Part shown: piece by piece, positions 1-47,097 of the stretch
How the letters are laid out: each line of letters starts with the position of its first letter
Position numbering within the stretch: the stretch's first letter is position 1
Source of the DNA: Bryobacterales bacterium
GTDB lineage: Bacteria > Acidobacteriota > Terriglobia > Bryobacterales > Bryobacteraceae
NCBI GenBank assembly: GCA_947446025.1
Contig: CANFEY010000037.1
Location: 1 to 47,097, forward strand
Length of the DNA stretch: 47,097 nt
Reading direction: 5' to 3'
Notes under the pieces: model-generated
Databases searched by the model: none
What the model saw: only the letters and a program-made list of their open reading frames with translations
Told to the model about the DNA's origin: nothing
Translations under genes and position numbers: made by a program

Positions 1-180
1 CGGACAGGTTCGTCCGCAGGCCCCCTACTCCGCTGCCCCTTCCAAAGGAGGTCTGGATCAACAAACCACAAAGCTCAGACGAAAATACTCTCTAAACTCC
101 ATCCCGGAGTGTCTCAAAGTCGTTGACACGCACCGGCGGCGCAGTGTTTAGCGATCACTCCTGACAAAAATGCCTGCGGG
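1..180. other. Non-coding left edge
   Basis: I see no convincing gene here. An isolated Shine-Dalgarno-like AAAGGAGGT lies near position 45 but is not followed by a usable start codon at the right distance. The segment lies downstream of the minus-strand DUF2809 gene and may hold its 3' end signals, but I found no clear hairpin with a T-run. Confidence 0.4.
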
Positions 181-555
181 TTATTTCTTTGTGACGGGAG
201 CCAGCGAGTCCGCCAGATAAATGCAGCCGATGCCCCCTGCGTAGGCGAGGATGTCGAGGAGGCTGAACTGGGTGCCCATCAGGCGGGCGGCGAGCCGCAC
301 GACAAGGTGCCCGCTCGACAGAAGGCGGGCTGGGATCATGGTGAGTTGGAAAAGTTCGATGGCGACTGTGACGACCATCGCGGGAACCGCCACTGGTGCG
401 GTCCTCGAACGAAGGCGTAGAAGTGCGTAGACCATGGCGGCATAGAGGGCGTCGCCGAGATACTTGTCGAAAATCGCCAGACCGGTGTGTATAACGCGCG
501 AAAGGATGCCGAGCGCGATGATGGCGATGAGGTAGCGGGCCCAGCGCCAATCCAT
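181..555 (-). CDS. DUF2809-family small integral membrane protein
   Basis: A 124-residue hydrophobic protein with about four predicted membrane segments (roughly residues 5-25, 30-48, 52-75 and 98-118). The pattern, with the short D-K-Y-L-G-D-A-L-Y-A loop near residue 30 and the motif ELFQL around residue 68, fits the DUF2809 family of small membrane proteins, whose biochemical role is not known to me. The ATG at 553-555 directly follows the stop of the upstream DinB-like gene (stop at 556-558), so the two are probably co-transcribed. It ends in a short basic tail. The family assignment is from recalled sequence pattern, not from a search. Confidence 0.7.
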   Translation of the reverse strand: MDWRWARYLIAIIALGILSRVIHTGLAIFDKYLGDALYAAMVYALLRLRSRTAPVAVPAMVVTVAIELFQLTMIPARLLSSGHLVVRLAARLMGTQFSLLDILAYAGGIGCIYLADSLAPVTKK

Positions 556-989
556 TCAGGCCACGCCGAGTTGCGCCAGGTGATGCTGCAAGTGGACGAC
601 GTAATCGTCGGCCAGGAACGCCAAGGTGTGGTCCGCCTGCGATCGGTGCCAGACGTGTCCCGCGCAGGCCGGATCTATATTGTGGTGGATGACCGCCGCT
701 AGATGCAGGTTGTAGGACGTCCACGGCGTCACGAGATCCGTCCAGTTGCTTTGTTGATAGGCGTAGGCCTGAACCCAAGCATCCTGGTCATAACCGGGAA
801 GTGTCAGCTCGGGTGCCAGTTGTCGCCGGATGAAGCGCTGATGGTTGTTTGCCGCGGAATCGATAAGGTGGCCCAGGTTTCTTTTCTCGACCACTTGCCA
901 GACGCGGGTTTCGCCCCGGCATCCTCAGGACTTATGGTGCGCAGTTTTGGGAGCGCTTGGTTCACCACCTGTGTCAGTGTCGTTTGCAT
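556..989 (-). pseudogene. DinB/YfiT-like metalloprotein, frameshifted
   Basis: Two overlapping reading frames together make one DinB-superfamily protein of about 144 residues, a four-helix metal-binding fold often linked to thiol transfer. The N-terminal frame (from ATG at 987-989) ends its homology at G-K-W-S-R-K-E; the other frame resumes at N-L-G-H-L-I-D-S-A-A-N-N-H. The join falls in an A-rich run at about 878-886, where one extra A would restore a single frame. Putative metal-ligand histidines remain (GHLIDSA, the HH pair of VIHHN, and the C-terminal HLQHHL). The gene abuts DUF2809 downstream and starts 10 bp after the stop of a flippase remnant. It may be a true pseudogene or a single-base assembly error. 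Confidence 0.7.
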
Positions 990-998
990 CGCCCTATT

Positions 999-1195
999 TT
1001 AGCTGGATGCGTCCTGCGCCGCCTTGGTGAGTTCGCTGATTTTGGTGCTGGTGACGGCGACGCCTACGGCTCCTACGATCAGGATTGGAATTTGATGACC
1101 GCCCACAGCACCAGCGAGAACCGGGCGGCTTCGTCGGAGGGGATGGCGAAGCCTAGCTCCAGGAATTCGCGCGTCAGGGCGTGGACGATACCATG
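999..1195 (-). pseudogene. 3' remnant of a second flippase-like gene
   Basis: This stretch is a diverged copy of the last ~190 bp of the intact gene at 1739-2701, including the stop codon position (TAA at 999-1001 versus the stop at 1739). The decoded tail, I-S-E-L-T-K-A-A-Q-D-A-S-S, parallels I-S-E-L-T-K-A-A-K-D-A-G-N of the intact gene. A one-base deletion near 1092 breaks the frame, and similarity fades upstream of about 1195. It is therefore a decayed tandem paralogue, keeping only the C-terminal end. No start or signal remains, so it should not make protein. Confidence 0.75.
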
Positions 1196-1738
1196 GACAC
1201 CCCGACCGCCCCCGGCATTCTTATCGTCCGCGAAAGCCCGCGTCGCTCGAGCGAGAGTTAGCGAGTAGCATCAGGTGATGAGTGTTTTTGCTGATAGGCT
1301 CGTCCGCGAGGTGGAAGCTTTGGGTCACCGGTGCGTGTGAATTGATCTTCCGGCGGATCAGCCAGAACTGAATGCGGTTGGGGTATGCCAGCTGCATGGG
1401 GCTGGGTCTAGAGAAGCTTGCCGGATCCATCGTTGTCGCACATTCCGTCAGCGGACTGTTCTTGATGTCCGGTCGGCGTACATCTCGTGCCGCCAGGATC
1501 GAACCATCAACTCCGATTGGTGGGAGGCTGCGGGAGTTGAGCGGCTCCACGTCGGACCCATCGGCATTGACGCCGGTCATTTCCCGCAAGTCTCGAAAGC
1601 GCCGCTATTGGCAGCCCTGCCGGACTCGCTCGCCGGTTCCTGGCGGCAACATAGTGCTCGGTAGGTTCAGGGCCGACGAGTACCGGCCAGCAATTCGGGA
1701 GTTGAGTATTCTGTCCCCGCTTCAAGTTCCACTTCAAG
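1196..1738. other. Unassigned stretch between flippase copy and gene
   Basis: About 540 bases with no gene I can support. Two minus-strand open frames exist (1221-1589 and 1507-1737), but they overlap in different frames, have no recognisable motifs, and read like low-quality coding sequence rich in R, S and P. The segment sits between the decayed flippase copy and the intact one, so it may be debris of the duplicated unit or of another lost gene. I could not match it to any family. Confidence 0.4.
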
Positions 1739-2701
1739 TTAGTTGCCGGCGTCTTTCGCCGCCTTGGTGAGTTCGCTGATCTTGGTGCCGGTGACGGCGA
1801 CGCCTAAGGCTCCGGCGATCAGGATTGGAATTTTGATGACCGCCCAGAGCACCAGGGAGAAGCGGGCGGCTTCGTCGGCGGGGATGGCGAAGCCTAGCTC
1901 CAGGAATTCGCGGGTCAGGACTTGGAATAGTCCTAACGTCGCGGGGCCCTGGGGGATGACGGCGGCCAGGCGGATCAGCATCATCAAGGCCAGCGCGGCT
2001 CCGAAGCTCAGGTGGAAGTTGTACTCCTGGAACATCACGTACACCGGGACCACTTGCAGCAGCAGGTAGGGGACGGTCATCAGCAAGGCCGCCCACAGAT
2101 ACCAGGAATGGCCGATCAGGGCGAGGTCTTCTTGCAGGATGAACCAGCGCTTGCGCCAGCCGGATTGCGGCATGCGCTCGTGCTTCAGGCGGGGGCGGAA
2201 GAGGGCGAGGCCGAGCACTACGACTCCGGCCAGGACCACGGCGCCCAGGGTGTCTGCGGCTAGCTCGATCTTCCGGGGCACTTGGATGGCTCGGAGCGCG
2301 TATTGGATTCCGGCCCACATCAGAATACCGTCGAAGAGGCGCTCGATCAGCACGCTGGCGATGGAGACGGAGAACGGCAGCTTGGTCCAGCGGCTCACCA
2401 GGTAGCAGCGGATGACCTCGCCGGCGCGGATGGGGAAGAGTTCGCTGGCGAATAGGCCGACGAAGACGGCTCGGGTGCCCGCCAACGTGCGGAGCTTGGT
2501 TACAGGAGCCAGAATCAGCGTCCAGCGGAAGCCTTGCACGAAGTACACGGTGAGCATGGACAGCACGCCCAGGCCGATCCAGCCGGGGTGCAGAGCGCGG
2601 ATATCGGAGAGCAGTCTGCCGAGTTGCGCATCGCGCAGCGTCCACACCAGGCTCGCCAGGGAAGCTACATATGTAAGAACCAGGACGGCAATTCGCGTCA
2701 A
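1739..2701 (-). CDS. Flippase-like membrane protein (LPG synthase TM-region family)
   Basis: A 320-residue multipass inner-membrane protein of the lysylphosphatidylglycerol-synthase transmembrane-region / UPF0104 family. Visible family features are the N-terminal hydrophobic pair of helices, the G-F-R-W-T segment near residue 58, the F-A-S-E-L-F-P-I-R-A-G-E-V-I-R run around residues 84-98, and the conserved I-P-Q-G-P-A-T-L-G-L-F motif near residue 250. Members are thought to move or bind polyprenyl- or phospholipid-linked substrates; the substrate here is unknown. The start is TTG at 2699-2701, since no ATG or GTG lies in a sensible place. A decayed copy of its 3' end lies at 999-1195. It is divergent from the RsbW-like gene. 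Confidence 0.8.
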   Translation of the reverse strand: MTRIAVLVLTYVASLASLVWTLRDAQLGRLLSDIRALHPGWIGLGVLSMLTVYFVQGFRWTLILAPVTKLRTLAGTRAVFVGLFASELFPIRAGEVIRCYLVSRWTKLPFSVSIASVLIERLFDGILMWAGIQYALRAIQVPRKIELAADTLGAVVLAGVVVLGLALFRPRLKHERMPQSGWRKRWFILQEDLALIGHSWYLWAALLMTVPYLLLQVVPVYVMFQEYNFHLSFGAALALMMLIRLAAVIPQGPATLGLFQVLTREFLELGFAIPADEAARFSLVLWAVIKIPILIAGALGVAVTGTKISELTKAAKDAGN

Positions 2702-2727
2702 GTCCTATACTACCTCGCCTGACCCAG

Positions 2728-2759
2728 CGCTTGACATGGAAAGCGCCGCTAGTTTACCG
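2728..2759 (+). promoter_or_regulatory. Possible promoter with inverted repeat, upstream of rsbW-like gene
   Basis: A perfect -35 hexamer TTGACA lies at 2731-2736. A 16-17 base spacer leads to a weak -10 (TTTACC/TTACCG at 2753-2759). The inverted repeat GCGCTT-N7-AAGCGC (2728-2746) overlaps the -35 box and could be an operator. The -10 is poor, so this is tentative. Confidence 0.35.
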
Positions 2760-2795
2760 TAACGGTTCGGCTAAACTCGCGGGGAATGCGCCTGC

Positions 2796-3245
2796 GTGGA
2801 GCAATTGGTGGCGGACAAACAAAGCCCAGCGGAGGTGAGGGAACTACTCGAGTCCACTCTTGAGAGTGTGGATCATGCCGAGGAACTCGTCATGCGCACG
2901 GCTCGGGAAATGGGCTTCGATGAGGACCAGCAGCATGAGATCGGCATCTCTCTGCGGGAGTGCATGGTCAATGCGGTGGTGCATGGGAATCGCTACAGCT
3001 CCAAGAAGAAGGTACACTTTTTCGTGGCGCACACGCCGGAGCGGTTGGAGATCGTGATTGGGGATGAGGGCGAGGGCTTCGACAAGTCCAAGCTGCCCGA
3101 TCCGCTGGCTGAGGAGAACTTGCTGCGCCAATCCGGGCGCGGGGTTCTGATGATGCAAGCGTTCATGGATGAGTTTGAGGTGGGCCGGCGCGACCCGTCG
3201 GGCACTGAAGTTAGAATGGTGAAGTACAAAGCTGCGGCTGGCTAA
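2796..3245 (+). CDS. RsbW-like anti-sigma factor / GHKL ATP-binding protein
   Basis: A 149-residue stand-alone GHKL ATPase of the RsbW/SpoIIAB type. The N box is seen as E-C-M-V-N-A-V-V-H-G-N (residues 55-65, Asn59), the G1 box as D-E-G-E-G-F-D (90-96) and the G2 box as G-R-G-V-L-M-M (114-120). Such proteins bind a sigma factor or other target and phosphorylate a STAS antagonist. The STAS gene follows 26 bp downstream, which is the expected partner. The start is GTG at 2796 with GGGGA about 10 bases upstream. No sigma-B-like factor is adjacent, so the target is unknown; partner switching could instead act on the response regulator pathway downstream. Confidence 0.88.
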   Translation: MEQLVADKQSPAEVRELLESTLESVDHAEELVMRTAREMGFDEDQQHEIGISLRECMVNAVVHGNRYSSKKKVHFFVAHTPERLEIVIGDEGEGFDKSKLPDPLAEENLLRQSGRGVLMMQAFMDEFEVGRRDPSGTEVRMVKYKAAAG

Positions 3246-3271
3246 AAGCTGATGGATGAAGGAGGCGTACT

Positions 3272-3616
3272 GTGAGTGTAAAACTGACCACCCGCCAAGT
3301 GGGCGACGTTACGGTAGTTGATGCAGTGGGACGGATCACGTTGGGCGACGGAGCCACGACGTTCCGCGACACGGTTCGGGATTTGGCCAACGGCGGCAAC
3401 AAGAAGCTGCTGCTCAATTTGGCTGAGGTGAGCTATATCGATAGCTCCGGGATCGGCGAGATGGTGTCGGGCTTCACCACCATCACCAATCAGGGCGGCC
3501 AAGTGAAGCTGCTCAACCTGACCAAGCGGGTCAAGGATCTGTTGCAAATCACCAAGCTGTACACGGTCTTTGAGGTCTTCGACGACGAAGCCCACGGGGT
3601 GCGCAGCTTTACGTAG
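3272..3616 (+). CDS. STAS-domain anti-sigma factor antagonist
   Basis: A 114-residue single STAS domain of the SpoIIAA/RsbV type. The phosphorylation loop reads Y-I-D-S-S-G-I-G-E-M (residues 55-64); Ser58 is the expected site for the neighbouring kinase. The domain fills the whole chain and is of usual length. The GTG start at 3272 is fixed by a strong Shine-Dalgarno AAGGAGG at 3259-3265, six bases upstream. Unphosphorylated antagonist would bind the RsbW-like protein and free its target. A strong hairpin follows the gene, so the kinase and antagonist form a two-gene unit. Confidence 0.9.
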   Translation: MSVKLTTRQVGDVTVVDAVGRITLGDGATTFRDTVRDLANGGNKKLLLNLAEVSYIDSSGIGEMVSGFTTITNQGGQVKLLNLTKRVKDLLQITKLYTVFEVFDDEAHGVRSFT

Positions 3617-3623
3617 GACTAGG

Positions 3624-3655
3624 TTGTGGGGCGGCCTAAGTGGTCCGCCCCACAA
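3624..3655 (+). terminator. Strong hairpin after the STAS gene
   Basis: A perfect 11-bp inverted repeat, TTGTGGGGCGG (3624-3634) and CCGCCCCACAA (3645-3655), with a 10-base loop, lies eight bases after the STAS stop codon. There is no T-run after it, so it may be a factor-assisted terminator or an mRNA 3' stabiliser. Confidence 0.55.
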
Positions 3656-3766
3656 ATAATCAGAGAATTCCCGCCCCCTAGGCTCACTCTACAGTGGGAG
3701 GAGTTACGGCGTTAAGGTTTTGGCCTTAGGCGAAAACTGGTACTCCGGCTCATCCGGTACCCACTT

Positions 3767-4429
3767 ATGGTCCCCATCCGAGAGCCTAAAATTTATTCCG
3801 TACTACTCGCCGACGATCTGACGCTGGTCAGGGAGGGTTTAGCCGCGCTGTGCAATGCGACGCTGAACTACCGCATCGTGGGTCAATTTTCCGAAGGAGC
3901 CGCGGCACTGCGGGCGATCGAGGAGACGCAACCGGATCTGGCTGTGCTGGACCTCAATCTGACGGACCTGTTTACGCTGGAGATCGTCAAGCGGGTGCAT
4001 GCGGCTAAGCTGAAGACCAAGATTCTGGTACTTTCGACACGCCGGGACCGGAAAACGGTGGTCGAGGCGCTGCGCTGCGGCGTGGCCGGGTTCCTGCTCA
4101 AGTCAGCCCCGTCTTCGCAGATGCTGGAGGCCTTCGAGCAAGTGCTGGACGGCAGCGTCTATGTCTCACCGCAGCTGGAACTTAGCAAGATTTTCACCTC
4201 CAATCCCAAGAACTCGCCGGAAGACCCCATCGACGGGCTGAGCGCTCGCGAGTATCAGGTTTTCTCGTTCCTGGTGGAGGGCGTACGGGCCAAGGAGATC
4301 GCGGCGCGTCTGGAATTGAGCCCGAAAACCGTCGATACGTACCGGGCGAGTTTGATGCGGAAGCTCGACATTCACGACGTGGCCGGGCTGGTCAAGTTCG
4401 CCATTCAGCGGGATTTAACTTCGCATTGA
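3767..4429 (+). CDS. NarL/FixJ-type response regulator with LuxR HTH
   Basis: A 220-residue two-domain regulator. The receiver (about residues 9-130) has acidic residues Asp16-Asp17, phosphoacceptor Asp62 (V-L-D-L-N-L), switch Ser90 and conserved Lys112 (F-L-L-K-S-A). The C-terminal LuxR/GerE helix-turn-helix (about 155-216) reads G-L-S-A-R-E-Y-Q-V-F and later A-A-R-L-E-L-S-P-K-T-V-D-T-Y. It should be a phosphorylation-controlled DNA-binding activator. No histidine kinase is adjacent, so it is an orphan within this window. It overlaps the 5' extension of the Uma2 frame by a few bases, but the Uma2 start I prefer lies 29 bases downstream. No good Shine-Dalgarno precedes the ATG at 3767. Confidence 0.9.
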   Translation: MVPIREPKIYSVLLADDLTLVREGLAALCNATLNYRIVGQFSEGAAALRAIEETQPDLAVLDLNLTDLFTLEIVKRVHAAKLKTKILVLSTRRDRKTVVEALRCGVAGFLLKSAPSSQMLEAFEQVLDGSVYVSPQLELSKIFTSNPKNSPEDPIDGLSAREYQVFSFLVEGVRAKEIAARLELSPKTVDTYRASLMRKLDIHDVAGLVKFAIQRDLTSH

Positions 4430-4458
4430 GCGGTGCTACTCTGAGGTGGGAAACTCCC

Positions 4459-5010
4459 ATGGCTACGGCAACACACATTCTCACCTACGAAGAGTGGCTC
4501 CTTTTACCGACCGTCGAGGACGGCACGGATGAAGTTGTGAATGGAGTGCTCCGTTTCATGCCGCCAACCCACTATCCGCACGCAGAAGTCATAGAGCATC
4601 TCATCGCAGCCATGCTTCCGCAGATTGACAGGAAGCGGACACGACTAATGGGCTCCAACCTGGGCCTGATGATCAGCCGCGAGCCGTTGACCTGCCGTTC
4701 GCCGGATCTGATCCTCTTCTGGCGCGACCGGATGGAGATCCGCGACGGTTTGTACTACTCGCCGCCGGGCTTGGTGGTCGAGATTATCTCCCCCCCCAAG
4801 AATCGCCAGCGCAAGGAAGGGAAGCTGGCCGACTATGCCCGCATCGGGGTGCCCGAGGTGTGGCTATGTGATCCGCCGAAGAAGACGCTGGAAGTACGGC
4901 GGCTCAATGAGGGCCACATGGACGCGGTGTGCGTGTTGACGGAGGGGATCGTCGAACCGCAAGAATTCCCCGGGGTAGGCGTTTCTGTAGCGGAAATCTG
5001 GCCGGAGTAG
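4459..5010 (+). CDS. Uma2-family (DUF820) restriction-endonuclease-like protein
   Basis: A 183-residue protein of the Uma2/DUF820 family, which has a PD-(D/E)xK nuclease fold and is abundant in cyanobacteria and acidobacteria; its biological role is unsettled. Family features are the N-terminal T-Y-E-E-W-L-L-L-P, the R-S-P-D-L-I-L-F-W strand, the V-V-E-I-I-S-P strand with catalytic-type acidic residues, the downstream lysine in K-L-A-D-Y-A-R-I-G-V, and P-E-V-W-L-C-D-P. I chose the ATG at 4459 because GAGGTGGG lies eight bases upstream and the family normally begins near this point. An upstream TTG at 4426 is possible but poor. It is not evidently part of a restriction system here. Confidence 0.82.
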   Translation: MATATHILTYEEWLLLPTVEDGTDEVVNGVLRFMPPTHYPHAEVIEHLIAAMLPQIDRKRTRLMGSNLGLMISREPLTCRSPDLILFWRDRMEIRDGLYYSPPGLVVEIISPPKNRQRKEGKLADYARIGVPEVWLCDPPKKTLEVRRLNEGHMDAVCVLTEGIVEPQEFPGVGVSVAEIWPE

Positions 5011-5014
5011 GCGC

Positions 5015-5027
5015 TATAATAGGGGGG
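5015..5027 (+). promoter_or_regulatory. Perfect -10 box and G-rich RBS before ispH
   Basis: TATAAT at 5015-5020 is followed by AGGGGGG, five bases before the ispH ATG at 5032. No good -35 box is visible at 16-18 bases spacing. If the hexamer is used, transcription would begin within a few bases of the ATG and would cut into the ribosome site, so the promoter call is tentative; the ribosome site is more secure. Confidence 0.35.
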
Positions 5028-5031
5028 TACC

Positions 5032-6009
5032 ATGCCCACCTCCGCCGGCCCCAACAAGAAAGTTATTCTGCTTCGCCCGCGCGGATTTTGCGCTGGCGTG
5101 GTGCGCGCTATTGACGTTGTCAAGATCGCGCTAAGTGCTTATGGAGCACCGATTTACGTTCGCAGGGAAATCGTTCACAACCGGCACGTGGTGGAAGAGC
5201 TGCGCGCGGCCGGGGCGATCTTTGTTGAGGAATTGACGGAGGTCCCGGAGGGCGAACGGGCGATCTTCAGCGCGCACGGCGTTGCTCCGTCTGTCCGGGA
5301 AGAGGCCAAGGCGCGGAAGCTGCGGGTCATCGACGCTACCTGCCCGCTGGTCACCAAAGTCCACCTGGAAGCCAAAAAGTTCGCCAAGCAAGGCTACACC
5401 ATCGTCCTGATCGGGCACAAGGACCACGACGAAGTCATCGGCACACTGGGTGAAGCGCCCGAAGCCACGGCGCTGGTATCCACCGTGGAAGACGTAGAGA
5501 CGCTGGTGGTCAAGGACCCCGAACGCGTCGGGTTCATCACGCAGACCACGCTGAGCCTGGACGAAACGCGCGACATCGTGGCGCGGCTGAAAGAAAAGTT
5601 CCCTAAGATTGAAGGCCCCGCGGCACAGGACATTTGCTACGCCACGGAAAACCGGCAGGTGGCGGTGAAGGCCGTAGCGCCGCTGTGCGAAGCTCTGCTG
5701 GTGGTGGGTTCGCAGAACAGCTCCAATTCACGGCGGCTGGTGGAAGTGTGCGAACAGCTCGGCGTGCCTTCGTATTTGATCGACGACCTGAGCGAAGTGA
5801 AAGCCGAATGGCTGGCCGGCATCAACACGGTTGCCGTGACGGCGGGCGCGTCGGCACCGGAGAATCTGGTGGAAGCGCTGGTGGATTCCTTGCGGGAACG
5901 CGGTTACACTACCCTCGAAGAAATGGAAGTAAAGGAAGAAGACGTGCGCTTCAACTTGCCGGCGGAGTTGGTGCGCGTGAGCGCATCGCCGCAAGCTGCC
6001 CGCGTATGA
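5032..6009 (+). CDS. ispH: 4-hydroxy-3-methylbut-2-enyl diphosphate reductase
   Basis: IspH (LytB) is the last enzyme of the MEP isoprenoid pathway. It reduces HMBPP to IPP and DMAPP with an iron-sulfur cluster. All three cluster cysteines are present: Cys20 (R-G-F-C-A-G), Cys104 (D-A-T-C-P-L-V) and Cys202 (D-I-C-Y-A-T). The substrate-site histidines and glutamate are seen in G-H-K-D-H-D-E-V (128-135), along with T-Q-T-T-L-S (170-175) and S-Q-N-S-S-N-S (227-233). The 325-residue length is normal. It is the first gene of the hopanoid operon, and its stop overlaps the shc start (ATGA), so isoprenoid precursor supply is directly tied to hopanoid synthesis. Confidence 0.97.
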   Translation: MPTSAGPNKKVILLRPRGFCAGVVRAIDVVKIALSAYGAPIYVRREIVHNRHVVEELRAAGAIFVEELTEVPEGERAIFSAHGVAPSVREEAKARKLRVIDATCPLVTKVHLEAKKFAKQGYTIVLIGHKDHDEVIGTLGEAPEATALVSTVEDVETLVVKDPERVGFITQTTLSLDETRDIVARLKEKFPKIEGPAAQDICYATENRQVAVKAVAPLCEALLVVGSQNSSNSRRLVEVCEQLGVPSYLIDDLSEVKAEWLAGINTVAVTAGASAPENLVEALVDSLRERGYTTLEEMEVKEEDVRFNLPAELVRVSASPQAARV

Positions 6010-7913
6010 GTCCTCGCCTCCAAGTCGAAGACGCACTCCTGACCGCCGCTTCACGGGCGTTGGGGCGGGCATCCGACTACCTGTTGAGCCTGCGCTCAGC
6101 GGAAGGCTACTGGTGGGGCGACCTAACAGCGGATACAACGCTGGAATCCGACTTCATTTTGCTGGAATTGTGGCGGCACGCGCCGCCGAAGTCCGGGCCG
6201 TGGAATCCGCCCTCGCGCGCGCTCATCGATAAGGCCGCACGGTCCATTTTGGCGCGCCAGAATGCGGACGGCGGGTTCAGCATCTACGAAAAAGGTCCGA
6301 GTGAAATCAGCGCCAGCGTAAAGGCGTATGTAGCGCTGAAGCTGGCGGGCGTGACGGGTGAGCAGGTGACTCGGCTACGGGAGTGCATCCTGGCGATGGG
6401 CGGGATTCAGGCCGCCAATAGCTACGTCAAGATCAACCTCAGTCTGTTCGGATTGTATCCGCGCGAGCACACGCCATCGGTTCCGCCGGAAGGGCTGTTG
6501 CTGGGCAAGCTGATTTACGAGATGTCTTCGTGGTCGCGGGCGATCGTGATTCCGCTGTCTATCCTGCACGCCGCCAATCCCCAGCGGCTAGTACCAGAAG
6601 GCTTCAGCATCCAGGAATTGTTCGCGCCGGGCAGCATGGCGTTCCCCAATGACGAAGGTTTCTGGAGCTGGCGCAACTTTTTCCTCAAGACCGACAAGCT
6701 GGGCAAATTCTGGGAACGGCACGGTTCGCGCAGCGTGCGCACGCAAGCCATCCGCCGCGCCGAGCAGTGGATGCTGGAGCGCACCAAGCACTCCGACGGG
6801 CTGGCCGCGATTTATCCGTCCATGATGTACGTGGTCATGGCGCTGGATGTGTTGGGGTACCCGCCGGACCACCCGGATATGCTGGAAGCCACCAACCAGT
6901 TCATGCGGTTGATGGTGGACCGCGATTCGAAGTTTTTCTTCCAGCCGTGTTTTTCGCCTGTGTGGGATACGGGCATCGCGGCGCACGCGCTGGGCGAAGC
7001 GGGAGCCGCTGCAAACCTGCGGCAAACAGCCGATTGGCTGCTGACCAAGGAAGTCCGGCGGAAGGGCGATTGGAGCAGCAAGCGGCCTGATGTAGAACCC
7101 TCCGGCTGGTATTTCGAATTCGCCAACGAGTTTTACCCGGACATCGACGACACGGCGCAGGTGCTGCTTGGCTTGTCGTTCGCGAAGGCCACGGACGCGG
7201 CGGCGCAGAAGGCCTGCATGGATCGCGCGGTGGCGTGGCTGCTTGCGATGCAGGGCTCGGATGGCGGCTGGGCTGCGTTCGATGTGGACAACAACTGGGA
7301 TTTCCTGAGCGCGGTTCCCTTCGCGGACCACAACGCGATGCTGGACCCGACGTGTCCTGACATCACCGGCCGCGTGCTGGAAGCGCTGGCGGCGGGCGGC
7401 GTGCCGAATTCGCACCCGGCAGTGAAGCGCGGCGTCGAATTCCTGCGCAAGTCGGTGGAGAAGGACGGCAGCTGGTACGGGCGCTGGGGCGTAGCGTACA
7501 TCTACGGCACGTATCTGGCACTGCGCGGCCTGCGGGCGTCGGGCGAGGATGATCGCGAGGCGCACGTGTTGCGCGCGGGCGAATGGCTACGCGCGATTCA
7601 GAACGCCGACGGAGGCTGGGGTGAGAGCTGTGAAAGCTACAAGAACAACACCTACACGCCGGACCATTCCACGCCTTCGCAGACTGCGTGGGCAGTGCTG
7701 GGCTTGATCGCCGGCGGCGATACAACGTCAAGCAGCCTGCACAAGGGCATCGAGTATTTGGTGAACACGCAGCGCGCCGACGGTGGCTGGGATGAAGACC
7801 TTTCCACCGGCACCGGCTTCCCGCAAGTGTTCTACTTGCAGTATCACCTCTACCGGAATTCGTTCCCGGTGCTGGCGCTGGCCACGTATCGGAAGACAAA
7901 GGGAGCGCAATGA
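6006..7913 (+). CDS. shc: Squalene-hopene cyclase
   Basis: Membrane-associated class II triterpene cyclase, 635 residues, which folds squalene into hopene or hopanol. The acid motif D-x-D-D is seen as D-I-D-D at residues 379-382, close to its place in characterised cyclases. Several QW repeats are visible, including Q-N-A-D-G-G-F (N-terminal), Q-G-S-D-G-G-W, Q-N-A-D-G-G-W and Q-R-A-D-G-G-W. The ATG at 6006 overlaps the ispH stop; the frame is open further upstream inside ispH, but that extension is only the shadow of ispH. It overlaps hpnH by four bases. Confidence 0.97.
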   Translation: MSPRLQVEDALLTAASRALGRASDYLLSLRSAEGYWWGDLTADTTLESDFILLELWRHAPPKSGPWNPPSRALIDKAARSILARQNADGGFSIYEKGPSEISASVKAYVALKLAGVTGEQVTRLRECILAMGGIQAANSYVKINLSLFGLYPREHTPSVPPEGLLLGKLIYEMSSWSRAIVIPLSILHAANPQRLVPEGFSIQELFAPGSMAFPNDEGFWSWRNFFLKTDKLGKFWERHGSRSVRTQAIRRAEQWMLERTKHSDGLAAIYPSMMYVVMALDVLGYPPDHPDMLEATNQFMRLMVDRDSKFFFQPCFSPVWDTGIAAHALGEAGAAANLRQTADWLLTKEVRRKGDWSSKRPDVEPSGWYFEFANEFYPDIDDTAQVLLGLSFAKATDAAAQKACMDRAVAWLLAMQGSDGGWAAFDVDNNWDFLSAVPFADHNAMLDPTCPDITGRVLEALAAGGVPNSHPAVKRGVEFLRKSVEKDGSWYGRWGVAYIYGTYLALRGLRASGEDDREAHVLRAGEWLRAIQNADGGWGESCESYKNNTYTPDHSTPSQTAWAVLGLIAGGDTTSSSLHKGIEYLVNTQRADGGWDEDLSTGTGFPQVFYLQYHLYRNSFPVLALATYRKTKGAQ

Positions 7914-9025
7914 GATTTCCACTGAACCAGGCCGCCAACATGGCCACCTACATCGCCAAGAACAAGCTGCGCCCGAAGCCGGAGTGGCAGCAGAACCTGG
8001 CTGCAGTTGAGGACGCGAAGAATCCGTTCCGCATCGTCCACACCCAGATTCCGTCCGCCGGTGCCGCGCGCAAGCCGCATCCGATGATCCACAAGCGCTT
8101 CCCGTTGGTCATGATGCTGGAGCCGTTGCACGCCTGCAATCTCACCTGCACGGGCTGTGGGCGCATTCGCGAGTACGAGACCTCCATCAGCAGCCGCTTG
8201 ACGCTGGACCAATGCCTGGTGGCGGTGGATGAGTGCGGCGCTCCGATGGTCTCCATCTGCGGCGGCGAGCCGTTCCTGTATCCTGAACTCCCGCAGTTGG
8301 TCAGCGAAATCCTGAAGCGCGGCCGCTATATTCAGCTGTGCACCAACGGCATGTTCCTGAACAAGAAACTGGACGCGTATACGCCTGATCCGGGTTTGGT
8401 GTTCAACGTCCACTTGGATGGCCTGGAAAAGAGCCACGACCTCGCGGTGGAGCGCGAGGGTGTATTCAAAACTGCCATCGAAGGCATTAAGTACGCGAAG
8501 TCCAAGGGCTTCCGCGTGTTCACCAACACCACGGTGTATCGCGAGACGGACATGAACGAGATCTGGCAGATGTTTGAGTTACTGGAAACGCTGGGCGTCG
8601 ATGGGCACACCGTTTCGCCAGCCTACGGGTATTCGTCGGTGAATGATCAGGAGCTGTTCATGACGCGTGAAGACGTGCATGAGAAGTTCAAGGACATTGA
8701 GAAGTTCAGCAAGCGTTTCCCGCTGGTTTCTTCGCCCGTGTATCAGGAATTCTTGAAGGGTGAACGGGAGTTGCCGTGCACGGCGTGGGGCAATCCGACG
8801 TACAACGTGAAGGGCTGGAAAGGCCCGTGCTACTTGATCACGGACGGGCATTACGAGACCTTCGGGGATCTGATGACGAAGACGCCTTGGGAGAATTACG
8901 GGCACGGTAACGATCCGCGCTGCGAATCGTGCATGGTGCATTGCGGTTATGAGCCGAGCGCGGCGTACGGCATCAATGCGAAGTTCAGTGATTCGTTCAA
9001 GACGCTGAGCTGGCTCATCAGCTAA
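7910..9025 (+). CDS. hpnH: Adenosyl-hopene transferase, radical SAM
   Basis: HpnH joins a 5'-deoxyadenosyl radical to diploptene, forming adenosylhopane, the first step of hopanoid side-chain growth. The radical-SAM motif C-x3-C-x2-C is Cys76, Cys80 and Cys83 (H-A-C-N-L-T-C-T-G-C-G). The glycine-rich S-I-C-G-G-E-P-F and the C-terminal cysteine cluster (C-E-S-C-M-V-H-C) also fit. The start at 7910 (ATGA overlap with shc) gives the typical M-R-F-P-L-N-Q opening. Between that opening and the cysteine motif there is an extra segment of about 40 residues, compared with the proteobacterial form I recall. Confidence 0.95.
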   Translation: MRFPLNQAANMATYIAKNKLRPKPEWQQNLAAVEDAKNPFRIVHTQIPSAGAARKPHPMIHKRFPLVMMLEPLHACNLTCTGCGRIREYETSISSRLTLDQCLVAVDECGAPMVSICGGEPFLYPELPQLVSEILKRGRYIQLCTNGMFLNKKLDAYTPDPGLVFNVHLDGLEKSHDLAVEREGVFKTAIEGIKYAKSKGFRVFTNTTVYRETDMNEIWQMFELLETLGVDGHTVSPAYGYSSVNDQELFMTREDVHEKFKDIEKFSKRFPLVSSPVYQEFLKGERELPCTAWGNPTYNVKGWKGPCYLITDGHYETFGDLMTKTPWENYGHGNDPRCESCMVHCGYEPSAAYGINAKFSDSFKTLSWLIS

Positions 9026-9027
9026 GC

Positions 9028-10005
9028 GTGAAACCGGCACTGGTCACCGGCGCGACCGGGTTCGTAGGATGGCATGTGGCGCGCGCCTTACTCGACCGGG
9101 GGCAAGCCGTGCGGGTGTTGGCGCGCAACCCTTCGGCGCTGCGCGAACTCGAAGGCGGCGAGGCGGTCCAAGGTGATTTGCGCGACCCTGCTTCGCTACA
9201 GCGCGCCGTGGCGGGCTGTTCCACGGTCTATCACGTTGCTGCAGACTACCGCCTGTGGACCAGCGATCCGCAGGAGATGCATCGCTCTAACGTGGATGGC
9301 ACACGGGCGATGCTGGACGGCGCCCGGCGGGCGGGAGTCGAGCGCTTCGTCTACACCTCCACCGTAGGCTGCATCGCGTTCCCCGAGGGCAGCATTGGCG
9401 ATGAGAGTATGGTGGCGCAGCCCGCCGACATGCAGGGGCCTTACAAGCAATCGAAGCTGCTGGCTGAGCACGTAGCGCTGGAGTTCGCGCGCGAAGGCTT
9501 CCCGGTGGTGATCGTGAACCCAACTGCGCCGGTCGGCGACCACGACTTCAAACCCACGCCGACGGGAAAAGTCATCGTCGACTTTGTGCGCGGGGCAATG
9601 CCGGCATATCTCGACACGGGACTCAACGTGGTTGACGTGCGCGACGTCGCGCTGGGGCACCTGGCGGCGTGTGAGAGAGGCCGGGTAGGCGAGCGCTACA
9701 TTCTGGGCGCGGAGAACATGACGCTTCGGCAGATCTTTGAAGCGTTGTCGCCCATCGCCGGCCGCAAGCCGCCTTCTGTGCAGATTCCCTACGCTGTAGC
9801 TTATGCAGCGGGCGTTGTTTCGACGGCCTGGGCGAATCTGACGGGGCAAGAGCCGCGCGCGCCGCTGGACGGCGTAAAGATGGCGCGGAAGAAGATGTGG
9901 GTGCGGCATGAGAAGGCGGCTCGGGAGTTGGGGTATGCTCCAGGTCCGGCGGCGGGGGCGTTGGCTCGGGCGGTGGAGTGGTTTCGGGCGAATGGGCACT
10001 GCTGA
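9028..10005 (+). CDS. hpnA: Hopanoid-associated sugar epimerase (extended SDR)
   Basis: A 325-residue NAD(P)-dependent extended short-chain dehydrogenase of the hopanoid-associated HpnA type. The dinucleotide motif is T-G-A-T-G-F-V-G (residues 7-14), with A-A-D-Y-R-L-W in the family position, and the catalytic Y-x3-K is in G-P-Y-K-Q-S-K. Its exact reaction in hopanoid synthesis is not established. The start is GTG at 9028, two bases after the hpnH stop. It is followed by a 113-bp gap, the largest inside the operon. Confidence 0.9.
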   Translation: MKPALVTGATGFVGWHVARALLDRGQAVRVLARNPSALRELEGGEAVQGDLRDPASLQRAVAGCSTVYHVAADYRLWTSDPQEMHRSNVDGTRAMLDGARRAGVERFVYTSTVGCIAFPEGSIGDESMVAQPADMQGPYKQSKLLAEHVALEFAREGFPVVIVNPTAPVGDHDFKPTPTGKVIVDFVRGAMPAYLDTGLNVVDVRDVALGHLAACERGRVGERYILGAENMTLRQIFEALSPIAGRKPPSVQIPYAVAYAAGVVSTAWANLTGQEPRAPLDGVKMARKKMWVRHEKAARELGYAPGPAAGALARAVEWFRANGHC

Positions 10006-10118
10006 GGCTAGCTGCAATTCTTTGCGGCCCCTCCCTCACGGAAGGGGCTAGCCGGGGTGCGCGGAAAGAGTGCGCGGAAAGGATTTGGCCCTGCGTGAGT
10101 CTGGGGCCTCAATGAGTC
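10006..10118 (+). repeat. Intra-operon gap with hairpin and a 13-bp tandem repeat
   Basis: The largest gap of the hopanoid operon. It contains a GC-rich hairpin (GCCCCT at 10027-10032 pairing with AGGGGC at 10043-10048, nested within GCTAGC arms) and two copies of GTGCGCGGAAAG at 10057-10068 and 10070-10081, period 13. It may act as an attenuator, processing site or operator between hpnA and hpnG. Confidence 0.5.
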
Positions 10119-10757
10119 ATGTTCGACACTATCCTAATTGTGGCCGCCGAGGCTCGCGAGTTTGCAGGGCTGCTCAAGCGGGTTGGCCCGGGTACACCGT
10201 TGCGGGTCCCTGATATAGTCTTTGCGCGAGAGATCGTGCTGCGGGGCCAACGAGCCATCCTGGTCGCGAATGGGCCCGGACCGCGCCTGGTGAACCAAAT
10301 GCTGTCTTCGCCCGTAATCCAAGAGTGGAACGTGACGGAGGTCATCAGCACGGGATTCGGCGGAGCCCTCGACCCTTCGCTCGCGATTGGTGATATCGTC
10401 GTAGCAACGGGTGAAATCTGGTCTGAAGACCGCGTCGCGGTCCGTGCAGAGGATAAGCGGCGGCTGCGGGAGAAGACCGGAGCACGAGTGGTGGAAATGG
10501 AGTTCGCGGCTGTGCAGGCCAAGGCTCACGAGTGGGGTGTTCCGTGCCGCGCGGTGCGCGTGGTTTCGGACACGGCCGGAGAAGACTTACCATTGGATTT
10601 GAATCTGTATCGCGATGCGGAGGGCCGTTTTCAATTGACCCGCATCGCCGTCGCTGGACTCTTGCGGCCATTCACGGTTCTCCCCAGGCTGATGCAGCTG
10701 GACCGCAATAGCCGGCTGGCTTCGGAAAAGTTAGGAGAGTTTTTTGTCAACAGCTAG
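10119..10757 (+). CDS. hpnG: Adenosylhopane nucleosidase (phosphorylase superfamily)
   Basis: HpnG releases adenine from adenosylhopane, giving ribosylhopane. The protein is 212 residues and resembles MTA/SAH nucleosidases: a conserved glycine-rich S-T-G-F-G-G-A-L strand, the substrate segment V-V-E-M-E-F-A-A-V (around residue 125-133), and the catalytic S-D-T in V-R-V-V-S-D-T-A. Context within the hopanoid operon makes HpnG more likely than a general nucleosidase. The ATG at 10119 is preceded by an out-of-frame ATG at 10112. The end overlaps the next gene by 14 bases if that starts at TTG 10744. Confidence 0.9.
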   Translation: MFDTILIVAAEAREFAGLLKRVGPGTPLRVPDIVFAREIVLRGQRAILVANGPGPRLVNQMLSSPVIQEWNVTEVISTGFGGALDPSLAIGDIVVATGEIWSEDRVAVRAEDKRRLREKTGARVVEMEFAAVQAKAHEWGVPCRAVRVVSDTAGEDLPLDLNLYRDAEGRFQLTRIAVAGLLRPFTVLPRLMQLDRNSRLASEKLGEFFVNS

Positions 10758-11810
10758 TGTGATGTCCGCGGCCGTGTACCGCGGCTCTGGAGTGATCGGA
10801 GTGGAACAGGTGCCTGTGCCGGAATTGGGCGCGGGAGAAATTTTGATCCGCGTGGAGGCGTGCGGCATTTGCCCCACGGATCTTAAGAAGATCGCGTACG
10901 ATCTGCTGCCTCCGCCGCGCATCTACGGGCATGAAACAGCCGGAGTAGTTGCAGCGGTGGGTTCGCGCGTCACCAAGTACGAACAGGGCGACCGCGTCAT
11001 CGTGTTCCACCACATCCCTTGCCGCGCGTGCTTTTACTGTGAGCACAAGCTGTATGCGCAGTGTGCGGTCTACAAGAAAGTCGGCGTGACGGCGGGCTTT
11101 GAACCCGCGGGCGGGGGCTTTGCGCAGTATGTGCGCGTGATGGACTGGATCGTGGAAGGCGGCGTGGAGAAAATTCCGGACGGCGTATCCTTCGAACAGG
11201 CCAGCTTTGTGGAACCCGTGAACACCTGCCTCAAGGGAATGCGCGCCGTGGCTCCGCGGCCGGGCGAGGTGTGCGCGGTACTGGGTCAGGGGCCGATCGG
11301 TCTGATCTTCACCATGATGGGCAAGCGCGAACGGCTGCGCGTAGTGGCGACGGACCCATGCAAACGCGGCGCGAGCTGGCGCTACGCTTCGGCGCGGAGG
11401 CGGCTTTCGACCCGCGCGATGACGGCTTCGTGCAACACGTTGGCAACATCACCGAGGGCCGGGGGGCTGATCTGGTACTCGTCGCGGCGTCGGCCAAGGG
11501 GATTGTCGAGCAAGCCGTGGCCTGCTCCCGCCCTGGTGCCCGCATCTTGCTCTTCGCTCAAACCTCGCATCAGGAGCGCATCGAGGTCTCCGGCGCGGAC
11601 ATTTGCATGGGCGAAAGGACCCTACTCGGGTCGTACAGCTCAGACGTGGATATCCAGAAAGAGTCGGCGGATCTTGTATTTAGCGGCGACTTGCCGGTGG
11701 CCGATCTGATCACCCACCGCTACCCGCTGGGAGAAATCCAGAAAGGCATAGACCGCGCTTCGCACCCAGATGAGGTATCTTTAAAGATAGTGGTTTTGCC
11801 CCAACAATGA
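10744..11810 (+). pseudogene. Zinc-dependent MDR alcohol dehydrogenase, frameshifted
   Basis: A medium-chain zinc alcohol dehydrogenase split over two frames. The first frame carries the GroES-like domain: Cys43 (G-I-C-P-T-D), His63-Glu64, structural-zinc cysteines 93, 96, 99 and 107, then the Rossmann start G-Q-G-P-I-G. At about 11362-11371 homology jumps to another frame, which continues R-R-E-L-A-L-R-F-G-A-E-A and runs to the stop at 11810. One missing C in the run AAACGCGGCGC would explain it; the intact protein would be about 355 residues. The TTG at 10744 has TAGGAG six bases upstream; ATG 10762 is the alternative. Both halves look well conserved, so a sequencing error or very recent lesion is plausible. 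Confidence 0.8.
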
Positions 11811-12859
11811 ACCTCGCGATGCAGCAGATGGCAGCCGCCGTTTTATACGGCAAAGAAGAGTTGCGCATCGAATCCGTTGCCGTACCAAAGATCTCCGCGG
11901 GGGACCTGCTTGTGCGCGTCCGCGCCGCCTTAACGTGCGGTACTGACGTGAAAGTGTTTCGCCGGGGCTACCATGCGCGCATGATCCGTCCGCCGGCGCT
12001 GTTCGGGCACGAGCTGTCGGGTGACATCGTGGAAGTGGGCGCGGGGGTCAAGCGATTCCAGGTAGGCATGCGCGTAGTGGCCGCGAATTCGGCTCCGTGC
12101 AGTAAGTGCTTTTATTGCAATCGCGGGCAGGAAAACCTGTGCGAAGATCTGCTGTTCAACAATGGCGCGTATGCTGAGTACATCCGCATTCCGGCGCGGA
12201 TCGTGGAAAAGAACACGCACGAAATTCCGGCGCACGTGAGCTATCAGGACGCGGCGTTGGTGGAGCCTTTGGCCTGCGTGATGCGCGGCTTGGAAGAGAC
12301 CGGCGTGCGTCCGGGCGATACGATCGCGGTGATCGGTCTGGGACCCATCGGCATGATGTTTGTGCGCATGGCGAAGACTGTGTATCAGGCTCGCGTGATC
12401 GCGATCGGACGGCGGCAATCGCAACTGGACCGCGCGGCTCGCATGGGCGCGGATGAGTTGATCCTGAACGACGAAGGTGCGGATGTCATCACCCCTGTTC
12501 GCAGGCTCACGGGCGGGCGCGGCGCGGATGTGGTGATCGAAGCCGTGGGTTTGCCGGAAGTCTGGCAACTGGCGATGAAGCTTCTGCGGCGCGGCGGCGT
12601 GGTCAATTTCTTTGGCGGATGCCCGGAAGGCACGGAAGTCCCCGTGGATACCGGGAACCTGCATTATTCCGAACTGACGTTACAAGCCAGTTTCCATCAC
12701 ACTCCGGCGCTGATCCTCAAGGCTCTCACCGCGGTGAGTGAAGGCTACATCACGGCCAAGGACTTTGTGAACCGCGTGGAGCCGCTCAGTAATCTGCTCG
12801 ACGTGATGCAGCACCTCATGAGCCACAACGGCCACATGAAAACCGCGATCATTCCCTAG
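11807..12859 (+). CDS. Zinc-dependent MDR alcohol dehydrogenase in hopanoid operon
   Basis: A 350-residue medium-chain dehydrogenase, paralogous to the preceding gene. Catalytic zinc ligands appear as Cys44 (L-T-C-G-T-D), His68-Glu69 and Glu153; structural zinc cysteines are 98, 101, 104 and 112. The NAD(P) site is G-L-G-P-I-G at 177-182. It overlaps the previous gene with ATGA and ends six bases before hpnC. It would oxidise an alcohol or reduce an aldehyde. Its position just after hpnG suggests it works on the ribose-derived side chain of hopanoids, for example reducing the open form of ribosylhopane; this is inference only. Sorbitol- or threonine-dehydrogenase-like activity is an alternative. 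Confidence 0.88.
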   Translation: MNLAMQQMAAAVLYGKEELRIESVAVPKISAGDLLVRVRAALTCGTDVKVFRRGYHARMIRPPALFGHELSGDIVEVGAGVKRFQVGMRVVAANSAPCSKCFYCNRGQENLCEDLLFNNGAYAEYIRIPARIVEKNTHEIPAHVSYQDAALVEPLACVMRGLEETGVRPGDTIAVIGLGPIGMMFVRMAKTVYQARVIAIGRRQSQLDRAARMGADELILNDEGADVITPVRRLTGGRGADVVIEAVGLPEVWQLAMKLLRRGGVVNFFGGCPEGTEVPVDTGNLHYSELTLQASFHHTPALILKALTAVSEGYITAKDFVNRVEPLSNLLDVMQHLMSHNGHMKTAIIP

Positions 12860-12865
12860 CGCACC

Positions 12866-13783
12866 GTGTTTCTCCAGCCCACCGCTTTCCTGGCATCCTC
12901 AGATGCGATGGGGCGCGTGTGGACGCTCGAAGAATCGCTGGCCTACACACGCTGGCTTGCGACGCACCATTACGAAAATTTCCAAGTGGTCAGCTTTTTG
13001 CTGCCCAAGCGGCTACATCAGGACTTCTACAACGTCTACGCCTTCTGCCGCTGGGCTGACGATCTGGCCGACGAAGTCGGAGACACTGCGGAGAGCCTGC
13101 GCCTGCTCGCATGGTGGCGCGGCGAGTTGGAGGGGATGTTTGCAGGGGCTGCGCCGACGCATCCGGTGTTCGTAGCTCTGCAAGGGACAATCAAATGGTG
13201 TCAGACACCAATTTCCCCGTTCGCGGATTTGATTAGGGCGTTTGAGCAGGATCAGACCGTGGCGCGCTACCGCGACTTTGAGCACTTGTTCGGCTATTGC
13301 AAGAATTCGGCGAACCCCGTGGGCCGGTTGGTGCTGAACCTGTGCGGCTATCGCGATGAGGAGCGCTACGCCTTATCCGACGCGACGTGTACCGCGCTAC
13401 AGCTCGCGAATTTCTGGCAGGACGTTACCGTGGACCTCAAGAAAGACCGTGTGTACCTGCCGCTCAGCCTGCTGGAAGCCCACAAGTACCCCGTGGAAGC
13501 CATCTTCGAGCACCGCTTCGACGACCGCTTCCGCGCCGCCATGCGCGAGGCCGTGGAGATCGCCCGGGCGCTCTTCCTCAAAGGACTGCCCCTTGCCGAT
13601 CAGGTGGACCGGCGTCTCTCCATCGACCTGGAACTCTTCAGCCGCGGCGGCATGCGCGTGCTCGACAAGATCGAGCAGCAAGGCTACGACGTGTTGACCT
13701 CGCGCCCGTCAGTGTCGAAACTAGAGCGAGTCGGCTTGTTGCTGGGAGCCATCCGCCGCCGGGCATTTTCGCGGGCAGCATGA
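12866..13783 (+). CDS. hpnC: Squalene synthase-like HpnC
   Basis: A 305-residue trans-isoprenyl-diphosphate synthase of the squalene/phytoene synthase family. The first aspartate-rich motif is W-A-D-D-L-A-D-E (Asp65, Asp66, Asp69) and the second is F-W-Q-D-V-T-V-D-L-K-K-D-R. In the HpnCDE route, HpnC converts presqualene diphosphate to hydroxysqualene. The assignment of C rather than D follows the N-F-W-Q-D second motif and position. The GTG at 12866 gives the longest product; ATG 12908 (M-G-R-V-W-T) would fit the family start equally well. It overlaps hpnD with ATGA. Confidence 0.92.
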   Translation: MFLQPTAFLASSDAMGRVWTLEESLAYTRWLATHHYENFQVVSFLLPKRLHQDFYNVYAFCRWADDLADEVGDTAESLRLLAWWRGELEGMFAGAAPTHPVFVALQGTIKWCQTPISPFADLIRAFEQDQTVARYRDFEHLFGYCKNSANPVGRLVLNLCGYRDEERYALSDATCTALQLANFWQDVTVDLKKDRVYLPLSLLEAHKYPVEAIFEHRFDDRFRAAMREAVEIARALFLKGLPLADQVDRRLSIDLELFSRGGMRVLDKIEQQGYDVLTSRPSVSKLERVGLLLGAIRRRAFSRAA

Positions 13784-14622
13784 CGGTCGACCGGTCCTAT
13801 CAACACTGCGAACGCGTGGCCCGCTCCCAGGCCAAGAACTTCTACATCACCTTCCTGTTGCTCAGCCGCGATCAGCGCAGAGCCATGTGCGCCATCTACG
13901 CCTTCATGCGCTATTGCGACGATCTGAGCGACGATGCGGGCATTGCCGACCGCGCCTCCGCCATCGCGGCGTGGAGCAAGGACCTGGAATCTACGCTGGC
14001 CGGCGCGCCGCCCGACAACCCCGTCTGGCCGGCCTTCGCCGACGCGGTGCAGCGCTACAAAATTCCGCACCAGTATTTCCGCGACATGATCGCCGGCGTC
14101 AGCTCAGACCTGGAGCCGCGCACCATCGCAACCTTCGATGAACTCTACGGGTATTGCTACCAGGTGGCCAGCGTGGTGGGACTGACCATCGTCCACATCT
14201 TCGGCTTCGATTCACCCGAGGCGTTGAAGCTAGCCGAGAAATGCGGCATCGCTTTCCAGCTCACCAATATCCTGCGAGATGTGCGGGAGGATGCAGAGAA
14301 CGGACGGGTGTATTGGCCTTCGGAGGACCTCGCCCGCTTCGGCGTGGTGCCAGAAGACCTGCGCAAGACCGCGCTGACGCCCGCGCTCAAACGGATGCTG
14401 GCCTTCGAAGCCCAGCGGGCCCGCGCCTTTTATGATGAGTCCGCGCCACTGGTAACCATGGTCCACCTCGACAGCCAAGCGTCGCTGCGCGCGCTGATAG
14501 GGATCTACTCGCGGCTACTCGATAAGATCGTGGCTGCGGACTACGACGTCCTCTCGCAGCGAGTGCGCGTGCCCACTCCGGAGAAGCTTTGGATACTCGC
14601 GCGGTCTAAGTTCCCCAGCTAG
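13780..14622 (+). CDS. hpnD: Presqualene diphosphate synthase HpnD
   Basis: A 280-residue squalene/phytoene-synthase-family protein. The two metal-binding motifs are Y-C-D-D-L-S-D-D (Asp47, 48, 51, 52) and L-R-D-V-R-E-D (Asp167, Asp171) followed by N-G-R-V-Y-W-P. HpnD condenses two farnesyl diphosphates to presqualene diphosphate, which HpnC then uses. The ATG at 13780 overlaps the hpnC stop; the frame is open upstream through hpnC but that part is a shadow. It is the last gene of the operon; hpnE, needed to finish squalene in this route, is not seen next to it. Confidence 0.93.
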   Translation: MTVDRSYQHCERVARSQAKNFYITFLLLSRDQRRAMCAIYAFMRYCDDLSDDAGIADRASAIAAWSKDLESTLAGAPPDNPVWPAFADAVQRYKIPHQYFRDMIAGVSSDLEPRTIATFDELYGYCYQVASVVGLTIVHIFGFDSPEALKLAEKCGIAFQLTNILRDVREDAENGRVYWPSEDLARFGVVPEDLRKTALTPALKRMLAFEAQRARAFYDESAPLVTMVHLDSQASLRALIGIYSRLLDKIVAADYDVLSQRVRVPTPEKLWILARSKFPS

Positions 14623-14688
14623 AGCCTTGACCGGATGATTTGTTGGCGCGATCTCCTAGACCCGCGCGGGCTAGAAGGGGGTCCGGCA

Positions 14689-15537
14689 CTAGCGGAACAC
14701 CCAGCGCACGCCGACCATGGGGCCCCACATGGTGCTGGTGACCTTGGTCTCCAATTTCGTCGAAGTATGGAAGTGATACCCCTTGATGCCGCCGATGATC
14801 TCCACCTTGCTGATGCGGCCCACGAAGTTGGCTTCGACGTCGTAGTAGCCGCCCTTGCCGGGCAGCGTCATGCCGGAGCCGCGCGATTCGAGGCGGAAGT
14901 TGCGGGAGGCGACGTACTCCAAGCCCAGGCCGACGCCGGGATAGAACACGGACTGCTTGGGCTGAATGGGGGCCGGACTGTTCTTCGCCTCGGGGAATCC
15001 CAGCGTGGGCAGAAACTTGGTGTACTGCACTTCCCAGAAAGACTTCAGCCGCAGCTTGGCATCGAACGGGGGCACGGGGAAGCTCAAGTAATTCCACGAC
15101 GCGCGGATGTTGGTGATGCGGTACTGCGTATTGAGGCGTTCGTTGTTCGCGATGTTGGCGCCGAAGATCGCCAGTTTCGCGGGCGCGCGCACGTCGCCCG
15201 AATCGTTCACCCGCCAGTAGGCAAGCTCCAGACGGTTGAAGCCGCCGGTGGGAAAGGTCACCATCGCGCCGTCCGCGCGGAACGGCTTGCTGGGGAAGTT
15301 CAGAAATCCGGAGGTCGGGTCCGGCACAAATTTTCCAGCGCGGAACCCCGGCTGCCCCGACGTGGGACGCCAGTAATACGCGGTAACGGACAAAATGTCT
15401 TCGACGCCCTCACGGGGGGGCTTGGCCTGGGAAACGGGCGTGGGAGCGGGGGTAGGCGGTGGCGCGGGGGCCGGAGCCTGCTGCGCAGCCGCGAATGAAC
15501 ACAAAAGTAGCGAACCAATCCAAACGGTGGATTTCAA
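14689..15537 (-). CDS. Exported proline-rich outer-membrane-type protein, unknown
   Basis: I do not recognise the family. The 282-residue protein begins with a signal peptide (M-K-S-T-V-W-I-G-S-L-L-L-C-S-F-A-A-A-Q, cleavage after about residue 18), followed by a low-complexity linker of Ala and Pro (residues 20-40). The rest shows alternating hydrophobic strands and ends G-V-R-W-V-F-R, as beta-barrel proteins often do. The start codon is TTG at 15535-15537, with AGAGG upstream. It is convergent with hpnD and divergent from the AraC regulator, which may control it. An outer-membrane barrel is my best reading, without functional evidence. Confidence 0.65.
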   Translation of the reverse strand: MKSTVWIGSLLLCSFAAAQQAPAPAPPPTPAPTPVSQAKPPREGVEDILSVTAYYWRPTSGQPGFRAGKFVPDPTSGFLNFPSKPFRADGAMVTFPTGGFNRLELAYWRVNDSGDVRAPAKLAIFGANIANNERLNTQYRITNIRASWNYLSFPVPPFDAKLRLKSFWEVQYTKFLPTLGFPEAKNSPAPIQPKQSVFYPGVGLGLEYVASRNFRLESRGSGMTLPGKGGYYDVEANFVGRISKVEIIGGIKGYHFHTSTKLETKVTSTMWGPMVGVRWVFR

Positions 15538-15580
15538 ACCAGAACCTCTTTCCCTCTGCTGCTCTTACGAGGATAAGCTG

Positions 15581-15611
15581 TTGCCAGGGGTAATGACAAC
15601 GCGGGTATACT
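15581..15611 (+). promoter_or_regulatory. Candidate promoter for the AraC-type gene
   Basis: TTGCCA (15581-15586) and TATACT (15606-15611) each match the vegetative consensus at five of six positions, but the 19-base spacer is long. The -10 ends 16 bases before the ATG at 15628, implying a very short leader. Confidence 0.4.
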
Positions 15612-15627
15612 AGGCTAGACCCGACGT

Positions 15628-16635
15628 ATGTCTCCACCCGCGCTTCGAGAAAGCACCGTCGCCGCCGCGCTACTAATCGATCTGGCGCGCTATCTACAGC
15701 AGCGCGGGCTCGATCTTGGCCTGGATCGTTCGCTGCTGGAACAGCCCAGCGGGCGGGTTCGCGGCTTGGAAGCTGAGAGATGCTGGGAACGCGCGGCGCT
15801 CCTCTCAGCGGATCCCGATATCGGCCTCCACGCCGCCGAAAACTTCAACACGGGAGCACTCGACATTCTCGGCTACGTGCTGCTGAGCTCCCGTTCCGCC
15901 CGTGAAGCCCTGGGCAGACTGGCCCAGTACGCCGCTCTGCTCAATGACGGAATGCGGGTGAAGGTGACCGATGAAGGAGATCGGACGAAGTGTTGGTTCC
16001 AGGTGGTGCCGAATCTGGACAACTATCTGGATCGCGAACCCCGGCACGCCATGGAAACAATGGCCTGCGGCACGTTGGTAACGATGCGCCGCCTGACCAC
16101 GCTGCATGTACGCCCGTTGGCTGTGGCATTCCGCCATCCTCCGCCAGCCAGCACCGCCGAACACCTCCGCATCTTCGGTCCCTGTGTGACCTTCGGCCAA
16201 GCTGCTGACTTTATCGAGTTCCGGACCGTCGATCTGTCCGCAAACCTGCTCTCCGCAAACCCCATACTGCTCGAAATGTTCGATGCCCAAGCCAGGCAAC
16301 TTCTGGGTCAGCTAGGTCAGCGCGGGCGCATCAGCCAACGCGTCCTGGCGATCCTGGCCCGCCGCATCACGGTCGCGGTGCCTGCACTGGATGAGGTCGC
16401 CGTTGAACTCGCCATGAGTGAGCGATCCTTGCAACGTGAACTGCGGGCAGAGAACACAACCTATCGGCAACTGGTCGAAGACCTGAAGAAGGAGATCGCG
16501 TGCCAGCATCTTGCTCGACCGGGAGCATCGGCGTCGGAAGCCGCGTTCCTCTTGGGCTTCTCCGAACCCAGCGCCTTCACCCGGGCGTTCCGGCGTTGGA
16601 CCGGCTTCGCCCCGACCGAGTTCCAGTCGGCCTGA
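15628..16635 (+). CDS. AraC-family regulator with arabinose-binding-like N-domain
   Basis: A 335-residue transcription factor of the OruR/ArgR-like AraC group. The N-terminal ~190 residues match the Arabinose_bd (PF12625) ligand domain pattern, including G-A-L-D-I-L-G-Y-V-L-L-S-S. The C-terminal double helix-turn-helix covers about residues 235-333: A-V-E-L-A-M-S-E-R-S-L-Q-R-E-L, then the second helix pair with G-F-S-E-P-S-A-F-T-R-A-F-R-R-W-T-G. Ligand unknown. The genes on both sides encode exported proteins read on the minus strand (14689-15537, 16638-17204), which are candidates for control by it. Confidence 0.9.
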   Translation: MSPPALRESTVAAALLIDLARYLQQRGLDLGLDRSLLEQPSGRVRGLEAERCWERAALLSADPDIGLHAAENFNTGALDILGYVLLSSRSAREALGRLAQYAALLNDGMRVKVTDEGDRTKCWFQVVPNLDNYLDREPRHAMETMACGTLVTMRRLTTLHVRPLAVAFRHPPPASTAEHLRIFGPCVTFGQAADFIEFRTVDLSANLLSANPILLEMFDAQARQLLGQLGQRGRISQRVLAILARRITVAVPALDEVAVELAMSERSLQRELRAENTTYRQLVEDLKKEIACQHLARPGASASEAAFLLGFSEPSAFTRAFRRWTGFAPTEFQSA

Positions 16636-16637
16636 CG

Positions 16638-17204
16638 CTACAGACCCCATTCCCAACCGATGTGGAGCGATGCATTGGGTCCCCATTTGGCTACGTCGTA
16701 CTTGGTTCCCTGTAGCGAAGTCGACCCGGATTGCACCCAATTGCGCGTAAATGCGGCCGTCGGATAGAGGTAAAAGTGCTTGCCGATGTGGTGGTAGTAG
16801 CCACCGGTGATACCGAAACTGAGCGGACGGAACTTTGTCTCCCCGCTGAGTTTCTCCGCCCGCAACCGCCAATTCTGGTTCATGAAAATCGCGCCGAGCG
16901 CTGGACCGTTCTTCATGGGTCCATTGAATCGATACGTGGTCCGCAGCACTTGCACGGAAGTCGACGTTGCTTTCCAGTGCACCGCATCGTAGTTGTCGTC
17001 TCCCTTCAGTAAGAAGCCGGGAACCTCGTAGCGGCCTTGTCCAAAAGCGACTTGGAACTTGCGCACGGTCAGGTTCACCACGCCCGAATACCCGGGCAGC
17101 CCGTAGGCCAGCGCGTCGCCTTCCACGGCGATTGAGGCTTTCGGTGTGTCTTGTCCAAACGCAGCGGCGGCCAGGGTAAGTGACAATATCAGGGTTCGTT
17201 TCAT
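16638..17204 (-). CDS. Exported small beta-barrel-like protein, unknown
   Basis: A 188-residue protein of unknown family. The start is the ATG at 17202-17204, fixed by AAGGAGATG just upstream; the frame is open much further but that extension is arginine- and serine-rich and not a credible protein. A signal peptide covers residues 1-18 (M-K-R-T-L-I-L-S-L-T-L-A-A-A-A-F-G-Q). The mature part has alternating strands and Tyr/Phe-rich segments (G-I-T-G-G-Y-Y-H-H-I-G-K-H-F-Y-L-Y-P) and ends in I-G-W-E-W-G-L, resembling a small outer-membrane barrel. Its stop lies two bases from that of the convergent AraC gene. Confidence 0.7.
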   Translation of the reverse strand: MKRTLILSLTLAAAAFGQDTPKASIAVEGDALAYGLPGYSGVVNLTVRKFQVAFGQGRYEVPGFLLKGDDNYDAVHWKATSTSVQVLRTTYRFNGPMKNGPALGAIFMNQNWRLRAEKLSGETKFRPLSFGITGGYYHHIGKHFYLYPTAAFTRNWVQSGSTSLQGTKYDVAKWGPNASLHIGWEWGL

Positions 17205-17343
17205 TTCATCTCCTTGTTGCTGCACCGCTCTGCGATGCCATCCCAGAATGCGGCCAACAGAGGAAATGTTGAATGACCGCCCGCGCCAACCACTTGACCG
17301 ATTGCGCCAGACTTCTTGACAAGGCCACCCGCAGCCACGGATC

Positions 17344-19539
17344 ATGCCTCTAATGCCATTTGAGATCCCGCTTCCACTGGTCCGCTTCGGGATCCGGCTA
17401 ATGGTGCTGGCGCTGTACCGCTTCCGCATCGTAGGCAAGGAACATGTCCCCAAGTCCGGTCCGGCTCTGATCATTTCCAACCACCTCTCTCTGATGGACG
17501 GGTTTCTCATCGGCTGGGCAGCGCGCCACCGGCGGGTGCGATTCATGATCTTCCGGCCCTACTACGAGCATTGGCTGTCTGGCCCCTTCCTGCGCTCGCT
17601 CAAGGCCATCCCTATCGGTACGTCCGGCCCGCGGGACTTGGTGGGAGCGTTGAAAGCCGCTCGTGCGGAGCTGGAAGCCGGACACGTGGTGTGCATCTTT
17701 GCCGAAGGCTCGGTGAGCCGCACGGGGCACATGCTGCCGTTCAAGCGCGGCATGGAACGCGTGATGCAGGGGCTCAACGTGCCCATCATTCCGGCCAACC
17801 TGGATCGCGTGTGGGGCGGGCTTTTCAGCTTCAAGGGCGGGACGTTCGGCGGGCGGCCTTCGCGCTGGCCGTGGCCTGTGACAGTTCGCTTCGGCAAGCC
17901 GCTGCCTGCTTCGACGCCCGCGCATGAGGTGCGGCAGGTTTCCGCAGAGCTGGCCAGCGAATCGTTTGGGGAACGTGCGGAATCCGGTGACACGCTGCCC
18001 GCGCGCTTTATCCGCACCGCTCGGGCCAACTGGGGCAAGTTCGCGATGGCGGATTCCATGGGGCGCGAGTTGACCTACGGCAAGGCGCTGATCGGGGCGT
18101 CGCTGCTGGCTGGGGCGGTCCGCAAGCGGACCGGAGACGATGCGATGGTGGGGCTGCTCCTGCCTGCCACGGTGGGCGGGGCGCTGGCGAACCTGGGCGT
18201 GTCGCTGGCGGGCAAGACTCCCGTAAACCTCAACTTCACCGCCGGCAAGGAGGCGATGGACGCGGCTGTGGAGCAGTGTAAGATCCGCACCGTCCTCACG
18301 TCTAAAACGTTTCTGGCGAAGGCCAAGCTCGACGAGCCCGCCGGAGCCGTCTACATCGAAGACCTGCTGAAAGAATTCGGCGGCGGGGCGAAGCTGCTGG
18401 CGGCGCTGAAGTGTAAACTGCTGCCGCAGGCGTGGCTGCGGCCCTCGGTGGATCCTTCGTCGCTCGCCACCGTTATTTTTTCGAGCGGCAGCACCGGCGT
18501 CCCCAAGGGCGTGATGCTTTCGCACTTCAACATCGTGTCGAATTGTGACGCGGTGCTGGAGGTCTTCAACCTGGACGATCAGGACCGCATCGTCGGCATC
18601 CTGCCCTTTTTCCACTCGTTCGGCTTCATGGCCACCGTCTGGCTGCCTATCCTGGCCGGCTGCGGCGCGGTCTACCATCCCGTACCCACGGACGCGAAGG
18701 CGATTGGCGAGCTGGTCCAGAAATACAAGGGCACCTTCCTGCTGGCCACGCCTACCTTCTGCGGCACCTTCACGCGCAAGTGTACGCCGGAGCAGTTCGC
18801 CTCGCTGCGGTACTGCGTGGTGGGGGCGGAAAAACTGCGCGATCCGCTGCGCAAGGAATTCCAGGAGACGTTCGGCAAGGAACTGCTGGAAGGCTACGGC
18901 TGCACCGAGCTTTCGCCGGTGGTCGCTATCAACACGCCGGACTTTTCGTTTGAGAATGAGACGCAGGTAGGCAACAAGATCGGGACCGTCGGCCTGCCGC
19001 TCCCCGGCGTGTCCGCGCGCACGGTGGACATCGACACGCGCGCCCCGCTCCCCCTCGGCCAGGAGGGGTTGCTCGAAATCCGCGGCCCCAACGTGATGCA
19101 AGGTTACTTGGGCCAACCCGCGAAGACCGCCGAGGCCATGCACGACGGCTGGTACATCACTGGCGACATCGCGGCCATCGACGAAGACGGCTTCATCCGC
19201 ATCACGGACCGGCTGGCGCGGTTTTCAAAGATCGGCGGCGAAATGGTTCCGCACTTGAAGATCGAAGAGGTCGCCAGTTCGCTCACCGGCGATGCTCCTT
19301 GCGCGGTCACAGGCCTCCCTGACGAGCGCAAGGGTGAGCGCCTAGCGCTGCTCTACACCGCGGACGTGACGCCTGAGGACCTGTGGCGGAGGCTAGCGGA
19401 GACGGATCTGCCGAAGCTGTGGATTCCGAAGCAGTCCGATATGCACCGCGTGGACGCGTTGCCCGTGCTCGGGACGGGCAAGTTGGATTTGCGCGGCGTG
19501 AAAGCTCGGGCGTTAGAACTGGCCAATCCGTCGGTGTAA
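17344..19539 (+). CDS. Fused acyltransferase and acyl-AMP ligase (Aas-like)
   Basis: A 731-residue fusion. Residues ~20-210 are a PlsC-type glycerolipid acyltransferase with the H-x4-D motif N-H-L-S-L-M-D (residues 46-52) and F-A-E-G-S-V-S-R-T-G. Residues ~225-725 are an AMP-dependent acyl-CoA/ACP synthetase: A3-type motif S-S-G-S-T-G-V-P-K-G-V, then G-Y-G-C-T-E-L-S, W-Y-I-T-G-D-I-A, and a lysine near the end (G-T-G-K-L-D). The architecture equals E. coli Aas, which reacylates lysophosphatidylethanolamine, but without an added LplT-type transporter. A role in lysophospholipid repair or remodelling is likely. ATG at 17344 has no clear ribosome site. Confidence 0.87.
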   Translation: MPLMPFEIPLPLVRFGIRLMVLALYRFRIVGKEHVPKSGPALIISNHLSLMDGFLIGWAARHRRVRFMIFRPYYEHWLSGPFLRSLKAIPIGTSGPRDLVGALKAARAELEAGHVVCIFAEGSVSRTGHMLPFKRGMERVMQGLNVPIIPANLDRVWGGLFSFKGGTFGGRPSRWPWPVTVRFGKPLPASTPAHEVRQVSAELASESFGERAESGDTLPARFIRTARANWGKFAMADSMGRELTYGKALIGASLLAGAVRKRTGDDAMVGLLLPATVGGALANLGVSLAGKTPVNLNFTAGKEAMDAAVEQCKIRTVLTSKTFLAKAKLDEPAGAVYIEDLLKEFGGGAKLLAALKCKLLPQAWLRPSVDPSSLATVIFSSGSTGVPKGVMLSHFNIVSNCDAVLEVFNLDDQDRIVGILPFFHSFGFMATVWLPILAGCGAVYHPVPTDAKAIGELVQKYKGTFLLATPTFCGTFTRKCTPEQFASLRYCVVGAEKLRDPLRKEFQETFGKELLEGYGCTELSPVVAINTPDFSFENETQVGNKIGTVGLPLPGVSARTVDIDTRAPLPLGQEGLLEIRGPNVMQGYLGQPAKTAEAMHDGWYITGDIAAIDEDGFIRITDRLARFSKIGGEMVPHLKIEEVASSLTGDAPCAVTGLPDERKGERLALLYTADVTPEDLWRRLAETDLPKLWIPKQSDMHRVDALPVLGTGKLDLRGVKARALELANPSV

Positions 19540-19550
19540 TGCGGTCCGTG

Positions 19551-20780
<1,230 letters not shown>

Positions 20781-20783
20781 CGC

Positions 20784-22025
20784 TTAGCTCTCCGCCCGCA
20801 GTGCGACGATGGGGTCGAGCTTGGCTGCCTGGCGCGCGGGATAGATCCCGAAAAATAGGCCGACAGCGGTGGACAGAAACACTCCCACTGCCACGCCCGA
20901 CAGCGGCAACTTCATGGGGAAGCCGAAGAATCTCGTCACTACAACGGATGCCAGCCAAGATATGCCGACTCCGATCAGTCCCCCCATCAGCGCCAGAACC
21001 GAGGACTCCACCAGAAACTGGTTCAAAATATCCTGACTGCGCGCGCCGACACTCTTGCGCACACCGATCTCGCGGGTGCGCTCCGACACTACGGCGAGCA
21101 TGATGTTCATGATCACCACTCCGCCTACTACCATGAAGACGGCGACGATGCCGAGGGCCGCGCCTTGGATGGCTCCGGTGATGGCGTTGAAGGCGCTGAC
21201 CAGGGTGTCAGAGGACAGCACGTTGAAGTTGCTCTTGTCGCCCGGGAGCAAGTGGCGGTAGGCGCGCATCGCGACCTCTACCTCCTCCATGGCTTGCGAA
21301 AGATGCGCGTTGTCCTTGGCGAAGAAGTTGTAGCCGATACCGGTGCGCGAACCGTACATTTTGAAGTAGTTTTCAATGGGGATCGAAACGTAGTTGTCCT
21401 GCGAACTGCCGAACAGGCTGCCTTTGGGCTTGCCCACGCCAATCACGTCGAACGGCTGTCCGGCGACCATCAGGCGTTTGCCCAAAGGATCAACGGCCGG
21501 GAAAAAGCGTTCCTTGATGTCGGCGCCGATGAAGACCACGGGGACCTTGTGGCGGACCTCGGTATCGGAGAAGTAACGTCCGATGGTGATCTCCGTGTTC
21601 GTCATGATCGCGCCGTTGTCGGAGTTGCCGAACAGCACCACACCCTGGACCTGGTCGCCGTCGTAGCCAACCGTCACCCCACGCTGGACCGACATGGCTG
21701 CTTCGCGGACCAGAGTGAGGCGGCCCTTCAGGTATTCAAACTCCTCCGGACCCAACTGCGGATTTTTGCGCTGCGCTTCCTGAAATGAGCGGGGATCGAA
21801 ATTCCCCACCGGCGCAAAGCGGACCACTTGGAAGCCTTCGTTGCCCATGGTGGTGGCGCTAGTTGCGATGTAGTTCTCCAGGCCGTTGATGGCGCTCATC
21901 ACGGAGATCAGCGTGGTGGTGGAAAGAATGATCCCCAGCAGGGTGAGGAAACTCCGCAACTTGCTGCCGCGGAGTGAATCGAAGGCGACTTTGGCCGCCT
22001 CCCAAAATGATGCTGTGGATTGCAT
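20784..22025 (-). CDS. MacB/FtsX-type ABC transporter permease, second copy
   Basis: A 413-residue paralogue of the downstream gene with the same layout: L-R-G-S-K-L-R-S-F-L-T-L-L-G-I-I-L opening, periplasmic domain, and C-terminal helices with V-S-E-R-T-R-E-I-G-V-R-K-S-V-G-A-R and final P-A-R-Q-A-A-K-L-D-P-I-V-A-L-R-A. The pair could form a heterodimeric pump core, unlike the MacB homodimer. The ATPase and adaptor must be elsewhere or absent. ATG at 22023-22025. Substrate cannot be told from the sequence. Confidence 0.9.
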   Translation of the reverse strand: MQSTASFWEAAKVAFDSLRGSKLRSFLTLLGIILSTTTLISVMSAINGLENYIATSATTMGNEGFQVVRFAPVGNFDPRSFQEAQRKNPQLGPEEFEYLKGRLTLVREAAMSVQRGVTVGYDGDQVQGVVLFGNSDNGAIMTNTEITIGRYFSDTEVRHKVPVVFIGADIKERFFPAVDPLGKRLMVAGQPFDVIGVGKPKGSLFGSSQDNYVSIPIENYFKMYGSRTGIGYNFFAKDNAHLSQAMEEVEVAMRAYRHLLPGDKSNFNVLSSDTLVSAFNAITGAIQGAALGIVAVFMVVGGVVIMNIMLAVVSERTREIGVRKSVGARSQDILNQFLVESSVLALMGGLIGVGISWLASVVVTRFFGFPMKLPLSGVAVGVFLSTAVGLFFGIYPARQAAKLDPIVALRAES

Positions 22026-22047
22026 TGTCTTCTTCTAGGATACGTTG

Positions 22048-23004
22048 CTAGGGGTGGGGCTGTTCCATCCAGTCCAGGATTGTGTGGTCCAGCCAAAACC
22101 GGGGCTGGGTACGGGAGATGAAGCCGAGGTGGCCTCCGTGCTCCACCGGCAACAGCCGGAGGAGTGGATTCCGGCCGAACGCCGGGTGATCGTAGACGTG
22201 GAAGGGGACCATGGGATCGTCTTTCGCGATCAGCAGCAGCGCGGGGATACGGATGCGTTCCAGGAACTGGTTGCTGGATTGGGTGGCAAAGTAGTTGGCC
22301 GCCGTGCCAAAGCCAAACAAACGGGAGGTGTAGTAATCGTCGAAATCCACAATACTCTTGACCTTGGGTAGGTGCTCCAGTGTGTAGACGTCCGGGGAGA
22401 GCAGATTCTTACGGCGGATGCGTTCTTTGAGTCGGTCGACGAAGCGATTTCTATAGATGAGGTTGGAAGGCCGGTTCAAAGCATGGGCGCAGGATGCCAA
22501 GTCAATGGGCGCGGAGACGGCTGCAACGCCCGCGAGCAGGCCGATGGCTTCCTCAGCCAGTTCGCCAGCGAGCTTCAGGGTTACGTTCGCGCCCAGCGAG
22601 TAGCCGACCACCCAGACCGGTTTTCCGCTCAAGCGGCGGCGTTCGCGGACCACATGCAGCAGGTCACTGGTTTGCCCCGCGTGGTAGCTCATCACTGCCA
22701 GCGACTCAGTGCCGCCGCAGCCGCGCATGTTGAAGCGGTGGACTCCGAAGCCGCGTTCCAGGGCGCCGTAAGCCATGCTGCGCGCATAGCCGGACTCACT
22801 CGATCCTTCCAGGCCGTGGATCAGGATGACCTCGCCGCGGGCGTCGGGGGGCAACTGTTGGCGGACTAGCACTTGGATGTCCGGCTCGGTTTGGTAGAGG
22901 ACGCTTGCGGCGGGCCAGCGGAGTTCGCTCACGGGGCGCTGCCAGAAGTTACCGGCAATGGTGGCGAGGTGCGGATTCTTGAAGAAGGGGCTGAAGGGAC
23001 GCAC
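22048..23004 (-). CDS. YheT-family alpha/beta hydrolase
   Basis: A 318-residue alpha/beta hydrolase of the YheT/ABHD1-3 type. It opens with the family phrase F-F-K-N-P-H-L-A-T-I, has the oxyanion H-G-L-E-G-S strand (residues 63-68), the nucleophile elbow G-Y-S-L-G-A-N with Ser136, the acid region A-K-D-D-P-M-V-P, and the catalytic-histidine segment E-H-G-G-H-L-G-F. These enzymes are esterases or lipases of unclear natural substrate. The start is GTG at 23002-23004, one base after the stop of the TIGR03790 gene upstream, so the two are likely co-transcribed. Confidence 0.9.
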   Translation of the reverse strand: MRPFSPFFKNPHLATIAGNFWQRPVSELRWPAASVLYQTEPDIQVLVRQQLPPDARGEVILIHGLEGSSESGYARSMAYGALERGFGVHRFNMRGCGGTESLAVMSYHAGQTSDLLHVVRERRRLSGKPVWVVGYSLGANVTLKLAGELAEEAIGLLAGVAAVSAPIDLASCAHALNRPSNLIYRNRFVDRLKERIRRKNLLSPDVYTLEHLPKVKSIVDFDDYYTSRLFGFGTAANYFATQSSNQFLERIRIPALLLIAKDDPMVPFHVYDHPAFGRNPLLRLLPVEHGGHLGFISRTQPRFWLDHTILDWMEQPHP

Positions 23005-23005
23005 G

Positions 23006-24118
23006 CTATTTCGGGGGTGCTCCTAGAGACATCAGCGGGTCGCCTACTACGATATTTTGCCAGCTGAGGGAAGGGATGGAAAGGTAGTAGCTTTCGGCTA
23101 GATTGCGGCCCTGGAAGTAAGCGGAAAAGAGGAAGTCCGGGCGGGGGGTCATGACCAGAAATGGCTCATGGACGTGGCCGGTGGCGGCGCTGGCACCTTC
23201 GTCGAGATAGTCGGCAGTGAGGGTTTGGGGGCTGCCCGCGAACCACTTGGAACGGCTGTTCCAGTCGCTGATGTTCCATTCCTTGGGGGGGCGGGCGAAG
23301 GTACGGGCGTTGGTGGAGACAAATTCGGTGGCGATGGCTCCGGGGAGCCATTCGAATCCCACGCGGCGCTCATGCCGGTTGCGGTCATTGGAGCCCCAGG
23401 AGGCGAGGCCGATGACGCCGGTCTGTTTGTAGACCACTTTGGCGGAGTCTTCGAAGACGATGCGGTTGGCGGGCAAGCGGAGGACGGTGTCGCGCAGCCA
23501 GTTGTTGCCCTCTCCATCCTCGTCCGCGTTGAGGTCTATGACGAACTTGCCTTGGTTCCTGGCCAGCAGCGCGCGGTCAATGAGGGAGCGGACGCCTTGA
23601 AAGTCGTAGGCGGCCAGCCGGGTGACCAGGTAGATGGGGAATTCCGGATGGGTGAACTTAGCAGCCGGCTTTCCAAAGAACGGGTTGCGCAGAGGGCCAT
23701 TCAGAGGATGGGGCTTGCCGGAATGCAGATCGGTGTAGAGCAGCGCAAGTTCGCTGTCCACGGACGCCGCGTCGCCATTGAGTCCGTCCGTGCCGGGGAT
23801 GCGCAGGGGAACTCCCTGCGCTACAACGATGTAGAGCACGGCCTCTGTCAGCTTTTGCTGGCGTAGGCAGGCTGCAACCGGGGCGGCGATCAGGCTGGCG
23901 TAGCGGGCGCGGTCAATCGCTTCGGTATCGGGGGGCTGGATGCGGCAGACATTTCTGAGGGGAATGGCCCGTTTGCGCACGTAATATTCGCCGATATTAC
24001 GGGAGAGTGCCGACCGGTCATTGACGACCACCAGAACGTTGGCGGGACCCTGCGCACGTAATTGCGGGCAAGCGCCTATCACGTAGAGCAGTGCGGGTAG
24101 AAATGTCCGGGTCAGCAT
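23006..24118 (-). CDS. TIGR03790-family exported protein
   Basis: A 370-residue exported protein of the TIGR03790 family, mostly seen in acidobacteria, planctomycetes and related groups; function unknown to me. A signal peptide spans residues 1-22 (ends in Q-L-R-A-Q). Family features include V-V-V-N-D-R-S-A-L-S near residue 30, G-E-Y-Y-V-R-K-R-A-I-P, the Y-I-V-V-A-Q-G-V-P-L-R-I strand, and the late G-A-S-A-A-T-G-H-V-H-E-P block. ATG at 24116-24118. It is divergent from the LysR gene over a 45-bp gap that must contain both promoters. Confidence 0.85.
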   Translation of the reverse strand: MLTRTFLPALLYVIGACPQLRAQGPANVLVVVNDRSALSRNIGEYYVRKRAIPLRNVCRIQPPDTEAIDRARYASLIAAPVAACLRQQKLTEAVLYIVVAQGVPLRIPGTDGLNGDAASVDSELALLYTDLHSGKPHPLNGPLRNPFFGKPAAKFTHPEFPIYLVTRLAAYDFQGVRSLIDRALLARNQGKFVIDLNADEDGEGNNWLRDTVLRLPANRIVFEDSAKVVYKQTGVIGLASWGSNDRNRHERRVGFEWLPGAIATEFVSTNARTFARPPKEWNISDWNSRSKWFAGSPQTLTADYLDEGASAATGHVHEPFLVMTPRPDFLFSAYFQGRNLAESYYLSIPSLSWQNIVVGDPLMSLGAPPK

Positions 24119-24163
24119 GAACGGGTGCGCTAAACTACTACTGTATACTCAGAGCTCTGCTCC

Positions 24164-25087
24164 ATGGATCTTGACCAGCTCCACACGTTCCTTGAGATTG
24201 TTCGCCTGAAGAGTTTTTCCAAGGCGGCGCAGACGTGTTTCCGGACGCAGCCGGCGGTGAGCGCACAAGTCCGGCAGATGGAAACGGAGCTGAACGCGCC
24301 GCTGTTTGACCGCCTGGGAACCAAGATTGCATTGACTCCGGCGGGCCACATTTTTGCTCAGTATGCGGAACAGATACTGGGGCTGAAGCGGGTGGCGCAG
24401 GATACGATCAATGAGCTGGAGCGGGTTCCCCGGGGCGAACTGATGATCGCGGCCAATGAGGCCACGTGTATCTACGTGTTGCCGCTGGTGTTTTCGGAGT
24501 TCAAGAAGCAGTTTCCGAACGTGCAGATTCTGGTGGACCGGTCCTATGGTGCGCGGGTGGTGGAAGCGGTACTGGATAATCAGGCGGACTTCGGGATCAC
24601 GCAGCTGCCGGTGGAAGAGAAGCGCCTACAGGTGGTGAAAATCCACTCGGATGAGATCAAGGCGTTGGTTCCAGCCGGGCATCCGCTGGCGGGGAATACG
24701 CAGATCCTGCCGGAAGATTTGGTCCCGCATCAGGTGCTGCTGCCGAAGACGGGCACCACGCGGCGGCGGCTGGCCACATGGTTCACCGCGGTGGAGGATG
24801 ACTTGAACGTCTCGATGGAGCTGGACTCCACGGAAATGATCAAGCGCTTCGTGGCGGCCGGCCTGGGCGTGAGTTTTCTGGCCGGGACGCACTGCGCCGA
24901 CGAGGTGGCGGCGGGGACGTTGAAGGCGATTTCGCTGGGTCCCGAGCACATGGTCCGGCAGCTTGCCCTGATCTACCGGAAAGACAAGGCGCTGTCGAAA
25001 GCTGCTTTGGGGTTTATTGAGGTTACACTGAAGAACGCGGCGATTGACGGGTACGGACCCGGCGCGGCACGCGCCAAGGGAAAATGA
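24164..25087 (+). CDS. LysR-family transcriptional regulator
   Basis: A 307-residue LysR-type regulator. The N-terminal winged helix (residues 1-60) reads L-D-Q-L-H-T-F-L-E-I-V, S-F-S-K-A-A-Q and Q-P-A-V-S-A-Q-V-R-Q-M-E; the effector-binding domain follows from about residue 90. The pattern resembles the CysB/CbbR side of the family, but the ligand cannot be named. A palindrome AGAGCTCT (24151-24158) and TATACT (24144-24149) precede the ATG. The last codons of the gene fall inside a 22-bp tandem repeat, so the C-terminus (A-R-A-K-G-K) was probably shaped by repeat expansion. Confidence 0.92.
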   Translation: MDLDQLHTFLEIVRLKSFSKAAQTCFRTQPAVSAQVRQMETELNAPLFDRLGTKIALTPAGHIFAQYAEQILGLKRVAQDTINELERVPRGELMIAANEATCIYVLPLVFSEFKKQFPNVQILVDRSYGARVVEAVLDNQADFGITQLPVEEKRLQVVKIHSDEIKALVPAGHPLAGNTQILPEDLVPHQVLLPKTGTTRRRLATWFTAVEDDLNVSMELDSTEMIKRFVAAGLGVSFLAGTHCADEVAAGTLKAISLGPEHMVRQLALIYRKDKALSKAALGFIEVTLKNAAIDGYGPGAARAKGK

Positions 25088-25130
25088 CGCACGCGCCAAG
25101 GGAAATGGCGGCACGCGCCACAGGAAAGTG
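25067..25130 (+). repeat. Three-copy 22-bp tandem repeat at lysR end
   Basis: Three imperfect copies beginning GCACGCGCCA start at 25067, 25089 and 25111, exact period 22. Copies 1 and 2 continue AAGGGAAAATG/AAGGGAAATGG; copy 3 reads CAGGAAAGTG. Copy 1 includes the lysR stop codon at 25085-25087, the others lie in the gap before the next gene. Confidence 0.85.
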
Positions 25131-25156
25131 ATAGGCGGGCGAAGGCAGAGTAGACG

Positions 25157-25546
25157 ATGCAGCGAGTGACACTGAAGACATCGATAATTTTCATCTCCAA
25201 GGGAGACCGGACGCGCGTGTACCGGTCCGTGGGCGAGATTCCGCAGGGCTTGCGTAAGGAGCTGGAGGAATCGACGAACGGCTTCAATTCGGCCACGATT
25301 CTGATCGCGGACCGGCGGGGGCGCGAGGAAGTACGGCGTGCGCTCAAGGTGATGCCATCGGCGCTGCGTTCACGGTTCGCGCGGCCACTCGAGACTCCCG
25401 AGGCTGCGCCGGCCCCGGCTGCGGCCGTGCCGGAACCGGAGCCGCTGATGGAGCAGGCGTCGGGGCATTGGATCAGGCATTGGATCAAGCTGGCGATTCC
25501 GGTGGGAATTGCGCTGGCCACGTGGGCAGCGCTGAGCTTGCGGTAA
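25157..25546 (+). CDS. Small tail-anchored protein, unknown
   Basis: A 129-residue protein I do not recognise. The first 80 residues look globular and charged (M-Q-R-V-T-L-K-T-S-I-I-F-I-S-K-G, later G-L-R-K-E-L-E-E-S). An Ala/Pro/Glu-rich linker follows (about 80-98), then a single hydrophobic C-terminal helix (about 111-127) ending in S-L-R. There is no signal peptide, so it could be a tail-anchored cytoplasmic protein. It precedes the PilZ gene by 40 bp in the same direction. Coding appears real because of its ordered hydrophobic pattern and defined termini. Confidence 0.6.
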   Translation: MQRVTLKTSIIFISKGDRTRVYRSVGEIPQGLRKELEESTNGFNSATILIADRRGREEVRRALKVMPSALRSRFARPLETPEAAPAPAAAVPEPEPLMEQASGHWIRHWIKLAIPVGIALATWAALSLR

Positions 25547-25586
25547 ATTCCTAATACAAGCTTTTTCCGGACCGATACGTTTTTCT

Positions 25587-25952
25587 GTGGACAACCGCAG
25601 AGAACCGCGCAAGCTTCAGGCAGCGCCGCTGGAAGTGGCGGTTCTGGGCGAAGGCCAACCGTGCATGCTGGGCCGCGTGCTGGATGTTTCCAGTCACGGC
25701 ATGGCGTTGGATCTGCCCTCTCCGGTTCCACCCGGCAGTGCCATCAAGATTGAAGTGGGCGACGCCCTTGTCTTGGGAATCGTAAGCTACTGCACACCGC
25801 GCGACGGCGGCTATCGCGCGGGACTCGTCGTGAAACATCGCCTAGCAGGACTGGCGGAGTTGCATCGGCTGAACCGGGCGCTGCACGATAGCGGAATAAA
25901 GCATGACGCCGTGCAAACGGAGCACACCACCTCCCTCATAATGAAGGGGTGA
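25587..25952 (+). CDS. PilZ-domain protein
   Basis: A 121-residue single PilZ domain, the common cyclic-di-GMP receptor fold. Both ligand motifs are visible: the R-R-E-P-R stretch at residues 4-8 and D-V-S-S-H-G at 33-38 (D-x-S-x-x-G). The GTG start at 25587 lets the arginine motif sit at the very N-terminus, as is usual in stand-alone PilZ proteins. Its stop overlaps the GTG start of the rfbD-like gene (GTGA at 25949-25952), so the sugar-nucleotide enzyme may be translated together with a c-di-GMP sensor. Confidence 0.88.
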   Translation: MDNRREPRKLQAAPLEVAVLGEGQPCMLGRVLDVSSHGMALDLPSPVPPGSAIKIEVGDALVLGIVSYCTPRDGGYRAGLVVKHRLAGLAELHRLNRALHDSGIKHDAVQTEHTTSLIMKG

Positions 25953-26809
25953 AACGCGTCGCCATCTTCGGCAGCCACGGCCAGCTCGGCGTGGAGCTTG
26001 CCGCCACCTTTTCCGCCCGCTCCTACGAAGTTTCTGCGTTCGACCATGCCACAGTCGACATTGCGGACTCCGCTGCGGTCGCCCGAGCCATCGCCGGGTG
26101 CAAGCCCGCTGTGGTGCTCAATGCTGCGGCGTACAACAAGGTGGATCAGGCGGAGACGGACGCCGAGTCCGCGTTCCGGGTCAACGCGCTGGCCGTGCGC
26201 AACCTGGCGATGGCGTGCCGCGACGCCGGCGCGAAGCTGGTGCACTACTCCACCGACTACGTCTTCGACGGTACGCTGGGGCGGGTCTACAGCGAAGAGG
26301 ACGCGACGCATCCGCTGAGCGCCTACGGGGTCTCCAAGCTGGCTGGCGAGCTCTACGCGCAGGCGTATCTCAAAGACGCGTTGCTCATCCGCACCTGCGG
26401 TGTGTTCGGCCCTCACGGCGCGCACACGCCTGGAGGCAACTTTGTGGAAACGATGCTGCGGCTGGCGGCGGGGGGCAATCCCATCAAGGTTGTAGAGGAC
26501 TTCATCGCATCGCCCACGTATGCTCCGGCGCTGGCTTCACGCAGTGCGGATTTGGTGGAGGCGGGCGCGGCGGGGATTTTTCACATCGGCGGGGGGGCTC
26601 CGATCTCCTTCTATGATTGGGCCGCGAAGATTTTTCGCGTTGCGGGGCTGCAGCCTCAGCTGACGGCCACCAATTCGCGGGAGTTCCGAACGCCCGCGCG
26701 GCGGCCGCAATTCTCGGCATTGTCTAATGGGAAGATGGAGGCGCTGGGGATTGCGCCGATGCCTTCGCTGGATGTGGCAGTGCGGGAGTACTTGTCAAAG
26801 AGGGATTGA
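25949..26809 (+). CDS. rfbD: dTDP-4-dehydrorhamnose reductase-type enzyme
   Basis: A 286-residue reductase of the RfbD/RmlD extended SDR family, which makes dTDP-L-rhamnose from dTDP-4-keto-L-rhamnose. Cofactor motif G-S-H-G-Q-L-G (residues 8-14), then N-A-A-A-Y-N-K-V-D, S-T-D-Y-V-F-D-G, and catalytic Y-G-V-S-K-L-A-G-E are all present, typical of the family. No rmlA, rmlB or rmlC lies near, so a related sugar-nucleotide or SAM-synthetase-beta-like role is possible. GTG start overlaps the PilZ stop. Confidence 0.88.
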   Translation: MKRVAIFGSHGQLGVELAATFSARSYEVSAFDHATVDIADSAAVARAIAGCKPAVVLNAAAYNKVDQAETDAESAFRVNALAVRNLAMACRDAGAKLVHYSTDYVFDGTLGRVYSEEDATHPLSAYGVSKLAGELYAQAYLKDALLIRTCGVFGPHGAHTPGGNFVETMLRLAAGGNPIKVVEDFIASPTYAPALASRSADLVEAGAAGIFHIGGGAPISFYDWAAKIFRVAGLQPQLTATNSREFRTPARRPQFSALSNGKMEALGIAPMPSLDVAVREYLSKRD

Positions 26810-26948
26810 CCCTAGCGGGCCTAGAGGGTTCGAAGCGGGCGCGGGCTGGTGATCACGTATCCACGAACAACGCTTCACCCGCCGTAGAGCGCTTCATCGA
26901 TTCCCTGGCTGAGCGAACCGTCCGCTGCATTCTAGCGGATATGTGCAG

Positions 26949-27350
26949 TCAGCGCGGGTAGGGGTGGCCGCGTAGCGTGGTGAGGGCGCGGTAGATTTGT
27001 TCCGCCAGTACCACGCGCGCGAGTTCGTGGGGCATGGTCATGGGCGTCAGCTGGGCGAGAACGTCGGCGCGTGGACGCCACTCGGCGGGCAGGCCGTCGG
27101 AGCCGCCGATGATGAACACCAGGTCGCGGTCGAACAGTTTGGTGAAGCCCGCGGAGTCCATGGGTTTGCCGGCGGGGTCGAGCAGGACTTTCAGTGCGCC
27201 GGGGTGTTTGGTCCAGGGGTCGAATTTATTGGGGTGGATCTCGCGCATTTCGCAGGTGGCGAAGCGGGTGGAGCGCTTGATGTACTCAGCCGCCATCGCG
27301 TTGGCGTGGGTGTCGCGGGCCTTGCCGACGTAGAGGAGGTGGATTTTCAC
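26949..27350 (-). CDS. rlmH: 23S rRNA (pseudouridine1915-N3)-methyltransferase
   Basis: A 133-residue SPOUT methyltransferase that methylates pseudouridine 1915 in helix 69 of 23S rRNA. It is slightly shorter than the usual 155. Recognisable segments are the K-I-H-L-L-Y-V-G-K-A-R start, the F-I-I-G-G-S-D-G-L strand that forms the knotted SAM site, and the ending L-A-E-Q-I-Y-R-A-x-x-x-x-x-G-H-P-Y. The start is GTG at 27348-27350. It is convergent with rfbD across 139 bp that hold no gene, only a weak hairpin (TCCGCT/AGCGGA near 26925-26940). Confidence 0.92.
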   Translation of the reverse strand: MKIHLLYVGKARDTHANAMAAEYIKRSTRFATCEMREIHPNKFDPWTKHPGALKVLLDPAGKPMDSAGFTKLFDRDLVFIIGGSDGLPAEWRPRADVLAQLTPMTMPHELARVVLAEQIYRALTTLRGHPYPR

Positions 27351-27390
27351 GGTGGACTCCGGCGTCTGTCCGCTTCCTTACGGTCGCGGT

Positions 27391-27591
27391 TCAGTGGGAT
27401 TTCCTGTAGAACGCTACGCCGGAGCGGTCTTCGGCGAACTCTACTTGGTCGCCGATGGTGACTCGGTCTCCGGTGATGCGAACCGTGGAGCGCACGCCGT
27501 TTTCCTCGATGATCGCGAGCTGGTAGGGCGCGTCGGCGACGAACTGCTCGGGGGCCGCGTGGACTACGGTTTCGGTGTAGACGGTTTTCAT
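27391..27591 (-). CDS. Minimal DUF35 OB-fold partner of thiolase
   Basis: A 66-residue protein matching only the OB-fold half of DUF35 proteins (V-A-D-A-P-Y-Q-L-A-I-I-E, then V-T-I-G-D-Q-V-E-F). Classical members also have an N-terminal zinc ribbon, but this one has no cysteine. DUF35 proteins pair with SCP2-type thiolases and HMG-CoA synthases, helping substrate channelling or folding. Its ATG overlaps the stop of the thiolase gene by four bases, which supports a translationally coupled complex. Small size makes the domain assignment moderate, but context is strong. Confidence 0.75.
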   Translation of the reverse strand: MKTVYTETVVHAAPEQFVADAPYQLAIIEENGVRSTVRITGDRVTIGDQVEFAEDRSGVAFYRKSH

Positions 27592-28748
27592 GCGGCCCCC
27601 AGGATGGTGACTACGGCGGTGGCACCGGAGCCGCCGAGATTTTGGGCCAAGCCGATTTGGTTGCGCGCGAGTTGGCGGTCGCCGGCTTCGCCTCGGATCT
27701 GCATCGCGATGTCGCAGAGTTGCGCGACGCCGGTTGCGCCCACGGGGTGGCCTTTGGATTTAAGTCCGCCGCTGGTGTTGATGGGGCGCTCGCCTGTGAG
27801 CGAGGTCGCGCCCGACAGTGCGTAGGGGCCGCCTTGGCCTTTTGCGACGAAGCCGAGATCTTCGCTGGCGATAATTTCAGCGATGGTGAAGCAATCGTGG
27901 AGTTCGGCGAATTGGATGTCGGCGGGACCGAGGCCGGACATCTTGTAGGCTTTCTCGCCCGCGGCGCGAACGGCGCGGAAGGTGGTGATGTCTTCCTTGG
28001 AGTCCAGGGCTACGTGGTCGGAAGTCTGGGCGACGCCGAGGATGCGCACGGCCTTGGAGGTGAATTCCAGCGCGCGATCCAACGGGGCCAGCATCACGGC
28101 GGCGGCACCGTCGCTGATGAGGCTGCAATCGTAGACAGTCAGCGGCTCGGAGATGGGCTTGCCCGCTAGGGCTTGCTCCATGGTGATCACCTTGCGCATG
28201 TGGGCTTGCGGATTCTTGGCTCCGTTGGCGTGGTTCTTGACGGCGACGGCGGACAGGTGTTCGCGGGTGGTGCCGTACTGGAACATATGGCGCCGGGCGA
28301 TCATGGCGAAAAGCGCGGGGAAGGTGGCTCCCACGCGGCCCTCGCCGGACATGTCCCCCGCCCCGGCCAGGATCTCGGCTACTTTGGCGGTGCTCTGGGA
28401 GGTCATTTTTTCGACGCCGCAGACCAGGACCAGGTCGTGGATTCCGGCGGCCACGGCGGCCACCGCGTGGGCAAAGGCCGATCCGCTGGAGGCGCAGGCG
28501 GCCTCAAATCGCGTGCAGGGTGCGCCGGAAATCCCCAGCGCGCCGGCGACGTAGGGGGCCAGGTGATTCTGCCCCACAAACGACGGCCCGGCGAAGTTTC
28601 CCAGGTGGAAAGCCTCGACTTGTGAAGGACTTACGTTGGCGTCGGCGAGGCACTTCTGGCCAGCCTCCACGGCCAGCGAACGCAAGTCGCGGTCCGGGAA
28701 TGCCCCGAAGGCGGTCTTTCCGATGCCGACAATCGCAACCGGTCTCAT
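27588..28748 (-). CDS. SCP2-type thiolase / acetyl-CoA acetyltransferase-like
   Basis: A 386-residue thiolase of the sterol-carrier/lipid-transfer subgroup. The nucleophile Cys85 is in E-A-A-C-A-S-S-G-S-A; the E-L-H-D-C-F and S-K-G-H-P-V-G-A-T-G segments give the other catalytic residues. I chose ATG at 28746-28748, where the conserved M-R-P-V-A-I-V-G-I-G begins, rather than the open extension further upstream. It is paired with a DUF35 protein. Such pairs catalyse acyl-CoA cleavage or condensation, often in fatty acid or steroid-like metabolism; the substrate is not indicated here. It is divergent from the sigma-factor gene. Confidence 0.9.
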   Translation of the reverse strand: MRPVAIVGIGKTAFGAFPDRDLRSLAVEAGQKCLADANVSPSQVEAFHLGNFAGPSFVGQNHLAPYVAGALGISGAPCTRFEAACASSGSAFAHAVAAVAAGIHDLVLVCGVEKMTSQSTAKVAEILAGAGDMSGEGRVGATFPALFAMIARRHMFQYGTTREHLSAVAVKNHANGAKNPQAHMRKVITMEQALAGKPISEPLTVYDCSLISDGAAAVMLAPLDRALEFTSKAVRILGVAQTSDHVALDSKEDITTFRAVRAAGEKAYKMSGLGPADIQFAELHDCFTIAEIIASEDLGFVAKGQGGPYALSGATSLTGERPINTSGGLKSKGHPVGATGVAQLCDIAMQIRGEAGDRQLARNQIGLAQNLGGSGATAVVTILGAA

Positions 28749-28803
28749 ACTATCATCAGGATAGCGTCTCCACGCTTGGACCGGTAGCGGCGTCATACTT
28801 TTT

Positions 28804-29409
28804 GTGGCAGCTGTTATCACCAGGCTGGAATCGGCCGATTTGAGAACGATGCGGGAAACTCCAGGCACACGTTTCGATGCGGCTCCGTTGTCCCCCGGTG
28901 GACAGGCGGAGTTGCAGAACCGTTTTGTGCAGGAAAATATGCGCCGCGTGTTCTTGCTGATTTACCGCATGGTGCGCAACGTGGATGACGCGCAGGATCT
29001 GACGCAGGAAGCTTTCATCAAGGCGCTACAGCGGCAGGATCAACTAAAGGACCTGGAAAAGGCCACGCACTGGCTCTCGCGCATTGCGACGAACACCGCC
29101 ATCGATTTTCTGCGGCGGTCCGGCCGGGTGAATTTTTCGGACATTGAAGACGCGCCGCCGGCCGCGCTGCGGTCGCATGCGGAGAGCGCGGAACAGCGCG
29201 TGCTGCGCGCGGAGCATCGGCAGCATCTGGAAGCGGGGCTGGACGTATTGACCGGGCGGGAACGGCTCGCGCTGCTGTTGCGGGATGTGGAAGATATGCC
29301 GGCGGAGGAAGTCGCGGACCGGCTGGGATGTTCGAAGGCAACAGTGCGTTCGCACATCGCCAACGCGCGGGTAAAGCTGCGGCGCTTCATGAAGCGGGGT
29401 GTAGCATGA
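28804..29409 (+). CDS. ECF-type RNA polymerase sigma factor
   Basis: A 201-residue sigma-70 family protein of ECF type. Region 2 is seen at about residues 40-105 (R-V-F-L-L-I-Y-R-M-V-R-N, D-D-A-Q-D-L-T-Q-E-A-F), region 4 at about 140-195 (L-T-G-R-E-R-L-A-L-L-L-R-D-V, then the helix-turn-helix L-G-C-S-K-A-T-V-R-S-H-I). The GTG start at 28804 adds about 15 poorly conserved residues; ATG 28849 (M-R-E-T-P) is an alternative. It overlaps the anti-sigma gene (ATGA at 29406-29409), so it is probably held in check by it. Confidence 0.93.
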   Translation: MAAVITRLESADLRTMRETPGTRFDAAPLSPGGQAELQNRFVQENMRRVFLLIYRMVRNVDDAQDLTQEAFIKALQRQDQLKDLEKATHWLSRIATNTAIDFLRRSGRVNFSDIEDAPPAALRSHAESAEQRVLRAEHRQHLEAGLDVLTGRERLALLLRDVEDMPAEEVADRLGCSKATVRSHIANARVKLRRFMKRGVA

Positions 29410-29978
29410 GCACGCATCCTTTCGAGACCGAGCTGGCGCTGTATGCGGGCGGCGACTTGCGGGGCTGGGAGCGTTTCCAGACCGCGCTGCATGTTCGCGG
29501 CTGCCAGAGTTGCCAGGGTAAGATCACGGCGTTCCGGCAGGATCAGGAAGAACTGCGCGCGTCGGTGGATGAATTGCCCGCGGGCTTAAACTTTGCCAGA
29601 CTGGCGGCGGAGATGGCGGCGAATATCCGCGTGGGTCTGGAGGCGGGCGAGTGCGTGGCTCCCGTGGTCCGCGAGCCGGTTTCTCCGATTTGGAACTGGA
29701 AACCTGCGGCGGCGTTCGCGGGGCTGGTCATGGTGTTCGGGGCGGCTTGGTGGCTGAATATGCCGGCGCTGAATATCGGGTCCAGCGAAGACCGCGGGCC
29801 CGTGCTGGAAGCATCCTATGAGGGCGTTGAGTTCCGCGAGAACGGCAGCGGACTGGGCGTGAGCAGTAGCGGGGCGGAGCCGGTGGCCACGTCGGTGAGT
29901 TTCGGCGGATCGGCCAGCGCGCGCTATGTGGACGGTGACACGGGCCAGGTGACCATCACGACGGTGTACGTGCAATGA
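29406..29978 (+). CDS. Membrane-anchored zinc-finger-type anti-sigma factor
   Basis: A 190-residue protein that overlaps the ECF sigma gene. The N-terminal part has H-V-R-G-C-Q-S-C (residues 29-36), the H-x3-C-x2-C signature of ZAS anti-sigma factors. One transmembrane helix is predicted at about residues 100-120 (A-F-A-G-L-V-M-V-F-G-A-A-W-W-L). The ~70 C-terminal residues would be periplasmic, with no recognised domain. It should sequester the sigma factor at the inner membrane. It also overlaps the third gene by ATGA. The upstream open frame is a sigma-gene shadow. Confidence 0.87.
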   Translation: MSTHPFETELALYAGGDLRGWERFQTALHVRGCQSCQGKITAFRQDQEELRASVDELPAGLNFARLAAEMAANIRVGLEAGECVAPVVREPVSPIWNWKPAAAFAGLVMVFGAAWWLNMPALNIGSSEDRGPVLEASYEGVEFRENGSGLGVSSSGAEPVATSVSFGGSASARYVDGDTGQVTITTVYVQ

Positions 29979-31027
29979 AGCAGCTTCTTCTAGTTTTTAC
30001 GGTGGCGGTGGCGCTGTATGCGCAGTCTGTGTCTGGCAAGATCGACCTGCCGACGGATTCGCCCGTGGCTGTGCTTTCCGCTGATTTCAGCAACTCCAAG
30101 GCGACGGCACGCGGCGGGGCGTATGTGGTGGACGTGTACGCGTCGCTCTCTTTGCGCAATACGACGCAGCGGCGCATCCGGGGGATCACGCTGGCGGTGT
30201 ATGCTCAGGACACTGCGCCGGGTAAGGGATCAGTTTCCGTGCCGAGTTTGGATGTGGCTCCGGGAGCGGCCTTTTCGGTGCGCATTGAGAACCACTTGGT
30301 GCGGCCGCTTGGTTCCAGCAATCCGGGCGTAGAGGTGAAACTCGACGGGGTGTTGTTTGACGATTTGGGTTTCTATGGGCCTGATACTCTGCAATCGCAG
30401 CGCTTGATGACCAAGTGGGAACTGGAAGCCCGGCGCGACCGCGACTACTTCAAGTCCGTGCTGAAGGCGTCCGGCGTGGACGGTTTGCGCAAGGAGATGC
30501 TGGCCGGCATCGCGCGGCAGGCAGGCAGCCGGGGGCCCGGAGTGCAGATGGTGCGGGGCCGGGCCACCAATCAGGATGCCGAGCGCGAGGTGCAGTTCGC
30601 TTCACTGGCGATGCCCGATGCACCCGTGGAAGTAGGCGATGGCGCGGCCCGCGTTACAGCGAGCGAAGCACGCGCGCCGCGCTTTTCCGTGCGCAACCGC
30701 TCCGCCAAAGCGGTGGAGCATCTGGAGATCGGCTGGATTGTGAAAGATCAGCAAGGCCGCGAGTTCTACGCTGCCTCCATGCCGGTGGATCTGAAGTTGG
30801 CTCCGAATCAGGCCGGGGACGTGCGCCAGGATGCTTCGTTACGCTTCCAGCAACCGGTGGCGATCCAGAGCATGACGGCTTTCGTGGCCAGCGTGGGGTT
30901 TGCCGGAGGCGGGCAATGGGTACCGAAGCGCAACGCTCTGGTCCCGGCGTCGCCTGAGGAGCAGCGGCTGCTGCAGATTTACAGCAAGCGCGGCGTGGAA
31001 GCGCTGGTGGAAGAACTGAAGAAGTAG
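29975..31027 (+). CDS. Exported protein coupled to sigma/anti-sigma pair, unknown
   Basis: A 350-residue protein with a signal peptide (residues 1-16, ending L-Y-A-Q) and no family I can name. The mature part has two beta-rich regions (about 25-130 and 215-310) in which phrases such as L-S-L-R-N-T-T-Q-R-R-I-R-G-I-T and F-S-V-R-N-R-S-A-K-A-V-E-H-L-E suggest Ig-like or FxLYD-like folds, separated by a charged helical section. The C-terminal end is K-R-G-V-E-A-L-V-E-E-L-K-K. It overlaps the anti-sigma gene and may be its extracytoplasmic ligand or an effector. This is inference from operon position. Confidence 0.75.
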   Translation: MKQLLLVFTVAVALYAQSVSGKIDLPTDSPVAVLSADFSNSKATARGGAYVVDVYASLSLRNTTQRRIRGITLAVYAQDTAPGKGSVSVPSLDVAPGAAFSVRIENHLVRPLGSSNPGVEVKLDGVLFDDLGFYGPDTLQSQRLMTKWELEARRDRDYFKSVLKASGVDGLRKEMLAGIARQAGSRGPGVQMVRGRATNQDAEREVQFASLAMPDAPVEVGDGAARVTASEARAPRFSVRNRSAKAVEHLEIGWIVKDQQGREFYAASMPVDLKLAPNQAGDVRQDASLRFQQPVAIQSMTAFVASVGFAGGGQWVPKRNALVPASPEEQRLLQIYSKRGVEALVEELKK

Positions 31028-31045
31028 GCAGACCGGAGGTCGGCT

Positions 31046-31062
31046 GCGGGCCGGAGGCCCGC
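31046..31062. terminator. GC-rich hairpin between convergent genes
   Basis: GCGGGCC (31046-31052), loop GGA, GGCCCGC (31056-31062): a perfect 7-bp stem between the ends of the convergent genes at 31027 and 31080. There is no T-run, so it may be a bidirectional, factor-assisted terminator. Confidence 0.45.
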
Positions 31063-31079
31063 CGTCCAACGTCCAACGA

Positions 31080-31880
31080 CTACTTGGTGCGACCGGCGGC
31101 TTTGTTCATATGGCCGGGGTCAGGGTTGTTTTCGATGCACTCGTACTCTTCCACGCGCACCTCAATGGGACGGCGGAAGACGGCTCCCGTGTAGTACGGC
31201 TTCTCCAGCGCTTCTTTGTCTTCCACCATGGTCTCAAAGCTCAAAGACCCGTCCGTGTTCAGGGTGTAGCGCTCCACTACGTGCATGGATTCTGAGTGAA
31301 TGGACGCGCCGCCGGCGATCCAGCTTTTGTCGTTGAAGCCGATGGTGTCTACAACAAACGTGTCGCCTTCCCAGCGGCCTACCGAATCGCCCATCCAGGT
31401 GGGCACCAGGTCGTCGGGGTGCTGGAGTTTCGCATCGATGGGAATACGGCGCCACGCGCGGAATGCCTCGTGCAGGATCACGACTTGCTTGGGCGTCTGC
31501 ACGATTTCGAGCGGCATCGGCATGGTGGAGATGCGGGGCACTCCGGGCAGCAGGCAGTAGAGCGTGGGATCGTCGAGCGCGGCGTCGAGTGGTTTGCGCT
31601 TGGCCTCCCAGTCCGGCTTGTAGGCTAACGGTTCGCGGCGGATCGGATGGTTGTCGATGGGCGGCAGAGGGTGCAGCGGGGGCGCGCCCGCCTCACCGTT
31701 GATGCTGACGCCGCCGCTTTGCCAGACGCCGCTGAGATCGGGCTTGCCGTTGGCGGCTCGCGGAATGGGGCGGCGGACTACCTGCGGGCCTTTGGCTTTC
31801 GTCTGGCCCTTCGCTTGGCCCCAGAGCGGTGCGGACAGGCAAACAGCCGCGATCGCGAATGGAAGAACTCGTGCGGTCAT
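31080..31880 (-). CDS. Exported GxWEGDT-domain protein, unknown function
   Basis: A 266-residue exported protein (signal peptide residues 1-22, M-T-A-R-V-L-P-F-A-I-A-A-V). Its core, G-R-W-E-G-D-T-F-V-V-D-T-I-G-F-N, is shared with the proteins at 36360-37160 and 37572-38687, and an upstream P-D-L-S-G-V-W occupies the place of their P-R-W-P-D-G segment. The downstream H-S-E-S-M-H-V-V-E-R-Y motif also matches. I know no biochemical role; conserved Glu, Asp, His and Trp could make a carbohydrate- or phenolic-binding site. It begins two bases after the DUF6152 gene, so the two are co-transcribed. The long open 5' extension overlaps DUF6152 and is a shadow. Confidence 0.8.
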   Translation of the reverse strand: MTARVLPFAIAAVCLSAPLWGQAKGQTKAKGPQVVRRPIPRAANGKPDLSGVWQSGGVSINGEAGAPPLHPLPPIDNHPIRREPLAYKPDWEAKRKPLDAALDDPTLYCLLPGVPRISTMPMPLEIVQTPKQVVILHEAFRAWRRIPIDAKLQHPDDLVPTWMGDSVGRWEGDTFVVDTIGFNDKSWIAGGASIHSESMHVVERYTLNTDGSLSFETMVEDKEALEKPYYTGAVFRRPIEVRVEEYECIENNPDPGHMNKAAGRTK

Positions 31881-31882
31881 GG

Positions 31883-32254
31883 CTACTGCCCCACCGGGCC
31901 AAGGAACTTCTTGGTCCCATCCGTGAAAGTGACTTCGCGCCCGGCACCGCTGTTGGAGCCGTCCTTGGCCTTGTAAGCCGTGACAGTGATGGTGGACCCG
32001 ACCTTGAGGATGTCGCGCGGGAAGCCTGTGCGTTTGAGGGTGTTTGGCGGGTAGCCCTCCAGCGACCATGTAGTTACTTTGCCGGTGGCGTCGGTCACGT
32101 CGACGTGCACGTAGGCGTGCGGATTGGTCCATTCCACCTTGCTGACCTTGCCGGTTACGGTGATCATCGTCTTTGAATCGTACTCCGCCGCAAAGGAGTG
32201 GTGTGCGTGTGCGGGAATGCTAGCGGCCAGGATTGCCAGAAGGATGTAGCGCAT
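31883..32254 (-). CDS. DUF6152-family exported protein
   Basis: A 123-residue small exported protein. Signal peptide to about residue 17, then the family hallmark A-H-H-S-F-A-A-E-Y-D at the mature N-terminus, followed by G-K-V-S-K-V-E-W-T-N-P-H-A-Y-V and G-S-T-I-T-V-T-A. The fold reads as a small beta-barrel. The function of DUF6152 is unknown to me; the invariant N-terminal histidines suggest metal binding. The start at 32252-32254 lies only five bases beyond a strong hairpin and lacks a good Shine-Dalgarno. It is closely linked to the G-x-W-E-G-D-T protein downstream. Confidence 0.85.
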   Translation of the reverse strand: MRYILLAILAASIPAHAHHSFAAEYDSKTMITVTGKVSKVEWTNPHAYVHVDVTDATGKVTTWSLEGYPPNTLKRTGFPRDILKVGSTITVTAYKAKDGSNSGAGREVTFTDGTKKFLGPVGQ

Positions 32255-32259
32255 AGAAG

Positions 32260-32295
32260 AAGCCCCGGCGAGTATCGTAACGCGCGCCGGGGCTT
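32260..32295 (-). terminator. Strong hairpin at the end of the receptor gene
   Basis: A perfect 11-bp inverted repeat, AAGCCCCGGCG (32260-32270) and CGCCGGGGCTT (32285-32295), loop 14 bases, lies 25 bases after the receptor stop. On the minus strand it is followed by CTTCT, a weak T-rich tail. It should separate the receptor transcript from the DUF6152 unit, or reduce read-through. Confidence 0.65.
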
Positions 32296-32320
32296 GGGGT
32301 CAATACTGCGAGACTTCGTT

Positions 32321-35300
32321 TTAGAAGTCGAAACGCATGTTCAAGGTAACCGTTCGGTTACCAGCCGCGGTAGTGATACGGTTGAACGTTTGGGGGTTGT
32401 TGATGTTGGTTCCAGGATTGCCCCAGATCGGGCGGTTCAGCGCGTCGATCACGTCGGCGCGAAGTGTGAAGTAGCGCGCTTCGCCGAGTTGAATCTTCTT
32501 GCTGGCCGAGATGTCGAAGCCCAGCTGGCCCGGTCCAATCAACCCCGGCATGTTGTTCGCCGAGTTGCCCGCGCGGCCCGGGAGCGCGTTCGCGAGAAGA
32601 ACATTTCCCGAGGCGTCCACGACCACCTGATTCGTCAAACGGCCATTGAGGACCGTCTGGTCGGCACCGAAATTGGGTGGGGTAGCATTGCGAGCGGTGA
32701 GGCCGGCAAAGTAGTCCACGTACTGGCCAGGATCCTTCCGTACAGACCCGGGAGTAAACTCGCCCAGGATATCTGCAGTGGTGATCGCGCGGAATCCCGC
32801 CGTCCCGACGCCGGTGGTAAAGGTAAGCGGCGCGCCCGAGGCCCACTGGATCACCGGAGCCAACTGCCAGCCGCCGATGATGGGGTCAGCCCACTTCGCG
32901 TTGCGGGCGATGTAGCCCTTGGCACCGAAGGGCAAGTCCCAGGTTCCCGCTAACTTGATGATATGAGTGCGGTTATTAGCCAGGATGCCCTTACTCAGGA
33001 CACGGTTGCGGGGATCGCGCACGCCCGTGTCGCCCAGGTTCTTGGAGAACACGTAGCTGAACTGGCCGCTGAAGCCGGTAGCATAGCGGCGTGTGAGGCT
33101 GGTCTGCACCGAATGATAGGTGGAGTTCGAATTGTTGCCCGCCAAATTCACACTGCCGAACTGCGGGTTGGCCACGATGAAGTTCTCCGGCAGTCCGGCG
33201 TTGCGGAGGATTCCCCCAAAGCCGCGCGTGGACAACTGTGTGGTGGTGTTAATGTAGTTCGCCAATCCGCCGACATCTCCGTTGGCGATAAATTGATTGG
33301 TGTTCTGGAACAGGCGGAGCGCCCGCGAACCTGTCATCGTGGACCCATTGACCGTGCCGATCGTCCCGCCAAAGTTCGTTCCCGCGAACATCCGGTCGAA
33401 CAGCGGGGCATTGCCGCCGGCGCGCGTGATATTGAAGGCTTCCAGAAGGCCGTTTTCGATGATGTTAGTTTCGTTGATCTGCGTGTTGGTCCATAGCTTG
33501 GTGCCCTTGTTGCCCACCCAGCCGACTTCCAGCGTGAGGTTGCGGGCCACTTCATGCTGCAAGCTGAGGTTGAAGCTTTGGATATAGGGAACCTTGCGAT
33601 CGTCCGCGTAACCGGTGATGCCGGTGGACCGCGTAGAATCGAGCGGCACCGGCGAAAACGGCTTCGCGCCGCCGGTGGGCACCGGTACGACGCCCGCGGC
33701 GGGCAGGCCCGCCAGATCCAAGTATCCCTGAGCCGCGTAGTTCAGGTTCAGCGCGAATCCCGGCAAGCTGCCGATGTTGCCCGAGTAACCCAGGAAGTCC
33801 ACCGCACCCGCATAGTTGATTCCGTATCCGCCGCGCAGTACAGTCGAGCGCTTCAGCCACGGCACATTGTAGGCGAATCCGAGCGACGGGGCCAGGTTGT
33901 TCCAATCGTTACCAAAGATCAGCTTGTCCGCATTCGGCGAAAACTTCCCGACGAATTCCGAGGTGGTCAGCGCTCCGCTGCTCGCGTAAGGGGCCCATTG
34001 CGCGTTCGCAAAATTGGTGCCGGAGATACCGAATAAGCCCGATTGTCCGCCCTTGAAACGACCGCCCAAACCGAGCGAATCGTACGGGGTGCCGTACTTG
34101 TCATAGCGCAAGCCGAAGTTCAAGGTCAGGTTTTTGGTCGTCTTCCAGCTATCCTTCAGCCAGAAGTTCCAATCGTTCTGCTGATGCTTGCGCCGGAACA
34201 GAATCGTGGTGCGATAGTCGGACCAATCCGTCGCTGTCGGGCTATTCACGAAATACTGCTGTCCGATGGTCCCCACGGAACCGGCCAGGTTGGCAAGCAG
34301 GCTCTGCGCCGGACCAATATCAAGAGCGTTCAGTCCAGGGAACGCCGCCGCAGTAATGCCGGTGATCGCAACGCTGCCCGCACCCAAGGTAACCAGCGGA
34401 CGAGTCGTATTCTGTCCGCCGCCGTTGAGGCCTTCCGAAAAGAAGCGATCCAGCTCGCCGCCGAATTGCACGGAGTGTGCGCCGTGATTCCAGGTGATGG
34501 TGTCGGCAATCTGCTTCAACGGGCTGTTGGTGTAGCGCGGCGTCGAAACGTTCAGGTTCGCGTACTGGCCCAAACCCAGACCACCCGAGGCAATATATTG
34601 GAAACTTCCATCCGGCCCCTTTGGATAGGTTGCGCGCGCTTCTTTCGCCGCATCCGTGAGGTTACTCTCGGCGGCGCCGAAACAGCAGCCGGTATCAAAA
34701 GCGGAAAGACCTTCCCAGGTATCGCGCTTCGCACCGAAACGGAATTCGTTCAGCAGGCTCGGTGAAAGTACGGTGGTGTATTGGATCGTATAGAAATTCG
34801 GCTTGCGCACTACCGCGCCGGAGTACCCACCCGGGAAGTCGGTCAAGCCTGTCTGCCCCGTCACGCCGAAGTCTTTTTCGCGCGTCATGGTGAAGCTCAG
34901 CTTGTTGGCGTCATTCACCTGATAATCGAAGCGGGTGGTGAGGTGGTCGCGATTGGGATTCGCACTCTGGCCCGTGGCGCCATCCACGCCGTATTGGCGG
35001 CGATACCAGCGGTACCCGGCGGTGTTCAACCCGTCGCCCACGCTGTAGTCGTTCGGAAGCGGCATACGCGGCAGCATCTGCGAACTGACCCACACATTGT
35101 CGATTTTGGTGCGGTTGGGATCGCGGACATCGGTGAAGACGTTAAATTGATTCAAGAAAAGCGAATTGCCAGCCGCGTCGCGCGAGAGAATATTGCCGGC
35201 TAAGTCCACGGAGGGCGTCCCGGAAAGCGCGTTGCCGTTGCGCCGGCTCACGCCGCCGGCGGCACCGGAGGTCAGATAACGGAACACACCGTTGCGCGCC

Positions 35301-36259
35301 GACTGGGTCAGCACGACCGAGGTGGTCAGGAGCTTCTCAACGTAGCGCTGATTGTCGATCAAGACCATGAAGAACGCCTTGTTCTTCACGATCGGCCCGC
35401 CCAGGCGTCCGCCGTACTGGTTGCGATTCGTGTAACTCTTCTGCGCGCCGCGCAGGTTCGCGAACCAATCGTTGGCGCTCAAAGCCGAGTTGTTGTTGCT
35501 GTAGAACAACGCCCCGTGATAGGCGTTGCTGCCCGCGCGTGTGCGCATCTGCACTTGCGCCGCGCCGCGGCCTTGCGCAGGGTCCACGGTGTTCGTGCTG
35601 ACGCGGACTTCTTCCACCATGTCTGGGCTGGTGAAGATCGCGGAGTAGGCACCGTTGGAATCGTTGTAGCGACCGTCGTTGGTGATTAGGCCGTCGCGGG
35701 TGGTGTTCACTTGGCCGGTGCTGGTGCCGGAGAAGTTGGGCACTTCCGCTCCGAAGGCGTTGCGTAGGGTGACGACACCGGGCGAGGTAGCCGCCAGATC
35801 CAGCACGTTGCGGCTGAGCACGGGCAGCGTCAGCACCGCGCGTTCCGAAATTACCGCGCCGACGGAGGCCGTGGTGGTGGTAAGCGTGGTGTCGGCTTCT
35901 TCGATGACCTCAATGGAGGTCGCCGCACCTTGCACCTGTAGCGTAAAGTTCAGGCGGACCTGTTGGCCCTGGCCCAATTCCACCTTGGTGAAGGTGGCGG
36001 TGTTGAAGCCGCTAGCGTTGGCGCTGACCGTATAGACGCCCGGCTGGAGGCTGGGAAACTCGTAATTGCCGGTATCGTTGGTTTCGCGGTTGTTGACAAT
36101 GCCGGTGTTGTCGTTGGTGGCGACAACCTTTACGTTGGCAATGACCGCTCCGGTGGCGTCGGCGACGGTGCCGCCGAGGACGGCGTTGACCTGGCCGAAC
36201 GCCGCGGGTGACAGGCACGCGGCTAGAAACAATCCTGAAATACGCTTAGAAAACGGCAT
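32321..36259 (-). CDS. Oar-like TonB-dependent receptor with N-terminal regulatory domain
   Basis: A 1312-residue outer-membrane receptor. Signal peptide 1-22 (A-A-C-L-S-P-A-A-F-G-Q); carboxypeptidase-regulatory-like beta domain about 25-110 (G-G-T-V-A-D-A-T-G-A-V-I, then G-N-Y-E-F-P-S-L-Q-P-G-V-Y); plug about 130-260 (L-P-V-L-S-R-N-V-L-D-L); the rest a large beta-barrel ending R-T-V-T-L-N-M-R-F-D-F with terminal Phe. Such Oar-like receptors are abundant in Solibacter-type acidobacteria; the ligand is unknown. ATG at 36257-36259 with GAGGAG upstream. It has its own promoter and is insulated by hairpins on both sides, within a cluster of exported proteins. Confidence 0.93.
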   Translation of the reverse strand: MPFSKRISGLFLAACLSPAAFGQVNAVLGGTVADATGAVIANVKVVATNDNTGIVNNRETNDTGNYEFPSLQPGVYTVSANASGFNTATFTKVELGQGQQVRLNFTLQVQGAATSIEVIEEADTTLTTTTASVGAVISERAVLTLPVLSRNVLDLAATSPGVVTLRNAFGAEVPNFSGTSTGQVNTTRDGLITNDGRYNDSNGAYSAIFTSPDMVEEVRVSTNTVDPAQGRGAAQVQMRTRAGSNAYHGALFYSNNNSALSANDWFANLRGAQKSYTNRNQYGGRLGGPIVKNKAFFMVLIDNQRYVEKLLTTSVVLTQSARNGVFRYLTSGAAGGVSRRNGNALSGTPSVDLAGNILSRDAAGNSLFLNQFNVFTDVRDPNRTKIDNVWVSSQMLPRMPLPNDYSVGDGLNTAGYRWYRRQYGVDGATGQSANPNRDHLTTRFDYQVNDANKLSFTMTREKDFGVTGQTGLTDFPGGYSGAVVRKPNFYTIQYTTVLSPSLLNEFRFGAKRDTWEGLSAFDTGCCFGAAESNLTDAAKEARATYPKGPDGSFQYIASGGLGLGQYANLNVSTPRYTNSPLKQIADTITWNHGAHSVQFGGELDRFFSEGLNGGGQNTTRPLVTLGAGSVAITGITAAAFPGLNALDIGPAQSLLANLAGSVGTIGQQYFVNSPTATDWSDYRTTILFRRKHQQNDWNFWLKDSWKTTKNLTLNFGLRYDKYGTPYDSLGLGGRFKGGQSGLFGISGTNFANAQWAPYASSGALTTSEFVGKFSPNADKLIFGNDWNNLAPSLGFAYNVPWLKRSTVLRGGYGINYAGAVDFLGYSGNIGSLPGFALNLNYAAQGYLDLAGLPAAGVVPVPTGGAKPFSPVPLDSTRSTGITGYADDRKVPYIQSFNLSLQHEVARNLTLEVGWVGNKGTKLWTNTQINETNIIENGLLEAFNITRAGGNAPLFDRMFAGTNFGGTIGTVNGSTMTGSRALRLFQNTNQFIANGDVGGLANYINTTTQLSTRGFGGILRNAGLPENFIVANPQFGSVNLAGNNSNSTYHSVQTSLTRRYATGFSGQFSYVFSKNLGDTGVRDPRNRVLSKGILANNRTHIIKLAGTWDLPFGAKGYIARNAKWADPIIGGWQLAPVIQWASGAPLTFTTGVGTAGFRAITTADILGEFTPGSVRKDPGQYVDYFAGLTARNATPPNFGADQTVLNGRLTNQVVVDASGNVLLANALPGRAGNSANNMPGLIGPGQLGFDISASKKIQLGEARYFTLRADVIDALNRPIWGNPGTNINNPQTFNRITTAAGNRTVTLNMRFDF

Positions 36260-36300
36260 ACGAGCTCCTCAACCCAAAGACCTAAAGAGACTTAAAAACA

Positions 36301-36329
36301 AGGATAGCCCATTGGCCGACCTGTGTCAA
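36301..36329 (-). promoter_or_regulatory. Vegetative-type promoter of the TonB receptor
   Basis: On the minus strand TTGACA (36329-36324), a 17-base spacer and TATCCT (36306-36301) match the sigma-70 consensus well. The predicted start near 36294 gives a leader of about 35 bases before the receptor ATG, with GAGGAG as ribosome site. Confidence 0.7.
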
Positions 36330-36337
36330 AAATTTGA

Positions 36338-36361
36338 AGCCCCAGGTTTACACCCGGGGCT
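36338..36361 (-). terminator. Hairpin with T-run after the upstream cluster operon
   Basis: On the minus strand AGCCCCGGG, loop TGTAAA, CCTGGGGCT (9 bp, one G-T pair), followed by TTCAAATTTTT. It begins within the stop codon of the 36360-37160 gene, so it is a good intrinsic terminator. A related palindrome lies at 40093-40119. Confidence 0.7.
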
Positions 36362-37160
36362 AGCGGTCGTCCTGGCAAATGTACTCGAACATTTCGCCGT
36401 TGGCGACAAAGCCCGCCGCGCCGGATTCATTGATCACGCCGCGGGCGGTCCAAGGGGCGGTGTAGGCTCCCGGATCATCCACCGTGATTTCGTATTCGAG
36501 CGAACCCAGCGTGGGGCGCGAGAATTTCTCCGTCAGATGCGCCTGCTCCGTGGTGGGGTAAGAACCCATGATCCAGACCTTCTCGTTGAGGCCCACTGTG
36601 TCCACCACCAGCGTGTCGCCTTCCCAGTGGCCGATGGAGTGGCCCAGCGAGGTGGGGCGCAGGTCTTCGGGCTTGGGATGCATCCGGCCATCGGTGTAGA
36701 TCACCCGCCAGGAATGCGCGCCGCCCATCTGTAGGATGAAGACGCTTTTGAGATCTGGCGCGTCGATAATTTCAAAGCCGGGGGCGAGCAGAAATTCGGG
36801 ACCCGGGGCAGGCTTGCAATCAATGTAGGGAGGCCGTGTGAGCTTTTGGCTCGACTGGCGGTAGGTGAACAACTCCTTGGCCCATGGCTGGAACGGGACG
36901 GTGCCCATGGGACGGCTGGCGAATCCCGGGCGCAGTTCCCAGTAGCCCTTGGCGTCCTTAGCTGCTCCCAGATTGACGCGGCCATCGGGCCAGCGAGGCG
37001 TGGGCAGCACGGGGCGGATCGGTTTGGGCGGAGCAGCTCCTTTTCCCTTGGCTCCGGCCTTTCCGGCGAGCGGGGCAGGCGGAGCATCCTGCGCGAGAAA
37101 CGGCACAGCCAACGAGAGGCAGGCCAAGCTGAGCGCCAGAGTGGGTAACGTTCGCGTCAT
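36360..37160 (-). CDS. Exported GHWEGDT-domain protein, unknown function
   Basis: A 266-residue exported protein (signal peptide to about residue 24, then an Ala/Gly/Lys/Pro linker 27-50). Shared family landmarks are P-R-W-P-D-G-R-V-N-L-G (about 56-66), F-Q-P-W-A-K, W-R-V-I-Y-T-D-G-R, and the core G-H-W-E-G-D-T-L-V-V-D-T-V-G-L-N, followed by T-V-D-D-P-G-A-Y-T-A-P-W-T. No function known to me. It follows a DUF6152 gene by eight bases and is the last gene before a terminator. The conserved Y-T-x-P-W-T tail suggests an aromatic binding surface; inference only. Confidence 0.8.
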   Translation of the reverse strand: MTRTLPTLALSLACLSLAVPFLAQDAPPAPLAGKAGAKGKGAAPPKPIRPVLPTPRWPDGRVNLGAAKDAKGYWELRPGFASRPMGTVPFQPWAKELFTYRQSSQKLTRPPYIDCKPAPGPEFLLAPGFEIIDAPDLKSVFILQMGGAHSWRVIYTDGRMHPKPEDLRPTSLGHSIGHWEGDTLVVDTVGLNEKVWIMGSYPTTEQAHLTEKFSRPTLGSLEYEITVDDPGAYTAPWTARGVINESGAAGFVANGEMFEYICQDDR

Positions 37161-37168
37161 CTTGGCTC

Positions 37169-37561
37169 CTAGCGCATCGTGAGCTTTGCGCCACTGGAGA
37201 GGATCAGCGTGGTGGAGTTCACCGCGCCCACCCAGTTGTTGCGCGGGTCCTTGGACAGCGCGCCGCCGGTGACGGTGATGGTGTCACCGATTTTCACGGT
37301 GCTCTTCGTCCAGCCGCCGCGCAGCAGCGCGTAGGGGGGGCCGAGTTCGAAGCGGATGTTCTTCGTCGCGCCGCCGGCGTCCTTCACGTTCGCATAGAGG
37401 TAGGCGTGCGGATTCTGCCAATCGAGCTGCGTCACCACGCCCGTGAAGTCGGCGATCTTGGAGGCGTCGTATTCGGCGTCGAAAGAGTGGTGGGCCCCTG
37501 CGGGCAGTACAAACAAGGTCGGTGCCACGCAGAGGATGAGGGCAAGCAGTGTGGTTCGCAT
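37169..37561 (-). CDS. DUF6152-family exported protein, second copy
   Basis: A 130-residue DUF6152 protein. Signal peptide about 1-23, mature N-terminus H-H-S-F-D-A-E-Y-D as in the first copy, then V-T-Q-L-D-W-Q-N-P-H-A-Y-L and G-D-T-I-T-V-T-G. The two copies in this window are clearly diverged paralogues. ATG at 37559-37561 with GGAG upstream (in AAGGAGAATTAC). It lies ten bases after the fusion gene and eight bases before the GHWEGDT gene, so all are in one operon. The histidine pair just after the cleavage site could bind a metal. Confidence 0.85.
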   Translation of the reverse strand: MRTTLLALILCVAPTLFVLPAGAHHSFDAEYDASKIADFTGVVTQLDWQNPHAYLYANVKDAGGATKNIRFELGPPYALLRGGWTKSTVKIGDTITVTGGALSKDPRNNWVGAVNSTTLILSSGAKLTMR

Positions 37562-37571
37562 GTAATTCTCC

Positions 37572-38687
37572 TTAGTTGCGGATGAAGGTCGATTCCGCGT
37601 TCTCCTCACAGAAATATTCCTGAATCTCTTCGTCCGGAACCCACTGGATGGTCCAGCCGCCGGTCCAGGGGCGCGTGTACGTCTTGGTGTCGTCCACGGT
37701 CACCTGGTAGCGCAATGTGTTGAGATCGGTGCGCGTGAAGCGCTCGGTCAGGTGCAGGGATTCGGTGTGCGGCAGGCCGCCGTTCGAAAACCAGAATTTT
37801 TCGTTGAAGCCGACGGTGTCGACGACCAGTGTGTCGCCTTCCCAATGACCAACCGAGGTGCCGTAATACGCCAGCACCAGATCCTCTTTGTTCCCCACCG
37901 GACGCCCGTCGGTGTAGACGATGCGCCAGTTGCGGTCGCCGCCGCCTAGCAGGATCAGTACGCGGCCCACTTCGGGCTGCTCCACGAACTGGAATCCTTG
38001 TGGGCTTTGAAAGTGGCGCACGCCGCCGGGAGGCATGCAGCGGTTGTAGGGATCGTCTTTGAAGAGCGTCCGCTGCCGGTATTCGTAGGCGGCCTTGGCC
38101 CAGGGCTGGAACGGAGCAACTTTGTCGGCGTCCAGGATGTTGTTGAGTAGTCCGTCGCGATTCATCGAGATGTTGCCGGCGGTGGAGTCGACCAGGACGG
38201 TGGAACTGGGTGGACCCCAGTAGCCCTTCTTGCCGGGAGGCGGGCCGAGCCGCACGTGTCCATCGGGCCAGCGGGGAGCAGGTTGGCTCTTGCCCTTGGC
38301 AGCGGCTTTGGCTTTGGCGGTGAACAGCTTCGCGCCGGTCTTCGCTAGCACAATGGAAGTGGCCAGGACCTGCCGCCGCGTGTCGCGGGCCGGGATGCCA
38401 TCCACGCTGACCACGTCGCCGATGTTGAGCGCGGTGCGCTTCCAGCCGTCTTTCTCAAGGTCCAGCGGGTTGCCGAATTCGACGGCCCAGTTGGCCACGG
38501 TTCCGTTGGCGTCCTGGATGTTGACGCTAAAGAAAGCGCTCGGCGTCACCCAATCGATGCGGGTGACCACGCCCTTCAGGCTCATCTTGCGACTGTTGTC
38601 GTAGGCCGCCGACGGCGCACGCTGCGCCCAGGCCGCACCCAGCAGCACGCCGAAACCCAACGCGGTGGCTAGCAGAAATCTCTTCAT
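37572..38687 (-). CDS. DUF6152-GHWEGDT fusion protein, exported
   Basis: A 371-residue exported protein that joins both domain types of the cluster. Signal peptide residues 1-21 (M-K-R-F-L-L-A-T-A-L-G-F-G-V). Residues ~25-120 are DUF6152-like (G-V-V-T-R-I-D-W-V-T-P, then G-D-V-V-S-V-D-G) but lack the H-H-S-F start, having A-P-S-A-A-Y-D instead. After a Lys/Ala linker (~122-137), residues ~138-371 carry P-R-W-P-D-G-H-V-R-L-G, W-R-I-V-Y-T-D-G-R, G-H-W-E-G-D-T-L-V-V-D-T-V-G-F-N and Y-T-R-P-W-T. The start at 38685-38687 gives a proper signal peptide; the open frame upstream is a shadow. It lies two bases from the 38690 gene. Confidence 0.82.
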   Translation of the reverse strand: MKRFLLATALGFGVLLGAAWAQRAPSAAYDNSRKMSLKGVVTRIDWVTPSAFFSVNIQDANGTVANWAVEFGNPLDLEKDGWKRTALNIGDVVSVDGIPARDTRRQVLATSIVLAKTGAKLFTAKAKAAAKGKSQPAPRWPDGHVRLGPPPGKKGYWGPPSSTVLVDSTAGNISMNRDGLLNNILDADKVAPFQPWAKAAYEYRQRTLFKDDPYNRCMPPGGVRHFQSPQGFQFVEQPEVGRVLILLGGGDRNWRIVYTDGRPVGNKEDLVLAYYGTSVGHWEGDTLVVDTVGFNEKFWFSNGGLPHTESLHLTERFTRTDLNTLRYQVTVDDTKTYTRPWTGGWTIQWVPDEEIQEYFCEENAESTFIRN

Positions 38688-38689
38688 CC

Positions 38690-39082
38690 CTAGTCCCTGG
38701 TCAACTTGAAGTTTCCGTTGACGGCGCCCTGCTTCCAGCTGCCGGTGACCGTGCGGTGATACGAGCCCATGTCTTCCATCTTGCCTTCCGCAACCAGATG
38801 GACAGGCTTGCCCGCCGCGTCCTTGACGTCGGCTTCGATGCGGACCATCCAATTCACGGGGTCCAGTGTCACCGCCGCGGTGGCGGAATCCGCCCCCGGG
38901 TTAATGACGCCCTTGGCAGCCTTGCCATCCCAGGTCATCACCACGGTGAGCTGGTGGCGGTCCGTGGGCGATGCGCCCCAGTCCCCATTCCAAGTCCCGG
39001 TCAGCGGATGCCCTTGCTGCGCGGGGATAGCCACGGTGATACATGCCAATAGAAAACCCAACTGGAACACACGTCTCCGCAT
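38690..39082 (-). CDS. Small exported lipocalin-like protein, first in cluster operon
   Basis: A 130-residue exported protein, family not recognised. Signal peptide 1-21 (ends V-A-I-P-A-Q). The mature chain starts H-P-L-T-G-T-W-N-G-D-W-G, a G-T-W motif as in small lipocalin-like barrels, followed by alternating strands and ending G-S-W-K-Q-G-A-V-N-G-N-F-K-L-T. It would be a small periplasmic or outer-membrane beta-barrel binding protein. GAGGAGG precedes the ATG at 39080-39082 by four bases. It heads a four-gene operon with the fusion protein, DUF6152 and GHWEGDT genes. Confidence 0.75.
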   Translation of the reverse strand: MRRRVFQLGFLLACITVAIPAQQGHPLTGTWNGDWGASPTDRHQLTVVMTWDGKAAKGVINPGADSATAAVTLDPVNWMVRIEADVKDAAGKPVHLVAEGKMEDMGSYHRTVTGSWKQGAVNGNFKLTRD

Positions 39083-39108
39083 ACATCCTCCTCAAAACGT
39101 CACTATTG

Positions 39109-39137
39109 GGTATAGCACTAAAGTGCGCAGAGAACAA
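39109..39137 (-). promoter_or_regulatory. Candidate promoter with palindrome, cluster operon
   Basis: On the minus strand TTGTTC (39137-39132), 17-base spacer, TATACC (39114-39109). The match is modest (three and four of six). A palindrome GCACT-AA-AGTGC (39115-39126) lies within the spacer and could be a repressor site. The likely start is about 20 bases before the first gene's ATG. Confidence 0.45.
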
Positions 39138-39152
39138 TCTGCTTTGCGGGAG

Positions 39153-39932
39153 TTACTCGGGTAGAGCACCAGCTTCCGACTCAGAGGCCCGCGCCTTGAC
39201 AGCGGCAATGGCGTATGGATTCGTCCGCCCGGCCAGGTAGGCCAGTAACTCGCGCAGGAACAGAATCTCTCCGGCCAACTCGAGGCTTTCCTCCACAAGC
39301 ACCAAGAGTCCGAACCCGAAGTCCGCCTCGTAGGCATTTTCAGAGTACCGTAGCGAGCCGAGCATTTCGATTCCGATCGCCCCTAAGCAGAAAATGGCTC
39401 CGGCGCGGACGAACGCCCACGCCGTCTTGCGGGGCAAGCGGCTCAAAAATCCCCATAGCGCGGCGACGAACACCAGGACCGCCGCGCTCCCCGGAATCAC
39501 CCAGGCAAAAAAGAAGATCCCGTCGACATTCAGAATCCTCCGGAGTGGCACCATGAGAGCTTCGTGGAAGGAAGCCGCCTCGTCCATGGAGAGCAAGACA
39601 AAGACCAGGGACATTCCCAGCCAATACCGGCGCTCCCCTCGTCTGCGCTCAATGAAGAAAATTGCGAAGAGCGCCTGCGCGCACAAAATCAGGTTTATCG
39701 AGGAGAACCATGCCGGGACCGAATTCTCGCTATCGAGATTGAATCGGTTTACAAGCTCGCGGAGGGACACCGATTCTATGCTGTCGGCGGTCACAAGCGC
39801 GGCGACGCCAGCCAGGACCACCAGGACTGCTGACCAGACATGGAGCTTGAAGAACGCCCTACGCCACTCGTCCACGACCGGGACAGCGGTGGCAGGGATC
39901 TCATTCCTATTCCTACGCTGCGGACTATTCAC
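39153..39932 (-). CDS. Multipass membrane protein with MDEAASFHE motif, unknown
   Basis: A 259-residue integral membrane protein with about six predicted helices (near residues 33-50, 75-93, 103-120, 138-163, 172-192 and 203-220). Two acidic motifs sit at membrane edges: M-D-E-A-A-S-F-H-E (115-123) and L-V-E-E-S-L-E-L-A-G-E (about 213-223). This arrangement, with acidic and histidine residues, suggests a metal or proton site, perhaps related to hydrolase-like ceramidase-type membrane proteins; I cannot name the family. The start is GTG at 39930-39932. It is divergent from the HupE-like gene. Function unknown. Confidence 0.7.
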   Translation of the reverse strand: MNSPQRRNRNEIPATAVPVVDEWRRAFFKLHVWSAVLVVLAGVAALVTADSIESVSLRELVNRFNLDSENSVPAWFSSINLILCAQALFAIFFIERRRGERRYWLGMSLVFVLLSMDEAASFHEALMVPLRRILNVDGIFFFAWVIPGSAAVLVFVAALWGFLSRLPRKTAWAFVRAGAIFCLGAIGIEMLGSLRYSENAYEADFGFGLLVLVEESLELAGEILFLRELLAYLAGRTNPYAIAAVKARASESEAGALPE

Positions 39933-40069
39933 CGAACTCGCCCTGCCGTTCCTTTATCCATCTTGGTGATGGGTGCCGAGCCTTTATGGGCGGACTTCTG
40001 GACCCGCTTATTGGCCAAAGATGAGATCCGATCAGACATAGGATGTAGGCTACTATACACGTTACGACG

Positions 40070-41293
40070 ATGTGGGCACAGCTGCGTGTTTTGAGGCCCC
40101 AGGCTGACGCCTTGGGCTACCCCGTTCACCAGAGCGGGGCCCTCCTATGGCTGCTCGCTCTCTCGATGCCCCTTTGGGCGCATGACATCGCGGGCGACGT
40201 GAAGGTCCAGGCGTACTTGAAACCCGATGCGCAGACGATCCATCTGGTGCTGCGCGTGCCGCTGAAAGCGATGCGCGACATCGAGTTCCCGCAGCGCGGC
40301 AAGGGGTTCCTCGACGTAGAGCGAGCGGACAAGCAACTCCGCGACGCCGTGACCATGTGGATCGCCAGCGTGGTGGAGGTGTACGAGAACGACGCCCGCG
40401 TCGGCGCGCCGCGAATAGTTGGGGTGAAGGCGTCGCTCGAATCGGACCGGTCGTTTGTCGCTTATCGCGACGCACTTGCGCACATTACGGGCGAGACGAA
40501 ACCCATCGGCGACGTGCCGGTGGAGCAGGTGATGCTCGACGCAGTGCTCGAGTACCCCATCCGCTCGGAAGCATCGCAATTCTCTATCCGGCCCAAGCTG
40601 GAACGGCTCGGAATGAACGTGGTCACCGTGCTGTGGTTCCTACCCCCTTCGGGCACGGTGCGGGCATTCGAGTACAACGGCGACGCGGGCTTGGTTCGCC
40701 TCGATCCGAGTTGGCTGCAAGCGGCGCTAACCTTCGTGCGCCTGGGCTTCTTCCACATCCTGGACGGCATCGATCACCTGCTGTTCCTCTTCTGCCTACT
40801 CATCCCGTTTCGCAAGCTGCGGCAGTTGCTGTGGATCGTGACCAGCTTTACCGTCGCGCACTCGATTACACTGATCGCATCCGCGTTTAATTTGGCTCCC
40901 GGCGCGTTGTGGTTTCCACCGCTGATTGAAACGCTGATCGCGGCGTCCATCGTGTACATGGCGCTCGAAAACATCGTGGGGGGTGCGAGCGTCCATCGCC
41001 GCTGGATGATCAGCTTCGGCTTCGGGCTGGTACACGGCTTCGGGTTTTCGTTCGCGCTGCATGAGACGCTGCAATTTGCGGGATCGCATTTGGTGACCTC
41101 GCTGCTGGCATTCAACGTGGGCGTGGAATTGGGGCAGGTGCTGGTGCTGCTGGTGTTGGTTCCGGCCCTGGCGCTGCTGTTCCGCTACGCCGTCGCGGAG
41201 CGGATCGGCACGATCCTGCTTTCCGCACTCGTCGCGCACACCGGCTGGCACTGGATGTGGGAGCGTTGGGAGATCCTGCGGAAGTTTTGGTGA
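40070..41293 (+). CDS. HupE/UreJ-type membrane protein with exported N-domain
   Basis: A ~407-residue protein. After a signal-like segment (A-L-L-W-L-L-A-L-S-M-P-L-W-A-H), an exported domain of about 190 residues is followed by a HupE/UreJ_2-type membrane domain (about 210-405): F-F-H-I-L-D-G-I-D-H-L-L-F-L, A-H-S-I-T-L, F-G-L-V-H-G-F-G-F-S-F, F-N-V-G-V-E-L-G-Q, and a final H-T-G-W-H-W-M. The histidine-rich helices are typical of this family, linked to metal (nickel, cobalt) transport. Start is uncertain: ATG 40070 lies upstream of a palindromic repeat that would then be inside the gene; TTG 40112 is the next choice. Both precede the signal segment. Confidence 0.83.
   Translation: MWAQLRVLRPQADALGYPVHQSGALLWLLALSMPLWAHDIAGDVKVQAYLKPDAQTIHLVLRVPLKAMRDIEFPQRGKGFLDVERADKQLRDAVTMWIASVVEVYENDARVGAPRIVGVKASLESDRSFVAYRDALAHITGETKPIGDVPVEQVMLDAVLEYPIRSEASQFSIRPKLERLGMNVVTVLWFLPPSGTVRAFEYNGDAGLVRLDPSWLQAALTFVRLGFFHILDGIDHLLFLFCLLIPFRKLRQLLWIVTSFTVAHSITLIASAFNLAPGALWFPPLIETLIAASIVYMALENIVGGASVHRRWMISFGFGLVHGFGFSFALHETLQFAGSHLVTSLLAFNVGVELGQVLVLLVLVPALALLFRYAVAERIGTILLSALVAHTGWHWMWERWEILRKFW
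40093..40119 (+). repeat. Palindromic repeat related to the one at 36338
   Basis: GCCCCAGGC-TGAC-GCCTTGGGC, an imperfect 9-bp stem (eight of nine paired). It closely resembles the palindrome at 36338-36361 (GCCCCAGG-TTTACA-CCCGGGGC). This looks like a dispersed intergenic element, now overlapping the proposed 5' end of the HupE-like gene. Confidence 0.5.
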
Positions 41294-41326
41294 CAGATTA
41301 TGATCGGGAACGTGAGTTTTGAATAG

Positions 41327-41917
41327 GTGTCCCTCTACAGCCAGCATGTTCTGCCTCGCCTGATAGCGGGCGCGATGCGTGATCGCCGCTTTGTTCCCTA
41401 CCGGCAGCGCGTGCTCGCCTTAGCGGAGGGGCGGGTGCTCGAGATAGGCGCGGGGTCGGGCGTCAATCTTCCCTTTTATTCGGACCGCACGACGGAGATC
41501 GTAGGCTTGGAGCCGCATCCGAAACTCCGCGCGATGGCTGAGCGGGCGGGTCTGCGCGTAATCCAAGGCTCAGCGGAAGCGATTCCGTTGGACAGCGCGA
41601 GCGTGGATTGCGTCGTGACCACATGGACGTTGTGCTCTATTCCTGATGCCGCCGCCGCGCTGGAGGAAATGCGGCGCGTGCTGCGTCCCGGCGGGCGGCT
41701 GCTGTTCGTCGAACACGGACTCGCGCTGGACGCAGGCGTACGGCGTTGGCAGCAACGGTTGACGCCGCTGTGGAAACACATCGCGGGAGGATGTCATTTG
41801 GATCGAGACATCCCCGGCTTGATACGCAAGGCTGGATTCGATATCGTGCAGTTGGAGACAGGGCACATGGAGGGTCCGCGGCCAATGACCTTCATGTACG
41901 AAGGGTGGGCCATATGA
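41327..41917 (+). CDS. Class I SAM-dependent methyltransferase
   Basis: A 196-residue methyltransferase of the Methyltransf_11/UbiE type. Motif I is L-E-I-G-A-G-S-G-V-N (residues 39-48), followed by G-L-E-P-H-P, the acidic motif region I-P-L-D-S-A-S-V-D-C-V-V-T-T-W-T-L-C-S-I, and L-R-P-G-G-R-L-L-F-V-E-H-G. The last segments resemble METTL7-like small-molecule methyltransferases, but the acceptor is not known. The start is GTG at 41327. The stop overlaps the ATG of the TIGR03435 remnant (ATGA at 41914-41917). Confidence 0.88.
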   Translation: MSLYSQHVLPRLIAGAMRDRRFVPYRQRVLALAEGRVLEIGAGSGVNLPFYSDRTTEIVGLEPHPKLRAMAERAGLRVIQGSAEAIPLDSASVDCVVTTWTLCSIPDAAAALEEMRRVLRPGGRLLFVEHGLALDAGVRRWQQRLTPLWKHIAGGCHLDRDIPGLIRKAGFDIVQLETGHMEGPRPMTFMYEGWAI

Positions 41918-42647
41918 TTCGAGCCGGCGCGTTCGCGACGTTACTGGCCATGCGTTGCCTGGCCCAGGCTTCGCTTGAATTTGACGCGGCGGCGATAAAG
42001 CCTCCCAATTCGCAGGGCAGGCTCCTGCGCCCCAGGATTTCTGGTGGAGGGTTGACGACGGAGAGCGCATCGCTGCGTAGGCTGATCGAATACGCCTACC
42101 AAATACTTCCGCTCTGACTGAAGGTCCCGGCTGGCTCGACTCTGAAAAATGGTCTGTCGCGGCAGTGGGTTCAGAGACGGCAACGCCCGCGCAAGTTCGA
42201 CTAATGCTGCAAAAGCTCCTCGCGGACCGTTTTCACCTAAAGCTGCGTATGGAGGGAAGGGAGCAAGGCACCTATGCGCTCTTGGTCAAAGGTCCAGAGA
42301 GGGTGAAGGCCAAGATTTCAGCCGGAAGACCGGGTGAACCACTTGGATTCACCTCGAGCACCCGCAGCCTCGGGGCGCTTGTCAACTAGATGAAGTTTCA
42401 GAACTACATCATGGCGGCGCTTGCGTTGGAGCTGTCTCGTGAAGTGGAGCGGATGGTGTTCGATCAAACCGGGCTGACGGGCGAATTCAATTTCGTGGTG
42501 GAGGCGACGCGGCAACAAGAGGAGACAAATCCGTTCGCAGCACCCATTGCGCCGTCGCTCGGCGACATCGGCCTGCGGCTGGAGTCCCGCAGGGGTCCCG
42601 TGGAGATCTATGTCGTGGAAGCGGCGGAGCGCCCGTCGGAAAACTAA
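41914..42647 (+). pseudogene. TIGR03435-family exported protein, broken
   Basis: TIGR03435 proteins are abundant in Solibacter-type acidobacteria and of unknown function. The first frame has signal peptide, F-D-A-A-A-I-K-P-P, and L-R-R-L-I-E-Y-A-Y-Q-I; it shifts at about 42100-42120 to a second frame with G-P-G-W-L-D-S-E-K-W, M-L-Q-K-L-L-A-D-R-F-H-L-K-L-R, and Y-A-L-L-V. This second frame then meets an in-frame TAG (42387-42389) where the family continues, before ending with V-F-D-Q-T-G-L-T-G-E-F-N-F, R-L-E-S-R-R-G-P-V-E-I and P-S-E-N. A frameshift plus a nonsense codon argue for a true pseudogene. The end overlaps the convergent neighbour by four bases. Confidence 0.85.
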
Positions 42648-43282
42648 CTCCGCAGAGTCGGCGAGGCCGCTCTAGCTGTCGGTCGCAGCTGCGCGTCTTC
42701 CAGCCGCTTGGCCTCCTGGAAGGTAAAAACCATGCGGTGGATCACGGTGATGGTCCCAAGCACCGCAGTCACCCACAACACCGGTGCCATACGATCAAAC
42801 AGCGCGCCGATGATGATGAGCACCACGCGCTCCGGGCGTTCGAGGAAACCGACCTTGCAAGTGGGAATCGTGTTCTCCGCACGGGCGCGGGCATAGCTGA
42901 TCATGACGCAGGCCATCATGGCGAAAATGCTCAGGACCACGTAACCGGGACGATTGATGCCGCCATACCAGAGAATGAGGCCGGCGAAGACCGCCAGGTC
43001 CGAGTAGCGGTCCAGCACGGAATCAAAGAAGCCGCCGAAGCGCGTCACCCGATTGGTCTCGCGCGCCACACGGCCGTCCACCATGTCAAACAGTCCGCCG
43101 CCGACGATGACCCAGCCGGCTGCCCAGAATTGTCCGCGGGCCATAAGGAAGCCGGCCCAGCTGCTGATGACCAGACCGAGGAACGTTAAGACGTTGGGGT
43201 GGATACGCGATAGCGCCAAGCCACGCACGATCAAGCGAATGATCGAGCCGCACGCAACGCCGATGCCGTGGGTGAAAGTCAC
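42644..43282 (-). CDS. CDP-alcohol phosphatidyltransferase
   Basis: A 212-residue integral membrane enzyme that transfers a phosphatidyl group from CDP-diacylglycerol to an alcohol. The family signature D-x2-D-G-x2-A-R-x8-G-x3-D-x3-D is complete: Asp66, Asp69, Gly70, Ala73, Arg74, Gly83, Asp87, Asp91. About six hydrophobic helices are present. The alcohol acceptor (glycerol phosphate, inositol phosphate, or other) cannot be fixed from the sequence, but the layout resembles phosphatidylinositol-phosphate synthase-type enzymes. The GTG start is at 43280-43282. It precedes the broken TIGR03435 gene in convergent orientation and follows greA by nine bases. Confidence 0.9.
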   Translation of the reverse strand: MTFTHGIGVACGSIIRLIVRGLALSRIHPNVLTFLGLVISSWAGFLMARGQFWAAGWVIVGGGLFDMVDGRVARETNRVTRFGGFFDSVLDRYSDLAVFAGLILWYGGINRPGYVVLSIFAMMACVMISYARARAENTIPTCKVGFLERPERVVLIIIGALFDRMAPVLWVTAVLGTITVIHRMVFTFQEAKRLEDAQLRPTARAASPTLRS

Positions 43283-43291
43283 TTTACCCTT

Positions 43292-43768
43292 TTAGCTGCC
43301 AGCAGCCAACTGATGGATCGTCAGCAATTCTACTATTTCCATCTCGCGCGCGCCACCGGGGATGTTGATCTTGATTTCGTCGCCGACCTTCTTTCCCAGC
43401 AGGCCGCGGCCGATGGGCGACGCGGTGGAGATGAGACCCTTCGCTACATCCACGTCTTCGCTGGTGACCAGCTTGTAAGTAATGCGCTCGTCTTTTTTTG
43501 TGTCGAGGACGGTAACTTTGGAACCCAGACCAACGCGGTCTTTCGGGATCGTGGACATGTCGATCATCGAAATCTCGCGCAACCGGCCCTTGAGCTGGGA
43601 GAGGCGCGCGTTCACCCACGCCTGGCGGTCTTTGGCGGCATGGTATTCGGCATTTTCGCTGAGGTCGCCGTATTCACGGGCGCGGAGGATTTCGCGCGGC
43701 AACTCCACGCGGAACTCGGTATCGAGCGCGGCGATTTCCGCTTCCAACTTCTTGATCAGTTCGTCCAT
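43292..43768 (-). CDS. greA: Transcription elongation factor GreA
   Basis: A 158-residue GreA, which stimulates RNA cleavage by backtracked RNA polymerase. The N-terminal coiled coil (residues 1-75) carries the conserved E-Y-G-D-L-S-E-N-A-E-Y (33-43) with the catalytic acidic tip; the C-terminal FKBP-like domain reads S-P-I-G-R-G-L-L-G-K-K-V-G-D. I chose the ATG at 43766-43768 (M-D-E-L-I-K-K-L), normal for the family; the open frame upstream is not coding. It lies between queD and the CDP-alcohol transferase in the same direction. Confidence 0.95.
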   Translation of the reverse strand: MDELIKKLEAEIAALDTEFRVELPREILRAREYGDLSENAEYHAAKDRQAWVNARLSQLKGRLREISMIDMSTIPKDRVGLGSKVTVLDTKKDERITYKLVTSEDVDVAKGLISTASPIGRGLLGKKVGDEIKINIPGGAREMEIVELLTIHQLAAGS

Positions 43769-43821
43769 GGAAAAGTGCTGCTTCCTGCGATTATAGCGCG
43801 TGACGGGATTAAGGTGACGGA

Positions 43822-44199
43822 TTAGGGACGATACGTCGCGCTCTGGATATCGGTCTCCCAGACCTTTACCTCGCGCACGCGGACGGGTACGGGGACATCC
43901 TTCAGGCCCGCCGACACGTGCGCATAGAGGTACTCGGCGATGCATTCGGCGGAGGGATTTTTCTCCTCGTTGAAGGGCGCCACGTCGTTGAGGTTCTGGT
44001 GGTCCAGACGCTGCATCACCTCTTGCATCAGAGCCTTGACGTCGAGGAAATCCACCAGCATGCCGGCTTTGTCGAGCGTGTCGCCCTCGATGGTGACGTG
44101 GACCTTGAAATTGTGGCCGTGCAGGTTCTCACACGCTCCCTTGTAGTTACGCAGGGCATGCGCGGCGGCGAACGATTGTTCTACTGTGACTTCGTACAT
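43822..44199 (-). CDS. queD: 6-carboxytetrahydropterin synthase QueD / PTPS family
   Basis: A 125-residue 6-pyruvoyl-tetrahydropterin-synthase-family protein. Zinc ligands are His14, His27 and His29 (L-H-G-H-N), catalytic Cys23 precedes them (C-E-N-L-H-G-H), and the late L-D-H-Q-N-L-N-D with P-S-A-E segment completes the site. This single C-x3-H-G-H form is that of QueD in queuosine precursor synthesis, and not of eukaryotic PTPS. No other queuosine gene is near. ATG at 44197-44199, 14 bases after the DinG stop on the same strand. Confidence 0.92.
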   Translation of the reverse strand: MYEVTVEQSFAAAHALRNYKGACENLHGHNFKVHVTIEGDTLDKAGMLVDFLDVKALMQEVMQRLDHQNLNDVAPFNEEKNPSAECIAEYLYAHVSAGLKDVPVPVRVREVKVWETDIQSATYRP

Positions 44200-44213
44200 T
44201 ATTTCCTATCGAT

Positions 44214-46157
44214 TCATTTCTTGGTGATCTTGGTGAAGAAATTCTCGACGTCGGCGCGCTGCATGGTGAAGCCGTAGTGCGGCAGGCTGTCAAAGAAGAT
44301 CTGACCGTAACTGGTCTTTGTAATTCTATTATCCAGGATAGAGAGCACTCCGCGGTCCGTCTTACTGCGGATGAGGCGGCCGAAGCCCTGCTTGAGCGCG
44401 ATGGCGGCTTGCGGGATCTGATAGCCGCGAAAGGCGTCGCCGCCGTCGTCTTTGATGGCCGCGATGCGGGCTTCCACAACCGGGTCACTGGGGACGGCGA
44501 AGGGCAGCTTGTCAATGATCACGCAGCTCAGCTGATCGCCGGGGACATCGACGCCTTGCCAAAACGACGAGGTCGCGAAGAGTACCGCATTGGGCGTGCG
44601 GCGGAAGTCTTCGAGCAGTGCGCTGCGCGGGGCGGTGCCTTGCAGGAACGTCGGATAGGGGATCTCCAGCGACACGCGGTCGTACACCAGCCGCATTTGC
44701 GAGTAGCTAGTGAAGAGCACGAAGGCTCGGCCCTTGCTCAGTTCCAGCAGCTCGACGATTTCCAGCGCGGCGGCGGCGGTGAAGGCTTGGTTGCGCGGGT
44801 CCGGCAGGTGTTGTGGGACGTACAGCAGCGCCTGGTGCTGGTGATCGAAGTGGCTCTCGACAATTTCCGTGCGGGCGTTGCGCATGCCCAGGCGCTGCTG
44901 GACGAACTCGAAACCGCCTGCGACGGCGAGCGTGGCGGAGGTGAGCACCACGGTGTCCACGGCGTCGAAGAGCCGTTTGTCGAGCATGCCGGAGACGTCA
45001 ATCGGCGTCGCTTGCAGAAACGTCCTGCGGCCGCGCTTCTCGATCCAGTAGACGTAGCGCTTGTCGCGGCCTTCCATCCAGAATTCGAGGCGCTTCATCA
45101 TGTCGCGAGCGCGCGCCATCAGCGGGAGCGCTTCGTCGGGAGCAGCCTTGGTCAGCTCCATCTGCAGCGCGACCATTTCCAGTGCGTAGCCCACGTTGCG
45201 ATACTCTTCTTCGTGTTTCTCCAGGAACGCGTCGTGGGATTTGAAGCCGGAGCGGCCTTCCACGGCTCCGAACAGCCCGAAGAATTGCGCGGACTTGTCG
45301 CTCAGCGTGATCAGAATCCTGTCCAGCTCCTGCGAGCCGAAGTTTTTCCGGCCGGCTAACGCCGCCGTGTCGCGCGCGAAATCGTCGACCTGCGCGCTGG
45401 AGATGCTGACGCCGAAGTATTGCCCGGCGGTGTCCTCCACCTCGTGCGCTTCGTCGAAGATGACGGCTGCGTAGTCGGGTAGAATAGCTCCGCGCTCATC
45501 GCCCTTCACGTTGAGGTCCGCGAAAAAGAGGTGGTGGTTGACGATGATCAGGTCGCTCTCATTCGCCCGCACGTGCATCTGGGTGATAAAGCAGCGGTCG
45601 AACTGGGTGCACTTCTGGCCGGTGCAGGCTTCGGCGCGGGCGTCGATCTTGTGCCAGGCTCCACTGTTTTCAGGGAGCTGCTTGATCTCCGCGCGGTCGC
45701 CGGTCTCCGTAGTCTTTTCCCAGTCGCGGATGATCTGGAAGTCGGCGACTTCTTCGAGGCCGGTGAGGATAGGCTCTTTTTCAGCGTCGTAAATCTTCTG
45801 ACGGCATGCGTAGTTGTTGCGGCCTTTCATGTAGCATGCTCGGAGCTTGCCCAGGTGTTTTTCGAGGAACGGGATGTCTTTGAAGAAGAGCTGTTCCTGG
45901 AGGTTCTTGGTGCCGGTGGAGATGATGACGCGTTTGCCGGAGAGGATGGCGGGGACCAGGTAGGCTAGCGTTTTTCCGGTGCCGGTACCGGCTTCGACGA
46001 TCAGGTGGCGCTTATCGGCGAGGGCGCTTTCGACGGCCTCGGCCATGCGCACCTGTCCCTCACGGAATTCGTAGTTGGGGTGCCATTCGGATAGCAGGCC
46101 CTTCTTGCCGAAAAACTGGCGGACGGTGAGGGATTTGGTGGTTGAGGCCACTACCAA
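44214..46157 (-). CDS. dinG: DinG/XPD-type ATP-dependent DNA helicase
   Basis: A ~647-residue superfamily 2 helicase with the XPD/DinG arrangement. Walker A is G-T-G-T-G-K-T (57-63), the iron-sulfur insert has Cys118, Cys178, Cys183 and Cys189 (C-T-G-Q-K-C-T-Q-F-D-R-C), the DEAH box reads F-D-E-A-H-E-V-E-D, and the C-terminal lobe has S-F-W-Q-G-V-D-V-P-G and G-F-G-R-L-I-R-S. These 5'-3' helicases unwind R-loops, forks and related structures. Start is probably GTG at 46151 or TTG at 46157; neither has a good ribosome site. It leads a row of three minus-strand genes with queD and greA. Confidence 0.9.
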   Translation of the reverse strand: MVVASTTKSLTVRQFFGKKGLLSEWHPNYEFREGQVRMAEAVESALADKRHLIVEAGTGTGKTLAYLVPAILSGKRVIISTGTKNLQEQLFFKDIPFLEKHLGKLRACYMKGRNNYACRQKIYDAEKEPILTGLEEVADFQIIRDWEKTTETGDRAEIKQLPENSGAWHKIDARAEACTGQKCTQFDRCFITQMHVRANESDLIIVNHHLFFADLNVKGDERGAILPDYAAVIFDEAHEVEDTAGQYFGVSISSAQVDDFARDTAALAGRKNFGSQELDRILITLSDKSAQFFGLFGAVEGRSGFKSHDAFLEKHEEEYRNVGYALEMVALQMELTKAAPDEALPLMARARDMMKRLEFWMEGRDKRYVYWIEKRGRRTFLQATPIDVSGMLDKRLFDAVDTVVLTSATLAVAGGFEFVQQRLGMRNARTEIVESHFDHQHQALLYVPQHLPDPRNQAFTAAAALEIVELLELSKGRAFVLFTSYSQMRLVYDRVSLEIPYPTFLQGTAPRSALLEDFRRTPNAVLFATSSFWQGVDVPGDQLSCVIIDKLPFAVPSDPVVEARIAAIKDDGGDAFRGYQIPQAAIALKQGFGRLIRSKTDRGVLSILDNRITKTSYGQIFFDSLPHYGFTMQRADVENFFTKITKK

Positions 46158-46187
46158 ACGATTTTAGCAGTGGCCCCAAATGGGTGC

Positions 46188-46871
46188 TTAGTCAACCCGC
46201 ACGGCGGAAACCGTGCCGCTGGCTTCGTTGGCGGTCAGAATGTAGAGCTTACCCTTGGTCCGGAAGAATTTCACACCTTCCGGGTTGTTGCCCGTAGGGG
46301 CGAGACCGATCACATTGGGGGTGGACGGGATGGTGACATCCACTAGCGCGACGGACGCCGCCCGCTCCAGGCCGACAGCGACCAGGATACGGCCTTTGTG
46401 TTTGGTGACGTCAAGAACTTCCGGCTCCGAGCCGCCGCGGTTGCTGCGGCTGTCGGGGTACACATTCGCCGCCGCTGCGGCAGCGTCCAGTTGGTTGCCG
46501 GTGTCGCCCACGAATGCGCCGGTCTTAGCGTTAAACACACTGACAGTGCGACCGCCGCGAGGACCGCTGCTTCCGGCGGCGTTGGCGGTGTCGCCTTCGT
46601 CGGCGGTCACGAAGTACTCGATGTCGTCATCGTCATCCTCATCCTCGTCCTCGTCTTCGGCTGAGCGGGCATCGCGTCGACCGCCGTTCTTGTTGTCTTC
46701 ATCGTCGTCCTCGTCATCGATTTTGAAAAGAGCGATCCCATCCGGCTCACGGAAGGCCGTCAGCGCGTTGGCGACGGGAACGTAGCCGCCGGTGGTGGTG
46801 AGGTCGGCGTCGTGCGTCGTTTGTCCGAGACCGAAGTAGGTGAGGACCTTCGTTTTCAGGTTCAATGCCAC
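46188..46871 (-). CDS. Choice-of-anchor-I-like propeller fragment with acidic insert
   Basis: A 227-residue protein from GTG 46871 that resembles the C-terminal half of choice-of-anchor I / alkaline-phosphatase-associated propeller proteins: F-R-E-P-D-G-I-A-L-F, then V-T-A-D-E-G-D-T, P-E-V-L-D-V, L-V-D-V-T-I-P-S-T-P, P-E-G-V-K-F-F, and T-A-N-E-A-S-G-T-V-S-A. A run of about 35 acidic and basic residues, with repeated Asp/Glu, is inserted near residues 50-88. The frame stays open upstream to a stop at 47088-47090 and continues the homology (L-E-P-E-S-V-A-F-S, Y-V-T-L-Q-E-N-N-G), including a lipobox-like A-T-T-L-S-I-A-C with Cys at 46989-46991, but has no ATG, GTG or TTG. It is either truncated or uses an unusual start. 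Confidence 0.65.
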   Translation of the reverse strand: MALNLKTKVLTYFGLGQTTHDADLTTTGGYVPVANALTAFREPDGIALFKIDDEDDDEDNKNGGRRDARSAEDEDEDEDDDDDIEYFVTADEGDTANAAGSSGPRGGRTVSVFNAKTGAFVGDTGNQLDAAAAAANVYPDSRSNRGGSEPEVLDVTKHKGRILVAVGLERAASVALVDVTIPSTPNVIGLAPTGNNPEGVKFFRTKGKLYILTANEASGTVSAVRVD

Positions 46872-47020
46872 AACGCCGTTGTTTTCCTGTAGCGTGACAT
46901 AGGCAAATTTGTCGTCATCGGAGAAGGCGACACTCTCCGGCTCCAGGGCCGTCTTCGCTACAACATTTGTCGGCGAAGGCGAGTTGCTGCAAGCTATAGA
47001 CAGAGTTGTTGCGAGAAACG

Positions 47021-47053
47021 AAAAAAGGCAGAGCCCAGAAAGACTCTGCCTTT
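47021..47053 (-). terminator. Intrinsic terminator of a gene beyond the right edge
   Basis: A perfect 10-bp stem (AAAGGCAGAG 47024-47033, CTCTGCCTTT 47044-47053) with a 10-base loop. On the minus strand it runs into six T (47026-47021), a good rho-independent signal. It must serve a minus-strand gene beyond 47097, and it overlaps the 5' open extension of the propeller fragment. 47054-47097 shows nothing else. Confidence 0.75.
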
Positions 47054-47097
47054 GATTCGAAGGTGAAACAGCGATGGGGTTACAGGGCTAGGGCTGA

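Follow-up and report, generated by a model that had tools for sequence, protein, structure and literature searches.

The conserved unit of the gene cluster analysed here is a pair of exported proteins, one belonging to family DUF6152 (hereafter D) and the other to the GxWEGDT family (G); judging from its sequence, D is very probably an N-terminal-histidine metalloprotein, probably with a metal-binding histidine at its mature N-terminus. The cluster lies in a 47,097-nucleotide stretch of DNA from a Bryobacterales bacterium (the window) that holds two independent modules, lip/fusion/D2/G2 and D1/G1, on either side of a large receptor, which is a loose, optional neighbour of such modules. Our evidence favours a metal site in D over small proteins that handle a ligand of the receptor. 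We give roughly even chances to the reading, by analogy with CopC/CopD, that these genes belong to a module for handling a metal, probably copper, in the periplasm, and that the D-G part of this module has been multiplied.

Pairing of D and G and the order of the modules

As described in the sequence-only reading, seven genes for exported proteins follow each other on the minus strand (31080-39082), and all seven N-termini, that of the receptor included, carry a hydrophobic stretch and AxA-type sites in a hydropathy check. The first gene, lip (38690..39082, 130 aa), opens a conserved four-gene module; it had been labelled lipocalin-like, a label that we dropped, as lip matches no family in Pfam or NCBIfam. 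It is followed by a D-G fusion (37572..38687, 371 aa, identified by Pfam and alignment), D2 (37169..37561) and G2 (36360..37160, assigned by alignment with the G family). Beyond the receptor lie D1 (31883..32254) and, after a 2-bp gap, G1 (31080..31880, 266 aa). For the fusion and G1, starts at 38687 and 31880 were preferred to longer mechanical ORF starts. Pfam PF19649 (DUF6152) recovered D1, D2 and the fusion with 110.5, 77.6 and 75.4 bits (cut-off 27), and the D-then-G order is indeed repeated, three times in the window (fusion, D2/G2 and D1/G1). G1, G2 and the C-terminus of the fusion align with 52 invariant columns.

The 4.4-Mb genome of the window contains 52 D matches (43 of which were read) and 100 G matches, and a same-strand G lies within 600 bp of 38 of the 52 D, when a circular-shift null gives 1.1. 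Of 46 further D loci, 36 have either a fused G or a same-strand G no more than 400 bp away. Among 120 genomes of the order Bryobacterales, D is present in 52 and G in 53, and all 52 genomes with D also have G (Fisher 2e-33, kinship ignored). The order lip/fusion/D2/G2 is identical in 9/9 orthologous loci, with a lip homolog at the equivalent place in 12 of the 13 module loci read, and D1 and G1 are adjacent in 11/11 orthologous loci (locus L053, cut upstream of G1, stands outside the 11). Four of the further fusion loci were read. The collection scan with G used a closer set as query because the wide G alignment was too diverse; the loci are not all independent, since the genomes of the collection scans overlap in part. 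Altogether, D-G pairing is far above chance and receptor proximity weakly above chance: the conservation of neighbours across genomes on which the sequence-only reading had depended held for D-G pairing and order, and failed for a receptor beside the module.

The receptor as a neighbour

The receptor (32321..36259, minus strand, 1312 aa) has a CarboxypepD_reg domain (PF13620, 7e-20) and an OMP_b-brl_4 domain (PF25183, 3e-122), a combination that we take to be Oar-like. Earlier, it had been placed at the centre of the cluster, as the presumed importer of a ligand to be bound or processed by its small neighbours. Such a receptor-centred system for nutrient uptake, which would resemble SusC with its accessories in function, we find improbable. 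The module has no adjoining receptor in any of the 13 other lip/fusion/D/G loci (10 large unlabelled ORFs near modules were scanned, and all belong to other families), and none adjoins the pair in 12 loci orthologous to D1/G1, where 4/12 have a receptor-like ORF of 24-30% identity 1.3-1.9 kb off (L051, L052, L054 and L057). Because equivalent modules elsewhere lack an adjoining receptor, it is not the cluster centre. Like SusCD and Oar-like receptor systems, the window combines an OMP_b-brl_4 receptor with exported proteins nearby; unlike SusCD, it has no SusD-type partner (no such family was matched by the six small proteins in Pfam or NCBIfam) and the place of its receptor next to the module is not conserved.

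What speaks for an uptake role is that D/G genes, from different paralogs, lie upstream of 4/5 receptor orthologs with readable upstream DNA (L252-L256; L257 and L258, cut at contig ends, and L259, 38% identical, are outside the five), and that in Croceibacterium a D-D-G run is followed by a receptor. In addition, 9 of the 61 receptor loci of the window's genome (75 match rows, merged) have a D/G gene on their own strand no farther than 600 bp away, against 3.2 expected (3/400 circular shifts as high). This association depends on the distance chosen: at 300 bp, 7/61 are near a same-strand D/G (25/400 shifts as high), and at 5 kb on either strand there is no signal (105/400). With receptor matches left unextended, 7/61 were counted at 800 bp (49/1000 shifts as high), and under independent random placement, a null that we judged inferior to the circular shift, the 14/61 within 3 kb are at chance (null 19).

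Expression signals may also set the receptor apart. Genes within lip/fusion/D2/G2 are separated by 2-10 bp, while gaps of 100 bp and 66 bp lie 5' and 3' of the receptor. On its 5' side, the intergenic region at 36301..36361 (minus strand) gave, in structure and promoter scans, a hairpin with a T-rich tail (stem 36361-36338, z -3.5) and a sigma-70-like TTGACA-17-TATCCT site (36329-36301); on its 3' side, a hairpin between the receptor and D1 (32260..32320, minus strand, z -2.4) is a possible terminator. An apparent promoter of its own and flanking hairpins count against a receptor-centred system. Nevertheless, the suggestion that the seven genes form three transcription units is weak, since the scans overall were not clearly above shuffles (promoters 3 vs 1.5, terminators 7 vs 8.8).

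The histidine site of D and the DUF6644 membrane proteins

In 193 of 203 distinct D domains (identical cores counted once, in this count only; one partial D, L076, omitted), a His-His directly follows the Ala/Gly/Ser of the signal-peptidase site predicted from sequence rules. D1 and D2 both have this +1 His: in D1, cleavage between AHA and HHSF would make H18, H19 and H46 the mature His1, His2 and His29, and D2, with AGA before HHSF, has its NPH motif intact. The internal histidine is kept in 193/193 His-His domains and in 5/10 of those without His-His (Fisher 9e-8, uncorrected). The window fusion belongs to the latter, with Gln-Arg in place of His-His and TPS in place of NPH. On a tree built from G columns, all 10 domains fall in one clade (support 100/100) whose inner branches are poorly supported, and His-His was lost once; thus the association rests on few events. 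On the same tree, the internal His requires a minimum of four changes, all within that clade.

Nine other positions (D26, G35, W42, P45, W63, P70, L73, G77 and G86) are kept in 10/10 of the domains lacking His-His, suggesting that the clade has undergone selective relaxation and not general decay. S20 (beside His-His), R75 and D98 relaxed too, D98 being kept in 101/129 domains vs 2/10 of those without His-His. That S20 and R75 relax along with His-His would also suit a processing, protein-interaction or haem-contact motif that binds no metal, which we consider unlikely: the loss of His-His is tied to a relaxed distant His and D98 while most other conserved positions stay, and a +1 His is a published signature of several metalloprotein families (PMC12537917).

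These families support the preferred reading of D as a metalloprotein. An N-terminal His is described for CopC, DUF1775, DUF4198, DUF6702 and Ang-1/2, for all of which binding of Cu or Ni is known or reported (PMC12537917, PMC8424229), with a +1 His in 79% of DUF4198, 65% of DUF6702 and 100% of Ang-1/2 (PMC12537917). Like D, the signal-strapping families DUF4198, DUF6702, Ang-1 and Ang-2 (PMC12537917) and DUF1775/YcnI (PMC8424229) are described there as exported domains of unknown function whose mature chain starts with His and which accompany membrane proteins for metal transport or are fused to them. Compared with these families as far as they are described there, D differs in its +1 His frequency (193/203), its G partner and its huge multiplication. 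DUF6152/PF19649 is unnamed in the accessible portion of the main text of PMC12537917.

Such a membrane partner may exist for D as well. DUF6644 proteins were found within 2 kb of D/G in 13/16 loci of low-copy genomes, and within 3 kb of D in 6/7 alphaproteobacterial plasmid regions (read from 16 plasmid records with D, and including two of eight from Azospirillum). Both Azospirillum regions have D and DUF6644 and no G, which suggests that G is dispensable in some settings. In the window's genome, 4/16 DUF6644 have a D no more than 800 bp away (null 0.19); counted by locus, a DUF6644 is within 2 kb of D/G in 4/41 loci of that genome, 3/80 collection-scan loci and 0/13 fusion-module loci. DUF6644 appears weakly CopD-like: among 43 proteins, 7 matched Pfam CopD (E up to 0.1, best 1e-4) and 14 DUF2214 (best 8e-5). 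The single CopD (PF05425) match in the window's genome falls on a DUF6644 gene and, at 22.1 vs 32.1 bits, below the cut-off.

A possible metal-handling role for the D-G unit

Taking the metal-handling reading, D would be exported, and cleavage would leave a mature chain beginning with His1-His2, which together with the NPH histidine (His29 of mature D1) may form a histidine-brace-like transition-metal site, most likely for Cu(II). This site would be carried on a small OB-like beta domain, as hinted by weak Pfam matches among 65 D proteins to OB families (tRNA_anti-codon in 18, best 3e-4; tRNA_anti_2 in 14); the weak matches also include unrelated families such as Usher and CBM26 (9 each), which speaks against this hint, and a PDB sequence search with D gave nothing convincing (best E 0.24). 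G, the dedicated exported partner of D, may take the metal from D or handle a ligand beside its metal site. The basic module would include the small multi-helix DUF6644 proteins, usually as a tandem pair, and, given their weak similarity to CopD, D and DUF6644 may act as CopC and CopD do, capturing a metal at the inner membrane and passing it on. The lineage of the window has expanded the D-G part to some 50 D and 100 G in a genome, for the most part with no DUF6644, and some copies have fused; in the clade of the window fusion, the D half would have lost its metal site and the neighbouring D2 retained its own. The receptor, with its own apparent expression signals, perhaps brings metal complexes or substrates through the outer membrane. 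The sequences themselves show the D-G unit with its order, co-occurrence and expansion, the place of His-His at the predicted cleavage site, the coupled loss of His29 and the association with DUF6644; that D binds a metal, which metal it is, its transfer, the fold and the role of G are inferences.

The resemblance to CopC/CopD (including YcnJ fusions) lies in a small exported protein with a mature N-terminal His and an internal His, and in a multi-helix membrane partner. In contrast to CopC, D may be OB-like; the Pfam listings of D1, D2 and the fusion do not include CopC, nor do the 25 most frequently matched of 44 Pfam families for 65 D proteins. CopC also has a single His where D has His-His, DUF6644 usually forms a tandem pair, and G and the roughly 50 copies have no counterpart in CopC/CopD.

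So many copies are unexpected for a simple metal carrier. A rival reading is a secreted two-subunit metalloenzyme, with a copper centre contributed by D and a site for the substrate contributed by G, the pairs oxidising different soil compounds; multiplication would then reflect substrate range, as with LPMOs. This alternative, which we regard as possible but unlikely, could draw on the 52 D and 100 G matches in a single 4.4-Mb genome, on the divergence of G around a conserved polar set (E203, D221, R144, E245 and H195 are nearly invariant) and on a tannase, a dienelactone hydrolase and DUF1592-type cytochromes in single neighbourhoods (81 proteins in the operon-neighbour scan; 14 short ORFs of 95 neighbours were left out). 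Against it, the low-copy module couples D to a membrane protein, D and DUF6644 occur without G in Azospirillum, and G matches no Pfam family. The likeness of D to LPMO-type copper enzymes is a histidine-brace-like signature known from sequence, and D matches no LPMO-type family. A more specific version, doubtful in our view, would make the D-G pairs a new class of secreted copper enzymes, with a His-His/His copper centre in D, G as the substrate-binding half, dozens of pairs diversified for different soil organic compounds and CopD-like DUF6644 supplying copper or electrons.

Single neighbourhoods had also hinted at a link to periplasmic oxidation or to PQQ dehydrogenases, the latter being the enzymes covered by our genome-wide test (84 rows, merged to 47 genes). 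For PQQ proteins, this candidate was rejected: within 800 bp, 1/47 lay near G (null 1.55) and 0/47 near D (null 0.84), which also weighs against the two-subunit metalloenzyme.

In the open-access literature (most subscription papers lay outside our search), no paper was found on DUF6152, PF19649, DUF6644 or the WEGDTL string, nor on acidobacteria together with the histidine brace, and neither family is mentioned in the accessible part of a Solibacter paralogue paper (PMC3174227). Nevertheless, both families are very numerous in one genome, one of them a DUF and the other without a Pfam or NCBIfam match. Linking His-His at the N-terminus to a distant His, to a secreted partner that is nearly obligate and to a pair of CopD-like membrane proteins makes a concrete and cheap test possible, and could bring as many as about 150 genes of a single soil bacterium into metal biology.

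As for G itself, no relative was found in the PDB by sequence. The column after its likely cleavage Ala is Gln in 79/103 and not His (G1 is misaligned at this column), and a C109-C248 disulfide is probable. G1 has C109, C248, H195, E203 and D221, and the fusion G domain retains C109, R144, W170, H195, E203, D221 and C248. In G2, Thr replaces the usually conserved H195, a position occupied by Thr or Asn in 10/10 G2 orthologs (window G2 counted).

A seven-gene cluster and its receptor

The seven same-strand genes of the sequence-only reading were borne out: they occupy the minus strand from 39082 to 31080 in the order lip (a small exported protein), F, D2, G2, T, D1 and G1. By Pfam, D1, D2 and the N-terminal domain of the D-G fusion F are DUF6152 (PF19649, here D), and T is an Oar-like receptor. 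The window's GxWEGDT proteins (here G) had no Pfam or NCBIfam match and no relative in a PDB sequence search, and a Pfam scan of 103 members of the family gave no match. Spacing is 2-10 bp inside lip/F/D2/G2 (the module) and 2 bp inside D1/G1 (the pair), whereas T is flanked by gaps of 100 and 66 bp that hold hairpins and a promoter-like site matching 10 of 12 consensus positions. On this consensus evidence, three transcription units are suggested.

The same reading had centred the cluster on the receptor, and this did not hold in other genomes. No receptor lies beside the module in 13 other fusion-type loci (9 + 4), and none adjoins the D1/G1 pair in 12 loci with G1 orthologs (a receptor-like ORF lies 1.3-1.9 kb off in 4/12). 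Orthologs of T (53-76% identity) have D/G genes upstream in 4/5 cases, directly adjacent in two, and these D/G genes are different paralogs. Within the window's own genome (4.43 Mb, 120 contigs), receptors (61 loci, hand-merged from 75 rows) are weakly associated with D/G: 9/61 lie within 600 bp vs 3.2 expected (3/400 shifts as high) and 7/61 within 300 bp (25/400), and at 5 kb, counting either strand, the association disappears (105/400). When receptor matches were left unextended in a repeat run, 7/61 fell within 800 bp (49/1000 as high). At G000:C19:38622-64451, a tandem of six Oar-like receptors has two DUF6152 genes flanking it.

Pairing of D and G and a putative membrane partner

D and G are strongly paired in the own genome. 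It holds 52 DUF6152 and 100 G matches, a few of them partial, and a same-strand G lies within 600 bp of 38/52 D (on average 1.1 under circular shifts, and at most 6 in 400 of them). Of 120 genomes surveyed in the order, 52 have D and 53 have G. Every D genome also has G, and the sole G-only genome rests on a weak match (1.1e-4). In a phylum sample of 149 genomes, including the window's own, D occurs in 12. Gene order is also kept: D1 immediately precedes close G1 orthologs (12 loci, 57-84% identity) in 11/11 loci having upstream sequence, and lip-F-D-G recurs in 9/9 loci whose F ortholog is 62-68% identical. Of four further fusion loci, three have the complete module and the fourth is without lip; two more module copies lie in the own genome. 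Close relatives of the window genes also turn up in L049 (84% to G1) and L061, whose record titles name a Bordetella parapertussis metagenome bin, a name that is very probably wrong. PQQ beta-propeller proteins form another large expansion in the own genome (about 47 loci, hand-merged from 84 rows), with no positional link to D/G.

In low-copy genomes, DUF6644, a small multi-helix membrane protein, lies within 2 kb of D/G in 13 of 16 loci, 12 of these having two DUF6644 genes; the three loci without it belong to the window's genus. On alphaproteobacterial plasmids, 6 of the 7 regions read have it no more than 3 kb from D. Both Azospirillum regions read carry D and DUF6644 without G, and the two G queries found no match on Azospirillum plasmids, eight of which carry D. 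Invariant residues of DUF6644 include H36, K106, W152 and R160 (43 sequences), and the protein is weakly similar to CopD and DUF2214. Of 16 DUF6644 genes in the own genome, 4 have a D no further than 800 bp away, against a null of 0.19. The link is nevertheless sparse, being present in 4/41 own loci, 3/80 loci of the G-based collection scan and 0/13 fusion-module loci, so that most multiplied D-G pairs do without DUF6644. Beside low-copy D/G modules at L209, L216 and L217 are genes that, by sequence resemblance, look like the DUF1549/DUF1501 type and could be redox partners. L012, L049 and L157 have DUF1592-type cytochrome proteins close to D/G.

A putative metal site in D

In 42/43 D domains read in the own genome, His-His directly follows the small residue ending the signal peptide, and an NPH-motif histidine (His29 in mature D1) is present in 42/43, the window's F being the single exception to both motifs. 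Across all fetched loci, 193 of 203 distinct D domains have His-His, and 193/193 of these have the internal histidine. Residue -1 among them is Ala (185), Gly (7) or Ser (1), and residue -3 is always A, V, L, I, M, T or S. All 11 D domains of the seven alphaproteobacterial plasmid regions keep both motifs.

The ten domains lacking His-His are F and its nine orthologs, and 5/10 keep the internal histidine. A tree from G-domain columns places a single His-His loss (100/100 support) and a minimum of four internal-histidine changes, a number made unsure by poorly resolved inner branches of this clade. Most other conserved D positions are retained, with S20, R75 and D98 relaxed too; D98 may be a further ligand. 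D2 proteins adjoining these fusions keep both motifs; the His-His exceptions are all fusions. In G2, H195 is replaced by Thr/Asn in 10/10 orthologs, and it is kept in 16/16 fusions. From these residues, the fusion and the D2/G2 side look like complementary specialists. In the window, the losses fall in F (37572-38687, D domain without histidines) and G2 (36360-37160, without H195), each adjoining a partner that keeps the residues, a pattern conserved in orthologs.

We propose that D would be exported and then cleaved to expose His1-His2, which with His29 would form a putative transition-metal site; G would be its exported partner and DUF6644 a putative membrane partner in the basic module. The metal would likely be copper or nickel, by the precedent of the N-terminal-histidine proteins CopC, DUF1775, Ang-1/2, DUF4198 and DUF6702 (PMC12537917, PMC8424229). 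That the multiplied D-G pairs serve metal handling has about an even chance, and we favour it over catalysis by the pairs as enzymes, which seems rather improbable. N-terminal-histidine metalloproteins are already known as a kind; a metal-handling D would be a new, more complex variant, whose partner family matches no Pfam or NCBIfam entry. The signal-strapping paper (PMC12537917), as far as covered here, treats four other families, and no paper on DUF6152 (PF19649), DUF6644 or the WEGDTL motif was found among the open-access papers searched.

Neighbours of the cluster

About 1 kb from the cluster, 40070-41293 (+) encodes a HupE/UreJ_2 membrane protein (PF13795, 1e-41) with an exported-looking N-terminal domain starting ...LWA|HDIAG. 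Its architecture is that of the Cu-binding 'anglerases' of PMC12537917, and BLAST found no match to it in the 13 other module loci. End-to-end with the cluster, 28804-31027 (+) encodes an ECF-like sigma factor, a protein with weak, sub-threshold similarity to anti-sigma factors, and a protein of 350 aa. In L050, too, the D1/G1 ortholog has relatives of the last two nearby.
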